DNA from: Pseudomonas songnenensis
GTDB lineage: Bacteria; Pseudomonadota; Gammaproteobacteria; Pseudomonadales; Pseudomonadaceae
DNA length: 64,000 bases
Direction: 5' to 3'
NCBI RefSeq assembly: GCF_003696315.1
Contig: NZ_RFFN01000006.1
Coordinates: 62,001 to 126,000 of the forward strand
Part shown: one piece after another, positions 1 through 64,000 of the stretch
Layout: each line of letters opens with the position of its first letter
Numbering within the stretch: the stretch's first letter is position 1
The notes under the pieces: generated by a model
What the model saw: the letters and a program-made list of their open reading frames with translations, nothing else
Told to the model about the DNA's origin: nothing
Databases searched by the model: none
Translations under genes and position numbers: made by a program

Positions 1-224
1 ATCTGCCGCATGGCGGGGCGCGTGGCGTACTGGCGCTGGTCGCGATGGGTTGTGTGCTGTCCGGCAGCAGCGGGCTGATCGCCCTGTCGTTGGCTGCCGT
101 GATCTTCCTGCTGGCGCGTCGCGCCATGCTGCGCCGACTCGGCGGCACCACCGGCGATACCGCCGGCGCGCTGCTGGAGCTGGTGGAGTGCACGGTATTG
201 GTAGGGCTGGCGCTGCAGCTCTAG
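1..224 (+). CDS. cobS: Adenosylcobinamide-GDP ribazoletransferase (cobalamin synthase), 3' end
   Basis: The gene is cut by the window edge; only its last 73 or so residues are present, ending at TAG 222-224. CobS is an inner-membrane enzyme that joins alpha-ribazole to adenosylcobinamide-GDP in the last steps of B12 synthesis. The visible part has a hydrophobic helix (LIALSLAAVIFLLA), then the C-terminal signature RRLGGTTGDTAGALLE typical of the family, and ends in another hydrophobic stretch. Its stop codon interlocks with the stop of the convergent LysR gene in the same four bases CTAG. Confidence 0.85.
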   Translation, partial: LPHGGARGVLALVAMGCVLSGSSGLIALSLAAVIFLLARRAMLRRLGGTTGDTAGALLELVECTVLVGLALQL

Positions 225-1156
225 CGGTCGGCCAGCGGTCGACGGTCGAGCACGGGCGCATGCTGCGCCATCAGTTCGATGACCCAATCGATGAACACGC
301 GCAGCTTGGCGCTGACGTGGCGATTCGGTGGGAATGCCAGATACAGCGGCATTTCGTCGAGCCGCCAGTCTTCCAGCAGTGGCAACAGCTCGCCGTTGGC
401 CAGGTGCGTTCTGACCATGTACTCCGGCAGCCAGATGATGCCCAGCCCGGCCAGCCCCGCGGCCAGGCAGGCGTTGCCATCGTCTACGGCAAGCGCGTAG
501 CGGCCGTGCACCTGAACCTGCTCGCCCTGTCGCTGCATGACGTACGCCGTCGGTTTGCCGGCGCGCGCCCAGAGAAAGCCGACGACACGGTGGTGGCTGT
601 TTTCCAGCTCGCTCGGGTGTGTCGGCACGCCGGCGCGTTCGAGGTAGCCGGGCGCCGCATAGACGCCCAGGCGCAGGTCGCCGACGTGGCGGGCTATCAG
701 TGACTGGTCGGTGATCTCCCCACCACGCACGACGCAGTCCACGTTCTCCCCGATCAGGTCCACCCGCCGGTCGCTGACACCCATGTCCAGCTGGATGTCC
801 GGATACTTCGCATAAAAGGCCGGCAATGCCGGAATCAGGATCATCCGCGCCAGTGGGCTGGGGACGTCCACGCGCAAGCGTCCTCGCGGTACTGCCGCAG
901 CGGCGGACAGACTGGTTTCGGCGTCGTCCAGATCCGCCAGCAGCCGCAGCGCCCGTTCGTAATAGGCGGCACCGTCGGCGGTCACGTTGACCTTGCGCGT
1001 GGTGCGGTTGAGCAGCCTGACGCGAAGCCGCGCCTCGAGTTGCTGGACCTGCTGGGTGACGCTGGTCTTGCTGATGCGCAGGGTCTCGGCGGCCTTGGTG
1101 AAGCTGCCGGTCTCCACCACGCGAACGAAGGCCTGCATCGCATCGAAACGGTCCAT
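221..1156 (-). CDS. LysR family transcriptional regulator
   Basis: This 311-residue protein has the usual LysR size. Residues 1-60 form the winged helix-turn-helix (FVRVVETGSFTKAAETL, then SVTQQVQQLEARL), and residues 90-300 look like the periplasmic-binding-like effector domain. It resembles the AaeR/DsdC-like subgroup that begins MDRFDAMQAFVRV. It is divergent from the RidA-like gene at 1288, and a TTTG-N7-CAAA palindrome lies between the two, so it probably controls itself and that gene. The effector cannot be predicted from the sequence. Confidence 0.9.
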   Translation of the reverse strand: MDRFDAMQAFVRVVETGSFTKAAETLRISKTSVTQQVQQLEARLRVRLLNRTTRKVNVTADGAAYYERALRLLADLDDAETSLSAAAAVPRGRLRVDVPSPLARMILIPALPAFYAKYPDIQLDMGVSDRRVDLIGENVDCVVRGGEITDQSLIARHVGDLRLGVYAAPGYLERAGVPTHPSELENSHHRVVGFLWARAGKPTAYVMQRQGEQVQVHGRYALAVDDGNACLAAGLAGLGIIWLPEYMVRTHLANGELLPLLEDWRLDEMPLYLAFPPNRHVSAKLRVFIDWVIELMAQHAPVLDRRPLADR

Positions 1157-1174
1157 CTGAACTCCCGCGGATTG

Positions 1175-1189
1175 TTTGGATTATGCAAA
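1175..1189. promoter_or_regulatory. Candidate LysR-type box between divergent genes
   Basis: TTTGGATTATGCAAA is an imperfect palindrome containing a T-N11-A core, the general shape of a LysR operator. It lies 19 bases from the regulator start and about 100 bases upstream of the RidA-like gene. The assignment rests on shape and position only. Confidence 0.4.
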
Positions 1190-1287
1190 TAGTGTTGAGC
1201 GACCCGGCGCGTTTATCCAGCGCCTTGCGACTTCTACAGTGAGGCCTCTATTCAACGGGTCGCTCCGACCCTTGCTGGAGGTTGCAC

Positions 1288-1692
1288 ATGACACCGCGTG
1301 ACGTTGTTTTTCCGCCTGGCCGCCAGGCGCTCTACGAGCGCAATCGTTATTCCCCGGCCATCCGTGCCAATGGCTTGCTGTTCGTCTCCGGCCAGGTCGG
1401 CAGCCGCGAGGACGGCTCACCCGAACCGGAGCTGGAGGCGCAGGTCCGGCGCGCATTCGATAACCTGAATGCGATTCTCGGGGCTGCAGGCTGCACCTTC
1501 GACGACGTCATCGACGTCACCGTGTTCATGGTCGATCCGCAAGCGATCTTCGAGCGGGTCTGGAGCGTCGTGCCCGACTACTGGGGCGCTGCGCCGCATC
1601 CGACGCTGACCGCGGTCGGGGTTACCTGGCTTTATGGCTTCCAGTTCGAGATCAAGGTGATCGCCAAGCTGCCGGAACCGGCCGAGGCTTGA
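1288..1692 (+). CDS. RidA/YjgF-YER057c-UK114 family protein, non-canonical
   Basis: This 134-residue protein shows the Rid fold pattern (NGLLFVSGQVG, then RAFDNLNAILGAAGCTFDDVIDVTVF). Canonical RidA deaminates reactive 2-aminoacrylate and needs an arginine in a PAR motif near the C-terminus. Here that region reads APHPTLTAVGV, so the arginine is absent, which places the protein among Rid relatives of uncertain chemistry. I chose ATG 1288 because GGAGG sits six bases upstream; a TTG at 1282 is unlikely. The divergent LysR gene may regulate it. Confidence 0.85.
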   Translation: MTPRDVVFPPGRQALYERNRYSPAIRANGLLFVSGQVGSREDGSPEPELEAQVRRAFDNLNAILGAAGCTFDDVIDVTVFMVDPQAIFERVWSVVPDYWGAAPHPTLTAVGVTWLYGFQFEIKVIAKLPEPAEA

Positions 1693-1698
1693 TCCGCC

Positions 1699-2796
1699 TC
1701 AGCCCAGCAGCGCCACCGTCTTGATCTGCGCCCACAGCTGCTGGCCCGGGGTGATCGCCAACTGATCCGCGGAACGCCGGGTGATCCGCGCCAGCAGCGG
1801 CGTGCCGCCGGCATCGAGGCGGACCAGCACGTGCGCCGGTGTATCGGCTGCGACCATGGCCTCGACCCGCGCCGGCAGGAGATTGGTGATGCTGCTGCCT
1901 TCGGCGCGCTGCAGCGCCAGGCTCACGTCGCGAGCATGCACACGAAAGCGCAGACGCTGGCCCAGGGCTTCCGGGCGCTGCGAGACCAGCACTTCTCCGC
2001 CGGGGAAGGTCAGCCGGGTGAGGTGGTAGTGGGCGTCGTGGCTGGCGATCTCGCCTTCCACCACGATGCCGGCGTCATCGCTGAAGGCGGTTGGCAGGTC
2101 AAGTCGCGCCAGGGTCTCGCGCAGTTCGCCCTGAGCGATGGCCCGGCCCTGTTCCAGCAGCACCACGTGATCGGCCAGCCGCGCCACTTCGTCCGGCGAG
2201 TGGCTGACGTAGAGCACGGGAATATCCAGCTCGTCGTGCAGGCGTTCCAGAAAAGGCAGGATCTCGCTCTTGCGCTTGAGGTCGAGCGCAGCCAGCGGTT
2301 CGTCCATCAGCAGCAGGCGCGGGCTGGTCAGCAGCGCGCGGGCGATGCCGACACGCTGGCGCTCGCCGCCGGAAAGCCGATCCGGCATGCGCTCGAGCAG
2401 GTGATCGATGCCCAGCAGTTCCACTGCTTGTTCCAGCGCTACACGGCGCTGCGCTGCCGCCACGCGGCGCATGCCGAATTCGAGATTGCGCCTTACCGAC
2501 AGGTGGGCGAACAGGTTGGCTTCCTGAAACACGTAACCGATGGAACGGCGATGCGGTTGCACGAACAGATTCTGCATGCTGTCCTGCCAGCGTTCGCCAT
2601 TGACGGTCAGCTCGCCCCGACCTGAGCGCTCCAGGCCCGCCACGCAGCGCAGCAGGGTGGTCTTGCCCGAGCCGGAGTGACCGAACAGCGCGGTCACCCC
2701 GCGGCCGGGCAGCTGCAGATCGACATCCAGGCTGAAGTCGGCATAGTCGAGGCGAAAACGTGCCTGAATTCCGCTGTTGCTTGCAGCGTCGCTCAT
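1699..2796 (-). CDS. modC: Molybdate ABC transporter ATP-binding protein
   Basis: ModC powers molybdate import at the inner membrane. The 365-residue product has Walker [10 protein letters not shown] near residue 37, the ABC signature [15 protein letters not shown], Walker [13 protein letters not shown], and an H-loop in YVSHSPDE. Residues from about 290 form the C-terminal molybdate-binding (TOBE/MOP-like) domain ([29 protein letters not shown]). The start ATG at 2796 overlaps the modB stop as ATGA, implying translational coupling. An in-frame ATG at 2805 is the alternative. Confidence 0.95.
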
Positions 2797-3473
2797 CCGC
2801 GCCATCCTTGCTTCAACCGGCTGCCATAAAGCACCAACAGCACCAGAAATGAGAACAGCAGCATGCCGCCGGCCAGCCAGTGCGCCTGGGCATACTCCAT
2901 GGCTTCGACATGATCGTAGATCTGCACTGACACCACGCGCGTCTGGCCGGGAATGTTGCCGCCGATCATCAGCACCACGCCGAACTCGCCGACGGTATGG
3001 GCGAAACCGAGGATGCTGGCGGTGATAAAGCCGGGACGGGCGAGTGGCAGAACCACACTGAAGAAAGTGTCCCAGGGGCCGGCGCGCAGCGTAGCGGCGG
3101 CTTCCAGTGGGCGCTCGCCAATGGCTTCGAAGGCGTTCTGCAAGGGTTGCACCACGAACGGCAGTGAGTAGAACACCGAACCGACCACCAACCCGGCAAA
3201 GGTAAAGGGCAGGGTGCCCAGGCCAAGACTCTGGGTGAACTGGCCGATGAAGCCATTGGGCCCCATGGCCACCAGCAGGTAGAAGCCGAGCACCGTCGGC
3301 GGCAGCACCAGCGGCAGAGCGACCACGGCCCCGATCGGCCCTTTCATGCGCGAAGGGGTGCGTGCCAGCCACCAGGCGATGGGCGTGCCGATCAGCAGCA
3401 GGATCAGCGTGGTCACGCTGGCCAGTTTGAAGGTCAGCCAGATTGCTGCCAGGTCGACGCTGTCCAGCGGCAT
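2793..3473 (-). CDS. modB: Molybdate ABC transporter permease
   Basis: ModB is the inner-membrane channel for molybdate. This 226-residue protein has about five hydrophobic segments and the conserved permease loop [20 protein letters not shown] (residues about 123-142), which contacts the ATPase. The sequence [18 protein letters not shown] is characteristic of ModB. It lies four bases after modA and overlaps modC by four bases, forming a modABC operon read leftward. Confidence 0.95.
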
Positions 3474-3477
3474 GCGG

Positions 3478-4269
<792 letters not shown>

Positions 4270-4383
4270 TCATATTGCAGTTTGGCCAGGCTGTGATTGA
4301 CCGGGCACGCTTCGACGCTCACCGGCATTGTCGCGAGCACGCCGGGGGAGTAGCGTGTTGAATCAGTGATCGGAGAGCTGACC

Positions 4384-4932
4384 ATGAATATCACCCGCCC
4401 ACTGGTAGTTCTGATGTTGGCCTTCGCCAGCGCCTCGGTGGTTGCCGCCGAATGTCCGGCACTGTTGCAACACGAGCTACCCAAGCTGCGCTCCAAGGAC
4501 ACCGTCGATCTGTGCAGCCAGTTCCAGGGCAAGGCACTGGTAGTGGTCAACACGGCCAGCCATTGCGGATTCACGCCGCAGTTCAAGGGGCTTGAAGCGC
4601 TCTACCAGCGTTACAAGGAGGAAGGCCTGGAGGTGCTTGGCGTGCCGTCAGACGATTTTTTTCAGGAGTCAGACGACGAGGCCGAGACGGCCGAGGTCTG
4701 TTACGTGAACTATGGCGTGACGTTCACCATGACCCAGACCCAGCCGGTGCGCGGGCGTGACGCTACGCCACTGTTTCGCGAGCTGGCAGAGCAGGCCGGG
4801 GCAGCGCCGCGCTGGAATTTCTACAAGTATGTGGTCGATCGGGAAGGGCGCGTCGTTGCGCATTTTTCCAGCAAGGTGAAGCCCGATGACCCGCGGGTGA
4901 TCGCTGCGGTGGAAAAAGCGCTGGCAAGGTAG
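4384..4932 (+). CDS. Periplasmic glutathione peroxidase-like protein
   Basis: The 182-residue product has a signal peptide ([22 protein letters not shown]), so it acts outside the cytoplasm. It has the GPx active-site motif [12 protein letters not shown] with cysteine rather than selenocysteine, and the Trp-Asn pair in RWNFYKY. The second motif, usually PCNQF, is PSDDF here, so the catalytic glutamine is replaced by aspartate. ATG 4384 is chosen because a signal peptide starts there and GGAGA lies upstream; a GTG at 4366 would spoil the signal. A bidirectional terminator follows. Confidence 0.88.
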
Positions 4933-4937
4933 AAAAG

Positions 4938-4967
4938 AAAAAGCCCCGGAGAACCGGGGCGTTTTTG
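4938..4967. terminator. Bidirectional Rho-independent terminator
   Basis: The seven-base stem GCCCCGG/CCGGGGC with loop AGAA is flanked by an A-run on the left and TTTTT on the right. It therefore serves both the peroxidase gene (+) and the convergent outer-membrane protein gene (-). Confidence 0.88.
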
Positions 4968-4978
4968 TGTCGCTTACA

Positions 4979-6280
4979 TCAGAAGCGGTAGCTGAGCGCA
5001 GCGCCGAAACCGTGGGCGCTGTTTTCGTAATCCGCGCTGTAAACACCCTTGGTGGGGTGTTCGCGGCGCACCTTGGTATCTTCTTCCCAAAGGTAGGAGT
5101 AGGCGAGATCGACGGTGATGTCGTCGGTCGGGTTCCAGCCCAAACCGAAGCTCACCGCGGTACGGTCTCCGGTCGGAATGCGCGGCGAACGATCAACATT
5201 GTTGGTCGGGCTTTGGTCGAAAGCCAGGCCTGTACGCAGGGTCCATTGGCGGTTCAGCTTGTAGGCTGCTCCAATCGCGTAGGACCAGGTGTCATGCCAT
5301 TCTTGGTCTTCGATGATGGGAGAGAGGCTGCCTTGTAGCGGCCCCGGGATACCGTCATTTTCGATGATGATGGCCTCGAAACGGCTCCAGCGAGTCCACA
5401 TGGCGCCTGCATAAAGCGTCCACTGATCATTGAGTTCGTGCGTCAAGGAGACGTCCACAGACTCCGGGGTATCCAAGTCAAGAGAGGCGTCGTACTTGCC
5501 GGTAGCACCTGCAAATCCGGCTCCGGACAGCTTGGTATCACCCTCAAGGGTGTATTTGACTTTCGAGTGATAGGTGATTCCGGCGCGTGTCTGCGGGGAA
5601 AACTCGTAGAGCAGGCCCGCGTTGAAGCCGAGCGCGGTGTCGTCGCCTTTCACTTTGACGCGGCCGTCACCTACGCCTGGCGAAGCGCGGTTAAGTGCTG
5701 CGCTCTCCAGTTGGCCGTCGATGCGGTTGATCGTTGGGCCAAAGCCAATCGATAGCTGCTCATTGAAGCGATAGCTGACCGTGGGTTGTACGGTAATCAC
5801 CCGTACTTCGCTGTAGTCGCCGTGATAGCGGCCTTGGAAGCCGTTTTCGTAGTCAGTGATCATGCCGAACGGTACATAAAGGCCGACACCGACGGCCCAC
5901 TTTTCATCGATTGGCTTGACGTAGTAACCCATCGGCACGGCAGTAAACGGGACCATATCGCCGTCGTTGCTGCCATCTAGCGGCAGGCGCGCACCGCCGA
6001 GAGCGTCTATTTGCGGAGTCGCAGCGGAAGCGTTCTTGATCTCCGTCTTCGCATGAATCGCGGCCATGCCGAAGCTGACTTCTTCGCGCTTCAGACGGGA
6101 CATGCCGGCCGGGTTGCCGAACAGGGTGGTGGCGTCGTCGGCGGAAGATGAGCGGCCCGCGAAAGAGGTGCCCATGCCGCTGATGCTTTGCTCGTTAAGG
6201 GCGAAACCGGCGGCCATGGCCTGGCTGGACAGGGCGCCTACGGCTACCGCGAGAGCGGTCTTCAACCATGTTGTTTTCAT
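4979..6280 (-). CDS. Outer-membrane transport protein of the OmpP1/FadL family
   Basis: FadL-type proteins are outer-membrane beta-barrels that let hydrophobic compounds such as long-chain fatty acids enter. The 433-residue product has a signal peptide (MKTTWLKTALAVAVGALSSQAMA) followed by AGFALNEQSISGMGTSFAGR and the hatch motif NPAGMSRL. It ends with aromatic-rich barrel strands (FGAALSYRF), the terminal Phe being the usual barrel-assembly signal. ATG 6280 matches the signal peptide. The substrate is unknown; this gene pair (peroxidase plus OmpP1) is conserved in pseudomonads. Confidence 0.9.
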   Translation of the reverse strand: MKTTWLKTALAVAVGALSSQAMAAGFALNEQSISGMGTSFAGRSSSADDATTLFGNPAGMSRLKREEVSFGMAAIHAKTEIKNASAATPQIDALGGARLPLDGSNDGDMVPFTAVPMGYYVKPIDEKWAVGVGLYVPFGMITDYENGFQGRYHGDYSEVRVITVQPTVSYRFNEQLSIGFGPTINRIDGQLESAALNRASPGVGDGRVKVKGDDTALGFNAGLLYEFSPQTRAGITYHSKVKYTLEGDTKLSGAGFAGATGKYDASLDLDTPESVDVSLTHELNDQWTLYAGAMWTRWSRFEAIIIENDGIPGPLQGSLSPIIEDQEWHDTWSYAIGAAYKLNRQWTLRTGLAFDQSPTNNVDRSPRIPTGDRTAVSFGLGWNPTDDITVDLAYSYLWEEDTKVRREHPTKGVYSADYENSAHGFGAALSYRF

Positions 6281-6440
6281 TGTTCTACTACTCCGGGATA
6301 AAAGCGGGTCGGAACCTAGCAACTTTCTCGGACAGGTAGCAAGACAATGAATTGCAATTTTTCGTAAAGATGGCGACTAACGGTTGTGAAAACAAATGTA
6401 ACTTCGGAGAAAACTGTCTGGGCGCTTTCTGACTGATTAG

Positions 6441-6467
6441 CCACGCTGCGCATCACGCGCAGCGTGG
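6441..6467 (-). terminator. Strong hairpin downstream of the sulfurtransferase gene
   Basis: CCACGCTGCGC and GCGCAGCGTGG form a perfect 11-base stem with a five-base loop, just past the sulfurtransferase stop. There is no clear U-tract, so it may stabilise the transcript end or act as a weak terminator. Confidence 0.5.
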
Positions 6468-6475
6468 TACGTATA

Positions 6476-7321
6476 TCAGCCGCGCGGTCGGGTCGGATCA
6501 GTAATCCATTCGCTCCAGGACCCTGGATACAGCTTCGCCAGCGGGTATCCGGCCAGGCACAGCGCGAAGAGGTTGTGGCAGGCCGTGACGCCTGAGCCGC
6601 AATAGGCCACAGCGGCTTCAGGCGACCTGTTGCCGAATAGCAGAGCGAACCTCTGCCGTAGCTGTTCTGGCGAGAGGAAGCGGCCAGTGTGGTCCAGGTT
6701 CTCGGTAAACGGTGCACAGATCGCGCCGGGAATATGCCCGGCAACCGGGTCGATGGGCTCTACCTCGCCGAGGAATCGCGGTAGGGCACGGGCATCGAGC
6801 ATCGTCAGCGTTGTGCTTTCCAGGCGATCCTGCAGCCAGGTTGCGTCCACAGTCATGCTGCTATCGGGCATTCCGGAAAAACTGCCGGGCTCGTTGGTCG
6901 GGATGGCGTCGTCCAGCGGCAGTCCGGCTTCCCGCCAGGCTTTCAATCCGCCATCGAGCAGGTGGATGCCGTCGCGTTTACCCAGCCAAACCAGCAGCCA
7001 CCATGCCCGCGCAGCAAATGCGCCGGGCCCGTCGTCGTAGAGCACCACGTCGCTGTGCTCTTCGAGGCCCCACTGCTGCAGGCGTGCCAGCAACCGCTGT
7101 GGGTCGGGTAGTGGATGTCTGCCAGTCACGCCGGGAACCACCGTATCGGACAGGTCCGTTTCCAGATCGGCGAAGTGAGCACCTGGGATGTGACCTTGCT
7201 GGTAACTGCCTTCGCCATAGGTCGGATCTTCCAGCGCAAAGCGACAGTCGAGAATCAATAGATCGGGCTCATGCAGGCGCTTGGCAAGCTGTTTGGTGGT
7301 GATGAGTTGGGCGAGTGGCAT
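6476..7321 (-). CDS. Sulfurtransferase (two-domain rhodanese, 3-mercaptopyruvate type)
   Basis: This enzyme class transfers sulfur from thiosulfate or 3-mercaptopyruvate to acceptors such as cyanide or thioredoxin. The 281-residue product has two rhodanese domains; the first carries LLILDCRF and YGEGSYQQGHIPGA, and the second carries the active-site loop CGSGVTA with Cys241. The loop is of the SseA mercaptopyruvate type. ATG 7321 has GGAG seven bases upstream; longer in-frame starts run into the divergent rnd promoter region. Confidence 0.9.
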   Translation of the reverse strand: MPLAQLITTKQLAKRLHEPDLLILDCRFALEDPTYGEGSYQQGHIPGAHFADLETDLSDTVVPGVTGRHPLPDPQRLLARLQQWGLEEHSDVVLYDDGPGAFAARAWWLLVWLGKRDGIHLLDGGLKAWREAGLPLDDAIPTNEPGSFSGMPDSSMTVDATWLQDRLESTTLTMLDARALPRFLGEVEPIDPVAGHIPGAICAPFTENLDHTGRFLSPEQLRQRFALLFGNRSPEAAVAYCGSGVTACHNLFALCLAGYPLAKLYPGSWSEWITDPTRPRG

Positions 7322-7460
7322 CGGACGACTCCGCAGAGGTTGTTGGCGAACACTACCAGCGTGCACGCCGGCCATGAATGCCCCGGCTGGTCGGATGCTC
7401 GATATATACTGCGCGCCTCGTTCGGCCGCGCGCCGGTCGTCAGCCGAAAAGGAGGGCCGT

Positions 7461-8579
7461 GTGGCCATCGAAACTCAATGGGTTCTGGATGATGAGCATC
7501 TGACCCGCCTGTGCGCCGAGTGGCGCCAACTGCCCTATGTGGCGGTGGACACCGAATTCATGAGGGTCGATACCTTCTACCCCATCGCCGGGCTGGTGCA
7601 GGTCGGCGATGGTCGGCGCGCCTACCTGATCGATCCGCTGGCGGTACGTGACTGGAGCGCGTTCGCCGCATTGCTGCAAGACACTGCGGTGGTGAAGGTG
7701 CTGCACGCCTGCAGCGAGGATCTCGAAGTGCTGCTGCGCCTCACCGGCAGCCTGCCCCAGCCGCTGTTCGATACCCAGTTGGCGGCCGGGTACCTGAATA
7801 TCGGCTTTTCCATGGGCTATTCGCGCTTGGTACAGGCCGTGCTTGGTATCGAGCTGCCCAAGGGCGAAACGCGCTCGGACTGGCTGCAGCGGCCCCTGAG
7901 CGACATGCAGGTGCAGTACGCCGCCGAGGATGCGCAACATCTGGCCGAACTCTACGAGGCGCTGCTGCCGAAACTCTCCGACGACAAGCGCGCCTGGGTT
8001 CTGGAGGATGGGGCGGAACTGGTCGCCAATCTGCAACGCGAGTCCGACCCCGAGGAGGCCTATCGTGAGGTGAAGCAGGCCTGGAGGTTGAAACCTCAGC
8101 AACTGGCCGTGCTGAAAGCGCTCACGGCATGGCGCGAGCGACAGGCGCGGGCCCGTAATCAGCCGCGCAATCGTGTGTTGCGCGAGGCCAGCCTGTGGCC
8201 GCTGGCGCGCACCCAGCCACGAGATCTGGTGACTCTTGCGCGCATCGAAGACATGCATCCGCGTACGGTTCGCCAGGATGGTGAGGTGCTGCTGCAGATG
8301 ATCGGCCAGGCGGCCGCTGCGCCCGAGCAGGACTGGCCCGCGCCACTGCCGGAGCCATTGCCATTGGAAGTCTCCACCCTACTGAAAAAGCTGCGTGCGG
8401 TCGGCCAGCGCGAAGCAAAGGCACTGGATATTGCTCCGGAGCTGATGCTGCGCAAGAAAACCCTCGAGGCGTTGCTGAAAAGCGGATACCCCGATGGTCC
8501 CTATCAACTGCCCGATTCGCTCCGAGGCTGGCGCCGCGAGCGGATGGGGCAGGCCCTGCTTGAAGTTCTGGAAGAATGA
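7461..8579 (+). CDS. rnd: Ribonuclease D
   Basis: RNase D is a 3'-5' exonuclease that trims tRNA and other stable RNA precursors in the cytoplasm. The 372-residue product has the DEDD exonuclease motifs (VAVDTEFMR near residue 29, then [11 protein letters not shown], and later [13 protein letters not shown]), followed by HRDC-type helical domains. The start is GTG 7461, with AGGAGG five bases upstream. It is divergent from the sulfurtransferase and nearly touches the next gene, with which it is probably co-transcribed. Confidence 0.93.
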
Positions 8580-8581
8580 CC

Positions 8582-8875
8582 ATGAAGCTGATCTGTTCCA
8601 TCTACAAAAGTCCACGCAAGGACGGCATGTACCTCTACGTGGAAAAGCGCGATGCGCTCAAGCGTGTCCCCGAGGGGCTGATTGCCGCTTTCGGTGCGCC
8701 ACAGCTGGCGTTCGAAATGGTGCTTACGCCCGAGCGCCAGCTGGCGCGCGAGGACATCACCAAGGTGCTCGCCAATATCAAGGAGCAGGGGTACCACCTG
8801 CAGATGCCGCCGGCCGAAGACGATTACATCGAGCATCTCCCCGAAGAGTTGCTGCGTATGAACGACCCGATGTAA
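8582..8875 (+). CDS. YcgL domain-containing protein
   Basis: This is a small cytoplasmic protein of 97 residues from the YcgL family ([20 protein letters not shown]). Its function is not established; it commonly follows rnd in pseudomonads, as here. An ATG at 8576 overlaps the rnd stop as ATGA, and the second ATG at 8582 gives the usual family N-terminus. Either start implies coupling to rnd. Confidence 0.88.
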
Positions 8876-8965
8876 ATCCGCCACTGCTGGACTGATTAAA
8901 GACAAGGTTTAAGGAGCGGGGCGGGACTATTCTCCTCTGACTGCACATGCATAAGGAGACGGTTC

Positions 8966-9370
8966 ATGAAAGCGCGTTCTTTGATTGTCGGTTCGATGCT
9001 GGTAGGTCTGGCGATGTCGGCCAGTGCTCAGCAAACACCCGCCGATGACAATGCAGCCTGGCAGCAGCATTGGCAGCAAATGCAGGAATATCGGCAGGCC
9101 TGGCAGTCTGCCAAGACGCCGGAGGAGCGGCAGAAGCTGCGTGAAGAGCACTGGCAGAGCATGCAGTCCGGAATGGGCGCGATGGGCGGCTGCCCTATGG
9201 GTGGCCCCGGACCCGGTATGGGCAAGCAGGGCGGCAAGATGCCCGGCGCAATGGGCGGTGGTCGCATGATGGGCAACCCCTCCAAGGAGATGCTGGACAT
9301 GCGCATTCAGCACATGGAGCAGATGCTCGAGCAAATGCGTAGCCATCGACAGATGCTCGACAAGCAATAA
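8966..9370 (+). CDS. Secreted Met/Gln/Gly-rich small protein, function unknown
   Basis: The 134-residue product begins with a clean signal peptide (MKARSLIVGSMLVGLAMSASA) and is preceded by AAGGAGA. The mature part has three zones: a helical Trp/Gln-rich segment (WQQHWQQMQEYRQAWQSAK) with a charged TPEERQKLREEHW run, a Gly/Met-rich middle with one Cys-Pro-Met, and a Met/Gln/His-rich coiled C-terminus (MRIQHMEQMLEQMRSH). The methionines and histidines could bind copper or silver, or the helices could form a Spy/CpxP-like chaperone. I do not recognise a named family. Confidence 0.75.
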   Translation: MKARSLIVGSMLVGLAMSASAQQTPADDNAAWQQHWQQMQEYRQAWQSAKTPEERQKLREEHWQSMQSGMGAMGGCPMGGPGPGMGKQGGKMPGAMGGGRMMGNPSKEMLDMRIQHMEQMLEQMRSHRQMLDKQ

Positions 9371-9377
9371 TCCGGGC

Positions 9378-9406
9378 GCGGCCGTCCTCCCATGGCGGAC
9401 GGCCGC
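9378..9406. terminator. GC-rich hairpin after the Met-rich gene
   Basis: GCGGCCGTCC pairs perfectly with GGACGGCCGC around a nine-base loop, eight bases after the stop codon. No U-tract follows, so it is only a probable transcript end. Confidence 0.5.
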
Positions 9407-9484
9407 AGGCATCCGCCTGCCGGCTATTGGCCGGATATCCGCCAATGGCTAGACTTGCCAGTTTTATCGGTAGTGACATCCCTC

Positions 9485-9934
9485 ATGGCGGCCAAAGTCG
9501 AACCTTTCTGGAAGCGTAAAACTCTTGCCGAGCTCGACCCGGTCGAATGGGAGTCGCTGTGCGATGGATGCGGCCTCTGCTGCCTGCAGAAGCTCGAGGA
9601 CGAGGACGATGGCGCAGTGTATTACACGCGCATCGCCTGCAAGCTGCTCGACCTGAAGACCTGCCAGTGCAGCGATTATCCGAACCGGCGTGCCAGTGTG
9701 CCGGACTGCATTCAGCTGAACGCTTCCGATGCCGCTCAATTCAAGTGGCTGCCGCCGACTTGCGCCTATCGCCTGGTGGCCGAGCGTAAGGATCTGCCGC
9801 TTTGGCATCATCTGGTCTGTGGTGACCGAGAAGCCGTTCATGTCGAGCGAATCTCCCAGGCGGGCCGGATGCTCGCCGAGGGCAGCATTGCCGAGGAAAA
9901 CTGGGAAGACCATCTGATTTTCCGCGCCGGTTGA
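9485..9934 (+). CDS. YcgN family cysteine-cluster protein (UPF0260)
   Basis: The 149-residue product matches the YcgN family along its length ([42 protein letters not shown]). The eight or so conserved cysteines in C-x2-C-x2-CC and CxC arrangements suggest metal or iron-sulfur binding; the role is unknown. Start ATG 9485 gives the expected length of about 150 residues. There is no strong ribosome site, so expression may be low. Confidence 0.9.
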
Positions 9935-10002
9935 ATCTAAGCCTCGTTTGCATCGTCTCAAGACCAATACCCCGCGTTTACCGATCCTTGGAGTTCTCTT
10001 CG

Positions 10003-11223
10003 ATGCTCGCTCGACTGCTGTCGCTGTTCGCTCTCGTTCTTTTTGCCGGCGCGCACGCGCAGGCTGCCAAGTCGGTGGATCTGGACTACCACGTGCGCTT
10101 TCTTCCCGAGGAAGATCAGGCTGTGGTGCAGTTGATCCTGGAAAAGGGCGAGGTGGTTCGTCGACTGCAGTTCAATCTGGGCGACGAGGGCTACTACAGC
10201 GACTTTCAGGCAGACGGCGAGTGGCAGCAGGAGGCGCCGGAGCAGGGCACGTGGTTGCCTGCTCCTGGCAAGGCTCGCCTCAGCTATCGCGTACGCATCA
10301 GTCACCCTCGTGACAACGGGCGCTTCGATGCGCGGATGACCAGCGACTGGGCGTTGTTCCGTGGCGATGATCTGGTGCCGCCGGCGCGGCTCGATCAGCT
10401 GGATGGCGTGAAGCTGGTATCGCGAATCACGTTCGAGCTACCCGAGGGCTGGAAAAGTATCGAAACCGGCTGGCCGCGTATCGGCAAGAACCGTTTCCGT
10501 GTGGAGAACCGCGAGCGATTGTTCGACCGCCCGACCGGTTGGATGCTCGCCGGCAAGCTTGGCACCCGTCGCGCCAGGCTTGGCGAAACGGAGGTCACCG
10601 TCGCTGCCCCGGTGGGCGAGGGCGTGCGGCGCATGGATATCCTGACGATGCTGACGTTCGTCTGGCCGCAGGTGCAGAGCGTATTCCCCCGCGACCCGGC
10701 AAAGCTGCTGATCGTTGGCGCTGGCGACCCCATGTGGCGGGGCGGCTTGTCCGGGCCGAATTCCCTGTACATGCATGCCGATCGTCCACTGGTAAGCGAG
10801 AACGGTACCAGTTCGCTGGTGCATGAGCTGGTGCATGTATTCAGCCGCATCAAGGACACCGATCGCAGTGACTGGATCAGCGAAGGGTTGGCGGAGTATT
10901 ACGCCATTGAACTGGTGCGACGTGCCGGCGGCATGAGTGAGGATCGCTACCAGGCGGTGCGCGAGCACCTGACCAAATGGAGCCGCAAGGTCGACAGTCT
11001 GCGCACCGAAAATTCCACTGGGCCAGTGACTGCCCGTGCGGTCCTGTTGTTGCAGGATCTGGACAAGGAGATCCGTCAGCGCAGCAAGAGCCGTCATTCT
11101 CTCGACGATGTCAGTCGTGGATTGATGCGCATGGATGCCGTCAGCACCGACGACTTCATCGCTATGACCGAAACGCTGCTGGGCGGTGGCTCGAAAGTGC
11201 TCAACACGCGCCTGCTGCGCTGA
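10003..11223 (+). CDS. Secreted M61-like zinc metallopeptidase (uncharacterised)
   Basis: The 406-residue product has a signal peptide ([21 protein letters not shown]) and a beta-rich N-terminal domain. A gluzincin-type active site follows: HELVH at residues 274-278 with a downstream glutamate in [10 protein letters not shown] (Glu294). This arrangement resembles M1/M61 peptidases, which remove residues from protein or peptide N-termini. Substrate and partners are unknown. GGAG lies nine bases before the chosen ATG. It precedes ltaE with a 49-base gap. Confidence 0.8.
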
Positions 11224-11272
11224 TTGCTTCGCGGATGTCACCGTTGGTCTGATCCCTTACAGAGGTGAGCTC

Positions 11273-12289
11273 ATGAGCGACATCGATCTACGCAGCGACA
11301 CCGTAACGCAGCCCTCCGCCGAGATGCGCGAGGCGATGTTTCGTGCCGAAACCGGCGATGATGTCTACGGAGAAGACCCGACGGTAAGCCGCCTGGAACG
11401 CCAGTTGGCGGGCGATCTCGGATTCAGCGCAGCGCTGTTCGTGCCGTCCGGAACCATGAGCAATCTGCTGGCATTGATGGCGCACTGCGAGCGTGGCGAC
11501 GAGTACATTGTCGGGCAGCAGGCGCATACCTACAAATACGAGGGTGGCGGTGCGGCTGTGCTCGGCTCGATCCAGCCTCAGCCCATTGAAATGGAGGCCG
11601 ACGGCACGCTGGATCTCCGGCGTATCGAGGCTGCGATCAAGCCCGACAACTTCCACTTCGCCCGCAGCCGCCTGCTCGCGCTGGAAAACACCATGCACGG
11701 CAAGGTGCTGCCGCTGGACTATCTGGCTGCGGCACGCGATTTCACCCGCCAGCGCGATCTGGCGTTGCATCTGGATGGCGCGCGGCTATTCAACGCCGCG
11801 GTGAAGCTCGGTTGCGATGCGCGGGAGATCACCCGGCATTTCGATACGGTGTCGGTTTGCCTGTCCAAGGGGCTGGGCGCTCCAGTCGGCTCGGTGTTGT
11901 GCGGCGATGACGCCTTCATCGCCAGGGCCAGGCGCTTGCGCAAGATGGTCGGCGGTGGCATGCGCCAGGCCGGGGTTCTCGCGGCGGCTGGGCTGTACGC
12001 GCTGGAGCACAATATCGATCGGCTAGCCGACGATCATCGGCGCGCAGAATGGTTGGGCAACGAGCTGGCGGCGCTGGGCTTTGCGGTGGAGCCCGTGCAG
12101 ACCAACATGGTCTACGTCGAGATGGGTACGCATGCGACGGCGCTGACGGCCTTTTGCGCGCAGCGGGGTATTCGACTGACGCCTGCGGCGCGGCTGCGGC
12201 TGGTCACCCATATGGATGTGCACGACGAGCATGTCCCTCAGGTAGTCAGCGCTTTTGCTGAATTTGCCGAAAACATGGGCCGCAACTGA
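11273..12289 (+). CDS. ltaE: Low-specificity L-threonine aldolase
   Basis: This PLP enzyme cleaves threonine or allo-threonine to glycine and acetaldehyde in the cytoplasm. The 338-residue product opens with [12 protein letters not shown], then [11 protein letters not shown], and carries the PLP lysine in [25 protein letters not shown] is also family-typical. The ribosome site GAGGTGAG precedes ATG 11273. It lies upstream of alaS, from which it is separated by a gap holding a -10 element. Confidence 0.93.
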
Positions 12290-12345
12290 CGTCGAATTGC
12301 TTGATTCAATCGCCTTTATCCCCTATACCCGGCGCGCAGGCCCGA

Positions 12346-12351
12346 TATAAT
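12346..12351 (+). promoter_or_regulatory. Probable sigma-70 -10 element of alaS
   Basis: A perfect TATAAT lies 110 bases before the alaS start, in the gap after ltaE. I see no good -35 at the usual spacing, so the assignment is tentative. Confidence 0.4.
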
Positions 12352-12460
12352 GCGGCCCTTTGCCGGCTATCCGTTTGGATAGTTGCGAACCGGCTTTCGG
12401 TGGTCCCGCCTCGCCGTGTCGTTTTGCAGCCGTTCGGCCGCAGTCCTCTGGAAGAAATCT

Positions 12461-15085
<2,625 letters not shown>

Positions 15086-15092
15086 TTACGCT

Positions 15093-15110
15093 ACCGGAGG
15101 CGCCTCCGGT
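15093..15110. terminator. Perfect palindrome between alaS and lysC
   Basis: ACCGGAGGC and GCCTCCGGT abut as an 18-base perfect palindrome nine bases after the alaS stop. A T-rich stretch (TTGTTTGTTT) begins about ten bases later, so it may partly terminate alaS transcripts before lysC or act in the lysC leader. Confidence 0.45.
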
Positions 15111-15164
15111 ATCTGCAGGTTGTTTGTTTAATGAATGCCCTTTGCGGGCTCTAGGCGGCTAACA

Positions 15165-16403
15165 ATGGCTTTGATCGTACAGAAGTTTGGAGGCACCTCG
15201 GTCGGCACCGTCGAGCGAATCGAGCAGGTGGCCGAAAAGGTCAAGAAATTCCGCGAGGGTGGCGATGACATTGTCGTGGTCGTCTCGGCAATGAGCGGCG
15301 AAACCAACCGTCTGATCGATCTGGCCAAGCAGATCAGCGAGCAGCCGGTTCCGCGCGAGCTGGACGTCATGGTGTCCACGGGCGAGCAGGTGACGATCGC
15401 CCTGCTGGCAATGGCGCTGATCAAGCGCGGCGTTCCGGCTGTTTCCTACACTGGCAATCAGGTCCGGATCCTCACCGACAGCGCGCACACCAAAGCACGA
15501 ATCCTGCAGATAGATGGGCAGCGCATCCAGCGTGATATCAAGGCCGGTCGCGTGGTTGTGGTTGCAGGGTTCCAGGGTGTGGATGAGAAGGGCAATATCA
15601 CCACACTGGGCCGCGGTGGCTCCGACACTACTGGCGTGGCGCTGGCCGCAGCGTTGAAGGCTGATGAGTGTCAGATCTACACCGATGTGGACGGTGTCTA
15701 CACCACCGATCCCCGCGTGGTTGCCAAAGCTCAGCGACTAGACAAGATCACCTTCGAGGAAATGCTGGAAATGGCCAGCCTTGGCTCCAAGGTGCTGCAA
15801 ATCCGCGCGGTTGAGTTCGCCGGCAAGTACAGTGTCCCGCTGCGTGTACTGCACAGCTTTCAGGAGGGTCCGGGTACCCTCATTACCCTTGATGAAGAGG
15901 AATCCATGGAACAGCCCATCATTTCCGGCATCGCCTTCAATCGTGACGAGGCCAAGCTGACCATCCGTGGTGTGCCAGATACACCCGGCGTCGCCTTCAA
16001 GATCCTCGGGCCGATCAGTGCGGCGAACGTCGAAGTGGATATGATCGTGCAGAACGTGGCGCACGATAACACCACCGATTTCACCTTCACTGTGCATCGC
16101 AACGATTACAACAACGCCCTCCAGGTGCTGCAGGGCATCGCGGCGGAAATGGGCGCTCGCGAGGTCATCGGTGACACGGACATTGCCAAGGTGTCCATTG
16201 TGGGGGTCGGGATGCGCTCACATGCCGGCGTTGCCAGTCGGATGTTCGAGGCGTTGGCCAAGGAAAACATCAACATCCAGATGATTTCGACGTCGGAGAT
16301 CAAAGTGTCCGTTGTAATCGAGGAGAAATACCTCGAACTTGCCGTGCGTGCGTTGCATACCGCATTTGAATTGGACGCTCCGGCCGGCAATACTGCGGAA
16401 TGA
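15165..16403 (+). CDS. lysC: Aspartate kinase
   Basis: Aspartokinase phosphorylates aspartate at the head of the lysine, threonine, methionine and diaminopimelate pathways. The 412-residue product has the kinase domain from KFGGTSVG (residues 7-14) through QIYTDVDGVYTTDPR, then two regulatory ACT domains from about residue 250, where lysine and threonine feedback acts. An in-frame ATG at 15906 has AGAGGAA a few bases upstream, so a separate 165-residue regulatory beta subunit is likely, as in other alpha2-beta2 aspartokinases. Confidence 0.96.
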   Translation: MALIVQKFGGTSVGTVERIEQVAEKVKKFREGGDDIVVVVSAMSGETNRLIDLAKQISEQPVPRELDVMVSTGEQVTIALLAMALIKRGVPAVSYTGNQVRILTDSAHTKARILQIDGQRIQRDIKAGRVVVVAGFQGVDEKGNITTLGRGGSDTTGVALAAALKADECQIYTDVDGVYTTDPRVVAKAQRLDKITFEEMLEMASLGSKVLQIRAVEFAGKYSVPLRVLHSFQEGPGTLITLDEEESMEQPIISGIAFNRDEAKLTIRGVPDTPGVAFKILGPISAANVEVDMIVQNVAHDNTTDFTFTVHRNDYNNALQVLQGIAAEMGAREVIGDTDIAKVSIVGVGMRSHAGVASRMFEALAKENINIQMISTSEIKVSVVIEEKYLELAVRALHTAFELDAPAGNTAE

Positions 16404-16407
16404 TTCG

Positions 16408-16435
16408 CAGAAGGCGCGCTAGTCCGCGCCTTCTG
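16408..16435 (+). terminator. Hairpin downstream of lysC
   Basis: CAGAAGGCGCG pairs perfectly with CGCGCCTTCTG around CTAGTC, starting five bases after the lysC stop. The stem is strong but the following bases (TCGTATTGG) are not a U-tract. Confidence 0.6.
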
Positions 16436-16457
16436 TCGTATTGGGCCGTGCGAAAAG

Positions 16458-16486
16458 GAACTTTAGGTTCACCCGTGCGGGTCAAT
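16458..16486 (+). promoter_or_regulatory. Candidate AlgU (sigma-E type) promoter of rsmA
   Basis: GAACTT at 16458-16463 is the ideal -35 element of AlgU/sigma-E promoters. A -10-like TCAAT begins at 16482, about 18 bases on, which is one base longer than preferred. In P. aeruginosa rsmA is known to have an AlgU-dependent promoter, which supports the reading. Confidence 0.5.
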
Positions 16487-16583
16487 AACTGGTGAAAGGC
16501 TCTAGCTTCAATGTTTTACGGATATTTTCCGTATTTTTCTTTGCAGACTGTTTACTGAACTGAATCCGTTTAAGGAGAAAGGA

Positions 16584-16769
16584 ATGCTGATTCTGACTCG
16601 CCGGGTTGGAGAAACCCTCATGGTGGGTGACGACGTGACTGTCACCGTGTTGGGTGTGAAAGGAAACCAAGTACGTATCGGCGTCAATGCGCCCAAGGAG
16701 GTGGCGGTGCATCGCGAGGAGATTTACCAGCGGATCCAGAAAGAGAAGGATCAGGAACCAAGCCACTAA
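16584..16769 (+). CDS. csrA: Carbon storage regulator CsrA/RsmA
   Basis: RsmA is a global RNA-binding repressor that blocks translation at A(N)GGA sites and is titrated by the GacA-controlled small RNAs RsmY and RsmZ. The 61-residue product is essentially canonical ([22 protein letters not shown], with the RNA-contact Arg in [10 protein letters not shown]). The leader contains AAGGAGAAAGGA directly before the ATG, two overlapping GGA motifs that could allow autorepression. An AlgU-like promoter lies upstream. It sits between lysC and tRNA-Ser, as in other pseudomonads. Confidence 0.97.
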
Positions 16770-16790
16770 TTTTTCTGTAATTTTTGGCTT

Positions 16791-16817
16791 TGCAAACGGG
16801 GTAAAGATGGGTATTAT
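16791..16817 (+). promoter_or_regulatory. Promoter of tRNA-Ser(GCT)
   Basis: TTGCAA at 16791-16796 and TATTAT at 16812-16817 are spaced by 15 bases, immediately before the tRNA and after the csrA stop. The spacing is slightly short, but the elements and position fit a tRNA promoter. Confidence 0.5.
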
Positions 16818-16831
16818 GCGCCCCGTGTTGC

Positions 16832-16922
16832 GGAGAGGTGGCCGAGTGGCCGAAGGCGCTCCCCTGCTAAGGGAGTACACCTCAAAAGGGTGTCGGGGGT
16901 TCGAATCCCCCCTTCTCCGCCA
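16832..16922 (+). tRNA. tRNA-Ser (anticodon GCT)
   Basis: The 91-base sequence folds as a class II tRNA. The acceptor is GGAGAGG/CTTCTCC with discriminator G and an encoded CCA end, and there is a long variable arm. The anticodon stem CTCCC/GGGAG encloses CTGCTAA, and the T-arm contains GGTTCGAATC. The anticodon GCT at 16866-16868 reads AGC and AGU serine codons. Confidence 0.97.
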
Positions 16923-16992
16923 TTTTGCGTTCTAGGGTTTTTTGATTCTCGCGGCAGCCTGTTTTCACTGAGAAAGCGTTACGGCAAAGTGC

Positions 16993-17020
16993 TTGACCCT
17001 CAATGTTTACTCCCTATAAT
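16993..17020 (+). promoter_or_regulatory. Strong sigma-70 promoter of tRNA-Arg(ACG)
   Basis: TTGACC at 16993-16998 and TATAAT at 17015-17020 are separated by 16 bases. A GC-rich discriminator (GCGCACGC) follows, typical of stringently controlled stable-RNA promoters. Confidence 0.85.
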
Positions 17021-17033
17021 GCGCACGCTCAGC

Positions 17034-17110
17034 GCACTCATAGCTCAGCTGGATAGAGTACTCGGCTACGAACCGAGCGGTCGGAGGTTCGAATCCTCCT
17101 GAGTGCGCCA
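17034..17110 (+). tRNA. tRNA-Arg (anticodon ACG)
   Basis: The 77-base sequence has acceptor GCACTCA/TGAGTGC, discriminator G and encoded CCA. The anticodon stem CTCGG/CCGAG encloses CTACGAA, and the T-arm has GGTTCGAATCC. The anticodon ACG at 17068-17070 is normally edited to ICG by TadA and reads CGU, CGC and CGA. Confidence 0.97.
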
Positions 17111-17118
17111 ATAACGAG

Positions 17119-17148
17119 AAGGGCCTGCAGCGATGCAGGCCCTTTTTC
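17119..17148 (+). terminator. Rho-independent terminator of the tRNA-Arg unit
   Basis: GGGCCTGCA and TGCAGGCCC form a nine-base stem with loop GCGA, preceded by AA and followed by TTTTT. It also lies at the end of the convergent DUF4124 gene. Confidence 0.92.
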
Positions 17149-17157
17149 GTTTCCGGG

Positions 17158-17640
17158 TCAGCGCTTGCCCTGCACGCAGCCGTGCTCGTCGAAACTGACC
17201 GTGCGCACCTGGCCGCTGCTATCGCGAAAGCGCAGGCGGTCCCGGCCGTTGCTGCTGGTTATATTCTCCGGTCGACCCAAGGCGCTTTCGACGTCCCGGC
17301 GCGTCATGCCAGTCCGGATCTGTTTGCTGATGATCGCGCTGCGTCGTTCGCTGCCGCTCACCCGGTTGCCGCATCCGTCATCTTTCTCTGCGACGATGGC
17401 CAAGCCGGCGTTCGTGCTGCGACCCGCATCGCTTTTGCTCCGAGGGTGTGCCATCTGCACGGCTTTGCCGGACCCGGGTGTTGGGTTTGCTGTGTGTTGT
17501 CGCTGTTGGTGTTGTGTTTCCGGGCATCCCTGCTGGCTGAAGGTGACGTGCCCCGATTGGTCAATACAGCGGAACACGCTCGCTGGAAATGCCGGGGTGG
17601 CGATTAGTAAAAGGCTTGCGCCAATGATCAGTGCTTTCAT
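17158..17640 (-). CDS. DUF4124 domain-containing secreted protein
   Basis: The 160-residue product has a signal peptide (MKALIIGASLLLIATPAFPA), then the DUF4124 motif SVFRCIDQSGHVTFSQQGCP, a polar Gln/His linker, and a C-terminal segment MTRRDVESALGRPENI that resembles the SmpA/BamE-like fold. Four cysteines could pair in the periplasm. The function is unknown. It occupies the interval between the tRNA pair and mgtE. Confidence 0.8.
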   Translation of the reverse strand: MKALIIGASLLLIATPAFPASVFRCIDQSGHVTFSQQGCPETQHQQRQHTANPTPGSGKAVQMAHPRSKSDAGRSTNAGLAIVAEKDDGCGNRVSGSERRSAIISKQIRTGMTRRDVESALGRPENITSSNGRDRLRFRDSSGQVRTVSFDEHGCVQGKR

Positions 17641-17977
17641 GTTCGTCCTCCCTGACTGAACGGCTGGTCGCTCAGGCTACTCAATAAAAGCTGCCCGTTC
17701 ATTCGTGTCTCGCCGCGGCGTGAAGGCGTCGACAGAATGTCGGCTTTGCCACCGGCGGTTTTTTTCGCTGTTCAACCCATGCCTTCTGCAATGGCTGTGC
17801 TTGAGCGCGTCGTGCCGGCGAGCGCAATGTTATGATTGCCGCATCTGCCCCCTAGGGTCTGTGGAACAACCTTCCCTTATGGACTTACCCAGTAGTCGCT
17901 CAAGTTTCCAGTTTGCCAATCACGTACTGATTGATTGATTCCCCTGGCGCATTCCCCGGCCGGGGGTGGAGTGCGCC
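17641..17977. other. Intergenic region upstream of mgtE
   Basis: These 337 bases hold no convincing gene. I looked for an M-box magnesium riboswitch and for a leader peptide and found neither; a 77-codon open frame at 17705-17938 lacks a ribosome site and any family pattern. The divergent promoters for the DUF4124 gene and mgtE must lie here, but no consensus pair is clear. Confidence 0.5.
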
Positions 17978-19414
17978 ATGACAGAAGTAGAAGCAAAAAA
18001 ACCTCAAGAGACGTTGCAAGACCGCCTGGCGCAGGTGGTCGAACTGCTCCAGCGCTACCGCCTTGGTGAGGGCCTCGAATATCGCCAAGACGGCCTGCAG
18101 AGCGAGCCTGGCGAAGACCCGGGACAGATACTCGTTGAGCTGCAGCGCAAGCTCGACGAGCTACACCCTGCAGACGTCGCACATATCCTCGAGGCGCTAC
18201 CGCTTGAAGAGCGACTGACCGTCTGGCAGCTCGTCAAGGCCGAGCGCGACGGCGACATCCTGCTCGAGGTGTCCGATGCTGTTCGGGAAACGCTGATCGC
18301 CGATATGGACGATCACGAGCTGCTTGCCGCTGCTAAGGAAATGGACGCGGACGAGCTGGCTGACCTGGCGCCTGAGCTGCCGCGTGATGTCGTCCATGAG
18401 CTGATGGAAACCCTCGATGCTCAGCAGCGTGAGCGAGTCCGCTCGGCTCTCTCTTACGAAGAGGATCAGGTTGGGGCGCTGATGGACTTCGAGATGGTGA
18501 CGATCCGGGAGGATGTCAGCCTGGAAGTTGTGCTTCGTTATCTTCGGCGGCTCAAGGAGCTACCCGGCCACACCGATAAGTTGTTCGTGGTCGATTACGA
18601 CGGCGTGCTCAAGGGTGTGCTGCCCATCAAGCGGCTGCTGGTGAATGATCCGGAAAAACAGGTCGCGGAGGTCATGGCCAGTGATCCGGTGACATTCCAT
18701 CCGGATGAAGATGCCTATGACGCCGCCCAGGCATTCGAACGCTATGACTTGGTATCGACTCCGGTGGTCGACAAGAGTGGCAAGCTCATCGGCCGTCTGA
18801 CTATCGACGAGATGGTCGACCTGATCCGTGAAGAGAGCGAAACCGAAGTGCTCAACATGGCGGGTCTGCGCGAGGAGGAAGATATCTTTGCCTCGGTCTG
18901 GAAATCCGTCCGTAACCGTTGGGCCTGGCTGGCAGTCAATCTGGTTACCGCTTTCATCGCGTCGCGGGTGATCGGCCTTTTCGATGGCTCTATCGAGAAG
19001 CTGGTGGCCCTGGCAGCCCTGATGCCAATTGTCGCAGGCATCGGCGGCAACTCAGGTAACCAGACGATCACCATGATCGTAAGGGCCATGGCTCTTGATC
19101 AGGTGGGTACGGGTAATACCGCCAGGCTGCTGCGCAAGGAAGTTGGGGTGGGTCTGGTCAATGGTCTGGTGTGGGGGGGCGTGATAGGGGCGGTGGCCTG
19201 GTGGCTTTACGGTAGCTGGTCTCTAGGCGTGGTCATGACGGCGGCGATGACGTTGAATCTGCTGCTCGCGGCGTTGATGGGCGTGCTGATTCCGATGACA
19301 CTGGCACGGCTGGGGCGCGACCCGGCGATGGGGGCCAGCGTGATGATCACTGCCATGACCGATAGTGGCGGGTTCTTCATTTTCCTCGGATTGGCGACAA
19401 TTTTTCTGCTGTAA
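17978..19414 (+). CDS. mgtE: Magnesium transporter MgtE
   Basis: MgtE is an inner-membrane Mg2+ channel gated by cytoplasmic magnesium. The 478-residue product has an acidic helical N domain (residues about 40-150), two CBS domains (about 155-275, with VDKSGKLIGRLTIDEM), and five transmembrane helices in the C-terminal third, including the pore motif GNSGNQTITMIVRAMAL. GGAG six bases upstream fixes ATG 17978. In P. aeruginosa MgtE also affects type III secretion through the Rsm pathway, and rsmA lies 1.2 kb away. Confidence 0.95.
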   Translation: MTEVEAKKPQETLQDRLAQVVELLQRYRLGEGLEYRQDGLQSEPGEDPGQILVELQRKLDELHPADVAHILEALPLEERLTVWQLVKAERDGDILLEVSDAVRETLIADMDDHELLAAAKEMDADELADLAPELPRDVVHELMETLDAQQRERVRSALSYEEDQVGALMDFEMVTIREDVSLEVVLRYLRRLKELPGHTDKLFVVDYDGVLKGVLPIKRLLVNDPEKQVAEVMASDPVTFHPDEDAYDAAQAFERYDLVSTPVVDKSGKLIGRLTIDEMVDLIREESETEVLNMAGLREEEDIFASVWKSVRNRWAWLAVNLVTAFIASRVIGLFDGSIEKLVALAALMPIVAGIGGNSGNQTITMIVRAMALDQVGTGNTARLLRKEVGVGLVNGLVWGGVIGAVAWWLYGSWSLGVVMTAAMTLNLLLAALMGVLIPMTLARLGRDPAMGASVMITAMTDSGGFFIFLGLATIFLL

Positions 19415-19475
19415 CTGGCGTTTTCGCGCTTTATTGGGGTTTGCCTTGTTTCGCTGTTTCGGGCTAAGGTTCGGC

Positions 19476-19496
19476 CGTTTCGTGTGTCGCGAAACG
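19476..19496. promoter_or_regulatory. Inverted repeat upstream of oadGAB
   Basis: CGTTTCG and CGAAACG form a seven-base inverted repeat with a seven-base spacer, about 60 bases before oadG. It may be an operator or a terminator stem for mgtE; nothing in the sequence decides this. Confidence 0.35.
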
Positions 19497-19554
19497 TGTC
19501 CGAACTAACGCAGCGAATAACAAGCAGCTTGAGCTGCTGACAAGGGAACTCCCG

Positions 19555-19797
19555 ATGACCCCCAGCCAACTCCTGCTCGAAGGCGTCGAACTTATGCTGT
19601 TCGGCATCGGTTTTGTCTTCGCCTTCCTCGTACTGTTGATCCTTTGCATTCGCCTGATGTCCTATCTGACCGGTCGCTTCGTAAGCGAGCAGCCGCTTAA
19701 GGTAGCGGCTGCCCAGGCTGCGAGTGCTGAAACAGATGCGGATACTATTGCAGCCATCCAGGCCGCGATTCATCAACACCGCGCGCGACGCGGTTGA
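19555..19797 (+). CDS. oadG: Oxaloacetate decarboxylase gamma subunit
   Basis: OadG anchors and assembles the membrane Na+-pumping oxaloacetate decarboxylase. The 80-residue product has one transmembrane helix ([22 protein letters not shown]), followed by a short cytoplasmic tail with Ala and charged residues. Size, topology and position before oadA and oadB support the call. AGGGA precedes the ATG. Confidence 0.9.
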
Positions 19798-19819
19798 CTC
19801 TGGACAGGGAGTTCCTTCC

Positions 19820-21598
19820 ATGACTGTTGCTAAAAAGCCGCTCGGTATTACCGACGTGGTGCTGCGTGATGCGCACCAATCCATACTCGCCACCCGTGTT
19901 CGCCTGGAAGACATGCTGCCGATCGCTGCCAAGCTCGATCAGGTCGGTTTCTGGTCGGTCGAGAGCTGGGGTGGGGCGACCTTTGATGCATGTATCCGTT
20001 ACCTGGGAGAAGACCCCTGGGAGCGTATCCGAGAACTCAAGAAAGCCATGCCCAACACCCGCCAGCAAATGCTGCTGCGTGGACAGAACCTACTGGGCTA
20101 CCGCCACTACGCCGACGATGTGGTGGAGAAGTTCGTCGAGCGAGCCGCTGTCAACGGCGTCGACGTGTTCCGTGTTTTTGATGCGATGAACGATCCGCGT
20201 AACCTGGAAACCGCTCTGCGCGCTGTCAAGCAGCAAGGCAAGCATGCCCAGGGCACCATTTCCTATACCACCAGTCCGGTGCATACCCTGGAAATGTGGG
20301 TTGACCTGGCCAAGCAGATCGAAGACATGGGGGCAGATTCTGTCGCGATCAAGGACATGGCCGGCATCCTCACGCCGTATATGGCATTCGAGCTTGTCTC
20401 GCGTTTGAAGGCCAGTCTTTCCATCCCGATCCATATGCAGTGCCACGCCACCGCAGGCCTGTCCACAGCCGCGATTCTGAAGGCCGTCGAGGCCGGTATC
20501 GACAATGTCGATACCGCTATTTCGTCGCTTTCGATGACGTATGGCCACTCGCCGACCGAGTCGGTTGTGGCGATTTTTCAAGGGACGGACCGCGATACCG
20601 GTCTGGATCTGGAGCTGCTCGAAGAAATCGCAGCGTACTTCCGTGAGGTGCGCAAGAAGTACGCAAAGTTCGAAGGGACGCTGCGAGGTGTCGATTCCCG
20701 GATCCTGGTGGCTCAGGTCCCAGGCGGCATGCTGACTAATATGGAAGGCCAGCTCAAGGAGCAGGGCGCGCTGGACAAGTTCGATGACGTCCTCGCCGAG
20801 ATACCGCGAGTCCGTGAGGACTTGGGCTTCATTCCGCTGGTGACTCCGACCTCGCAGATTGTCGGCACGCAGGCCGTCATCAACGTCCTGACCGGTGAGC
20901 GCTACAAGTCGATTACCAAGGAGACGGCTGGCGTACTCAAGGGAGAGTACGGAGCGGCACCGGCTCCGTTCAATTCGGCGCTGCAGGCGCGCGTACTGGA
21001 CGGTGCCGAGGTGATCACCTGCCGTCCTGCCGACTTGCTGCAGCCAGAGATGGAGCGCTTGACCATCGAGCTCAAAGGGCTGGCGCAAGAAAAGAACATT
21101 ACCCTGGCTGCGGACTCGATTGATGATGTTCTGACCTATGCGTTGTTTCCTCAGATCGGTCTGAAGTTCCTTGAGAACCGAGGTAACCCCGCTGCGTTCG
21201 AACCCGCGCCAAATGGTAGTGATTTGCCGGCGCGCGAACCTGGCAAGCCGGAGGTGTACACCGTAGACGTCAATGGCAAGTCGTTCGTTGTGCAGGTTTC
21301 GGACGGCGGTGATATCGAGGGTATCAAACCCCTTGGTGGCGCTGCGGCGAGTGCCGCCAGCACCGCTGCGATTGCGCCAACCAGTGGCGAGCCTCAGGCG
21401 GCGCCGTTGGCTGGAAATATCTTCAAGGTGCTTGTGCAGCCGGGACAGTTGGTTCAGGAAGGCGACCTGGTGATCATCCTCGAGGCCATGAAGATGGAAA
21501 CCGAAATCCGGGCCTTCAAGGCCGGCACGGTTGCCTCGGTCAATGTAAAGGTTGGCGACGCGGTTTCGGTCGGCGACAGCTTATTGAGCATCGCTTAA
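19820..21598 (+). CDS. oadA: Sodium-extruding oxaloacetate decarboxylase alpha subunit
   Basis: OadA transfers the carboxyl group of oxaloacetate to biotin, producing pyruvate. The 592-residue product has the carboxyltransferase TIM barrel ([24 protein letters not shown], and metal-ligand [11 protein letters not shown]), a conserved helical domain, an Ala/Pro linker near residues 510-535, and a C-terminal biotinyl domain with EAMKMET where Lys558 is biotinylated. GGGAG lies upstream of ATG 19820. The OadG-OadA-OadB order identifies a sodium pump rather than a pyruvate carboxylase subunit. Confidence 0.95.
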
Positions 21599-21608
21599 GG
21601 GGAGTTGC

Positions 21609-22745
21609 ATGGATAAGTTGCTCAAGCTGTGGCAGGGGACCGGTCTCTATCATCTGGAGCCAGGGCAGGCGCTGATGATCCTGGTCTGCCTTGGTCTGAT
21701 CTATCTGGCCATCCGCAAAGGATTCGAGCCTCTGCTGCTGATACCGATCGGTTTCGGCGGCATTCTGGCCAATATTCCAGTGGCTAACATGGGAGAGGGC
21801 GCGGGAATCCTTCATCTGTTTTATGAAGTGGGATTGCCGACCAGCGTCTTTCCACTGCTGATTTTCATGGGCGTCGGCGCCATGACGGACTTCGGTCCGA
21901 TGCTTGCCAATCCTAAGACCCTGTTGCTCGGCGCGGCTGCGCAGTTCGGTATCTTTGCTACGCTGCTCGGTGCTCTGGCTCTCACAGCTGCTGGGATTCC
22001 GGGTATGGAGTTCACCCTGCGTGAAGCGGCATCGATAGCCATCATTGGCGGTGCGGATGGCCCTACGTCCATCTTCGTGACGTCCAAGCTGGCGCCGGAG
22101 CTTCTCGGTCCGATCGCAGTGGCTGCCTACTCCTATATGGCGCTGGTGCCCTTGATCCAGCCGCCCATCATGCGCGCACTTACCACCAAGGAAGAACGCG
22201 CGATCGTCATGACGCAGCTGCGTCATGTCAGTCAGGTCGAGAAAATCGTCTTTCCGTTGGTGCTCTGCCTTCTGGTGGGTCTGTTACTTCCGGATGCGGC
22301 TCCACTGGTAGGTATGTTCGCGTTTGGCAACTTGTTGCGCGAATGCGGTGTGGTAGACCGTCTGGCCGACACGTCACGCAATGCGCTGATCAACATCGTC
22401 ACCATCGCGCTTGGTCTGACGGTGGGGTCGAAACTTTCTGCTGAGGCGTTTTTGCAGATTAAAACCCTGGGCATTCTCGTTCTGGGAATGGTCGCGTTCT
22501 GTGGTGGTACCGCGGCTGGGATATTCATGGCCAAGATCATGAACCGCTTTAGCCACAACAAGATCAATCCGCTGATTGGTTCTGCGGGAGTTTCGGCGGT
22601 TCCGATGGCAGCCCGCGTCTCTAACAAGGTAGGTTTGGAGGCGAACCCTCAAAATTTCCTGCTGATGCATGCCATGGGGCCAAATGTGGCGGGTGTCATC
22701 GGCTCTGCCGTTGCGGCGGGCGTTCTGCTCAACTTCGTCGGTTGA
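21609..22745 (+). CDS. oadB: Sodium-extruding oxaloacetate decarboxylase beta subunit
   Basis: OadB is the multi-helix membrane subunit that decarboxylates carboxybiotin and exports Na+. The 378-residue product has about nine hydrophobic segments and the key motif [15 protein letters not shown], whose aspartate is central to Na+ translocation in studied homologues. [14 protein letters not shown] and [18 protein letters not shown] are also diagnostic. It starts eleven bases after oadA, so the three genes form one operon. Confidence 0.96.
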
Positions 22746-23044
22746 ACTTGCTCAATCACATCCAGGCGGCTCAGCGGGCTCGCTTGGAGTGAATTATCAG
22801 TCCTCAGATACCACTCATTCGGTGGGCGCATGACCGCAGCTGGCGGCGTGCACGGCACATTGCTGTGTTCGACAATTGGGTGCGGTGAATGCGGCCGCTG
22901 CCTTAGTCGGCACGGTAGGCGACGGCATCGGTCGGCGCCGTGATGAGGCTGGGTCGTTTTGGGCGTGGCGAGGGTGAGGGGGCTACGTTCTTCGAGCGGC
23001 AAAGCAGGCGGCGTGAGGAGGCAATTGCCTCTCACGCCATGCGT
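22746..23044. other. Gap between convergent oadB and amrZ
   Basis: The 299 bases contain no supportable gene. The only clear structure is the bulged hairpin at 23010-23038 near the end of amrZ. I see no U-tract terminator for oadB. Confidence 0.45.
23010..23038 (-). terminator. Bulged hairpin downstream of amrZ
   Basis: GGCGTGAGGAGGCA pairs with TTGCCTCTCACGCC with a single bulged G, giving a stem of about 13 pairs. It lies six bases past the amrZ stop. There is no U-tract, so its role as terminator or RNA stabiliser is inferred. Confidence 0.5.
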
Positions 23045-23371
23045 TCAATCGTCTTCTTTGTTCAGCTCGGTATCTTGCGCAATCAGGGCGATCAACGCGT
23101 TCTGCTGGCGGTGCGCTAGCTGTCTGAAGCGCTGCAAAAGCTCTCGCTCATGCAGAGAAAGTTCAGGGCTGTCCAGGCGCATGCTGAGATCATCGTCGAG
23201 TGCACCTTCCTGCAAAAGACTCTGTTCCAACCTCGCAATGATCTCTGAGTTCATGCTTCGATGGTGATTGCGTGCGACTTCAGCGATGCGCTCGCGCATG
23301 CCATCGGGAAGGCGAACGACAAACTTGTCAGCCGTGCGGCTGGAATAAACTGCCTGTTTCATAGGGCGCAT
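23045..23371 (-). CDS. amrZ: Ribbon-helix-helix regulator AmrZ
   Basis: AmrZ is an Arc-like DNA-binding protein that in P. aeruginosa activates alginate and twitching genes, represses fleQ and its own promoter, and affects c-di-GMP. The 108-residue product begins [27 protein letters not shown] and has [15 protein letters not shown], close to the known protein over the DNA-binding part. The C-terminal tetramerisation helix ([14 protein letters not shown]) is intact. ATG 23371 gives the known 108-residue length. Its location 1.1 kb from flagellar genes is suggestive, but it is not in their operons. Confidence 0.95.
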
Positions 23372-23589
23372 AATTAACCGGTTAGTCAGGTGGGCGTGCT
23401 GGCGTATTGCCGGGGTAGTCACCGGTCTGACAACCAACAGTACTTGCTGTTCCGTCTCTTCACCGAAAAATCTCTAGACGGCTTGATGGCGCCAATTGTA
23501 CGTCGTATGAGTAATTAGTAAAGCTGTTGTGCTGTCAATGTGCCTCTATTGTGATGCAGTGCCCTGTGCGGATGCGGACCTTCCGTCAC

Positions 23590-23775
23590 CTAGCGAAGCA
23601 CTGGATCGAATTTGATCCTGCGCCCGATAAGCATGGCCACAATGAATAGCGTGCCAAAGACACCTATTCCGGCCCGGCTTGCCTGGACGAGGCTGGTCGT
23701 AAGCTCGGGGGCCAGGAAGGCACCGTACACGCATCCGACAGTCAGGACTAAGCAGGATAGTGCGTATTTGGACAT
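23590..23775 (-). CDS. Small inner-membrane protein, function unknown
   Basis: The 61-residue product has two predicted membrane helices (YALSCLVLTVGCVYGAFLA and GIGVFGTLFIVAMLI) and a basic C-terminus (GRRIKFDPVLR). A strong ribosome site (AAGGAGAGAGG) precedes the ATG, which is the main reason to call it real. It lies 44 bases downstream of another small envelope gene and is probably co-transcribed with it. Confidence 0.72.
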   Translation of the reverse strand: MSKYALSCLVLTVGCVYGAFLAPELTTSLVQASRAGIGVFGTLFIVAMLIGRRIKFDPVLR

Positions 23776-23819
23776 CGAACCTCTCTCCTTTTTGGAACGA
23801 TTGCGTTTCGGGGGGGGCG

Positions 23820-24032
23820 TTAAAAAACCCAGCGTTGAGGTTGCGAGAGTGCGCTGGTTTCACTGCCGCTGAGGGTAATAATCCGAACCCCTTCATTTGC
23901 ACTGGTGCGCTGCAGGGTCGGGTGCGCATTCAGCTCGAGCCGTGGCGATGCGGTTTCTGCAGCTGGCAATTGCAAGACGGTTAAGGCAGCGAGTGCGAAG
24001 CCTGCGGTGAGGAGATAAACCGGCTTTTTCAT
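23820..24032 (-). CDS. Small secreted protein, function unknown
   Basis: The 70-residue product has a signal peptide (MKKPVYLLTAGFALAALTVLQLPA) and a short mature part with TLQRTSANEGVRIITLSGSE and the terminal RWVF. AAGGA lies about nine bases upstream of the ATG, and a -10 TATAAT lies about 60 bases upstream. The mature segment resembles a conserved small periplasmic protein type of pseudomonads whose role I do not know. Confidence 0.7.
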   Translation of the reverse strand: MKKPVYLLTAGFALAALTVLQLPAAETASPRLELNAHPTLQRTSANEGVRIITLSGSETSALSQPQRWVF

Positions 24033-24095
24033 GAGGCGTCATCCTTCGCGTCACGTTTAGGTTGCTTCTCCTTTGCAGCAGATATGCCAAGAATG

Positions 24096-24101
24096 ATTAT
24101 A
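24096..24101 (-). promoter_or_regulatory. Perfect -10 element of the small envelope genes
   Basis: On the minus strand the sequence reads TATAAT in an AT-rich tract, 64 bases before the small secreted protein start. A TTGATT lies 15 bases upstream, shorter than ideal spacing. Confidence 0.5.
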
Positions 24102-24258
24102 AAAAAAATCGTTTAAAATCAATCACATATGTTGGATGCTGGATGCGTTTGACGTGCGCTTTGCACGGCAGGCGTCGTCGCGTCGTGCAATATGCAAGCA
24201 TGGCGTCGCTGAGCTGGGGTGGGTGCTATCAAATGCTCAGCAATTAGCGGCCTTTGGC

Positions 24259-24287
24259 ATGACAAACGGTGCTCGGCTCGCTAACAT
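24259..24287 (+). promoter_or_regulatory. Promoter of tRNA-Arg(CCT)
   Basis: ATGACA at 24259-24264 and TAACAT at 24282-24287 are separated by exactly 17 bases and end 15 bases before the tRNA. Confidence 0.6.
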
Positions 24288-24302
24288 TCGGCGCGCAGTT
24301 AC

Positions 24303-24379
24303 GTCCCAGTAGCTCAATCGGATAGAGCATCCCCCTCCTAAGGGGAAGGTTGGAGGTTCGACCCCTCTCTGGGACGCCA
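24303..24379 (+). tRNA. tRNA-Arg (anticodon CCT)
   Basis: The 77-base sequence has acceptor GTCCCAG/CTGGGAC, discriminator G and encoded CCA. The anticodon stem TCCCC/GGGGA encloses CTCCTAA, and the T-arm has GGTTCGACCCC. The anticodon CCT at 24337-24339 reads AGG. Such tRNAs are common integration sites, but no integrase or direct repeat is seen here. Confidence 0.97.
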
Positions 24380-24472
24380 TTTTCTCCTCGTTCGTGGCGT
24401 CGGCTCAGGCGAATTGCTTTAGTCTGGGCAGGGCAGGGGCGCCGCGCTCGCGCGGTAGGATCTGCTGATGTG

Positions 24473-25219
24473 TTAGCCGAAAGGACTTTCGGCCGTCTCG
24501 CGACGTGCGTCGCGCTGCAGTTGATACACCAGTCGCTCGATCTGGCGCTGTGTGAGGCCGCTGAGGCGGTGAAAGCGCAGTCCGCATAGGGAAGCATCGA
24601 GCTTCTCATCAATTACCAGATGTCGCAGCTCGACTGCTGTCTGGATGGTCCCTATCGATAATCTGGCTGACAGCTCGTACACCTGTCCGGTTTGGAGGCT
24701 GGCTTGTTGATTGCCTTTGATGCTGAGCTTGCAGCCAGTAGCTGAGATGTCGAGCAGCCTGCCTTCCAGTGCTTTGCGTAAAGCGGCGCCACCAAGTTGC
24801 GCGGTAACGGCTGGCTCTTTCAGCTGCGCGCGATAGGCGTTGCGGCGCTGATGGTAGGTCAGTTCCGCTGGGGTGGGTATCCAGTAACAGCGAGCGCCAT
24901 CTATTTCGCCTAAGTGCGCCTTCTCATCATTTGTCCAGGAAACCCGTGCCCCCTCATAGAAGCCTTCGATATGAAAGGTTTCGCCCTGCAGCAAGAAGCG
25001 CTCGCCGTCGTTCGGAATCAATTCGTCGAGCGCGATCCAGCCGGTCTCGCGGTTCATTTCCACAAGGAAGGTCTGGTAGCGCTGGCTTCGCTCGTGAAAC
25101 CGGAGGGTGAGGGGGGTGTTGTTATCGATGAGAGGCCGCAGGTTGGCGTATATCTCCAGGGGGGCCGTAAGAAGTTTAGGCGGCTGCGGACCCTCTTCAT
25201 CCAGAAATAGGCTAGACAC
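24473..25219 (-). CDS. flgZ: Flagellar brake protein, c-di-GMP-binding YcgR/FlgZ
   Basis: FlgZ slows the flagellar motor when bound to cyclic di-GMP. The 248-residue product has a YcgR N-terminal domain (residues about 10-115) and a PilZ domain with the RxxxR motif RRNAYR and the DxSxxG motif DISATGCK, so c-di-GMP binding should be intact. The start is GTG 25219. It lies 59 bases after flgN, and the order flgM-flgN-flgZ is the usual pseudomonad arrangement. Confidence 0.93.
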   Translation of the reverse strand: MSSLFLDEEGPQPPKLLTAPLEIYANLRPLIDNNTPLTLRFHERSQRYQTFLVEMNRETGWIALDELIPNDGERFLLQGETFHIEGFYEGARVSWTNDEKAHLGEIDGARCYWIPTPAELTYHQRRNAYRAQLKEPAVTAQLGGAALRKALEGRLLDISATGCKLSIKGNQQASLQTGQVYELSARLSIGTIQTAVELRHLVIDEKLDASLCGLRFHRLSGLTQRQIERLVYQLQRDARRETAESPFG

Positions 25220-25278
25220 GGTCCGAGGATCCCTGGCGCATATTCATAACCATCACGTTACGTCCTGGTGGCGTTGAT

Positions 25279-25749
25279 TCAGGCTTGGCTCAGGGGCCGC
25301 TGCTGCTTGTTTCTGGAGGCTCCGCCGCGATTGTCATACAGGCTGGGCGTGTCGTCCTTGCCTTGGAGGATGCCTAGCATGCTTCCAAGTGCCCCCTGAT
25401 TCGCGCGGATCAATCGGCCGTTGCGCTCGTTGGCGCTGCGACAGTTCTCGAGCTCAGCTTCGAGCAGCTGGGCTTTCTCCAGAATGCTGGTGCCTTCTCG
25501 AGATCTGCTGGCGGCGTTTTCCAGCCCCGCACGATCAGCGCTCAGCTGCTGATCTATCAGCCACTGGCTGCGTTGGGCTCCGTGCTGGCCGAGCAGGGCA
25601 AGCAACGGCTGCTTCTTGGTGAGCAGCACTTCCAGCTCGGCCAGGTTGCGGTCGCTCAGCGCCTTGAATTCCTGGTCGATCAGCTCAAGGAGTTCGCGGG
25701 CTATGCCGATATCATCGGTCAGCTGCTCAAGCAGGGTGGTTTCGTTCAT
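25279..25749 (-). CDS. flgN: Flagellar export chaperone FlgN
   Basis: FlgN binds the hook-filament junction proteins FlgK and FlgL and delivers them to the export gate. The 156-residue product is mostly helical, with ELLELIDQEFKALSDRNLAELEVLL at its start and a Gly/Arg/Gln-rich flexible tail. It follows flgM by 35 bases; its clients FlgK and FlgL are encoded at 37065-40409. Confidence 0.92.
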   Translation of the reverse strand: MNETTLLEQLTDDIGIARELLELIDQEFKALSDRNLAELEVLLTKKQPLLALLGQHGAQRSQWLIDQQLSADRAGLENAASRSREGTSILEKAQLLEAELENCRSANERNGRLIRANQGALGSMLGILQGKDDTPSLYDNRGGASRNKQQRPLSQA

Positions 25750-25784
25750 TTCAGGCTCTGGGCATCTTCGCGAGTGTGACAGGC

Positions 25785-26114
25785 TCAGCGCTGCGTTTCG
25801 AAAGCCAATAGCTTGGCTGCAACACGCTTGCTGTCGACCTGATAGGAACCGTCAGCAATGGCCTGCTTAAGCTTGGAAACCCGCTCCTGATCGACCGCAG
25901 GTTGCTCGTTGAGCTTGTCGGTCGCCTGTTGCAGGCGCTGGGCTTCAGGGCTCAGTTGTACGGTGTCACCAATGCTGGCACTCGCGTTGCCGGTTTTTGG
26001 CGTGTTGCCAGCAGGCTCTGCTGGGGTGCCGGTGGTACGCTCGTTACCTTGCACACTGCTGCGCCCGCTGGGGGCGTTCAATGGGCTGTTCGGTCGATTG
26101 AAGTCGATGACCAT
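25785..26114 (-). CDS. flgM: Anti-sigma-28 factor FlgM
   Basis: FlgM holds FliA inactive until it is secreted through the finished hook-basal body. The 109-residue product begins [12 protein letters not shown], has a disordered Pro/Thr/Asn-rich N-terminal half, and ends with the sigma-binding helices ([44 protein letters not shown]). Start ATG 26114 is chosen over a longer frame because it gives the family N-terminus. A sigma-28 promoter lies 37 bases upstream, giving feedback. Confidence 0.95.
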
Positions 26115-26150
26115 GATGCAAACCTCGAAGGAATCAGGACGCTTGCCATG

Positions 26151-26177
26151 TGTTCGGCAACAATGGAGCAAACTTTA
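26151..26177 (-). promoter_or_regulatory. Sigma-28 (FliA) promoter of flgMNZ
   Basis: On the minus strand TAAAGTTT is followed after exactly 11 bases by GCCGAACA. The -35 matches the FliA consensus fully and the -10 matches GCCGATAA at six of eight positions. The gap between flgA and flgM is where flgMN is expected to be controlled as a late class. Confidence 0.85.
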
Positions 26178-26227
26178 GCTTTTTTTTCCGGATGGCACAC
26201 CGAAAAAGTGCGTCAGGCACGTTGCAG

Positions 26228-26980
26228 CTACATTGCGACTTCAACCTGGCCGGGGCCAGTGACGCGGGCTTTGATGATTCGACCAGAGCGCTGGTTTTTA
26301 ACGGGGATCTGCTTGCCCGGTACGCCATCCGTCATGGCCTCGCCAGGCATTCGGACGCTGATGGATCCGCTCCTGGCTGTAATGACGACCTGATCGCCCT
26401 TTCGTACTACCTTCGCCAGTTCCATCAGATTGGGTGCGATCACCTGATCCGGCTGTACGGGGCGGGTGAGCTTGTTGCCCAGCACTTCATCCAGGCGCGT
26501 CAGATAGCCCTGGCTGAGGTTCGACACGTCGCGCTCGGCGAGACTCACGTCCGCGTCGGCCAATACCGTGTCACGCAGTAATGATCGATTGGCGACGACC
26601 ACCTCGCGGTAGAGTCGGACCTGCGCCGGGACGAACACTGACCAGGGGCTATTCCCTTCGCAGCTTACCCGTATCGTGACTCGTCCTATGGGGGGCGCAG
26701 AGTTGGCGAAGCTCGCTGCGAGCGGCTGGTCGCATTGATTCAGGCGTAGTCTGGGGTCCAGGCGGCTGACCGCGATTTCGTGGCGCGCGTCGATGCTGCT
26801 GCGACTTAAATAGTCCACCACTGCGCGCTCAAGAAACTGCTCAGTCACGTCGATAAGCTGATCAGGGTGTGACATGGTTGATGCGTGCGCGAATTGACTC
26901 ATCGCGCACAGCGCTGTGAGTAGCAAGTAGCCGCACAGCATCTGGCGACTGCGCCGGAAAATGGTCATATGGACGTTCAT
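26228..26980 (-). CDS. flgA: Flagellar P-ring chaperone FlgA
   Basis: FlgA is a periplasmic chaperone for FlgI assembly into the P-ring. The 250-residue product has a signal sequence (QMLCGYLLLTALCAMSQFAHA) and SAF/FlgA C-terminal domains (RDTVLADADVSLAERDVSNL, then GDQVVITARSGSISVRMPGEA). The start is unsure: ATG 26980 lies only two bases after the +1 predicted from the sigma-54 promoter, while ATG 26968 or 26941 would still retain the signal peptide. None has a good ribosome site. Confidence 0.93.
   Translation of the reverse strand: MNVHMTIFRRSRQMLCGYLLLTALCAMSQFAHASTMSHPDQLIDVTEQFLERAVVDYLSRSSIDARHEIAVSRLDPRLRLNQCDQPLAASFANSAPPIGRVTIRVSCEGNSPWSVFVPAQVRLYREVVVANRSLLRDTVLADADVSLAERDVSNLSQGYLTRLDEVLGNKLTRPVQPDQVIAPNLMELAKVVRKGDQVVITARSGSISVRMPGEAMTDGVPGKQIPVKNQRSGRIIKARVTGPGQVEVAM
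26849..26856 (+). promoter_or_regulatory. Weak sigma-28-like element toward cheV
   Basis: GTCGATAA matches the FliA -10 at seven of eight positions, and TCAAG stands 15 bases upstream at 26829-26833. It lies inside flgA about 200 bases before cheV and points that way. cheVR is FliA-dependent in P. aeruginosa, but the spacing is one base long and this may be chance. Confidence 0.3.
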
Positions 26981-26991
26981 ATCCCAACCAA

Positions 26992-27007
26992 AGCAAGGGG
27001 CGTGCCG
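26992..27007 (-). promoter_or_regulatory. Sigma-54 promoter of flgA
   Basis: On the minus strand CGGCACGCCCCTTGCT has GG and GC separated by exactly ten bases, matching the -24/-12 consensus (TGGCAC-N5-TTGCT) at all but the first position. FlgA is a FleQ/RpoN class gene in P. aeruginosa. The predicted start is near 26982. Confidence 0.8.
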
Positions 27008-27059
27008 CGTCTAATATTCGTCTGGCCCCAATTATCTGCAAGCAGAGAGGAATACTGGC

Positions 27060-27992
27060 ATGGCCGGTGTACTGGATTCGGTTAACCAGCGTACCCAATT
27101 GGTGGGGCAGAACCGTCTGGAGTTGTTGCTGTTTCGTCTCGAGGGCGAGCAGCTTTATGGGATCAACGTGTTCAAGGTGCGCGAAGTTTTGCAGTGCCCG
27201 CGTCTGACCATCATGCCGAAATGTGGACGGGTGGTGCGCGGGGTCGCGAGCATTCGCGGCACTACGCTGCCGATCCTCGATCTCTCGCTGGCAACAGGCA
27301 AGTCGGCGCTGATGGACCTGCAGAACTCCTTTGCAGTCATCACGGAATACAACAATCGAACACTTGGTTTTCTGGTGAGCTCAGTCGAACGGATCGTCAA
27401 CCTCAACTGGGAGGCGATACTGCCACCGCCAAGAGGCGCGGGGCGCGATCATTATCTGACGGCGGTCACCCACATCGACAACAAGCTGGTCGAGATCATC
27501 GACGTGGAAAAAGTGCTGGCGGAAGTGGCGCCTACCTCGGAGGAAGTCTCCCCTGAGGTGGTTGATGCGGACACCCGGGCCAAGGCGCTCTCCTGCCGCG
27601 TACTGATCGTCGACGACTCATCGGTAGCGCGCAAGCAGATCACTCGCTGTCTGGAAAATATCGGCATCGAGGTGATCAAATTGAACGACGGGCGAGAAGC
27701 GCTGAACTATCTCAAGCGGATGGCGGACGAAGGCAAGAAGCCGGCAGAAGAATTCCTGATGATGATTTCCGATATTGAAATGCCGGAAATGGATGGCTAT
27801 ACCCTGACTACCGAGGTGCGACACGATCCGCGCATGCAGGGTATGCATATACTCCTGCATACTTCCCTTTCCGGTGTGTTCAACCAGAACATGGTTAAGC
27901 GGGCGGGCGCGGATGATTTCCTCGCCAAGTTCCAGCCTGACGATCTCGCTGCCCGCGTGGCCGAGCGGATCAGGCAGGCGGATGCAAACTGA
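27060..27992 (+). CDS. cheV: Chemotaxis protein CheV
   Basis: CheV couples receptors to CheA and adapts signalling through its own receiver. The 310-residue product has a CheW-like domain (residues about 15-165, FRLEGEQLYGINVFKVREVL) and a receiver domain (about 180-305) with the acidic pocket VLIVDDSS, phosphoacceptor Asp238 in MMISDIEMPEMDGY and the conserved Lys in FLAKFQP. GAGAGGAA precedes the ATG. cheR follows, overlapping or just downstream. Confidence 0.95.
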   Translation: MAGVLDSVNQRTQLVGQNRLELLLFRLEGEQLYGINVFKVREVLQCPRLTIMPKCGRVVRGVASIRGTTLPILDLSLATGKSALMDLQNSFAVITEYNNRTLGFLVSSVERIVNLNWEAILPPPRGAGRDHYLTAVTHIDNKLVEIIDVEKVLAEVAPTSEEVSPEVVDADTRAKALSCRVLIVDDSSVARKQITRCLENIGIEVIKLNDGREALNYLKRMADEGKKPAEEFLMMISDIEMPEMDGYTLTTEVRHDPRMQGMHILLHTSLSGVFNQNMVKRAGADDFLAKFQPDDLAARVAERIRQADAN

Positions 27993-28026
27993 GGCTAGCT
28001 CCTCTCATGATGGTGAGGCTTTATTG

Positions 28027-28851
28027 GTGTCAGTCGATCTGGATTTCGAGCAGTTCCGGGTATTTCTTGAGAAAACGTGCGGCATTCTGCTGGGCAGCAA
28101 CAAGCAGTATTTGGTGTCCAGCCGGCTGAACAAGCTGATGGAGCAGCAGGGCATCAAGACGCTCGGCGACTTGGTGCGGAAAATCCAGGCACAGCCGCGC
28201 GGAGGGTTGCGGGAACTGGTCGTCGATGCGATGACGACCAACGAAACCCTCTGGTTTCGCGATACGTACCCGTTCGAGGTACTCAAAAGCCGAGTTCTGC
28301 CTGAAATGCTCAAGACCGGCTCCGGCCAGCGTCTGCGAATCTGGTCGGCAGCCTGCTCTTCGGGGCAGGAGCCGTATTCGCTATCCATGGCGATCGATGA
28401 GTACGAGCGCAGCAACCCCAGCCAGGCGAAGACCGGGGTGCAGATCGTTGCCACGGAGCTTTCCGGGACCATGCTCGCCGCGTGCAAAGCGGCTGAATAC
28501 GACAGTCTGGCTATTGCGCGTGGTCTGTCCAGCGACCGTCTGCAACGCTATTTTGACGTTAAGGCGCCGGGGCGTTGGGCGGTAAAGCCGGCGATTCGCT
28601 CGCGGGTTGAGTTCAGGGTCCAGAATCTTCTGGACAGCTACGCCGCGCTGGGCAAATTCGACATTGTGTTCTGCCGGAATGTGCTGATCTATTTCTCCGC
28701 AGATGTGAAGAAAGACATTCTCAAGCGTATTCATGCAACGCTGCGCCCTGGCGGATATCTCTTTCTGGGGGCTTCGGAAGCCCTTAATGGGCTTCCCGAG
28801 CTGTACCAGATGGTTCAATGCAGCCCGGGCATCATCTACAAGGCGAGATGA
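28027..28851 (+). CDS. cheR: Chemotaxis protein methyltransferase CheR
   Basis: CheR methylates glutamates of chemoreceptors using S-adenosylmethionine. The product has the small N-terminal helical domain (FRVFLEKTCGILLGSNKQYLV) and a SAM-binding domain with IWSAACSSGQEPYSLSM and FDIVFCRNVLIYF. The start GTG 28027 gives 274 residues, the usual length, with GTGAGG upstream. An ATG at 27982, overlapping cheV, would add 15 residues and is the alternative. Confidence 0.94.
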   Translation: MSVDLDFEQFRVFLEKTCGILLGSNKQYLVSSRLNKLMEQQGIKTLGDLVRKIQAQPRGGLRELVVDAMTTNETLWFRDTYPFEVLKSRVLPEMLKTGSGQRLRIWSAACSSGQEPYSLSMAIDEYERSNPSQAKTGVQIVATELSGTMLAACKAAEYDSLAIARGLSSDRLQRYFDVKAPGRWAVKPAIRSRVEFRVQNLLDSYAALGKFDIVFCRNVLIYFSADVKKDILKRIHATLRPGGYLFLGASEALNGLPELYQMVQCSPGIIYKAR

Positions 28852-28961
28852 CTGCTGTTCCTCGCGGCAGAAAACCGTCATGCAAGGTGGCGGTTGTGGC
28901 AACCAAGCGGTAAAGCCTTGCCGCTTTTGACACCCTGACGTTCGTTGTCGCGACGCCAAGC

Positions 28962-28980
28962 CTTGTAAATCAAGAGGTTG
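28962..28980. promoter_or_regulatory. Upstream motif shared with flgF (flgB copy)
   Basis: CTTGTAAATCAA-N3-GTTG ends eight bases before the flgB sigma-54 promoter. The flgF promoter carries the same motif with one change (CTTATAAATCAA-N3-GTTG). It also contains CTTG-N5-CAAG as an inverted repeat. It could be the site of the activator FleR, but that is inference. Confidence 0.5.
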
Positions 28981-28987
28981 CGTGTAA

Positions 28988-29003
28988 TGGCATGGGCTTT
29001 GCT
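28988..29003 (+). promoter_or_regulatory. Sigma-54 promoter of flgBCDE
   Basis: TGGCATGGGCTTTGCT has GG at 28989-28990 and GC at 29001-29002, ten bases apart, and matches the -24/-12 consensus closely. It lies 43 bases before flgB. flgBCDE is FleR/RpoN-dependent in P. aeruginosa. Confidence 0.9.
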
Positions 29004-29046
29004 GGAGTTTGCGCAAGCAGACTTGTATCCGGCAGAGGTCCAGATC

Positions 29047-29451
29047 ATGAGCATCAGTTTCGACAAGGCATTGGGTATCCATGAAAAGGCGCTTGGCTTT
29101 CGCTCGCAGCGCGCCGAGGTGCTGGCCAACAACATCGCCAATGCCGATACGCCTAACTACAAGGCACGGGATCTGGATTTCGGCAGTGTGCTGGCGGAGC
29201 AGTCGGCGCGCAGCCAGGGTGGATTCGGCGTGACGCGGACCAGCGACCGCCATATCGCAGCCGAAGGGCTGGAAATCGCTGATGCATCCCTGCGCTTTCG
29301 AACGCCCGCACACCCCTCGCTTGATCAGAACACCGTCGATCTGCAGATCGAACAATCCAACTATGCGAAGAACGCCGTGGACTTCCAGGCGAGCTTCACC
29401 CTGCTCAACAGCAAGTTCAGGGGGCTTATGAGCGCCCTGCGCGGCGAATGA
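29047..29451 (+). CDS. flgB: Flagellar basal-body rod protein FlgB
   Basis: FlgB forms the proximal rod that crosses the periplasm. The 134-residue product is canonical in length, with MSISFDKALGIHEKALGF and the rod motif ANNIANADTPNYKARDLDF. The start 29047 matches the known N-terminus; a longer frame from 28978 would include the promoter. It is first in flgBCDE, twelve bases before flgC. Confidence 0.97.
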   Translation: MSISFDKALGIHEKALGFRSQRAEVLANNIANADTPNYKARDLDFGSVLAEQSARSQGGFGVTRTSDRHIAAEGLEIADASLRFRTPAHPSLDQNTVDLQIEQSNYAKNAVDFQASFTLLNSKFRGLMSALRGE

Positions 29452-29462
29452 AGGAGTAGCCC

Positions 29463-29906
29463 ATGTCCCTTAGCAGCGTATTCAATATTGCCGGCAGCGG
29501 CATGAGTGCCCAAAGCACCCGCCTGAACACCATTTCCAGCAACATCGCCAACGCCGAGACTGTATCGTCAAGCGTCGATCAGACCTACCGGGCGCGCCAT
29601 CCGGTATTCGCCACGGTCTTCCAGCAGGCCAACGGCCAGCCCGACCAGTCACTGTTCGCCGGTCAGGACCAGGCCGGGGTTGGTGTTCAGGTGCTGGGTG
29701 TAGTCGAGGACCAGAGCGAGCTGCAGGCCCGCTACGAGCCCAATCATCCGGCTGCCGACGAGGCCGGTTACGTCTATTACCCGAACGTCAACGTGGTGGA
29801 AGAGATGGCCGACATGATTTCGGCCAGTCGCGCCTTCCAGACCAACGCCGAGCTGATGAACACGGCCAAGACCATGTTGCAGAAAGTGCTGACGCTGGGT
29901 CAGTGA
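29463..29906 (+). CDS. flgC: Flagellar basal-body rod protein FlgC
   Basis: FlgC is a second proximal-rod protein. The 147-residue product has MSLSSVFNIAGSGMSAQS, the SSNIANAETV motif near residue 27, and the C-terminal VNVVEEMADMISASRAFQTN motif common to rod and hook axial proteins. AAGGAG precedes the start. Confidence 0.97.
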   Translation: MSLSSVFNIAGSGMSAQSTRLNTISSNIANAETVSSSVDQTYRARHPVFATVFQQANGQPDQSLFAGQDQAGVGVQVLGVVEDQSELQARYEPNHPAADEAGYVYYPNVNVVEEMADMISASRAFQTNAELMNTAKTMLQKVLTLGQ

Positions 29907-29925
29907 TAGTTACGAGAGCGCACTT

Positions 29926-30609
29926 ATGAGCACTACGAACGGCGTCGGCGGAACCGGCTCGATACTGGATCAGTACCAGTTCGGCGAAAAGCGCGAAGCA
30001 AAGGGTAACGACCTCGGCAAGAACGAGTTTCTCGAACTGCTGGTGGCCCAGCTGAACAACCAGAACCCCCTGGAGCCGCAGGAAAACGGCGAATTCATCG
30101 GTCAGCTGGCGCAGTTCAGCACCGTGGAAGGCGTCGAGAAGCTCAACTCGAGCATGCAGACGATCCTGTCCGGCTACCAGTCGTCCCAGGCGCTGCAGGC
30201 CTCGTCGCTGGTAGGGCGCAAGGTCATCGTGCCGACCGACAAGGCTGTGGTCGATACCAGCGAAACTTTCAAGGCAAGCCTGGTATTGCCGACTTCCAGC
30301 AGCAACGTATTCGTCAATATTTACGACAGTACGGGTGCTTCGGTCGGGCGTGTGAACATGGGCCAGCAGCAAGCTGGCAACATTTCCTTCATGTGGGACG
30401 GCAAGGATTCCAGCGGCAATGTCTTGCCGCCCGGTACCTATCGCTTCGAGGCGCAGGCTACCTATCAGGGCGAAACCAAAGGGCTTTACACCTTGCTGCC
30501 GGCGAACGTCGACAGCGTCACGCTTGGGCAGAACGGCGGGGAGCTGATGCTCAACCTTGCCGGCATCGGCAGCATCGGCCTCTCCCAGGTCCAGATCATC
30601 GGACAATAA
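29926..30609 (+). CDS. flgD: Flagellar hook assembly scaffold FlgD
   Basis: FlgD caps the growing hook and is needed for FlgE polymerisation. The 227-residue product has the N-terminal FlgD motif KNEFLELLVAQLNNQNPLEPQ, a Ser/Thr-rich middle, and a C-terminal FlgD-Ig domain with FMWDGKDSSGNVLPPGTYRF. It sits between flgC and flgE. Confidence 0.97.
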   Translation: MSTTNGVGGTGSILDQYQFGEKREAKGNDLGKNEFLELLVAQLNNQNPLEPQENGEFIGQLAQFSTVEGVEKLNSSMQTILSGYQSSQALQASSLVGRKVIVPTDKAVVDTSETFKASLVLPTSSSNVFVNIYDSTGASVGRVNMGQQQAGNISFMWDGKDSSGNVLPPGTYRFEAQATYQGETKGLYTLLPANVDSVTLGQNGGELMLNLAGIGSIGLSQVQIIGQ

Positions 30610-30639
30610 CCGCCGGCACCTCGGCAAAGGAGTAATTCC

Positions 30640-32226
30640 ATGTCCTTCAATATCGGTCTGAGCGGCCTGCGTGCCGCGAGCAAGGATCTCAACGTCACCG
30701 GTAACAACATCGCCAACGCTGGCACCGTGGGCTTCAAGCAGTCGCGCGCGGAGTTTTCCGATGTGTATGCGGCTTCCGTGCTCGGCACGGGCAAGAACCC
30801 GCAGGGTAGCGGCGTGTTGATGTCCAACATTTCCCAGCAGTTCAACCAGGGCAATATCAACTACACCCAGAACGCGCTGGACCTGGCCATCAACGGCAAC
30901 GGCTTTTTCCAGGTCAGCAACAACGGTGCGGTAAGTTATACCCGTGCCGGTTATTTCGGTACGGATCGCAGCGGTTTCCTGGTCGACAACTTCGGCTATA
31001 AGCTGCAAGGGTTCCCAGTGGACGGGAATGGCAATCTGCAGAATGGTGTGGTTGGTGATCTGCAAATTCAAACTACCAATCAGGCACCGAAAGCGACCAG
31101 CAAGATCGATACGGCGTTCAATCTGAACTCGACGCAGAAGCCTCCAGTTACTTGGCAGTCTGCCTATGACGCTTCATTGCAGCCAGCGTATGACGCGGCT
31201 TATAACACCTCGCTCACCACCGCCGGGCAGACTGCATATGACGCGGAATTTGCGGTGAGCAGCGACCCAGTGCTTGCTGAGGCTGCACGCGCTGCTGCGC
31301 TCGTCAACGCAACAAATATTTCCAATGCGCAGGCCGCCGGAAACGCTGCGAGGGCGTTGCCTGTCAATCAGGCAGCAGCTCTTACTGCCGCCAACGGCAC
31401 GTTTAACCCTGCCGACCCCACGACCTACAATAGCTCCACTTCGCTGAATATCTACGACTCCCAGGGCAATGCGCACGTCATGACGCAGTACTTCGTCAAG
31501 ACCAGTGCCAATACTTGGGACATGAAGGTGCTCATCGACGGTCGCAATCCGGCCAATCCAGCACAGGAGCCGCCTCAGCCTTACGTCATGGGGCTGTCCT
31601 TCGATGCTTCCGGTGCGCTGACAGCTATCGATAATGGTGGCTCTGGACTTTTCAGCGTTTCGCCTGATCGGAAAGTTACGCTGAACTCCGCTACGGGCAA
31701 TCCGCCTACTGGCGGTTGGATCCCGGCTATCTCTAACGGTGCTACGCCTGCTAGCTGGTCGCCAAACGGTGCGCTAGCGAATCCGGGCGGCATCGTGCTG
31801 GACTTTTCCAAGTCGTCGCAGTACGCCAGTGCTTTCGCCGTGAACAGCGTTGCGCAGGATGGCTATACCACTGGTGAGCTGGCCGGCCTGGAGATCGACG
31901 ATACCGGTGTGATCTTCGCGCGTTACACCAACGGCCAATCCAAGGTTCAGGGGCAGATCATCCTGGCCAACTTCGCCAACGTCCAGGGCCTGACTCCGGT
32001 GGGCAAGACCCAGTGGGTGCAGTCGTTCGAATCAGGCGAACCGGTAGTGGGTACACCTGGCTCCGGGACGCTCGGTGCGCTCCAGGCTGGAGCGCTGGAA
32101 GACTCCAACGTCGAGTTGTCGGACCAGCTGGTCAATCTGATCGTTGCGCAGCGTAACTACCAGGCCAACGCCAAGACCATCGAGACCGAGAGTGCGATCA
32201 CCCAGACGATCATAAATCTGCGGTAA
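30640..32226 (+). CDS. flgE: Flagellar hook protein FlgE
   Basis: FlgE builds the flexible hook. The 528-residue product has conserved N-terminal ([33 protein letters not shown]) and C-terminal ([20 protein letters not shown]) axial motifs. It is longer than common Pseudomonas FlgE proteins of about 460 residues because residues about 168-258 form an Ala/Tyr/Asp-rich insert in the surface domain. AAAGGAG precedes the start, and a terminator follows the gene. Confidence 0.96.
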
Positions 32227-32280
32227 TGGCGCGGCAGGGGTGATTGCCGCTGGCGGCAGTATTCCGCCACTCCTCTGAAA

Positions 32281-32308
32281 GAAGGCCCATTCGGGCCTTC
32301 TTTGTCTT
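32281..32308 (+). terminator. Rho-independent terminator of flgBCDE
   Basis: GAAGGCCC and GGGCCTTC form an eight-base stem around ATTC, followed by TTTGTCTTT. It separates flgBCDE from the flgF promoter. Confidence 0.85.
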
Positions 32309-32317
32309 TATAAAGCT

Positions 32318-32336
32318 CTTATAAATCAATCTGTTG
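32318..32336. promoter_or_regulatory. Upstream motif shared with flgB (flgF copy)
   Basis: CTTATAAATCAA-N3-GTTG matches the flgB copy except at one position of the fixed bases and ends 16 bases before the sigma-54 promoter. A second TTATAAA lies at 32308-32314, exactly 11 bases before the TTATAAA in this motif, so the two copies face the same side of the helix. Confidence 0.5.
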
Positions 32337-32352
32337 TCTATCTGATCGGCTA

Positions 32353-32368
32353 TGGCACGGGCCTTGCA
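32353..32368 (+). promoter_or_regulatory. Sigma-54 promoter of flgFGHIJKL
   Basis: TGGCACGGGCCTTGCA is a perfect -24/-12 element with GG-N10-GC spacing, 54 bases before flgF. flgF to flgL should form one long transcript, as spacings are short throughout. Confidence 0.95.
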
Positions 32369-32421
32369 TTTTTCATCTCCAACAGATCAGCAAGTGTCAA
32401 ACTCGCGTCTCGGAGATGTCG

Positions 32422-33162
32422 ATGGACAAGATGCTTTACGTGGCCATGACCGGTGCCAGCCAGAATGCGCGGGCACAACAGGCCCATGCCAACAATCTGG
32501 CGAACATATCCACTACGGGTTTTCGCCGGGATTTCGAACAGGCCCGCTCCATGCAGGTCTTTGGCGACAGTCATCCGGCTCGGGTGTATGCCATGTCCGA
32601 GCGTCCCGCCACTGACTTCACCTCCGGCACACTGCAGGAAACGGGTCGCGATCTGGATATCGCCATTGAAGGTGAGGGCTGGATCGCCGTGCAGGCGCCA
32701 GACGGCAGCGAAGCCTACGTGCGCACCGGCAGCCTGAATATTGACGTGCTGGGCATGTTGCGCACCGCCGATGGCATGCCTGTAATGGGTAACGGTGGGC
32801 CGATCGCCATTCCGCCAGAAGAGAAAGTCGATGTCGGCCACGACGGCACCATCAGCATCCGGGCGCTGGGTGAAAACCCCAACATCGTGGTTACGGTTGA
32901 CCGGATCAAGCTGGTGAATCCCGATCCGAAGCAGCTGGAAAAGGGTACCGATGGCCTGATTCGCCTGAAAGATGGCCAGCCCATCGAACCAGACGCAAAC
33001 GTACGAGTCGTGTCGGGGTTTCTCGAGGCGAGCAACGTCAATGCGGTCTCCGAAATGACTTCCATCCTGGCGCTGTCCCGCCAGTTCGAACTGCACGTAA
33101 AGATGATGCGCACCGCCGAAGATGATGCGGCTGCCATGGCGCGCGTACTGCAACTCAGCTAA
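32422..33162 (+). CDS. flgF: Flagellar basal-body rod protein FlgF
   Basis: FlgF is a proximal-rod protein. The 246-residue product begins MDKMLYVAMTGASQNARAQQ with the axial motif ANNLANISTTGFRRDFEQ and ends with VNAVSEMTSILALSRQFELH. ATG 32422 has GGAG six bases upstream; the ATG at 32416 is too close to it. Confidence 0.96.
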   Translation: MDKMLYVAMTGASQNARAQQAHANNLANISTTGFRRDFEQARSMQVFGDSHPARVYAMSERPATDFTSGTLQETGRDLDIAIEGEGWIAVQAPDGSEAYVRTGSLNIDVLGMLRTADGMPVMGNGGPIAIPPEEKVDVGHDGTISIRALGENPNIVVTVDRIKLVNPDPKQLEKGTDGLIRLKDGQPIEPDANVRVVSGFLEASNVNAVSEMTSILALSRQFELHVKMMRTAEDDAAAMARVLQLS

Positions 33163-33197
33163 TAGCGTGGCGCCCGCGGCGCACGAGGAGAAAGCTC

Positions 33198-33983
33198 ATG
33201 CTTCCAGCACTTTGGGTCAGCAAGACGGGTCTGTCCGCCCAAGACATGAACCTGACGACCATTTCCAACAACCTGGCCAACGTTTCCACGACCGGCTTCA
33301 AGCGTGACCGTGCCGAATTTCAGGATTTGCTTTACCAGATTCGCCGGCAGCCTGGCGGACAATCCAGCCAGGACAGTGAACTGCCGTCCGGTCTGCAGCT
33401 GGGTACGGGTGTGCGTGTGACCGGAACCCAGAAGATCTTCACCGCCGGTAGCTTGCAGACCACCGAGCAGCCGTTGGACATGGCGATCAATGGCCGTGGT
33501 TTCTTCCAGGTGCTACTGCCGGACGGTACGGTGTCATACACCCGCGACGGTAGCTTTCACCTGAGCTCCGATGGCCAGTTGGTGACTTCTAACGGTTACG
33601 CCTTGGAGCCGGCCATCGTGGTTCCGCCGGAAACCCAGACATTCACCGTGGGCGAAGACGGCACCGTTTCGGTCACCACCGTGGGCAACCCGCAGCCGCA
33701 GATCATCGGCAATTTGCAGACGGCCGACTTCATCAACCCGGCAGGTCTTCAGGCCATGGGCAGCAACCTGTTCCTCGAGACCGCTGCCAGTGGCGCACCT
33801 CAGGTCAGCACGCCGGGGCTCAACGGCCTGGGTACGGTGCTGCAGAACACCCTGGAAAACTCCAACGTCAGCGTCGTCGAGGAACTGGTGAACATGATCA
33901 CCACCCAGCGCGCCTACGAGATGAATTCCAAGGTCATTTCCACCGCCGACCAGATGCTGTCGTTCGTCACGCAGCAGCTCTGA
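33198..33983 (+). CDS. flgG: Flagellar distal-rod protein FlgG
   Basis: FlgG forms the distal rod that runs through the P and L rings. The 261-residue product has the expected length and the motifs MLPALWVSKTGLSAQDMNLT, SNNLANVSTTGFKRDR and a C-terminal VSVVEELVNMITTQRAYEMN. GAGGAG precedes the start. Confidence 0.97.
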   Translation: MLPALWVSKTGLSAQDMNLTTISNNLANVSTTGFKRDRAEFQDLLYQIRRQPGGQSSQDSELPSGLQLGTGVRVTGTQKIFTAGSLQTTEQPLDMAINGRGFFQVLLPDGTVSYTRDGSFHLSSDGQLVTSNGYALEPAIVVPPETQTFTVGEDGTVSVTTVGNPQPQIIGNLQTADFINPAGLQAMGSNLFLETAASGAPQVSTPGLNGLGTVLQNTLENSNVSVVEELVNMITTQRAYEMNSKVISTADQMLSFVTQQL

Positions 33984-34067
33984 TCGCGTATGCGCCGTTG
34001 TATACGGGCAGGCACGCCTCGTGCTGCTCGCAGTAGTTTCGATGGCCTGTCATGGCTTGAGGTGTTT

Positions 34068-34763
34068 ATGAGCCGTTTGTTGATTGTTGTGTCGATGTCT
34101 TCTGCCCTGGCGCTGGTCGGATGTGTTGCTCCCGCGCCGAAACCGAACGACCCGTACTACGCGCCGGTGCTGCCACGCACGCCCTTGCCGGCTGCGCAGA
34201 ACAATGGCGCGATCTACCAGGCAGGCTTCGAGACCAATCTCTACGACGACCGCAAGGCTCATCGGGTTGGTGACATCATCACCATCACCCTCAACGAGCG
34301 GACCCAGGCCAGCAAGAACGCGACGTCGAAACTGTCGAAGGACAGCAGCGCGAACATAGGTCTCGGCTCGCTGTTTGGCGGTGCGGTATCCATGGCCAAC
34401 CCTCTGACGGGCAACTCGATGAACCTGGGTGCCGAGTACGAGGCGTCGCGCGACACCTCCGGTTCTGGCCAGGCAGGGCAGAGCAACAGCCTGTCCGGTT
34501 CCATTACTGTCACCGTTTCCGAAGTGCTGCCTAACGGCATCCTCGCCGTGCGCGGCGAGAAGTGGATGACGCTCAATACCGGTGACGAACTGGTGCGTAT
34601 CGCAGGTCTGGTTCGCGCGGACGATATCTCCACCGACAACACCGTTCCGTCCACCCGTATCGCCGATGCACGTATCACTTATTCGGGCACCGGCGCTTTT
34701 GCCGATGCAAGCCAGCCGGGCTGGCTCGACCGATTCTTCATGAGCCCGATGTGGCCCTTCTGA
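34068..34763 (+). CDS. flgH: Flagellar L-ring lipoprotein FlgH
   Basis: FlgH forms the outer-membrane L-ring bushing. The 231-residue product has a lipoprotein signal with lipobox LVGC (acylated Cys19), then the FlgH motif [20 protein letters not shown] and [24 protein letters not shown] 34068, preceded by TTGAGG, places the lipobox correctly. Confidence 0.96.
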
Positions 34764-34777
34764 CCGGAGCTGATGTC

Positions 34778-35878
34778 ATGTGGAAAAAACTGCTTCTGCT
34801 CGCGGGCATGCTCACGCTCTGCGCTGGCGCACAGGCCGAGCGTCTGAAGGACGTCGCGACCATCCATGGTGTACGGAGCAACCAGCTGATCGGTTATGGC
34901 CTGGTCGTAGGCTTGAACGGTAGCGGTGACCAGACCACCCAGACGCCGTTCACCGTGCAGACCTTCAACAACATGCTGGCCCAGTTTGGCATCAAGGTGC
35001 CCGCCGGTGGCAATATCCAGCTGAAGAACGTCGCGGCAGTGTCGATCCATGCCGAACTGCCGCCGTTCGCCAAGCCCGGTCAGACCATCGATATCACTGT
35101 CTCGTCCATCGGCAACGCCAAGAGTCTGCGCGGCGGTAGCCTGTTGATGGCCCCGCTGAAGGGTATCGACGGCAACGTCTATGCGATCGCCCAAGGCAAT
35201 CTGGTGGTGGGCGGTTTCGATGCAGGTGGCGCGGATGGCTCGCGGATTACTGTCAATTCTCCGTCGGCCGGCCGCATTCCCGGTGGCGCGACCGTCGAGC
35301 GCCCGGTTCCGAGTGGTTTCAATCAGGGCAACACACTGACCCTAAACCTCAATCGTCCGGACTTCACTACGGCCAAGAATATCGTCGACCAGATCAATGA
35401 CCTGCTCGGCCCTGGCGTGGCGCAGGCGTTGGACGGGGGGTCGATCAGTGTGACCGCACCGCTCGACCCGAGCCAGCGCGTTGATTACCTGTCGATCCTG
35501 GAAAATCTCGAAGTCGAAGTCGGCCAGGCCGTGGCCAAGGTCATCATCAACTCGCGTACCGGCACCATCGTGATCGGCCAGAACGTGCGGGTTCAGCCTG
35601 CCGCCGTCACCCATGGCAGTCTGACCGTGACCATCACCGAGGAGCCGCAGGTCAGCCAGCCGGAACCCTTCTCGGACGGGCAGACAGTGGTCGTGCCCAA
35701 CTCGAAGGTCAAAGCCGAGCAGGAAGCCAAGCCGATGTTCAAGTTCGGCCCGGGCACCACGCTGGATGAAATCGTCCGGGCGGTGAATCAGGTGGGCGCT
35801 GCGCCCAGCGACCTGATGGCCATTCTCGAAGCGTTGAAGCAGGCCGGCGCGCTGCAAGCCGACCTGATCGTGATCTAA
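34778..35878 (+). CDS. flgI: Flagellar P-ring protein FlgI
   Basis: FlgI forms the periplasmic P-ring with help from FlgA. The 366-residue product has a signal peptide ([20 protein letters not shown]) and begins its mature part [40 protein letters not shown] and the C-terminal [20 protein letters not shown] are family hallmarks. It starts 14 bases after flgH. Confidence 0.97.
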
Positions 35879-35888
35879 GGGTAGCGAT

Positions 35889-37061
35889 ATGGAAAATCGT
35901 CTCGGTAGCGGAGCACGCGGTCTCGATAGCGGCAGCTATACCGACCTCAATCGTCTCAGCCAGCTCAAGGTCGGCAAAGACCGCGATGGCGAGGAGAACG
36001 TGCGCAAGGTTGCGCAGGAATTCGAGTCGTTGTTCCTCAACGAGATGCTCAAGTCGATGCGTGCGGCTACCGAGGTCCTGGCCAAGGACAATCCTCTGAA
36101 TAGCCAGGCCAGCAAGCAGTATCAGGACATGTACGACCAGCAGCTATCGGTGAGTCTGTCCAAGGAAGGTGGCGGCATCGGCCTGGCGGATGTGCTGGTC
36201 CGCCAATTGAGCAAACAGACAGAAACGGTGACGCGCAACAATCCATTCGCCCAGGTTGCGCAGACCGAGGGCGCAGCCTGGCCGAGCAAGCCGGCAGCTG
36301 GCGTCGAATCTGCTCGAGATGATTCACGGCTGCTCAACCAGCGCAGGCTCGCCTTGCCTGGGAAGCTTAGCGATCGCCAGATTGCCAACGTGTCAGCCAC
36401 AGCGGTTCCGCCGGGCGGCGATGCGGTGCAGCCGTTGGTCAACGTCGACTGGAAGCCGGCCACCGCGTTCGTGCCGCCCGTGGACAAGCCGCTGACCGTA
36501 AACGGCGTAGAGAAGAGTGCTCCGAACGCGCCCAGCAAGACGCGTTTCAGCTCCTCGCAGGAGTTCATCGCCACCATGCTGCCAATGGCAGAGAAGGCAG
36601 CCGAGCGCCTCGGGATCGAGCCACGTTTTCTGGTCGCACAAGCCGCGTTGGAAACCGGCTGGGGAAAATCCATGATTCGCCAGAAGGACGGCAGCAACAG
36701 CCACAACCTGTTCGGCATCAAGGCGACCGGCTGGAAAGGTGCGTCCGCGACCGTCACGACGACCGAATACGTCAACGGCAAGGCCACCCGCGAGAAGGCG
36801 GGCTTTCGCGCCTACGATTCATTCGAGCAGAGCTTCGACGATTTCGTCAGCCTGCTGGAGAACAATGATCGCTACCGGACCGCAATCCAGGTTGCGAGCA
36901 ACACCGGCGATTCGGAGCGCTTCGTCAAGGAACTACAGAAAGCCGGCTATGCCACCGATCCGCAGTACGCCCGCAAGATCAGCCAGATCGCGCGCAAGAT
37001 GCAGACCTATCAGACCGTTGCCGACGCGAATTCGGTGCCCGCGATGCGGACCAGAGGCTAA
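35889..37061 (+). CDS. flgJ: Flagellar rod-cap and peptidoglycan hydrolase FlgJ
   Basis: FlgJ caps the growing rod and opens the cell wall. The 390-residue product has an N-terminal rod-binding domain (residues about 38-105, VAQEFESLFLNEMLKSMRAA), a Pro/Ala/Ser-rich linker, and a C-terminal glucosaminidase domain (about 222-375). The likely catalytic residue Glu255 is in AALETGWGKS, followed by NLFGIKA. It lies ten bases after flgI and three before flgK. Confidence 0.96.
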   Translation: MENRLGSGARGLDSGSYTDLNRLSQLKVGKDRDGEENVRKVAQEFESLFLNEMLKSMRAATEVLAKDNPLNSQASKQYQDMYDQQLSVSLSKEGGGIGLADVLVRQLSKQTETVTRNNPFAQVAQTEGAAWPSKPAAGVESARDDSRLLNQRRLALPGKLSDRQIANVSATAVPPGGDAVQPLVNVDWKPATAFVPPVDKPLTVNGVEKSAPNAPSKTRFSSSQEFIATMLPMAEKAAERLGIEPRFLVAQAALETGWGKSMIRQKDGSNSHNLFGIKATGWKGASATVTTTEYVNGKATREKAGFRAYDSFEQSFDDFVSLLENNDRYRTAIQVASNTGDSERFVKELQKAGYATDPQYARKISQIARKMQTYQTVADANSVPAMRTRG

Positions 37062-37064
37062 ACC

Positions 37065-39080
37065 ATGGCTGACCTATTGAGCATTGGCCTTTCCGGCCTG
37101 GCTGCCAGCAAGACCCAGTTGTCGATCACCGGCCACAACATCACCAACGTCAATACCCCTGGCTATAGCCGCCAGGATGCGACCCAGGCCACCCGCTCAC
37201 CACAGTTCAGTGGTGCCGGCTATATCGGCTCGGGGACCACGCTGGTGGAAGTTCGCCGCAGCTATAGCGAATTCCTCACCAGCCAGCTGCGTAGTAGTAC
37301 TTCGCTGAGTGCGGATGTGGAGGCTTACAAGAGCCAGATCAATCAGCTCGATTCGTTGCTGGCCGGCACTACCACCGGCATCACGCCCTCGCTGCAGAAG
37401 TTCTTCTCGGCCTTGCAGACTGCCGCCGAGGACCCGGCGAATATCCCGGCACGCCAATTGGTTCTGGCCGAGGCCGAGGGGCTGGCGCGGCGCTTCAATA
37501 CGGTCTATGACCGGCTCTCCGAGCAGAACAATTTCACCAACAAGCAGATGTCCGCTGTCACCGATCAGGTGAACCGGCTGGCAGGCAGCATCGGCAGCCT
37601 GAACGAGGCGATCGCCATCGCTGCGGCCAATGGCAAGCAGCCGAACGATCTGCTCGACGCTCGCGACGAGGCGGTTCGCCAGTTGTCGGGCTACATCGGC
37701 GTGACTGTCGTTCCGCAAGATGACAAGAGCTTCAACATCTTCATCGGCAGCGGCCAGCCGCTGGTTGTCGGCAGCACGGTGGCGCGTCTCGAAGTCGTGC
37801 CAGGGCAGGGCGACCCCAACCGGCATGAAGTGCAGTTCATCAGCGGCGGCTCGCGGCAGGGCATCACGTCGCAGATCACCGGCGGCGAGCTGGGCGGGCT
37901 GATTCGCTATCGCGAGGAAGTGCTGGATTCCACCATGAACTCCTTGGGCCGTCTGGCGCTCGCCGTGAGCGACCAGGTCAATACGCAACTGGGGCAGGGG
38001 CTGGATCTCAAGGGGCAGGTCGGTTCGGCGCTGTTTGGTAACTACAACGACCCGGCGCTGGCCAGGTTGCGTGTCAATGCGTTTGCTGGCAACAGCAATG
38101 CACAACCGGTCCTGAACATCACCAATACCAGTCAGCTCAGCACCAGCGACTACCTGATGGAGTATGACGGTAGCAGCTACAAGATACGGCGGCTGAGCGA
38201 TAACCAGCTGATGACGGCTACGGAGAATCCGGTCGGTACGTTGTCGATCACTGACAAGAATGGCCGCGACCAGGGCTTTCAGATCGTGCTGGGCAATCCG
38301 CCGCCGGCGCCTGGCGACAAGTTCAGCCTGCAGCCGACCCGGCGTGGCGCTTCTGATATCAAGGCGACGCTGGATCAGGCCGACCAGCTGGCGTTTGCAG
38401 CACCGGTGCGTGCCCAGAGCACCTTGCAGAACAGCGGGACAGGAGTGATCGGCCAGCCGAATCTGCTATCTGGTCCATCGCCCATCGATGCGGCTGCGCT
38501 ATCGGCGGCGTTTGAAGGGCTGACTCTGAGCTACGACGGCAACGGGCTGGCACTTCCGACACCAGCGCCGGCAGGGCTCACGCTGTCGCCTTCGAACATC
38601 ACCGCCGGACAGACCAATACGCTAAACCTGACTCTTACTACGGGTACGGCGCCCAATGTGCAGCAATACAGTTTCGAGTTCACCGTAAGCGGCAGGCCCG
38701 TGACGGGCGATACCTTCTCGTTCAGCTTCAACCAGAACGGCGTCTCGGACAACCGCAATGCCTTGAAACTAGTGGACCTGCAGACCAAGCAGACCGTAGG
38801 CGTGACCCCTGGTGTCGCTGGTTCCGGCTTTAGCTTCACCGATGGTTATGGCGAGCTGGTCGAGCGTGTCGGTACGCTGACGGCGCAGGCCCGGATGGAC
38901 AGCGAAGCGACTGGGGCAATTCTCAAGCAGGCGACCGACAACCGTGATTCGCTCTCTGCGGTAAACCTGGACGAGGAAGCGGCAAACCTGATCAAGTTCG
39001 AGCAGTACTACAACGCCTCGGCTCAAATCATTCAAGTTGCCCGCTCTCTATTCGATACATTGATCAGCTCTTTTAGGTAA
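37065..39080 (+). CDS. flgK: Flagellar hook-associated protein FlgK
   Basis: FlgK is the first hook-filament junction protein. The 671-residue product begins MADLLSIGLSGLAASKTQLS with the axial motif GHNITNVNTPGYSRQ and ends NLDEEAANLIKFEQYYNASA. The length is usual for pseudomonads; the central surface domain (residues about 350-580) is Thr/Asn/Pro-rich and probably variable. It is a client of FlgN. Confidence 0.96.
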   Translation: MADLLSIGLSGLAASKTQLSITGHNITNVNTPGYSRQDATQATRSPQFSGAGYIGSGTTLVEVRRSYSEFLTSQLRSSTSLSADVEAYKSQINQLDSLLAGTTTGITPSLQKFFSALQTAAEDPANIPARQLVLAEAEGLARRFNTVYDRLSEQNNFTNKQMSAVTDQVNRLAGSIGSLNEAIAIAAANGKQPNDLLDARDEAVRQLSGYIGVTVVPQDDKSFNIFIGSGQPLVVGSTVARLEVVPGQGDPNRHEVQFISGGSRQGITSQITGGELGGLIRYREEVLDSTMNSLGRLALAVSDQVNTQLGQGLDLKGQVGSALFGNYNDPALARLRVNAFAGNSNAQPVLNITNTSQLSTSDYLMEYDGSSYKIRRLSDNQLMTATENPVGTLSITDKNGRDQGFQIVLGNPPPAPGDKFSLQPTRRGASDIKATLDQADQLAFAAPVRAQSTLQNSGTGVIGQPNLLSGPSPIDAAALSAAFEGLTLSYDGNGLALPTPAPAGLTLSPSNITAGQTNTLNLTLTTGTAPNVQQYSFEFTVSGRPVTGDTFSFSFNQNGVSDNRNALKLVDLQTKQTVGVTPGVAGSGFSFTDGYGELVERVGTLTAQARMDSEATGAILKQATDNRDSLSAVNLDEEAANLIKFEQYYNASAQIIQVARSLFDTLISSFR

Positions 39081-39092
39081 CAGGCCTGTCCT

Positions 39093-40409
39093 ATGCGCAT
39101 TTCTACCGTGCAAGCGTTCAATAACGGCGTCGCCGGGTTGCAGCGTAACTATGCCAACGCGACTCGTACGCAGGAGCAGATCAGTACTGGTAACCGCATT
39201 CTCACGCCGGCAGACGATCCGGTCGCTTCGGTACGCCTGCTGCAGCTGGAGCAGCAACAGAACGTATTGAGCCAGTACAACTCCAATCTGACCGCCGCGA
39301 AGAACAGCCTCACGCAGGAGGAAGTTACCCTCAATTCGGTGAATACCGTTTTGCAGCGAGTGCGAGAGCTGGCGGTGCAGGCGGGTAATGGAGGCTTGAG
39401 CGCTGACGATCGCAAGTCGATAGCAGCGGAGCTTACTGAGCGCGAGGACGAACTGCTTTCACTGATGAACACCCGTAACGCCCGTGGCGAGTATCTGTTT
39501 TCGGGTTTTCAGGGAAAGACCCAGCCGTTTGTGCGCGATGGTGCTGGTAGTTATAGTTACCAGGGAGACGAGGGACAGCGGAAGCTGCAGATTGCCAGTT
39601 CGCTCAATATCCCGATCAGCGACAACGGTAAGGCAATTTTCCAGAACATTACCAATGCTGGTCGTTTGACAACCGCTCCAGTCTTTAACGCGAACGCGCC
39701 AGTAACAAGCACCTTGGCTGTCTCAGCGCCGCTAGTAAGCGATGAGGTGGCTTTTTCGGGAGCGGAGCCGTTTCCGGCAGAGGGCATTGAGCTTGAATTC
39801 CAAGGAGATGGAACATATGCCATTTATCAGCTGCCAAGGGCAGTTGCTCCCGCGACTGACACCGTTTTAGCCACTAATCTGTCGATGGATAGTGATCCTC
39901 AGAAAAGCGACAAATTAGTGTTCCGAGGCGTTACGGTACACCTTGACGGGACACCAGCTGACGGAGACAGGGTTGCGATAGTGCCCGGCAGGATCTCCGG
40001 CATAGATGCCGATGGAAATATTACTCGCGATCCCGACATTAATCCGATGCAGAACAAGCAGGGGATTCTCGACACCATTGCAAATCTTCGTTCTGCACTC
40101 GAGAATCCTAATACTAACGGCAATGGCGTTCGCGACGCCGTTGCCGTAGCGCTTACCAACCTCGATCACGGCATGATCAGCGTCGACGCGGCGCGCGGTA
40201 ACATCGGCGCACGGCTCAACGTAATCGAGACTACGCAGACCGATAACGAGGATGTGACATTGGTGAACAAGTCTGTTCAGGCCGAGCTGCGCGAACTCGA
40301 TTACGCCGAAGCCCTTTCCAGATTGTCATTCCAGACCATCATTCTCGAGGCAGCGCAGCAGAGCTACGTCAAAATCAGTGGTCTGAACCTGTTCAACGCC
40401 ATGCGCTGA
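39093..40409 (+). CDS. flgL: Flagellar hook-associated protein FlgL
   Basis: FlgL is the second hook-filament junction protein. The 438-residue product has the conserved N-terminus MRISTVQAFNNGVAGLQRNY and ISTGNRILTPADDPVAS, and the C-terminal coiled region ELRELDYAEALSRLSFQTII. DNA at about 39660-40130, which encodes the surface domain, is visibly less GC-rich than the flanks and uses different codons. It is last in the flgF operon, and a terminator follows. Confidence 0.96.
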   Translation: MRISTVQAFNNGVAGLQRNYANATRTQEQISTGNRILTPADDPVASVRLLQLEQQQNVLSQYNSNLTAAKNSLTQEEVTLNSVNTVLQRVRELAVQAGNGGLSADDRKSIAAELTEREDELLSLMNTRNARGEYLFSGFQGKTQPFVRDGAGSYSYQGDEGQRKLQIASSLNIPISDNGKAIFQNITNAGRLTTAPVFNANAPVTSTLAVSAPLVSDEVAFSGAEPFPAEGIELEFQGDGTYAIYQLPRAVAPATDTVLATNLSMDSDPQKSDKLVFRGVTVHLDGTPADGDRVAIVPGRISGIDADGNITRDPDINPMQNKQGILDTIANLRSALENPNTNGNGVRDAVAVALTNLDHGMISVDAARGNIGARLNVIETTQTDNEDVTLVNKSVQAELRELDYAEALSRLSFQTIILEAAQQSYVKISGLNLFNAMR

Positions 40410-40417
40410 GAAGTTTG

Positions 40418-40449
40418 ACGAGGTTGGCAAAAATGCAGCCTCGTTTTTG
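40418..40449 (+). terminator. Rho-independent terminator of the flgF-flgL operon
   Basis: ACGAGGTTG and CAGCCTCGT pair (one G-T wobble) around GCAAAAATG, followed directly by TTTTT. It begins nine bases after flgL. Confidence 0.88.
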
Positions 40450-40529
40450 ACATCGGCAAACAGGCGGCTAGATTGGCTGACGCGGAGCAGGAAGTCCCGC
40501 ATAGACATTTCTCGGATAAGGACATCTCC

Positions 40530-40844
40530 ATGAACAAGGCTTTTCTTGCCGCTGCGGCGTTTGCCGTGCTTGCCAGTGTTTCCTTTGGCGCTCATGCCGC
40601 CACTCAATCTCAGCCCGCACCTGCACCAGTTGCCGCCGCCACCCAGGCGTCGGTGAACCTCAATACCGCTGATGCCGCCACACTTACCCGTGAGCTCAAA
40701 GGCATCGGTGCTACCAAAGCCAAGGCGATCGTCGATTACCGCGAAGAGCATGGCCCGTTCAGTTCGGTAGACGAACTGCTTGAAGTGAAAGGGATCGGCT
40801 CGGCAACCCTGGAAAAGATCCGTAGCCAGCTCAGCGTGCAGTAA
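40530..40844 (+). CDS. Secreted helix-hairpin-helix (ComEA-like) protein
   Basis: The 104-residue product has a signal peptide (MNKAFLAAAAFAVLASVSFGAHA), an Ala/Pro/Gln linker, and a ComEA-type helix-hairpin-helix pair (VNLNTADAATLTRELKGIG, then SVDELLEVKGIGSATLEKI). Such proteins bind DNA without sequence preference in the periplasm and aid uptake during transformation. AAGGA precedes the ATG. Natural competence is known in the stutzeri group, but this gene alone does not show it. Confidence 0.88.
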   Translation: MNKAFLAAAAFAVLASVSFGAHAATQSQPAPAPVAAATQASVNLNTADAATLTRELKGIGATKAKAIVDYREEHGPFSSVDELLEVKGIGSATLEKIRSQLSVQ

Positions 40845-40857
40845 GCGTGCAGCGCAG

Positions 40858-40885
40858 GGCCGGTCGCAAGGACCGGCCTCTTGTC
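40858..40885 (+). terminator. Terminator of the ComEA-like gene
   Basis: GGCCGGTC and GACCGGCC form an eight-base stem with loop GCAAG, 14 bases after the stop. The U-tract is weak (TCTTGTCC). Confidence 0.65.
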
Positions 40886-41131
40886 CATCCGTAACGCCGA
40901 ACGCCCTGTGCAACCACCAGTCAAAGTGCTTGTGAAGCCATTGACATTCCTCGGTTATGCACATTCGGAATAGCAAAATAGATGTTCTGCCTTGACTCTT
41001 GGTGTGTGTTTTTTCCTTTTCGTAAGTGATTGATTTGAAAGGTCTTACTGGGTTGGATAAAAAAGCGCCGATCTGTTGAGCAGCCCCGTGGGCAGGGCTT
41101 TTGCGGCGGTCATCCATAATCTGTTCACAAG

Positions 41132-41156
41132 GTTATCCACAGGTTCGGTGGATAAC
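41132..41156. repeat. Perfect inverted repeat with DnaA-box sequence
   Basis: GTTATCCAC and GTGGATAAC are perfect inverted copies around a seven-base spacer. The left arm with the next base reads TTATCCACA, the consensus DnaA box; the right arm is an eight-of-nine match in the opposite direction. It could bind DnaA or fold as an RNA hairpin ahead of the DUF1232 gene. Confidence 0.6.
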
Positions 41157-41196
41157 GTCCTCGAGGTCACGGATGACGCTGGCTGAAGGTGAGTCG

Positions 41197-41649
41197 ATGA
41201 AAGCTCCGTGGAATTTCCTGAGATATATGCCGCTGGCACAGCGCCTTATCAAGCGCGGAAAAATTCCTGCATTGTTGCTTGCAGTGGCACGCAAGTCATC
41301 GTCGAAGCGGGGGTTGCTGAAGGGCCTTCGAGAGGATCTGGCGTTGCTACAAGCGCTTTGCGTGGCGTGGTGGCGCGGTGAGTATCGGGCCATTAGTCCG
41401 AATGCGTTGATAGCGGTAGTGGCTGGCCTGCTGTATTTCCTGTCGCCCCTCGATGCCATTCCCGACTGGTTGCCTGGTCTCGGATTTGTTGACGATCTGG
41501 CCGTATTGGGCTGGGTAATGCGCAAATGGTCGGGAGAGATGGAAGCGTTCAAAGCATGGAGGCAGGCGCAGTCAGCCGAGCGCCAAGCTGGGTTGCTCAG
41601 GTTGCCCAAGCTCGATGAGCCCCAAAGTGATAACTCGCCACAAGTCTAA
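41197..41649 (+). CDS. YkvA family (DUF1232) membrane protein
   Basis: The 150-residue product has a basic N-terminal part and a central DUF1232 segment with LLYFLSPLDAIPDWLPGLGF, a likely membrane hairpin, followed by DDLAVLGWVMRKWSGEM. Its function is unknown. ATG 41197 has AAGGTGAG upstream; ATG 41173 with GAGG is an equally reasonable start adding eight residues. Confidence 0.85.
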   Translation: MKAPWNFLRYMPLAQRLIKRGKIPALLLAVARKSSSKRGLLKGLREDLALLQALCVAWWRGEYRAISPNALIAVVAGLLYFLSPLDAIPDWLPGLGFVDDLAVLGWVMRKWSGEMEAFKAWRQAQSAERQAGLLRLPKLDEPQSDNSPQV

Positions 41650-41805
41650 ACAGAGCACATCATTGGCCATCCGTTGGTCGGCGCTCGTCGGACATTTGCG
41701 GCACCATTCCCGATTCGCTATGCGTGCGGCAGCTTGGTAGCTTCAAGGAGCGGCGTGGGCTGTTAAGATTCCGCCCTCTTATCGAAGACGCCAAGGGAAA
41801 TTCGG

Positions 41806-42132
41806 ATGAATGTACAGGTCATCATGCGTGACGGCTCGCCGGAATACGCCGTTCTGCCATGGGACGAGTACCAGGCACTCCTCAACGCTGTCGGAGCGCG
41901 ACCGCCTGCAGCAGCTCCTGCTTCCCCGGGTGCACAGCCGCGTCCTTCGCTGAGCCAATTGCCGATGCTGCGCGACGCCAAGGGGCTCACCATGGAAGTA
42001 CTGGCGCGTGCGGTAGGCATCAGCCCGGCTTACCTGGCGTTAATCGAGGCAGGCGAGCGCGAGCCCGATACGGCGATTCGCCGCGCATTGGCCCGCGCAT
42101 TGGAAATCACCGGTTGGGAGGGGGACGCTTGA
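41806..42132 (+). CDS. XRE-type helix-turn-helix protein with an antitoxin-like N-terminus
   Basis: The 108-residue product has a short N-terminal segment (MNVQVIMRDGSPEYAVLPWD) of the kind seen in antitoxin-like proteins, a Pro/Ala linker, and a C-terminal Cro/C1 helix-turn-helix (MEVLARAVGISPAYLALIE). It overlaps the next gene through TTGA. It may autoregulate the three-gene cluster. A toxin-antitoxin role is possible, but no toxin fold is recognised next to it. Confidence 0.82.
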   Translation: MNVQVIMRDGSPEYAVLPWDEYQALLNAVGARPPAAAPASPGAQPRPSLSQLPMLRDAKGLTMEVLARAVGISPAYLALIEAGEREPDTAIRRALARALEITGWEGDA

Positions 42133-42497
42133 CGTCAGTATCCATCAGCCGCCAGCACTGGCAGGCTTTACTCGGTGAGCTTGATGCCGCACGTCGCCAG
42201 CGGCATCTGGTGACCTACCGGGCGCTAGTCGAGCGCCTTCAGTTGCCAACTCCCGCAATGCAGACACTGACCGCAGCGCTGGAGCATCTTGCCGCACTTG
42301 ATGCCCGTAGTGGGCGCCCGCTGCGTAGCGCGCTGGTCATCAGTCAGGGCGCTAGCCGTTTACCACGTCCGGGCTTTTTCGAGTGCGCCGCGAGCCTGGG
42401 GCGCTTCTCCGGAGCCATCGACGGTACTGCTGCTGCGTCCTGGCATGCAGGCGAAGTGGCGCGGGTGTTCGAGTTCGAATATCCGGAGGAAGACTGA
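42129..42497 (+). CDS. Conserved protein of unknown function (TTG start)
   Basis: The open frame from TTG 42129 encodes 122 residues (beginning LTSVSISRQHWQALLGELDA) and ends at 42497. GGGAGGGGGA lies just upstream and the TTG overlaps the previous stop, so TTG is preferred over in-frame ATGs inside the XRE gene. The N-terminal half is helical; the rest includes SALVISQGASRLPRPGFFEC and an acidic end (FEFEYPEED). I do not recognise a family with a known function. Confidence 0.7.
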   Translation: MTSVSISRQHWQALLGELDAARRQRHLVTYRALVERLQLPTPAMQTLTAALEHLAALDARSGRPLRSALVISQGASRLPRPGFFECAASLGRFSGAIDGTAAASWHAGEVARVFEFEYPEED

Positions 42498-42964
42498 TGC
42501 TGTGGAAACTGCGTGCGAGGCTCGGTTACTTCACCGCTCGCAAGTTGATGACTTCCCGTTATGCCGTCCAGCAACCGAAACTCTGGAGCTGGATGGAGGG
42601 TCAGTTTGCGCGTATGGCGGCTCTGGGAGACGTCGGTGCGCAAAGCTTCTACGGGCATATTCTGTATTTTCGCGGCCGAGGTCATGGCGCCAAGCAGGAG
42701 GGTGTTCGCTTGTTGCGCCTTGCGGCCAAGGCGGGCGACGTGAAAGCTGCCTACCAGATGGGGGTTGTCAGCCTGAGCGAAGATGCGTCACATGGGCCGG
42801 ATGGCAGCGAGGCGGCTCGCTGGTGGTCCCAGGCCGCCGAAGCGGGACATCCTCTGGCGGCCGTTCGACTCGAGCAGTTATATCGCGCCGGAGGTCACGG
42901 TCTGGCTGCTGACTCCCAGAAGGCCGACAGTTACAAGGCGAAGGCGGCTCAGCTGGGGCTGTAA
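42497..42964 (+). CDS. Sel1-like repeat protein
   Basis: The 155-residue product has two or three Sel1/TPR-like repeats (GVRLLRLAAKAGDVKAAYQMG, EAARWWSQAAEAGHPLAAVRLE), which usually mediate protein contacts. There is no signal peptide; the N-terminus is basic (MLWKLRARLGYFTARKLM). The ATG overlaps the previous stop as TGATG, so the three genes 41806-42964 are translationally coupled. A terminator follows. Confidence 0.85.
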   Translation: MLWKLRARLGYFTARKLMTSRYAVQQPKLWSWMEGQFARMAALGDVGAQSFYGHILYFRGRGHGAKQEGVRLLRLAAKAGDVKAAYQMGVVSLSEDASHGPDGSEAARWWSQAAEAGHPLAAVRLEQLYRAGGHGLAADSQKADSYKAKAAQLGL

Positions 42965-43057
42965 ATATCGCGCTACGGCGCGCCTGCATTGATCGAACGG
43001 TCTCAGCGTGCTCAACGGTTTGGTGACCCTCATGGGGCTCTCTGCCGTTAAAGAGAA

Positions 43058-43084
43058 AGGGCCACGACTGTGGCCCTAGATTTT
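43058..43084. terminator. Rho-independent terminator between Sel1 gene and prc
   Basis: AGGGCCAC and GTGGCCCT form an eight-base stem around GACT, followed by AGATTTT on the plus strand and flanked on the left by AGAGAA. It serves the rightward Sel1 operon and perhaps prc from the other side. Confidence 0.75.
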
Positions 43085-43134
43085 CCCGCGCTGGAGCGAT
43101 GCCGCTTTGGTAAAGCTGAACGCCCTGTCTGCTG

Positions 43135-45219
43135 TCAGTGCTTGGCCATTGCCGAGCTGAGACCGAGGTAGTCCAGAAGGATTCGTCCACTTTCGGAAAG
43201 GTACGCATCGTCTTCGGGCTTGGGTTTGTCCGTTTCCTTATGCGGCGTGGTTTCGTCTTCCTTCTCCAGTTTGGCCAATGGCTGCTCGCCTTTGGCCAGG
43301 CGCAGCGCGTTCTCCAACGCCAGCTGGCGCTTCTCGATATCCGCCTGCTGAGCGCGGCGTTTATCTTCATTGAGGCTGACCGTGGTGTCGTGCATCAGCT
43401 CCTGAGCAAGCGCCAAGCGATCACGGGTGAAGACGAAGTCCGGGTTCTCGCCTGTGCGTGCCTCATGGCGCGCCTTTAGCTCGGCAAGGAACGGCTTGAA
43501 CGGGTTCATGTCCGGGTTGATTGCCGCGCGGATGCTGTCCCACGGCAGCGCTTCCGGCAGCGCACTCTCACCGATTTCCTTGGTGTCGACATCGGCAGGG
43601 TAGGTGATATCCGGGATCACGCCCTGATGCTGTGTGCTCTGCCCGGAGACACGGTAGAACTTGGCCAGGGTAAGCTTCAGTTCGCCGTGGTTAAGGGGCT
43701 GGATGGTCTGTACCGTGCCCTTGCCGAAGGTCTGGCCACCGAGAATCAGCGCACGGTGATAGTCCTGCATGGCGCCGGCGAAGATCTCCGATGCGGATGC
43801 AGAGAGGCGATTGACCAGAACGGCCAGCGGCCCCTTGTAATAGGCGCCGGTTTGTTCGTCGGCGAGCACGTCCACGCGACCATCGCTGTTGCGCACCAAT
43901 ACGGTTGGGCCTTGATCGATGAACAAGCCAGTAAGCTCGGTGGCCTCTTGCAGCGAGCCGCCGCCATTGTTGCGCAGGTCGATGACCACGCCATCGACCT
44001 TTTCGGCTTCGAGTTCCGAGAGCAGTTTCTTCACATCGCGAGTGGTGCTCTTGTAGTTCTGGTCACCGGCACGCAGGGCCTTGAAGTCCAGGTAGAACGC
44101 TGGGATCTCGATAACGCCAAGCTTGAAGCTCTGGCCCTGATGCTCAAGGTTCAGCACCGACTTCTTCGCGGCCTGTTCCTCGAGCTTCACGGCTTCGCGG
44201 GTAATGGCGACCACCTTGCTGCTCTGATCATTCGGCGCATTGCTCGCCGGGATGACTTCCAGGCGAACGACCGAGCCTTTCGGGCCGCGGATGAGCTTGA
44301 CCACCTCGTCCAGGCGCCAGCCGATCACATCGACCATTTCGTCGTTGGCCTGACCAACCCCGACGATCTTGTCCGCTGGCGCCAGCTGCTTGCTCTTCTC
44401 GGCTGGGCCGGCCGGAACCAGGCGCACGATCTTGACGTGCTCGTTGTCACTCTGCAGCACCGCACCGATGCCTTCCAGCGACAGGCTCATATTGATGTCG
44501 AAGTTCTCCGCATTATCCGGAGACAGGTACTGAGTATGCGGATCGTAGGACTGGGCGAACGCGTTGATGTAGGTCTGGAACACGTCCTCGCCGCGCGTCT
44601 GGTTCAGGCGCGCCAGCTGGTTCTTGTAACGCTTGGTCAGCAGCTCCTCGATGGCCTTGGGCTCCTTGCCGGCCAGCTTCAAACGCAGAACCTCGTCCTT
44701 GACACGCTTACGCCAAAGGTCGTCGAGCTCGGCCATGTTCTTGGCCCATGCGGCTTTCTCGCGATCGATCAGCAGCTCTTCATCCTTGGTGAAATCAAAG
44801 CTGCCGACGCCTTTGTCGAGCAGGCCTAGCGCGTAATTGAGGCGATTCTGCAACCGCTCCAAGTGGCGCTTGTAGATGGCAAAGCCTGGCTCGAGATTTC
44901 CGCCTTTAAGGAAATCATCGAACTGGTTGCGCCACTTGCCGAACTCTTCGAGGTCGGATGCCAGGAAGTAGCTGCGCGACGGGTCGAGCATCTGAATATA
45001 GCTGTCGAAGATCTTCGCCGAGCGCGCATCGTTCAGCGGTGGTTTGTTGTAGTGATGACGCTTGAGCAGCTCGACGACGTTCAGGCTGGCGATCACCTGG
45101 TCACGATCAGGTTGCAGGTAGTCCCAGTTCTCCGGCGTGCTGACGGCTTTGGCCATCGCCAGGGAGGCATGGAGGCCGAAAAGAACGGCGAGAACGGTGC
45201 AGGTCAGCGTACGTTTCAT
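43135..45219 (-). CDS. prc: Carboxy-terminal processing protease Prc (Tsp)
   Basis: Prc is a periplasmic serine protease that degrades proteins from exposed C-termini. The 694-residue product has a signal peptide (MKRTLTCTVLAVLFGLHASLAMA), an N-terminal helical region, a PDZ domain near residues 240-325, and the catalytic Ser475 (LSASASEIFAGAMQDY) with Lys500 (FGKGTVQ). In P. aeruginosa it is AlgO, which takes part in anti-sigma MucA degradation and thus AlgU activity. An upstream in-frame ATG (45255) is possible. Confidence 0.95.
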   Translation of the reverse strand: MKRTLTCTVLAVLFGLHASLAMAKAVSTPENWDYLQPDRDQVIASLNVVELLKRHHYNKPPLNDARSAKIFDSYIQMLDPSRSYFLASDLEEFGKWRNQFDDFLKGGNLEPGFAIYKRHLERLQNRLNYALGLLDKGVGSFDFTKDEELLIDREKAAWAKNMAELDDLWRKRVKDEVLRLKLAGKEPKAIEELLTKRYKNQLARLNQTRGEDVFQTYINAFAQSYDPHTQYLSPDNAENFDINMSLSLEGIGAVLQSDNEHVKIVRLVPAGPAEKSKQLAPADKIVGVGQANDEMVDVIGWRLDEVVKLIRGPKGSVVRLEVIPASNAPNDQSSKVVAITREAVKLEEQAAKKSVLNLEHQGQSFKLGVIEIPAFYLDFKALRAGDQNYKSTTRDVKKLLSELEAEKVDGVVIDLRNNGGGSLQEATELTGLFIDQGPTVLVRNSDGRVDVLADEQTGAYYKGPLAVLVNRLSASASEIFAGAMQDYHRALILGGQTFGKGTVQTIQPLNHGELKLTLAKFYRVSGQSTQHQGVIPDITYPADVDTKEIGESALPEALPWDSIRAAINPDMNPFKPFLAELKARHEARTGENPDFVFTRDRLALAQELMHDTTVSLNEDKRRAQQADIEKRQLALENALRLAKGEQPLAKLEKEDETTPHKETDKPKPEDDAYLSESGRILLDYLGLSSAMAKH

Positions 45220-45392
45220 GGCTTGGGGGCGACGTAAGGCTAGGGAATAACGCATATTAGGCCATCTAAAGTAGGCGCCGGTTCGGTTTCCGTCCGGCGG
45301 TGGAAAGCACAAGCCCGATGGTAAAGGTGGTCAAAGAAGGCCAGCGAGCGATCAGTTGGGTGGGCATAGATATGAACCACTATGGAGGCAGC

Positions 45393-46355
45393 ATGAAGGC
45401 ATTGCAAGGTATCGAGGGGCATCTGGAGTGGGCCGAACGACCGGCTCCGGCGTGCGGCGAAGGCGAAGTCCGTATCCGCGTCGCTGCCGCTGGGCTGAAC
45501 CGCGCGGACCTGCTGCAACGCGCTGGGCATTATCCGCCGCCAGCAGGTGTTACCGACATCCTGGGCCTGGAGTGTGCGGGTGTGATTGCTGAAGTAAACG
45601 GGCGCAGCCGCTGGAAGGTCGGCGATCGTGTGTGCACGCTGCTGGCTGGCGGTGGCATGGCTGAAGAGGTGGTAGTCGATGCGCGCCACGCACTGCCGGT
45701 TCCCGATGGCATGACGCTGCACGAAGCGGCGGTGATTCCCGAGGTATACGCCACGGCCTGGCTGAATCTCTATCGGCTTGGCGCGCTGCTGGCCGGTGAC
45801 AAGGTGCTCTTGCATGCTGGCGCGAGTGGCGTCGGTTCGGCGGCGATCCAGCTGTGCAAGGCGTTCGGCAATCCGTGCTGGGTCAGTGTCGGCTCGGCTG
45901 AGCGTCTGGCGTACTGCGAATCGCTGGGTGCTCAGGGTGGCGTGCTGCGTGGCGACTCGCTTGAAGCGCTGCGCGATTTCGGCCCGTTCGACATGATCCT
46001 CGATCCCGTGGGCGCCAAGTACGCCGCGCTTAACATGCAGCTGTTGGGGATGGACGGGCGCTGGGTGATGATCGGCCTTATGGGTGGACGCAAGGCCGAG
46101 ATGGATCTTGCCGGGCTGCTGGCCAAGCGCATCCAGTTGATTGGCTCGACGTTGCGCAGCCGGGATGCCGACTACAAAGCGGGGCTGCTGGCAGAAATGG
46201 AGGAGAAAGTCTGGCCGCTGTTTGCCCAGGGCAAGCTTTCGCCGCGTCTGGAGCAAACCTTCGCCATTGGAGACGCAGAGGCGGCATTCGCCGCGCTCGC
46301 CAGCAACACCGTTTCCGGGAAGGTGGCGCTGGTGATCGATAGCGCACTTTCCTGA
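45393..46355 (+). CDS. NAD(P)H quinone oxidoreductase, PIG3 family
   Basis: This medium-chain reductase family reduces quinones with NADPH. The 320-residue product has the GroES-like domain (AAGLNRADLLQRAGHYPPPAGV) and a Rossmann domain with LLHAGASGVGSAAIQLCKA. It lacks the zinc-binding cysteines of alcohol dehydrogenases and carries the PIG3-type RSRDADYKAGLL segment. GGAGG sits four bases upstream of ATG 45393; an in-frame ATG at 45372 is a less likely start. It is divergent from prc. Confidence 0.9.
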   Translation: MKALQGIEGHLEWAERPAPACGEGEVRIRVAAAGLNRADLLQRAGHYPPPAGVTDILGLECAGVIAEVNGRSRWKVGDRVCTLLAGGGMAEEVVVDARHALPVPDGMTLHEAAVIPEVYATAWLNLYRLGALLAGDKVLLHAGASGVGSAAIQLCKAFGNPCWVSVGSAERLAYCESLGAQGGVLRGDSLEALRDFGPFDMILDPVGAKYAALNMQLLGMDGRWVMIGLMGGRKAEMDLAGLLAKRIQLIGSTLRSRDADYKAGLLAEMEEKVWPLFAQGKLSPRLEQTFAIGDAEAAFAALASNTVSGKVALVIDSALS

Positions 46356-46427
46356 CGCGACCATGTACTGATCCAGACGGATCACTGCACCGCGATGAGC
46401 AGGCGGGCCCGCTCATCGCGGCTCCGT

Positions 46428-47717
46428 TCAGGGCAGCTGGCTGCTGTTGTAGAAGGCGGTGAGTACCTTCACCAGATGTGCCAGGTCCTGGCTGCCAGCG
46501 AGTTCGCGAATTGAATGCATGGCGAAGGTCGGCAGACCGATGTCGACGGTGCGCACGCCCAGCTGGCTCGCCGTAATAGGGCCGATGGTCGAGCCGCAAC
46601 CCATATCACTACGGGTGACGAAGCTCTGCACCGGCACTTCGTTTTCCAGGCAGAGATGGCGGAAATACCCTGCGGTTTCGCTGTTGGTGGCGTAGCGCTG
46701 ATTGTTGTTGACCTTGATCACCGGGCCGGCATTGAGCTTCGGCCCGTGGTTGCCGTCGTGCTTGTCGGCGTAGTTGGGGTGCACCGCATGGGCATTGTCG
46801 GCCGAGATCAGCAGGGAGTGGCTGATCGTGCGCTGGAAGTCATCTTCTTCCGGCAGCAGGCGGCGCAGCACCTGTTCGAGGAAGGGCCCGTCCGCGCCGC
46901 AGAGCGAGGTGGAACCCACCTCTTCATGGTCGGTGCAGACCAGCACGCAGCTGTGTTCGGGCTCAGCGTTCAGCAACGCCTGCAACCCGGCGAAGCAGGA
47001 GAGCAGGTTGTCCAGGCGGGCGCCGGCGATGAAGTCACCATGCAGGCCGATGACCGCTGCAGGCTGGGTATCGTAAAAGCTCAGTTCGAAGTCCAGGATC
47101 ACATCGGCGACCAGCCCATGCTCGCGCCCCAGCTGATCGGCCAGCAGTGCGCGGAAATCCGGGCTTTCCTGGCTGGCGATCTGCGCAAGGATTGGCGGTA
47201 GCTCGTTCTGGGCGTTGATCGCCCAACCCTGATTGGCCTCCCGGTTCAGGTGGATCGCCAGGTTCGGAATCGTCGCGATGGGCACCTTGAAGTTGATGAG
47301 CTGGCTTTCGATGCGGCCATCCCGGCTGTAGGTGACGCGCCCGGCCAGTGACAGATCGCGGTCGAACCAGGGGGCGAGCAGGGCGCCGCCATACACCTCC
47401 ACACCGAGTTGCCAGAAGCCCTGACGTTGCAGCTCCGGTTGCGGCTTGACTCGTAGACAAGGGCTATCGGTGTGCGCGCCGACCAGGCGCAGACCGTGCT
47501 CGACGAGCGGCTTGCTGCCCAGTTGGAAGGCAATGATGGCCGAGTCGTTACGGGTGACGTAGTAGCGCCCGCCGACCTCGGTATGCCAGACCTCGCGTTC
47601 ATCCAGCGCACGGTAGCCGGCAGCTTGCAGTGCCTGGACGAGGTTCTCGGTGGCATGGAAAGGGGTAGGCGACGCCTGCAGATAATCGATCAGGCCTTGA
47701 TTGAGAGCTTTGCGCAT
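46428..47717 (-). CDS. apeB: M18 family aminopeptidase
   Basis: This cytosolic metallopeptidase removes acidic or neutral N-terminal residues. The 429-residue product has the M18 metal-ligand motifs [50 protein letters not shown] and a final MHSIRE. The length is that of ApeB. It is followed on the same strand by rluA-minEDC read in the same direction, though transcribed separately. Confidence 0.95.
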
Positions 47718-47836
47718 TTCGGACTCCGGACTGCCAGGCCACGAAGTCTATAGCATTCGCCACCGGCGAATAAGCGCACCGGCAACTGCTTCGCGCTTCG
47801 GGTGAGCAGGATGCAGGCGGGCAGAGGTGGCCACTA

Positions 47837-48472
47837 CTAAAACGGGGCCGGGCACTCGAAGCGCAGTCGCTCGCCGGTTTGCGGGTGGGTCAGGGTCAGC
47901 ATGCTGGCGTGCAGACACAGGCGCTCATGGGCCTGCAGGGCCTGCTCGTGCGCATACAGGCGATCACCGAGCAGTGGATGCCCGATCGACAACATATGGA
48001 CTCGCAACTGATGGGAGCGGCCGGTGATGGGTGTCAGCTCGACGCGGCTGTAGTCGCCGCAGCGTTCAAGCACGCGCCAGAAGGTCAGTGCATGCTTGCC
48101 CAGTTCGTGATCGACAACGTGCCGTGGTTTGGTTGGAGGGTCATAGCGTAGCGGCAGGTCGATGCTGCCGCTGTCCTGTTCCGGCTCGCCCCAGCACAGT
48201 GCTGTGTAGGCTTTCTCCGTTTCACGATCATGGAACTGGCGGGACAGCTCACGGTGCGTATCGGCGTCACGGGCGAGCACGATAAGCCCGGAGGTTTCCC
48301 AATCCAGTCGGTGCACGATACGGGCTTCGGGATAGCCGTTTTCCTGCAGGCGGGTCACCAGGCAGTCACGGTTGTCTTCGGCGCGGCCCGGTACGGACAG
48401 CAGCAGGGTCGGCTTGTTGATGACCAGCAGGGCGGCGTCCTGGTGGACGATCTCGATAGCGCTTAGAGGCAT
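47837..48472 (-). CDS. rluA: RluA-type pseudouridine synthase
   Basis: RluA modifies U746 of 23S rRNA and U32 of several tRNAs. The 211-residue product has the active-site motif HRLDWETSG with catalytic Asp57, and RSHQLRVHMLSIGHPLLGD. There is no S4 domain, as expected for RluA. ATG 48472 has GGAAA upstream and gives the usual length; a GTG at 48484 is less likely. It follows minE in the same direction. Confidence 0.92.
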   Translation of the reverse strand: MPLSAIEIVHQDAALLVINKPTLLLSVPGRAEDNRDCLVTRLQENGYPEARIVHRLDWETSGLIVLARDADTHRELSRQFHDRETEKAYTALCWGEPEQDSGSIDLPLRYDPPTKPRHVVDHELGKHALTFWRVLERCGDYSRVELTPITGRSHQLRVHMLSIGHPLLGDRLYAHEQALQAHERLCLHASMLTLTHPQTGERLRFECPAPF

Positions 48473-48533
48473 TCGCTTTTCCACAAACGAAGACGGCGAC
48501 CCGTGGGCCGCCGTTTCTGTGCGCCGGTGTCGC

Positions 48534-48791
48534 TCAGCGATCCGGCAGGGTGATGTTCAGTTCGAGAATCGAGCAGCTGCCCTGATCCTCGAGTGCTACC
48601 TGGACCTGATCGCTGTCGATATTGACGTACTTGCGGATCACTTCGACCAGCTCTTTCTGCAGGGCCGGCAGATAGTCCGGCTCGGTGCGCTGGCCGCGCT
48701 CATGGGCAACGATGATCTGCAGACGCTCTTTGGCGATCGCGGCTGGGGTTTCCTTCTTCTTGCGTTCACGGAAGAAGTCGAAGAGGTTCAT
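48534..48791 (-). CDS. minE: Cell division topological specificity factor MinE
   Basis: MinE stimulates the MinD ATPase and drives the Min oscillation that places the division site. The 85-residue product has the membrane-targeting N-terminus ([20 protein letters not shown]), the MinD-binding helix ([15 protein letters not shown]), and the topological-specificity domain. It overlaps minD by four bases. Confidence 0.97.
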
Positions 48792-49603
48792 TCGCGGCCT
48801 CCGAAAAGTCGTTGCAGGAAGCCCGGCTTCTTGACGTCGAGGAAGCGGTGGGCGACCTCTTTGCCGAGCAGGCGGTCGACGGCGTCGCTATAGGCCTGAC
48901 CAGCATCGCTCTGGTCATCGAGAATCACTGGAATACCCTGGTTGGACGCCTTGAGCACAGCCTGAGACTCGGGGATCACGCCAAGCAGGCGGATGGAAAG
49001 GATCTCCTCGACGTCCTCGACGCCGAGCATTTCGCCCTTGGTAACGCGCTCGGGGTTGTAGCGGGTCAGTAGCAGGTGTTCCTTGATCGGCTCTTCGCCG
49101 CTTTCGGCGCGGCGCGACTTGCTCGCCAGCAGGCCGAGCATGCGGTCGGAGTCACGGACCGACGATACTTCCGGGTTGGTTACGACGATGGCCTCGTCGG
49201 CGAAATACATGGCCAGGTGCGCGCCCTTCTCGATACCGGCCGGTGAATCGCAGATGACGTATTCGAAATTCTTGCTCAGTTCGTCAATGACCTTGCCGAC
49301 GCCTTCCTGAGTCAGCGCATCCTTGTCACGGGTCTGGCTGGCCGCCAGCACGAACAGGTTCTCCAGACGCTTGTCCTTGATCAGGGCCTGGGTCAGGGAC
49401 GCATCGCCATTGATGACGTTGACGAAGTCATAAACCACCCGACGCTCGCAGCCCATGATCAAGTCGAGATTCCGCAGACCCACGTCGAAGTCGACGATGA
49501 CGGTCTTGTGGCCACGCAGAGCGAGGCCGGTGCCGATGGCGGCGCTGGTGGTGGTTTTACCAACGCCACCTTTGCCGGAAGTGACTACGATGATCTTGGC
49601 CAA
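48788..49603 (-). CDS. minD: Septum site-determining ATPase MinD
   Basis: MinD is the membrane-binding ATPase that recruits MinC to the poles. The 271-residue product has the deviant Walker [10 protein letters not shown] (Lys11 signature and Lys16), [12 protein letters not shown], and a C-terminal amphipathic membrane helix in [13 protein letters not shown]. The stop overlaps the minE start. It lies 95 bases after minC. Confidence 0.97.
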
Positions 49604-49698
49604 GGTGATTCACCCTAAAAATTAAAAAATCGGGACCTTCCGCTGATTTCAGCGTCAGGATTGCCCGTTTGGTCCTTGAAAATTCGCGGCAGTATCCG

Positions 49699-50424
49699 TT
49701 AAAGGCGGGTGATGTTCAACACGTCGCCAGAGAGGCTGATCTGCACGGCTTCAGCCCAGAGAGGTTCGCGTCGCAGGTCCTCGGCGACCTTGTACTGGCC
49801 GGCGATGGAGACCATTTCCGCGGCGAGCTGCTGACAGAAGATCCGCGCGCTGGTATCGCCCTTGATACCCGCCAGAGCGCGACCGCGAAGCGGACCGTAG
49901 ACATGGATGTTGCCATCGGCGAGAAGTTCCGCACCGGGGCTGACCGGAGCGAGAACGATCAGGTCTCCGCCCTGGGCGTACACCTGCTGACCACCGCGAA
50001 TGGGCGTGGTGACGACGCGGGTCGGGCGGTAGGCCGGCTCGGCAGGTTTCGGTGGGGTTTTCGAACCCAGGTCAACCTTGCGTTCACGCGCGCCGGAAGG
50101 TGGCAGCACGGGCAGATCAAGCGCCGCCGCCGCTTCCAGATGCACCGGTTCGCTGGCTCGCAGCGCCAGGGTGCGCAGGCGGTGCTTGCGGCACAGGCTG
50201 ACCAGCGCGGCGATATCGATCTCGCGGGCCGACTCCGGCAGCTTGTCCAGGGCCAGTACCAGCGGGGTATTGTTGAAAAAGTCCGGCGCCTGCTCGACCT
50301 TGGCCGCAAGTTGCTCGTCGAGACGCTCGATATCGTTGCTGGCGAGTTCCAGCACGGTGATGGCGAGCATGCTGCCCTTGAGCTGGAAGGCTGGGGTCTG
50401 ATCGGTGAGGTCGGCTTGGCTCAT
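49699..50424 (-). CDS. minC: Septum site-determining inhibitor MinC
   Basis: MinC blocks FtsZ assembly away from midcell. The 241-residue product has an N-terminal FtsZ-inhibiting domain (residues 1-105), a Pro/Lys-rich linker, and a C-terminal beta-helix that binds MinD ([32 protein letters not shown]). It heads minCDE; its promoter must lie in the 158 bases shared with the divergent acyltransferase. Confidence 0.96.
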
Positions 50425-50582
50425 GGTCTGTCTGCTGCGGTAAATGGCGAGGACTTATAGCGGGGTGTGCCGCCGCCTGCAACCCGCCGACGGCCTGCGG
50501 AGCGATCACTGGTGCGCCTGGGTTCGGTCAATGGGAGTTTTTGCCGGTAGAATGCGCCGCTTCATCGGCTGTTGAGCTATTC

Positions 50583-51521
50583 ATGGACCGTCCTCAGTTT
50601 CGTGCGTACTTCCTGCATCCGCGCTTCTGGCCGCTGTGGCTGGGCCTGGGATTGCTATGGCTGCTGGTTCAGTTGCCTTATCCGCTGCTGCTGAAACTGG
50701 GGCGTGGTCTCGGCGCACTGATGTTCCGTTTCGCCGGTTCGCGGCGTTACATCGCCCGGCGCAATCTGGAGCTGTGTTTTCCAGAACTCAGCCAGGAGCA
50801 GCGCGAACGGTTGCTGCATGAGAATTTCGCTTCCAACGGCATTGCCTTCTTCGAGATGGCGATGAGTTGGTGGTGGCCGCAGGCGCGCCTGCAGCGTCTG
50901 GCCCGGATCGAAGGGCTGGAGCATCTGCAACAGGCCCAGGCGGCGGGGCAGGGCGTAATCCTGATGGCGCTGCATTTCACCACCCTGGAAATCGGTGCGG
51001 CGCTGCTAGGCCAACGGCACACCATCGACGGCATGTACCGCCAGCACAAGAATCCGGTGTTCGACTTCGTCCAGCGCCGCGGGCGCGAACGGCACAACCC
51101 CGACGCGAGTGCAATCGAGCGCGAGGACGTACGTGCCATGCTCAAGGTTCTGCGGGCTGGTCGCGCCATCTGGTATGCGCCGGATCAGGACTATGGGCGC
51201 AAGCAGAGCTTGTTCGTACCGCTGTTCGGCATCCAGGCAGCTACGGTGACCGCCACCACTAAGTTCGCTCGACTGGGCAGGGCCAAGGTCGTGCCGTTCA
51301 CCCAGGAGCGCCTGGCGGATGGCTCGGGCTATCGGTTGGTGATTCATCCGTCGCTTGAGGATTTTCCCGGCGAGAGTGAAGAAGCCGATTGCCTGCGGAT
51401 CAATCAGTGGGTCGAGGAGGCTGTGAGCGCATTGCCGGAGCAGTATCTCTGGGCACATCGCCGCTTCAAGACCCGCCCGGTCGGTGAGCCTGGTCTTTAT
51501 AAGAAACGCAGGAAGCGATAG
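50583..51521 (+). CDS. lpxL: Lipid A biosynthesis lauroyl acyltransferase (LpxL/HtrB type)
   Basis: This inner-membrane enzyme adds a secondary acyl chain to Kdo2-lipid IVA. The 312-residue product has an N-terminal membrane anchor (LWLGLGLLWLLVQLPYPLLL), the catalytic HxxxxE motif at His131-Glu136 (HFTTLE), and NPDASAIEREDVRAMLKVL. It is divergent from minC. Pseudomonads carry two LpxL-like enzymes with different positional specificity, which the sequence alone does not settle. Confidence 0.92.
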   Translation: MDRPQFRAYFLHPRFWPLWLGLGLLWLLVQLPYPLLLKLGRGLGALMFRFAGSRRYIARRNLELCFPELSQEQRERLLHENFASNGIAFFEMAMSWWWPQARLQRLARIEGLEHLQQAQAAGQGVILMALHFTTLEIGAALLGQRHTIDGMYRQHKNPVFDFVQRRGRERHNPDASAIEREDVRAMLKVLRAGRAIWYAPDQDYGRKQSLFVPLFGIQAATVTATTKFARLGRAKVVPFTQERLADGSGYRLVIHPSLEDFPGESEEADCLRINQWVEEAVSALPEQYLWAHRRFKTRPVGEPGLYKKRRKR

Positions 51522-51566
51522 GCCGGTCAGCAGGCTACGCTTGTGGCGCGCGCCGATCTGCTCCGG

Positions 51567-52409
51567 TCAGGCCAGTGTCCCATCGCGAAAATCCCGCAGC
51601 GCTTGCTCGATCTCCTCGCGGCTGTTCATCACGAACGGACCGTACTGCACGATGGGTTCTCGCAGCGGTCGGCCGGCCAGCAGCATCAGTCGTGCGCCGG
51701 TCTCGCTGTGTAATTGCAGCTCACCCTGTTCGGACAGGCGCACCAGCTGGCCCTTGCCGACCGGCTGATCGCCGACCTGCAGTGCGCCCTCGTATACATA
51801 AAGCAGTAACAGGTGGCCGTCCGGGATCTGCGGCGAGAACGTGCTACCGGCGGGCAAGTGCAGATCGAATAGCTGGGGCTCGGTATCGGGCCGCTGCACG
51901 ACGCCTTGGTGCTCGATGCCTTCCGTCTTCAATGTTCCGGCGATGACCTTGGCCTGTACGCCGTTTTCGAGGCGCACCTGGGGGATCTCTGCGGGTGCGA
52001 AGTCGCGGTAACCCGGCTCGCCGAGCTTGGCGTGGGCCGGCAGGTTCAGCCACAGCTGGAAGCCGCGCATGAGACCTTCCTCCTGCTCCGGCATTTCGCT
52101 GTGGATCACGCCGCGTGCCGCGGTCATCCACTGCACGCCGCCGCTTTCCAGCCGCCCGACGTTGCCCATGTGATCCTCGTGACGCATGCGTCCTTCGAGC
52201 ATATAGGTGATGGTTTCGAAACCCCTATGCGGGTGCGGTGGGAAACCGGCGATGTATTCGTCCGGATCGTTCGAGCCGAACTCGTCGAGCATCAGAAAAG
52301 GGTCGAACCGCTCCGGTGCTGCGCCGCCAAAAACACGTGTCAGGCTGACGCCGGCGCCATCGGAGGTGGGCCGGCCGGTCGTGATGGATAGAATTTCCCT
52401 TCGGGACAT
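51567..52409 (-). CDS. Pirin family protein
   Basis: Pirins are bicupin metal-binding proteins; some have quercetinase activity. The 280-residue product has the N-terminal cupin metal ligands FPPHPHRGFETITYMLEG and GVIHSEMPEQEEG, and a C-terminal cupin without obvious ligands. It converges with lpxL, 45 bases apart. The natural substrate is unknown. Confidence 0.92.
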   Translation of the reverse strand: MSRREILSITTGRPTSDGAGVSLTRVFGGAAPERFDPFLMLDEFGSNDPDEYIAGFPPHPHRGFETITYMLEGRMRHEDHMGNVGRLESGGVQWMTAARGVIHSEMPEQEEGLMRGFQLWLNLPAHAKLGEPGYRDFAPAEIPQVRLENGVQAKVIAGTLKTEGIEHQGVVQRPDTEPQLFDLHLPAGSTFSPQIPDGHLLLLYVYEGALQVGDQPVGKGQLVRLSEQGELQLHSETGARLMLLAGRPLREPIVQYGPFVMNSREEIEQALRDFRDGTLA

Positions 52410-52501
52410 GATCGCTTGCCTCCTGGTTGTTACGCCAAGGATAGGTAGCTGCGTTCGATCAATGGTTGCTGATTTTCGCTATATCGAATCGAAGCAATAG
52501 A

Positions 52502-53269
52502 TCATTCCTCGACCAGCAGGTCGCGTGCACGGCTGTAGACATACCGTACCTTCTCGTACTCGAACGGTGAGTTGAGCTGGCCGTAACGGAAGCTGGTGAC
52601 GTGGCGGGCGTTGACGGCGCGCAGCGCTGTCAGGCTCATCTCGCCACCGGTGGTTTCGGAATACTGCAAGAAGTCCATCTGTCGTTCGACGGCAAAGTCG
52701 GCCACGCGCCCGGTGGCATCGCGTAGATTCGATGGCCCCAGGGCCGGAATGATCAGATAGGGCCCCTGCGGCACTCCCCAATAGCCAAGCGTCTGACCGA
52801 AGTCCTCACTCTGGCGTACCAGACCCATGCGCGTGGCCGGATCCCAGACGCCGCCGACGCCGAGAATGGTGTTGAACAGAAAGCGTGCCGTGGCATTCGC
52901 GGCGCGCTGGCCCTTGAGCTGTGCGACGCTGTTGAACAGCGTCGGAATCTCCCCGAGGTTGGCGAAGAAGTTGCTCACGCCGGTGCGCACCGGCTGCGGT
53001 GTGACATAGCGATAGCCGCGTACCACCGGCAGCATGACCCACTGATCGAGCCGGTAGTTGAAATGGTAGATGCGTCGGTTCATCGATTCGAACGGGTCGT
53101 ACACGTCCAGCGCCTGGAACGTGGCTCGCTCGAATTCGCGTTGGTCCAGCCCGGGATTGAACTCCAGGTTGCGTAGCGGATGGGTGAAGCCATCCTCATC
53201 AGCCGTCGGTGATTCAGCAAAGGCCAGGCCACTGGCCAGGAGCAACGGCAGCAGCATTCCTTTAGCCAC
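52502..53269 (-). CDS. mlaA: MlaA/VacJ family outer-membrane lipid-asymmetry protein
   Basis: MlaA removes phospholipid from the outer leaflet of the outer membrane and passes it to MlaC. The 255-residue product has the family motif YDPFESMNRRIYHFNYRLD, SNFFANLGEIPTLFNS and ETFGQTLG-like FGQTLGYWG. Its signal (MAKGMLLPLLLASGLAFAES) has no Cys, so it appears not to be a lipoprotein, unlike classic MlaA. The GTG start 53269 overlaps the hydrolase stop by eight bases and has GGAG upstream. Confidence 0.88.
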   Translation of the reverse strand: MAKGMLLPLLLASGLAFAESPTADEDGFTHPLRNLEFNPGLDQREFERATFQALDVYDPFESMNRRIYHFNYRLDQWVMLPVVRGYRYVTPQPVRTGVSNFFANLGEIPTLFNSVAQLKGQRAANATARFLFNTILGVGGVWDPATRMGLVRQSEDFGQTLGYWGVPQGPYLIIPALGPSNLRDATGRVADFAVERQMDFLQYSETTGGEMSLTALRAVNARHVTSFRYGQLNSPFEYEKVRYVYSRARDLLVEE

Positions 53270-54554
53270 GGAAGAACTCCAGCATATGTTGAGCGTTGAC
53301 CCGGTAATTGAGGTTGCCGCAATGGCCTCCTCGCGGGTAGAGCGTCAGGCGATCACCGAAGGTACGGCGCAGGAAGCCGATATCACCGGCGCCGAGAATG
53401 ACGTCATCGGCGTTGTGCATGACTGCGATCTTCGGACTCTGACGCAAGTAGTCCTCAAGGGCGTAAAGGCTGACCTGCTGTACCAGCTGAGTCAGGCTGC
53501 CGCCGTCGTACTGTGCGCGCCACATGGGAATCAGCTGCTCGGTGATGTAGCAATCGAAGTCGCATAGCAGGGCACGCTTGAAGAAGGGCTCGAGGCTGGT
53601 GCTCTGGTTGATGGGGTAGTCCTGCGGGACGATCAGCCCGCGGCGGTTGATCAGGTCGGAAGTGAAGATGATGTCCGCCGCGGAAAAGCGGAATACCGAG
53701 CCGATCAGCATCGCCATCTGCTCGTCGCTGAGCTTCAACGTCGATTGCTGGAAGTCGTAGAGCATCGCCTCGTCGAGATCGATGTAGCCTCTGCGCTGGT
53801 AATAGCGGGTGAGCTTTTCCAGCACCACTTCATAGAAGGTGGTGTGGTCATTGATCCCGTCGACCCTGGTCTGTACCAGCTTGTCGAGATTGGCGACCGA
53901 GGTGTAGAGGTTCACCGGAGGGTTCAGCAACAGGACCCGTTTGAAATTGAAACTGCGCCGCGTCTCGTCCAGCTGGCTGACGAAGGCAGCATTCAAGGCA
54001 CCCAGACTGTAGCCGGTGAGGTGGAACTCGGTGACCTGCAGTTTGTGCTGTTGCGCGCGCACAGCCTGCATGACCCGGTACAGGTCCTTGGCATCGTCGG
54101 CGCTGATGCCCGGCGTTGCGTAGCGCGAGGCGGCGGACATGAAGTCGTAGCTGGTTGGCGAAGACAACTGCACCACGTGATAGCCGGCGCCGTAGAACAG
54201 CCGTTTCAGGGCCTCGGTCTTGCCGGCAGAGTAGTGCGCGCCGGTCCCGGAGATGATGAACATCAACGGTGCCGGGCCGCGCTGGCGGGCCAGACGATAG
54301 CGCAACTGTTTCACCGGCCAGAAGTTGTCCGGCAGGGTGAATTCCCGCTCCGGGCGAAGGCGCAGGCTGTAGTCGGCCTGATCGATGGCGTCGTCGCTCG
54401 GCACTTCTGCGCGCAGGTCGGCCGGCGTACCTGCGATGGTGGCTTCGAACGGGTTGGCCAGTGGGTAGCCGTATTCCTCAACGCCGAGATCGGCGGCATG
54501 CAGCGGCGTAACGATCAGGGCGAGCAGGGCGGTCAGGCGCAACAACAGCTGCAT
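53262..54554 (-). CDS. Secreted alpha/beta-hydrolase, function unknown
   Basis: The 430-residue product has a signal peptide (MQLLLRLTALLALIVTPLHA) and an alpha/beta-hydrolase core. The oxyanion region is LMFIISGTGAHYSAG, the nucleophile elbow GYSLGA contains Ser183, and NADDVILG and RGGHCGN supply probable Asp and His. ATG 54554 has GGAG six bases upstream and starts the signal peptide; ATG 54566 is also possible. It overlaps mlaA, which suggests a lipid-related substrate, but that is inference. Confidence 0.82.
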   Translation of the reverse strand: MQLLLRLTALLALIVTPLHAADLGVEEYGYPLANPFEATIAGTPADLRAEVPSDDAIDQADYSLRLRPEREFTLPDNFWPVKQLRYRLARQRGPAPLMFIISGTGAHYSAGKTEALKRLFYGAGYHVVQLSSPTSYDFMSAASRYATPGISADDAKDLYRVMQAVRAQQHKLQVTEFHLTGYSLGALNAAFVSQLDETRRSFNFKRVLLLNPPVNLYTSVANLDKLVQTRVDGINDHTTFYEVVLEKLTRYYQRRGYIDLDEAMLYDFQQSTLKLSDEQMAMLIGSVFRFSAADIIFTSDLINRRGLIVPQDYPINQSTSLEPFFKRALLCDFDCYITEQLIPMWRAQYDGGSLTQLVQQVSLYALEDYLRQSPKIAVMHNADDVILGAGDIGFLRRTFGDRLTLYPRGGHCGNLNYRVNAQHMLEFFRG

Positions 54555-54760
54555 GTACTTCTCCATTGCAGGCCGTTCGCGGCCTGTAGCGAGGTGACAG
54601 TGCTTCGCCTGCCACCCGTTCCAATCAGAACTGCATCGGCTTTCACATGCAAGCCAACATCGCTTTGGCAGCATCGCGTGCAATTCGATCCGTGGGTCGG
54701 CGCGGAAATGCGAACGGCTCGACATGGGTTGTCGAGCCGCTAGTGGTGTTGGCCGGCATC

Positions 54761-54985
54761 TTATGCCTGGTGATGCAGCCAGGCGTGCTTGGGAACTCTG
54801 CGTACGCCGCCGGGATTGCGCTCGAAGCGCTGCCAGACCTTTTCATGGAAGTAGAACGCCACGGAGTTGCACAGCGGTTCGACGGCCGCGACCAGGCCAC
54901 CGATGGCGATGCTACCGGTCAGCGCGTAGGTGACCGAAAAGGCGATGCAGAAGTGCATCAGGGTGAACGTCACGGTCTTGAGCAT
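54761..54985 (-). CDS. DUF2061 small membrane protein
   Basis: The 74-residue product has two membrane helices (FTLMHFCIAFSVTYALTGS, GGLVAAVEPLCNSVAFYFHE) and a basic C-terminus with WQRFER. The pattern HF-x-AF-x-VTYALTGS and the helix with AxxEPLCN match the DUF2061 family, whose function is not known. AGGAGACAGGCC precedes the ATG. Confidence 0.85.
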   Translation of the reverse strand: MLKTVTFTLMHFCIAFSVTYALTGSIAIGGLVAAVEPLCNSVAFYFHEKVWQRFERNPGGVRRVPKHAWLHHQA

Positions 54986-55188
54986 GGCCTGTCTCCTTGT
55001 GCGATCGAGAATTGTTCTCGTGTTTCGCACAGTGTGGTTGCGCGCCAGCAATGTCTGAAATCAACGTTCTGCATCTGCGGCATAGCGCCACACTATTTGT
55101 ATTTGGAATTGTTGCAGGGCCCCGGATTGCGTGGCCTGAAGGCTCTAGTGCGGGCGTTCTGGAGGGTGGTCTTCAGACCAAAGTCGGG

Positions 55189-55204
55189 TGGTGTTCGCAT
55201 TGCC
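55189..55204 (+). promoter_or_regulatory. Weak sigma-54-like element before yjcH-actP
   Basis: TGGTGTTCGCATTGCC has GG-N10-GC spacing but only partly matches the -24 box (TGGTGT against TGGCAC). It lies 61 bases before the DUF485 gene. It may be accidental. Confidence 0.25.
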
Positions 55205-55264
55205 CGGCCCTAAAGTAGCCGCCCTGCTCCCACCAGGGGGTAGTGACCGTGGAGACAGATTCCA

Positions 55265-55579
55265 ATGAACAATGAAAATGTTTACCGGCAGATCTATGCC
55301 AACCCGCGTTTCCAAGAGCTGGTCGCCAAGCGCGGGCGCTTCGCCTGGCTGCTGTCGGCCGTGATGCTTGGTGCTTACCTGGCGTTCATCCTGCTGATCG
55401 CTTTCGAACCGCAGATCCTCGGCGTTCCGCTTTCTGCCGACACCGTGACCACCTGGGGCATTCCGGTGGGCGTCGGCGTGATCTTCATGGCCTTCATCCT
55501 GACCGGTGTCTATGTGCAGCGTGCCAACGGTGAGTTCGATCGCATCAACCAGGAAATCCTCAACGAGGCACAGAAATAA
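55265..55579 (+). CDS. yjcH: DUF485 membrane protein (YjcH type)
   Basis: The 104-residue product has two membrane helices ([38 protein letters not shown]) between polar ends, beginning [21 protein letters not shown]. It is almost always encoded next to actP and is believed to assist acetate transport; its mechanism is unclear. Its stop TAA shares a base with the actP start (TAATG). Confidence 0.92.
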
Positions 55580-57234
55580 TGATCCTGCGTTTCCTGATGA
55601 CTGCCCTGCTGTTGGCAGTCTCGCCCGCGCTGCTCGCCGATGCCATTACCGGCGAGGTCGAGAAGCAGGCCACCAACTACACCGCCATCATCATGTTCGT
55701 GGTGTTCATCGTCTTCACCATGGGCATCACCAAGTGGGCGGCCAAGCGCAACACCTCGACCGCTGACTACTACACTGCCGGCGGCAGCATCACCGGCTTC
55801 CAGAACGGCCTGGCGATTGCCGGTGACTTCATGTCGGCGGCGTCCTTCCTCGGCATTTCAGCGCTGGTCTACACCAGTGGCTATGACGGTCTGATCTACT
55901 CCATCGGCTTCCTCGTCGGCTGGCCGATCATCCTGTTCCTGATGGCTGAACGCCTGCGCAACCTGGGCAAGTTCACCTTTTCCGACGTGGCGTCCTATCG
56001 CCTCGGCCAAACCCAGATCCGTCTGCTCTCGGCCTTCGGTTCGCTGATCGTGGTGGCTTTCTACCTGATCGCGCAGATGGTCGGTGCGGGCAAGCTGATC
56101 CAGTTGCTGTTCGGCCTGGACTACTACGTCGCGGTCGTACTGGTCGGTGTGCTGATGGTCATGTACGTGCTGTTCGGCGGCATGCTGGCGACCACCTGGG
56201 TGCAGATCATCAAGGCGGTCCTGCTGCTGTCCGGCGCGAGCTTCATGGCCATCATGGTGATGAAGAGCGTGGGCTTCGATTTCGGCAGCCTGTTCGCCGA
56301 AGCGGTGAAGATCCACGAGAAGGGCGCGCAGATCATGAGCCCGGGCGGCCTGGTTTCCGACCCGATCTCGGCGATCTCCCTCGGCCTCGCGCTGATGTTC
56401 GGTACCGCTGGCCTGCCGCATATCCTGATGCGCTTCTTCACCGTGTCCGACGCCAAGGAAGCGCGCAAGAGCGTGTTCTACGCCACCGGCTTCATCGGCT
56501 ACTTCTACATCCTGACCTTCATCATCGGCTTCGGCGCGATCCTGCTGGTCAGCACCAACCCGGACTTCAAGGACGTGACCGGCGCCATCGTCGGCGGCAC
56601 CAACATGGTCGCTATCCACCTGGCCAGCGCCGTGGGCGGCAACCTGTTCCTCGGCTTCATCTCCGCAGTCGCCTTCGCCACCATTCTCGCCGTTGTGGCG
56701 GGTCTGACCCTGGCCGGTGCCTCGGCGGTTTCCCATGACCTCTATGCCTGCGTGATCAAGCAGGGCAAGGCGCGGGAAGAGGACGAGATGCGCGTGACCA
56801 AGCTGACCACCCTGACGCTGGGCGTGGTGGCGATTCTGCTCGGCATCATCTTCGAGAAGCAGAACATCGCCTTCATGGTAGGCCTGGCGTTCTCCATCGC
56901 CGCCAGCTGCAACTTCCCGGTGCTGTTCCTTTCCATGTATTGGAAGGGCCTGAGCACCCGTGGTGCGCTGTTCGGCGGCTCGCTGGGGCTGTTCACCGCG
57001 TTGCTGCTGACCATCATCAGCCCGACCGTGTGGGTCGACGTATTCGGCTTCGCCGAAGCGATCTTCCCCTACAAGTACCCGGCGCTGTTCTCGATGGCTG
57101 CGGCATTCGCCGGCATCTGGTTCTTCTCGGTCACCGACAAGTCCAAGCGTGCCGGGGAAGAGCGTGAGCGCTTCTTCGCCCAGTTCGTCCGTTCGCAGAC
57201 CGGCCTGGGGGCTACTGGCGCTGTCGCGCACTGA
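55579..57234 (+). CDS. actP: Cation/acetate symporter ActP
   Basis: ActP is a sodium:solute symporter that imports acetate and other short acids. The 551-residue product has a signal-like first helix followed by about 13 transmembrane segments, with [37 protein letters not shown] and [20 protein letters not shown] typical of the family. It is coupled to yjcH. acs is not adjacent. A long open frame on the opposite strand is a GC-bias shadow. Confidence 0.95.
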
Positions 57235-57255
57235 CGTCCAGCCGGGCACACAAGA

Positions 57256-57280
57256 GGGCAGCCTGCGGGCTGCCCTTTTT
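57256..57280 (+). terminator. Rho-independent terminator of yjcH-actP
   Basis: GGGCAGCC and GGCTGCCC form an eight-base stem with loop TGCG, followed by TTTTT. Confidence 0.92.
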
Positions 57281-57475
57281 CATGCCTGCAAGGAGGGCTG
57301 TCATCTGGCTGCAGCAGCCCCATCCTGCACTCATATTGCCTGCCCGGAACCGCGCGGTCAGCCCCATGAGCCGCGGGTTTGCCAAGGGCATTCAGCAATC
57401 TGATGGATGCCGGTGCGCGTCCCGGCATTCGCTAGACTCGTTGCCACTACCCGAACAACAAAAGGCAGCAGAACA

Positions 57476-58285
57476 ATGCATAACCGCATGATGATCACCG
57501 GTGCTGGCTCCGGACTCGGTCGCGAGATTGCCCTGCGCTGGGCCCGTGACGGCTGGCAGCTGGCGCTTTCCGATGTCAACGAAGGCGGCCTGGCGGAAAC
57601 CCTTAAGATGGTCCGCGAAGCGGGCGGTGATGGCTTCACCATGCGCTGCGACGTGCGTGATTACAGCCAGCTGATCGCCTTCGCCCAGGCCTGCGAGGAG
57701 AAGCTCGGCGGCATCGACATCGTCGTCAATAATGCCGGCGTGGCGTCCGGAGGCTTCTTCGACGAACTGTCGCTGGAAGACTGGGAATGGCAGATCGCGA
57801 TCAACCTGATGGGCGTGGTCAAGGGCTGCAAGGCCTTCCTGCCGCTGGTGCAGAAGAGCAAGGGCAAGATCATCAACATCGCCTCGATGGCAGCGCTGAT
57901 GCAGGCGCCGGGCATGAGCAACTACAACGTGGCCAAGGCCGGCGTGGTGGCGCTGTCGGAGAGTCTGCTGGTGGAGCTGCGCCAGGCCGAAGTCGGTGTG
58001 CATGTGGTCTGCCCGTCGTTCTTCCAGACCAACCTGCTGGACTCCTTCCGTGGTCCGACGCCGAACGTGAAGGCGCAGATCGGCAAGCTGCTGGAGTCCT
58101 CGCCGATCACCGCGGCGGACATCGCCGACTACATCCACCAGCAGGTCGCCAAGGGCGAATTCATGATCCTGCCGCACGAAGAAGGGCGCATGGCCTGGAA
58201 GGTCAAGCAGCAGAACCCGCAGGCGATCTACGACGAGATGGCAATGCTGGCGGAAAAGAAGCGCGCCAAGAGCCGGGCACTCTGA
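57476..58285 (+). CDS. Short-chain dehydrogenase/reductase
   Basis: This 269-residue NAD(P)-dependent oxidoreductase has the SDR cofactor motif TGAGSGLG (residues 8-15), NNAG, and the catalytic YNVAK with upstream Ser in NIASMAAL. The C-terminal extension (GEFMILPHEEGRMAWKVKQQ) resembles SDRs annotated as acting on lipids or acyl chains. AAGG lies upstream of ATG 57476. The substrate is unknown. Confidence 0.9.
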   Translation: MHNRMMITGAGSGLGREIALRWARDGWQLALSDVNEGGLAETLKMVREAGGDGFTMRCDVRDYSQLIAFAQACEEKLGGIDIVVNNAGVASGGFFDELSLEDWEWQIAINLMGVVKGCKAFLPLVQKSKGKIINIASMAALMQAPGMSNYNVAKAGVVALSESLLVELRQAEVGVHVVCPSFFQTNLLDSFRGPTPNVKAQIGKLLESSPITAADIADYIHQQVAKGEFMILPHEEGRMAWKVKQQNPQAIYDEMAMLAEKKRAKSRAL

Positions 58286-58292
58286 CAACGGC

Positions 58293-58310
58293 CGGCCGCT
58301 TCGGCGGCCG
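58293..58310 (+). terminator. TTCG-tetraloop hairpin after the SDR gene
   Basis: CGGCCGC and GCGGCCG enclose a TTCG tetraloop, an unusually stable RNA fold, eight bases after the stop. No U-tract follows. Confidence 0.5.
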
Positions 58311-58386
58311 CTGCGGTTGCCTCCGACAAGGGTGGGGAGTAGGGTTGGCGGTCCGGCTTTGTTCGCCGTAACCCTATGGATCGCTT

Positions 58387-59544
58387 GTGAATTTTCCCTC
58401 TCGCGGGCTGCTGATGTTGGCGCTGGTCCTGGCTGCCATCAACCTCCGCCCCGGCATTACCTCCTTCGCTCCGCTGATCGAACGCATCGCCGAGGAACTG
58501 GCGCTTTCCCGCGGCCTGATCAGCCTCACTACCGCCTTGCCGGTTCTGCTGATGGGCCTGCTGGCGCCACTGGCGCCGCGGCTCGCCGTGCGTTTTGGCC
58601 TGGAGCGCAGCATCGCGCTGTGCCTCGGTCTGATCGCTGCGGCATTGCTGTTGCGGCTGTTCGGGCACAATGCCGTTCTGCTGATCGGCTCCGCCGGGCT
58701 GGTTGGCGCCGGGATTGCCGTTGCCGGGCCGCTGTTGTCCGGTTTCATCAAACGCTACTTCCTCGAGCGCATGGGCCAGACGGCTGCCTGGTATTCGCTG
58801 AGCATGGCGGTTGGCGGCACTCTCGGGGTAGTGGTGACAGCACCGGCCACCGAGGCGATGGGGCAGGAGTGGACGCGCGGCCTCGCGCTCTGGGCACTGC
58901 CGGCATTGGCGGCAGTGCTGATCTGGCTGCGCCTGCCCAACCAGCCGGAAACTGCCAGCGACAGTCGTGCCGGTTTGCCTTGGAAGGAGCCGCGGGCCTG
59001 GCTGCTGAGCATCTATTTCGCCCTGCAGGCCGGACTGTTCTATGCCTTGGCCACCTGGCTGGTGGCTCGCTATCACGAGGTGGGCTACAGCCTGCTGCAA
59101 AGCAATGCGTTCTTCAGTGGCTTCATGCTCATCGGCCTACCCAGCGCCTTCGCCATGCCCTGGTTGGCGCAGCGCCTGGGCAACCGGCACCGGATCATGG
59201 CGGCCTGTGGTGTCTTGGCGACCCTGTGCCTGGCACTGATCGCGCTGCGGCCGGGCTGGCAGCCGCTGCTGGTCTGCATGCTGCTGGGCGTTGCGCTCAA
59301 CGGTACCTTTTCCCTGGCGCTGATCTCGCCGATGTACGAAGCCAATACTCCGCTGGCGGTCAGCCGGCTTACCGCGATGATGCTCTGCACCGGCTATTGC
59401 CTGGCCTGCCTGACGCCGGTACTGGCCGGGCTCGGGCGAGATCTGGCGGGTGACTACCGCATGCCATTCCTGGTCCTGACGGGCATGGCCGCGTGCATGT
59501 CGATACTGGCGATGCGCCTGCGGCCGAGGCACGCAAGCGGCTGA
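58387..59544 (+). CDS. MFS transporter of the CynX/NimT family
   Basis: The 385-residue product has about 12 transmembrane segments and the family opening LMLALVLAAINLRPGITSFAP, with NLRP being characteristic of CynX/NimT carriers (cyanate, 2-nitroimidazole and related). The start is GTG 58387 with a weak ribosome site. It lies about 100 bases after the SDR gene and may be separately expressed. The substrate cannot be told from the sequence. Confidence 0.88.
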   Translation: MNFPSRGLLMLALVLAAINLRPGITSFAPLIERIAEELALSRGLISLTTALPVLLMGLLAPLAPRLAVRFGLERSIALCLGLIAAALLLRLFGHNAVLLIGSAGLVGAGIAVAGPLLSGFIKRYFLERMGQTAAWYSLSMAVGGTLGVVVTAPATEAMGQEWTRGLALWALPALAAVLIWLRLPNQPETASDSRAGLPWKEPRAWLLSIYFALQAGLFYALATWLVARYHEVGYSLLQSNAFFSGFMLIGLPSAFAMPWLAQRLGNRHRIMAACGVLATLCLALIALRPGWQPLLVCMLLGVALNGTFSLALISPMYEANTPLAVSRLTAMMLCTGYCLACLTPVLAGLGRDLAGDYRMPFLVLTGMAACMSILAMRLRPRHASG

Positions 59545-59654
59545 AGGCATTCAGGGCTGTGGCCTGTTTCACCACTTCCCAAGCCGCGGATGACCCGCCA
59601 GCCACGCTGTGCTAGAAAGCTCGCCGTCCTGTCCCTGCGTTCCCGGAGTTTCGA

Positions 59655-60083
59655 GTGGAGTCTGAGTCCATCGTTTATGGCTGCATCCGTGATTGGCCTT
59701 CCGCCGACCCCGAGCAAAGCCGCCAACGCCGGGCAAACAATCTGGCTGCTGTGCAAGCGCTGCCGCAGGGCGAAGCCTGGCCCTTCATCGGGCGTGAGAT
59801 GTTTTCCCTCTGCCGTAACGAGGAGCTGGGTCTCTATCAGACCCAGGTCATTCACTTCGGCGCCAGCTACCGAGCGGTGGAATACGAGTGGACGCTCTGG
59901 GTGCAGCGCTTCGAAGAGCTGCTCAGGCAGCTGTACTGGACCAGCGCCGTGGTGCATCTGGAAACCGAGCTCAACGGCACGCACACCTTTCGCTGGCAGA
60001 CCGAGGCGGGGAGTCACAGCCCGCAACAGAGCGACCTGCGCATGCGCTGCGCCTGGGAACGGGAAAGCGGTCTGTTCGGGTAA
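59655..60083 (+). CDS. Conserved protein of unknown function
   Basis: The 142-residue product starts at GTG 59655 with GGAG seven bases upstream. It has no signal peptide or membrane helix and is rich in Trp, Tyr and Glu (EYEWTLWVQRFEELLRQLYW). The pattern of conserved aromatic and acidic residues suggests a compact globular fold; I cannot name its function. It converges with the YheU-family gene, nine bases apart. Confidence 0.75.
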   Translation: MESESIVYGCIRDWPSADPEQSRQRRANNLAAVQALPQGEAWPFIGREMFSLCRNEELGLYQTQVIHFGASYRAVEYEWTLWVQRFEELLRQLYWTSAVVHLETELNGTHTFRWQTEAGSHSPQQSDLRMRCAWERESGLFG

Positions 60084-60092
60084 ATCGGGTGC

Positions 60093-60320
60093 TCAGTCCA
60101 GCCACTCGCGTGGCACGTCGCGCCTGAGTGCCAGCTGGCATTGCTGACTGTCGGCGTCAAAGACGATCACCGCTTCTCCCTTGTCCAGCGCCCGGCGCAC
60201 CCGTGCGACACGGGTTTCCAGCGGGGTTTCGTCGCCGTTGTCGGTGCCGTCGCGGGTGACGAAGTCTTCGATGAGGCGGGTCAGGGTGTCCGGTTCGAGC
60301 TGATCGTGGGGTATGAGCAT
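60093..60320 (-). CDS. YheU family protein
   Basis: The 75-residue product closely follows the YheU pattern: MLIPHDQLEPDTLTRLIEDF, VTRDGTDNGDETPLETRV and a QLALRRDVP ending. The family is small, cytoplasmic and of unknown function. ATG 60320 gives the family N-terminus; a longer frame would add unrelated residues. It follows the hybrid kinase by 29 bases. Confidence 0.92.
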   Translation of the reverse strand: MLIPHDQLEPDTLTRLIEDFVTRDGTDNGDETPLETRVARVRRALDKGEAVIVFDADSQQCQLALRRDVPREWLD

Positions 60321-60349
60321 GGGACTTCTTCGATAAGCGCAGGGACGAC

Positions 60350-63094
60350 CTAGGTCGCGCTGCTCTGCAGGTAGCTGTCCAGGCAAGCATACAGCTGCCG
60401 GCTCTCCAGCGGTTTGCCGATGAACTCGTCCATTCCCGCGTCGAGGCCACGCTGGCGATGTTCGGCCAGCACATGGGCCGTCACCGCGATGATCGGTACG
60501 GCCTGCAGTTGCTGGTCCGCCTCCAGCTTGCGTATCTGCCGGCTGGCCTCGAAGCCGTCCAGCTCCGGCATCTCGCAGTCCATCAGAATCAGTTGCACCG
60601 CGTTCGGGTTGCGACGGTAGAGATCCACGGCCTGGCGTCCATTGTCGGCAAGCTGCACGGCATAGCCGCGCTTCTTCAGTAGGCCACGAACGACCATTTG
60701 ATTCACCGGATTGTCCTCGGCCACGAGGATGCAGGGTTCGCTTCTAGGCGTTGCAATCGGAGCCTGCTCGGTTTCGGCCAGGGCCGCGGGTTCGTGTTCG
60801 TAGAGTGCCTGCAATGCCTCGCGTAGCGGTCCGCTCTGCAGCGGGAGCGCCAGACTAATCAGGCGCAGATCGGGCGTCAGGGGCGGCGGCTCGTGAATCG
60901 GGGAGTAGAGCATGAGCACCCGCTGATTCGGCTCCAGCTGCGGCCGCAGGCGCTCCAGCCACTGGCTCGGACTACCCGGCCATGGCGCCAGCAGCACCAG
61001 CAGTGGCGGGGCGGTGAAATCGGTGAGGTAGTCCGGCAGGCGATCCGGCGTCAGACAGCGCTCGGTGCGCATGCCCCAGCGCCGCAGCAGATGGCTGAGC
61101 GCCTCCAGTCCCTGAGCGTCCTGCGAGGCGAGCAGCGCGGGCCGGCCCGCCAGCAAACCCGTCAGCGGGTCCTCAACGTCGGTAGCGGTCTGCAGGGGAA
61201 TTTCGAAGCAGAAGCGGCTGCCGCGGCCCGGGGCGCTCTGCACCTCGATATGGCCGTTCATCATTTCCACCAGCTCCTTGCTGATCGCCAGGCCGAGCCC
61301 GCTGCCACCGTAACGCCGGGTGGTACTCGAGTCGCCCTGGGAGAAGGATTCGAAGAGCTGCGCCAGCACCTCCTGGCGCATGCCGATGCCGCTGTCGCTC
61401 ACGCAGAACACCAGTCGCGGAGCACCATCCGGTGTCTCGCGACAGGACACCTCGAGCAGCACATGACCGTGCTCGGTGAACTTCAGTGCATTGCTCAGCA
61501 GGTTCATCAGGATCTGCTTGAGGCGCGTCGGGTCGCCGCGAATGCGTCGCGGCACGCCGGGCTCCAGTCCGACGTGCAGACTCAGCTGCTTTTCCAGCGC
61601 CTGAGCGGTGAACAGTCTGATGGTTTCGGAAATCAGGATTTCCAGGTCGAAGTCGATGTCCTCCAGGCTCAGCTTGCCGGAGCCGATCCGTGCGTAGTCG
61701 AGGATGTCGTTGATCACCGCCATCAGCGAATTGCCGGAGCTGGAAATGGTGTCCAGGTAGAACTGCTGGCTGCGGTCCAGCGGCGTTTCACGGAGCAACT
61801 GCAGCATGCCGAGCACGCCATTCAACGGCGTGCGGATTTCGTGGCTCATCTTGGCCAGGAAACGGCTCTTCGCCTCGTTCTCGCTGGCGGCCCGCTCGGC
61901 AGCCTCACGCGAACGGTAACCCTCTTCCTTGAGCAGGTTGATGCGGTCGGCCAGGCCGATGGAAAGGGTGATCAGCTCGAAGGCGACACTGGCCTTGACC
62001 ACTGCCGCGCCGTACAGGCCGAACAGTTCGACCCCCAGCGAGCCGGCGGTAACCAGGATGAAGGAGGCCAGCAGCACGCCCCAGGCCAGCGTGTAGTAGA
62101 CGCCGTAGCGCACGCCACGGCGCCAGACGAAGGCGCCGGCCAGCAGCAGCCCGGCAGACACGACGATCACCGTCACGCTGGCCAGGATGCTCCAGCTCTG
62201 CACGTCCAGCACGAGGCCGGAAAGCATGCTGCCGAATGCAGCCAACAGGGTGCAGCGCAGGAGCAGGTCGAGCCGCGGGAACAGCTCGCGGGTGTGCAGG
62301 AAATGCCGGCTGAACTGGATGGCGATCAGGCAGTGGCTGAACATCAGGGCATAGATGCCAAGCGCCACCAGCCCGCCATCGTCAGCCAGCCACTTGACCA
62401 GCAGACCATCGAAGGAAAGGGCGAACAGCCCGACGTTGAGGGTGTAGACCAGATACCAGAAGTACGCCGGTTCGCGCAGGGAGGCGAAGAGGAACAGGTT
62501 GTAGCAGAACATCGCGAACAGCACGCCATAGAACGCACCACTCAGACCACTCAGCTCCTGCTCTTCGGCGGCGCTGGCGTTGTAGGTGCTGAAGTACAGC
62601 GGTACGTAGAGCGTACTGGTCGTCTTTATCCGCAGCAGTAGCGTGGTGTCGCCCGGTGGCAGCTCGACCGGAAACCAGAAATTGCTGACTTTTACCGGCC
62701 GTTCCGCGAACGGGTAGATATCGCCGGTGAGCTGGCGACTGATGCTGCCGTCGGGGTAGCGCAGGAACAACTCGATATGGTCGAGCAGGGGATAGTTGAT
62801 TTCGATGAAGCCGCCGACGGGACTGGCAAGGCGGTTTTTCAGATCGGCGCGCAACCACCAGGTCGAGCTGTTCTTGCCTTCGTTGACGTGCCCGCCCATG
62901 ACTGGCCGAAAGCGCTCCGATGGCAGCGTCATGACCTCGTCGACGCTCAGCTCGCCATTCGGGTCCTCCAGATAGCGGGTACCGCTGCCCAGTGACTGGC
63001 GGGAATCGATGGAATCGACCACCACAGGCGTGAATGCCCAGACTTGAAGCGACAGGCAAAACAGCAGCAGAGCCAGGCATGAACGCGGCAACAT
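60350..63094 (-). CDS. Hybrid sensor histidine kinase with 7TMR-DISM sensor
   Basis: The 914-residue product has a signal peptide, a periplasmic 7TMR-DISMED2 domain (residues about 25-175), seven transmembrane helices (about 185-385), and a kinase core with His418 in FLAKMSHEIRTPLNG. Next come ATPase boxes (NLLSNALKFTEHG, SDSGIGM, RYGGSGLGLAISK). A degenerate receiver-like segment follows (about 640-740), then a full receiver with Asp839 in LILMDCEMPELDG. RetS and LadS share this sensor type. It lies next to the NAGGN-type peptidase gene, as PA3462 does in P. aeruginosa. Confidence 0.93.
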   Translation of the reverse strand: MLPRSCLALLLFCLSLQVWAFTPVVVDSIDSRQSLGSGTRYLEDPNGELSVDEVMTLPSERFRPVMGGHVNEGKNSSTWWLRADLKNRLASPVGGFIEINYPLLDHIELFLRYPDGSISRQLTGDIYPFAERPVKVSNFWFPVELPPGDTTLLLRIKTTSTLYVPLYFSTYNASAAEEQELSGLSGAFYGVLFAMFCYNLFLFASLREPAYFWYLVYTLNVGLFALSFDGLLVKWLADDGGLVALGIYALMFSHCLIAIQFSRHFLHTRELFPRLDLLLRCTLLAAFGSMLSGLVLDVQSWSILASVTVIVVSAGLLLAGAFVWRRGVRYGVYYTLAWGVLLASFILVTAGSLGVELFGLYGAAVVKASVAFELITLSIGLADRINLLKEEGYRSREAAERAASENEAKSRFLAKMSHEIRTPLNGVLGMLQLLRETPLDRSQQFYLDTISSSGNSLMAVINDILDYARIGSGKLSLEDIDFDLEILISETIRLFTAQALEKQLSLHVGLEPGVPRRIRGDPTRLKQILMNLLSNALKFTEHGHVLLEVSCRETPDGAPRLVFCVSDSGIGMRQEVLAQLFESFSQGDSSTTRRYGGSGLGLAISKELVEMMNGHIEVQSAPGRGSRFCFEIPLQTATDVEDPLTGLLAGRPALLASQDAQGLEALSHLLRRWGMRTERCLTPDRLPDYLTDFTAPPLLVLLAPWPGSPSQWLERLRPQLEPNQRVLMLYSPIHEPPPLTPDLRLISLALPLQSGPLREALQALYEHEPAALAETEQAPIATPRSEPCILVAEDNPVNQMVVRGLLKKRGYAVQLADNGRQAVDLYRRNPNAVQLILMDCEMPELDGFEASRQIRKLEADQQLQAVPIIAVTAHVLAEHRQRGLDAGMDEFIGKPLESRQLYACLDSYLQSSAT

Positions 63095-63293
63095 GTTTCG
63101 ATCCGGAAGGGTGTGTGCCCCGCGGCGGGGCGACACATATTAGTAGAGCGATGTGACGGTACCGATTCCTTCGGGCTCTACATGGCGCCTTCAGAGTGCC
63201 GCACGTCCTTGTCCGGTTATCTTTGCCGAGTTACCCGTGATGCGGCAAGCACCGCTTGCCCGAAGCAGGCTATCTGTCACGCAAGCCGGCCGC
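63095..63293. other. Gap between the M42 peptidase and hybrid kinase genes
   Basis: These 199 bases contain no gene. A GC-rich hairpin around 63112-63136 (GCCCC-GCGGC-GGGGC, extended by TGTG/CACA) lies 18 bases before the kinase start. It could be a leader structure of the kinase mRNA or a weak terminator of the peptidase transcript. Confidence 0.4.
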
Positions 63294-64000
63294 TCACCCG
63301 TTGCGGTCGAGCGGGTCGGCCTGGCGGCCAACCAGAGTATCCACCGGCGGTACGCGGGTATCGTTTTCCATCTGCGCGTCGTGCTCCAGCTGATGGCTGA
63401 AGCGCTCCAGCGAGTCCTTCGAATGCTGCGAATCGCTGGCGAACACCGGCTGGCTGAGCATGTAGCCGCAGAGCAGGCGGCTCATGGCGGCAAGGCTGTC
63501 GATATGGGTGCGCTCATAGCCGTGGGTTGCGTCGCAGCCGAACGCCACCAGCGCCGTGCGGATGTCATGGCCCGCCTCGACAGCGGACTGTGCATCGCTG
63601 TGGTAATAGCGGAACAGATCGCGGCGTACCGGGATCTCGTGTTCGCCAGCCAATTTGAGCAGGTGACGTGACAGATGAAAGTCGTATGGGCCACCGGAAT
63701 CCTGCATCGCCACGGTGACCGCGTGCTCGCTGGATGCCTGGCCCTTGGCGGCGGGGGCGATGTCGATGCCGACGAACTCGCTGACATCCCAGGGCAGGGC
63801 GCCGGCGGCACCGGAGCCGGTTTCCTCGGTGATGGTGAACAGCGGATGCACGTCGATCGGCGGTTCGCGGCCACTTTCGACGATAGCTTTCAGTGCGGCG
63901 AGCAGGGCCGCGACGCCGGCCTTGTCGTCCAGGTGGCGAGCGCTGATATAACCGCTTTCGGTGAATTCGGGCATCGGATCGAAAGCGACGAAGTCACCGA
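63294..64000 (-). CDS. M42 family peptidase of the NAGGN osmoprotectant type, 3' part
   Basis: The 235 or so visible residues are the C-terminal part; the frame stays open to the window edge (GDFVAFDPMPEFTESGYISA upstream of RHLDDKAGVAALLAALKA). M42 metal ligands and catalytic residues appear in LDDKAG, FTITEETGSGA and GIDIAPAA, and a late His in YYHSDAQSAVEAG. The peptidase is one of three conserved genes for N-acetylglutaminylglutamine amide synthesis, used against osmotic stress. The other two genes should lie beyond 64000. Confidence 0.88.
   Translation of the reverse strand, partial: GDFVAFDPMPEFTESGYISARHLDDKAGVAALLAALKAIVESGREPPIDVHPLFTITEETGSGAAGALPWDVSEFVGIDIAPAAKGQASSEHAVTVAMQDSGGPYDFHLSRHLLKLAGEHEIPVRRDLFRYYHSDAQSAVEAGHDIRTALVAFGCDATHGYERTHIDSLAAMSRLLCGYMLSQPVFASDSQHSKDSLERFSHQLEHDAQMENDTRVPPVDTLVGRQADPLDRNG

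Follow-up and report, generated by a model that had tools for sequence, protein, structure and literature searches.

What a gene for a putatively secreted hydrolase is doing when its last codons run into the start of a gene for an MlaA-family protein is the question raised by a locus of Pseudomonas songnenensis, which lies within the 64,000-nucleotide stretch of DNA analysed here (positions 62,001 to 126,000 of contig NZ_RFFN01000006.1; hereafter the window). The original prediction, made from the sequence of the window, was that the hydrolase carries a signal peptide and a Ser-Asp-His core, that the signal of the MlaA homologue has no cysteine, and that the two overlapping genes could form a variant of the Mla system that processes lipids at the outer membrane. 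The features referred to below are as follows, with coordinates in the window.

51567..52409, minus strand: pirin-family gene (assigned by Pfam), the next gene 3' of mlaZ on the same strand, also found beside mlaZ in PA7
52502..53269, minus strand: mlaZ orthologue, encoding an MlaA-family protein of 255 aa from a GTG start (based on PF04333, the structural model and the tree)
53262..53269, minus strand: 8-base overlap of the mlaY stop with the mlaZ GTG (read from the sequence)
53262..54554, minus strand: mlaY orthologue, encoding a putative secreted alpha/beta-hydrolase (lipase) of 430 aa (based on the open reading frame, identity to PA7, the triad and the model)

The gene pair and its identity

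The reading frame of the hydrolase, which has its stop at 53262, can be entered from an ATG at 54554 or from an in-frame ATG at 54566, yielding proteins of 430 and 434 aa, respectively; the first of these is favoured because a GGAG is present a few bases upstream of it. A GGAG is also present, inside mlaY, a few bases upstream of the GTG at 53269 from which mlaZ is read (the last base of its stop is 52502), and since this site falls within conserved mlaY codons, its conservation does not constitute independent evidence. The predicted overlap of the two genes is thus confirmed and measures eight bases. When one genome per species was scanned, 512 places were found to encode a relative of the hydrolase, and the best 80 of these, which were retained, represent close relatives (72–94% identity in the best segment). 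In all 80 of these best loci mlaZ is located directly downstream of mlaY, and in 79 of them the same in-frame overlap of eight bases between the GTG and the mlaY stop is found, which indicates that the arrangement is not due to chance. The exception is PA7, where mlaZ starts at an ATG three bases past the mlaY stop and no overlap is seen; hence, the overlap is dispensable.

Inserts follow the overlap in three of the 79 loci (L014, L018, and L059), where the true start of mlaZ may differ. In L014 and L018 the insert is about 130–140 bases long, has inverted ends (of the CAGGC-GTTTAAAAAC type in L018) and lies directly past the mlaY stop at the mlaY/mlaZ junction, and a shorter form of it is present in L059. 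It resembles a small non-coding mobile element, and similar sequences occur at G000:C1:846297-846414 (71%) and G000:C3:73576-73637 (81%). Around the pair in the window, a promoter scan returned no promoter-like sites and a terminator scan returned two terminator-like sites, as compared to a mean of 3.2 in shuffled sequences.

The two proteins from the window show 76% (MlaY, over 410 aa) and 65% (MlaZ, over 232 aa) identity to those of P. aeruginosa PA7, and the order and orientation of the genes actP-DUF485, DUF2061-mlaY-mlaZ-pirin, htrB, and minC-minD are common to both, although in PA7 about 1.4 kb lies between DUF2061 and DUF485, and likewise between pirin and htrB, which is more than in the window. 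When six long loci were compared, htrB, minC, and minD were present in all of them, no pirin or DUF2061 gene was found in L056 or L079, and no actP in L030 or L045. The pirin gene is treated here as a neighbour of the MlaYZ system. Based upon synteny and sequence identity, the two genes, which come from a relative of Pseudomonas stutzeri, are syntenic orthologues of PA3238/PA3239 (MlaY/MlaZ) of P. aeruginosa. The connection from PA7 to these PAO1 locus tags is based upon the PA7 synteny, the matching active-site numbering, and the gene order of PAO1, which we take to place PA3238 and PA3239 at the mlaYZ position.

The discovery of PA3238/PA3239 and their naming as MlaY/MlaZ are credited by later papers to Guest et al. 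(2023, PNAS), and a number of studies deal with the system in P. aeruginosa (PMC12569750, PMC11131202, PMC11977310, PMC10474453, PMC10925693, PMC12923597). In the accessible parts of this literature, the proposal is that MlaZ withdraws mislocalised phospholipids from the outer leaflet and hands them to the lipase MlaY, the active site of which is reported to consist of Ser187, Asp388, and His415, and MlaY together with MlaZ is said to rescue an E. coli pldA mutant from its sensitivity to SDS/EDTA. Under sphingosine, cardiolipin is described there as no longer being degraded in mutants of mlaY and as being degraded less in those of mlaZ and mlaA. The activity of CtpA is stated to be lowered by co-overexpression of mlaYZ and by neither gene alone, and the effect of yohD on CtpA to be unchanged by deletion of mlaYZ, so that the link between MlaYZ and CtpA is unsettled. 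In an older screen, a PA3239 mutant is listed with reduced survival in the mouse airway (PMC2246019). The association of the hydrolase with outer-membrane lipid removal, as a side branch of Mla, agrees with what is proposed in these reports for P. aeruginosa. The prediction thus holds in broad terms, but the MlaYZ system has already been described in that species and is not a new one, and the occurrence of the pair here is real but ordinary.

The two proteins and their proposed action

The Ser-Asp-His core is present in the window MlaY as Ser187, Asp388, and His415 when the 434 aa form is numbered (183/384/411 when counting from 54554), and the numbering in the longer form is identical to that reported for P. 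aeruginosa MlaY. The three residues are invariant in all 26 aligned sequences, and also in all 20 homologues, down to 28% identity, of an alignment from which G144, G290, and G343 were omitted; Gly185, Gly189, and a Gly-Gly-His-X-Gly-Asn motif are likewise invariant across these 20. The N-terminus has a hydrophobic stretch with small residues after it and, as judged by eye, resembles a signal peptide. No Pfam or NCBIfam family matched the hydrolase above its threshold (the best Pfam match was DUF915, with E=0.0099 and 15.7 bits against a cut-off of 22), a phmmer search against PDB chains gave no match up to E=1, and the PHROGs collection yielded nothing for it and one family of unknown function for MlaZ.

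The predicted structure of MlaY (pLDDT 88, pTM 0.87) has the secondary structure of an alpha/beta-hydrolase with a large helical insert at about residues 220–375. In this model Ser187 lies between a strand and a helix, and Asp388 and His415 are found in loops after late strands, so that the triad residues appear to be positioned as expected. A Foldseek search with the model matched 1137 PDB chains at E<=0.001; among the best 50 of these, TM-scores by query ranged from 0.33 to 0.42, and a membrane phospholipase A (6i8w) was ranked 10th. In a second structural comparison, Z-scores of up to 20 were obtained with esterases sharing 9–16% identity. The predicted fold thus supports an esterase or a lipase and does not fix the substrate, the nearest solved folds at these identities being a mixture of esterases, lipases, thioesterases, and peptidases. 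This is consistent with a reading in which MlaY is a periplasmic esterase for some other lipid or ester (e.g., a lysophospholipid, cardiolipin, or a lipopeptide) that is supplied by MlaZ, with general clearance of glycerophospholipids being secondary, and it is cardiolipin loss that was the effect measured in one of the available reports. However, MlaY is constantly paired with an MlaA-family protein, the E. coli pldA mutant is reported to be rescued, and a PldA match was present in none of the 28 MlaY-positive genomes sampled; hence, we consider this reading to be unlikely.

MlaZ is matched over residues 57–250 by the Pfam MlaA family (PF04333, E=1.6e-67), and it scores 102.9 bits against the NCBIfam PRK15091 equivalog, which represents ordinary MlaA and has a curated cut-off of 375 bits. 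The structural model of MlaZ is of moderate quality (pLDDT 73, pTM 0.62, with residues 14–38 below 50 and the other four models below 48), and its nine structural matches at E<=0.001 are all entries of MlaA complexes (5nuo/5nuq/8i8r; target-based TM-scores reach 0.81). The window genome also encodes, at other places, an ordinary MlaA and an MlaC. In an unrooted tree, for which the program warned of long branches meeting, a single branch with support of 100/99 divides 23 MlaZ rows from 22 rows of ordinary MlaA. The MlaZ rows came from 22 of 27 genomes and PA7, the MlaA rows mostly from the same genomes, and those left out were mostly further rows of the Pseudomonadaceae; the ordinary MlaA of G667 was not included. 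Tyr229, Phe236, and Glu237, all of which are carried by the window MlaZ, were found in 22 of 22 MlaZ rows, whereas among the ordinary MlaA rows Phe236 was seen in 0 of 22 (Asp being present there in 21 of 22) and Glu237 in one of 22. Phe236 and Glu237 belong to a FEYE run at residues 236–239.

Ahead of the MlaA domain, at about residues 20–56 (53102-53212, minus strand), MlaZ of the Pseudomonadaceae contains a strongly conserved stretch, DGF..PL..LxFNPGLDQREFER, which has no visible counterpart in the ordinary MlaA of the window genome and is a candidate site of contact with MlaY.

The pair is very probably the MlaY-MlaZ module, in which MlaZ, as an MlaA-type outer-membrane protein, would remove mislocalised glycerophospholipids from the outer leaflet and hand them on the periplasmic side to MlaY, by which, as a Ser-Asp-His alpha/beta-hydrolase, they would be hydrolysed; this module would work beside the MlaA-MlaC retrograde route and stand in for PldA. 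In the present work this mechanism is based upon orthology, synteny, the triad residues, the family and fold of MlaA, the coupling of the genes, the presence of a separate MlaA and an MlaC, and the lack of a PldA match, and the substrate, the direction of transfer, and the phenotype are taken from what is given in the P. aeruginosa papers; for P. songnenensis itself we infer the function by orthology. It is quite improbable that the coupling of the two genes serves only their expression, with MlaZ feeding MlaC as an ordinary MlaA would and MlaY acting on any periplasmic phospholipid, for although MlaZ appears to retain the MlaA fold and the available text of a review has the roles of MlaA and MlaZ as probably overlapping, MlaZ is separated from ordinary MlaA in the tree and has C-terminal residues of its own, mlaZ comes directly after mlaY in 27 of the 28 genomes (the stretch from G174 ending early), and CtpA is reported to be affected only when both genes are co-overexpressed.

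Possible modes of membrane anchoring

The absence of a cysteine from the signal of MlaZ, which was judged by eye, extends to the entire protein, and in the 25 codons between its GTG and the preceding in-frame stop there is no ATG, GTG, or TTG. Because no such upstream codon exists and the product is devoid of cysteine, no usual start of mlaZ gives a lipoprotein, and lipidation from an alternative start of these kinds is thus not to be expected. The lack of a lipobox is no special feature of the pair, and in the Pseudomonadaceae it is not diagnostic, because the ordinary MlaA of the window genome lacks one too. By an author-made motif rule, ordinary MlaA of this family has a lipobox in none of 17 loci, and, according to a review, no lipoprotein signal peptide has been reported for MlaA of P. 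aeruginosa and P. putida. Judging from these sequence counts, the lack of the lipobox characterises the bacterial family as such and does not point to a new system.

The lipobox counts were made with author-made permissive and strict motifs in place of a trained predictor, by which boxes such as LPGC (L134, ordinary MlaA) are missed. Among the best 80 of the 512 loci, a permissive candidate was found in MlaZ of 12 and in MlaY of one (PA7), none of these fitting the strict motif; some Pseudomonas MlaZ proteins may thus be lipidated. Outside the Pseudomonadaceae, where the broken pair of G144 was excluded and the examined stretch of the G174 locus contains no MlaZ, a candidate was present in eight of nine MlaZ proteins with a readable start (six of them strict; L112 lacks one) and in three of eight readable MlaY proteins (L086, L089, and L113). 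A lipid anchor therefore seems to be both dispensable and variable.

No lipobox candidate was found in the window MlaY, and the accessible text of a commentary calls MlaY a lipoprotein. The MlaY of PA7 (L080) has a lipobox-like ALGC that is absent from the window, and the anchored partner may differ between species.

Helices of the MlaA type are embedded in the membrane. By analogy, we infer that such helices, rather than a lipid anchor, would hold the window MlaZ in place. The window MlaY would probably be soluble in the periplasm.

Distribution and comparison with known systems

With the MlaY profile, matches were obtained in 11 of the 369 genomes sampled from the class and in 19 of the 398 sampled from the phylum, which correspond to 28 distinct genomes including that of the window; for G290 and G343 the match, which lies at an edge of the examined stretch, covers no more than the C-terminal part of mlaY. 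In 27 of these genomes mlaY is immediately followed by a gene of the MlaA family, and in the 28th (G174) the examined stretch ends about 250 bases past mlaY. The co-occurrence of the two genes is thus maintained both in these genomes and in the 80 close loci, and none of the three outcomes that would have spoken against the original prediction (an unconserved pair, an incomplete triad, or lipidation of the MlaA homologue from another start) was observed. Seventeen of the 28 genomes belong to the Pseudomonadaceae, the pair being present in 17 of 17 sampled from this family, and among the listed non-matching genomes, which are ordered by closeness, none is of that family. The remaining 11 come from nine other gammaproteobacterial families, in eight of which MlaZ adjoins, the ninth being represented by the G174 stretch that ends early. 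At least one further MlaA is encoded elsewhere in each of the 27 genomes, and G174 shows one MlaA only. In G144 (L093, L094, and L096) frameshifts and a stop disrupt mlaYZ, which is intact in another genome of that genus, G353. To the known system, these sequence comparisons would add its breadth, the strict pairing, the separate branch of MlaZ, and a family-wide lack of the lipid anchor, and owing to the breadth, comparative work could test whether MlaYZ serves as an alternative to PldA.

PldA, the job of which is thought to be similar, namely clearing phospholipid from the outer leaflet, was searched for by means of PF02253. This family gave no match to the hydrolase at E<=1, none in the whole window genome and none in the 28 MlaY-positive genomes. 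PldA was detected in 95 of the 369 genomes of the class sample but in none of its 11 MlaY-positive members (hypergeometric test, p=0.036 when counted by genome and p=0.063 when counted by genus); two of the 11 are only 81% and 85% complete, so that the absence carries less weight there. The further 17 MlaY-positive genomes also lack PldA, 15 of them being Pseudomonadaceae and hence not independent. The negative association between PldA and MlaYZ is therefore suggestive only. Within genus g83 one genome has PldA and one has MlaYZ (G080 and G205), and the same holds for family f141 (G139 and G348 versus G667). That MlaYZ serves where PldA is lacking has already been suggested in the literature, in the parts accessible. 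A further proposal, which we put forward tentatively and consider somewhat more apt to fail than to hold, is that MlaYZ is a portable substitute for PldA, the two having been exchanged for one another across the Gammaproteobacteria, even within a genus (g83), that MlaZ was a lipoprotein in most of the carriers, and that the Pseudomonadaceae have lost the anchor from both MlaA paralogues, their Mla entry proteins being held by protein alone. If true, what would be new is the exchange with PldA together with the anchor loss, the substitution for PldA being in print.

Three known systems may be compared with the pair. PldA (OMPLA) of E. coli is a beta-barrel and has a presumed job similar to that of MlaYZ, but the hydrolase has no PF02253 match and its model matches alpha/beta-hydrolases. 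One paper, in its accessible text, presents MlaY as a homologue of E. coli PldA that is integral to the outer membrane (PMC11977310), a description that these two observations do not fit. With ordinary MlaA (VacJ; MlaA-MlaC-MlaBDEF), MlaZ has the MlaA domain and fold in common, and it differs from it in its own branch, its conserved N-terminal stretch (in the Pseudomonadaceae), its distinct C-terminal residues, and its hydrolase partner. MlaY-MlaZ of P. aeruginosa differs in that in PA7 mlaZ begins with an ATG past the mlaY stop, whereas in the window a GTG overlaps mlaY by eight bases, and in that the PA7 MlaY carries the ALGC box, whereas the window MlaY has no cysteine before residue 335. 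P. aeruginosa is said, in the parts of the papers accessible, to be without PldA, as is the window genome by our search, and the two pairs are alike in their synteny, triad residues, and gene order and in the presence of a second MlaA elsewhere in the genome.
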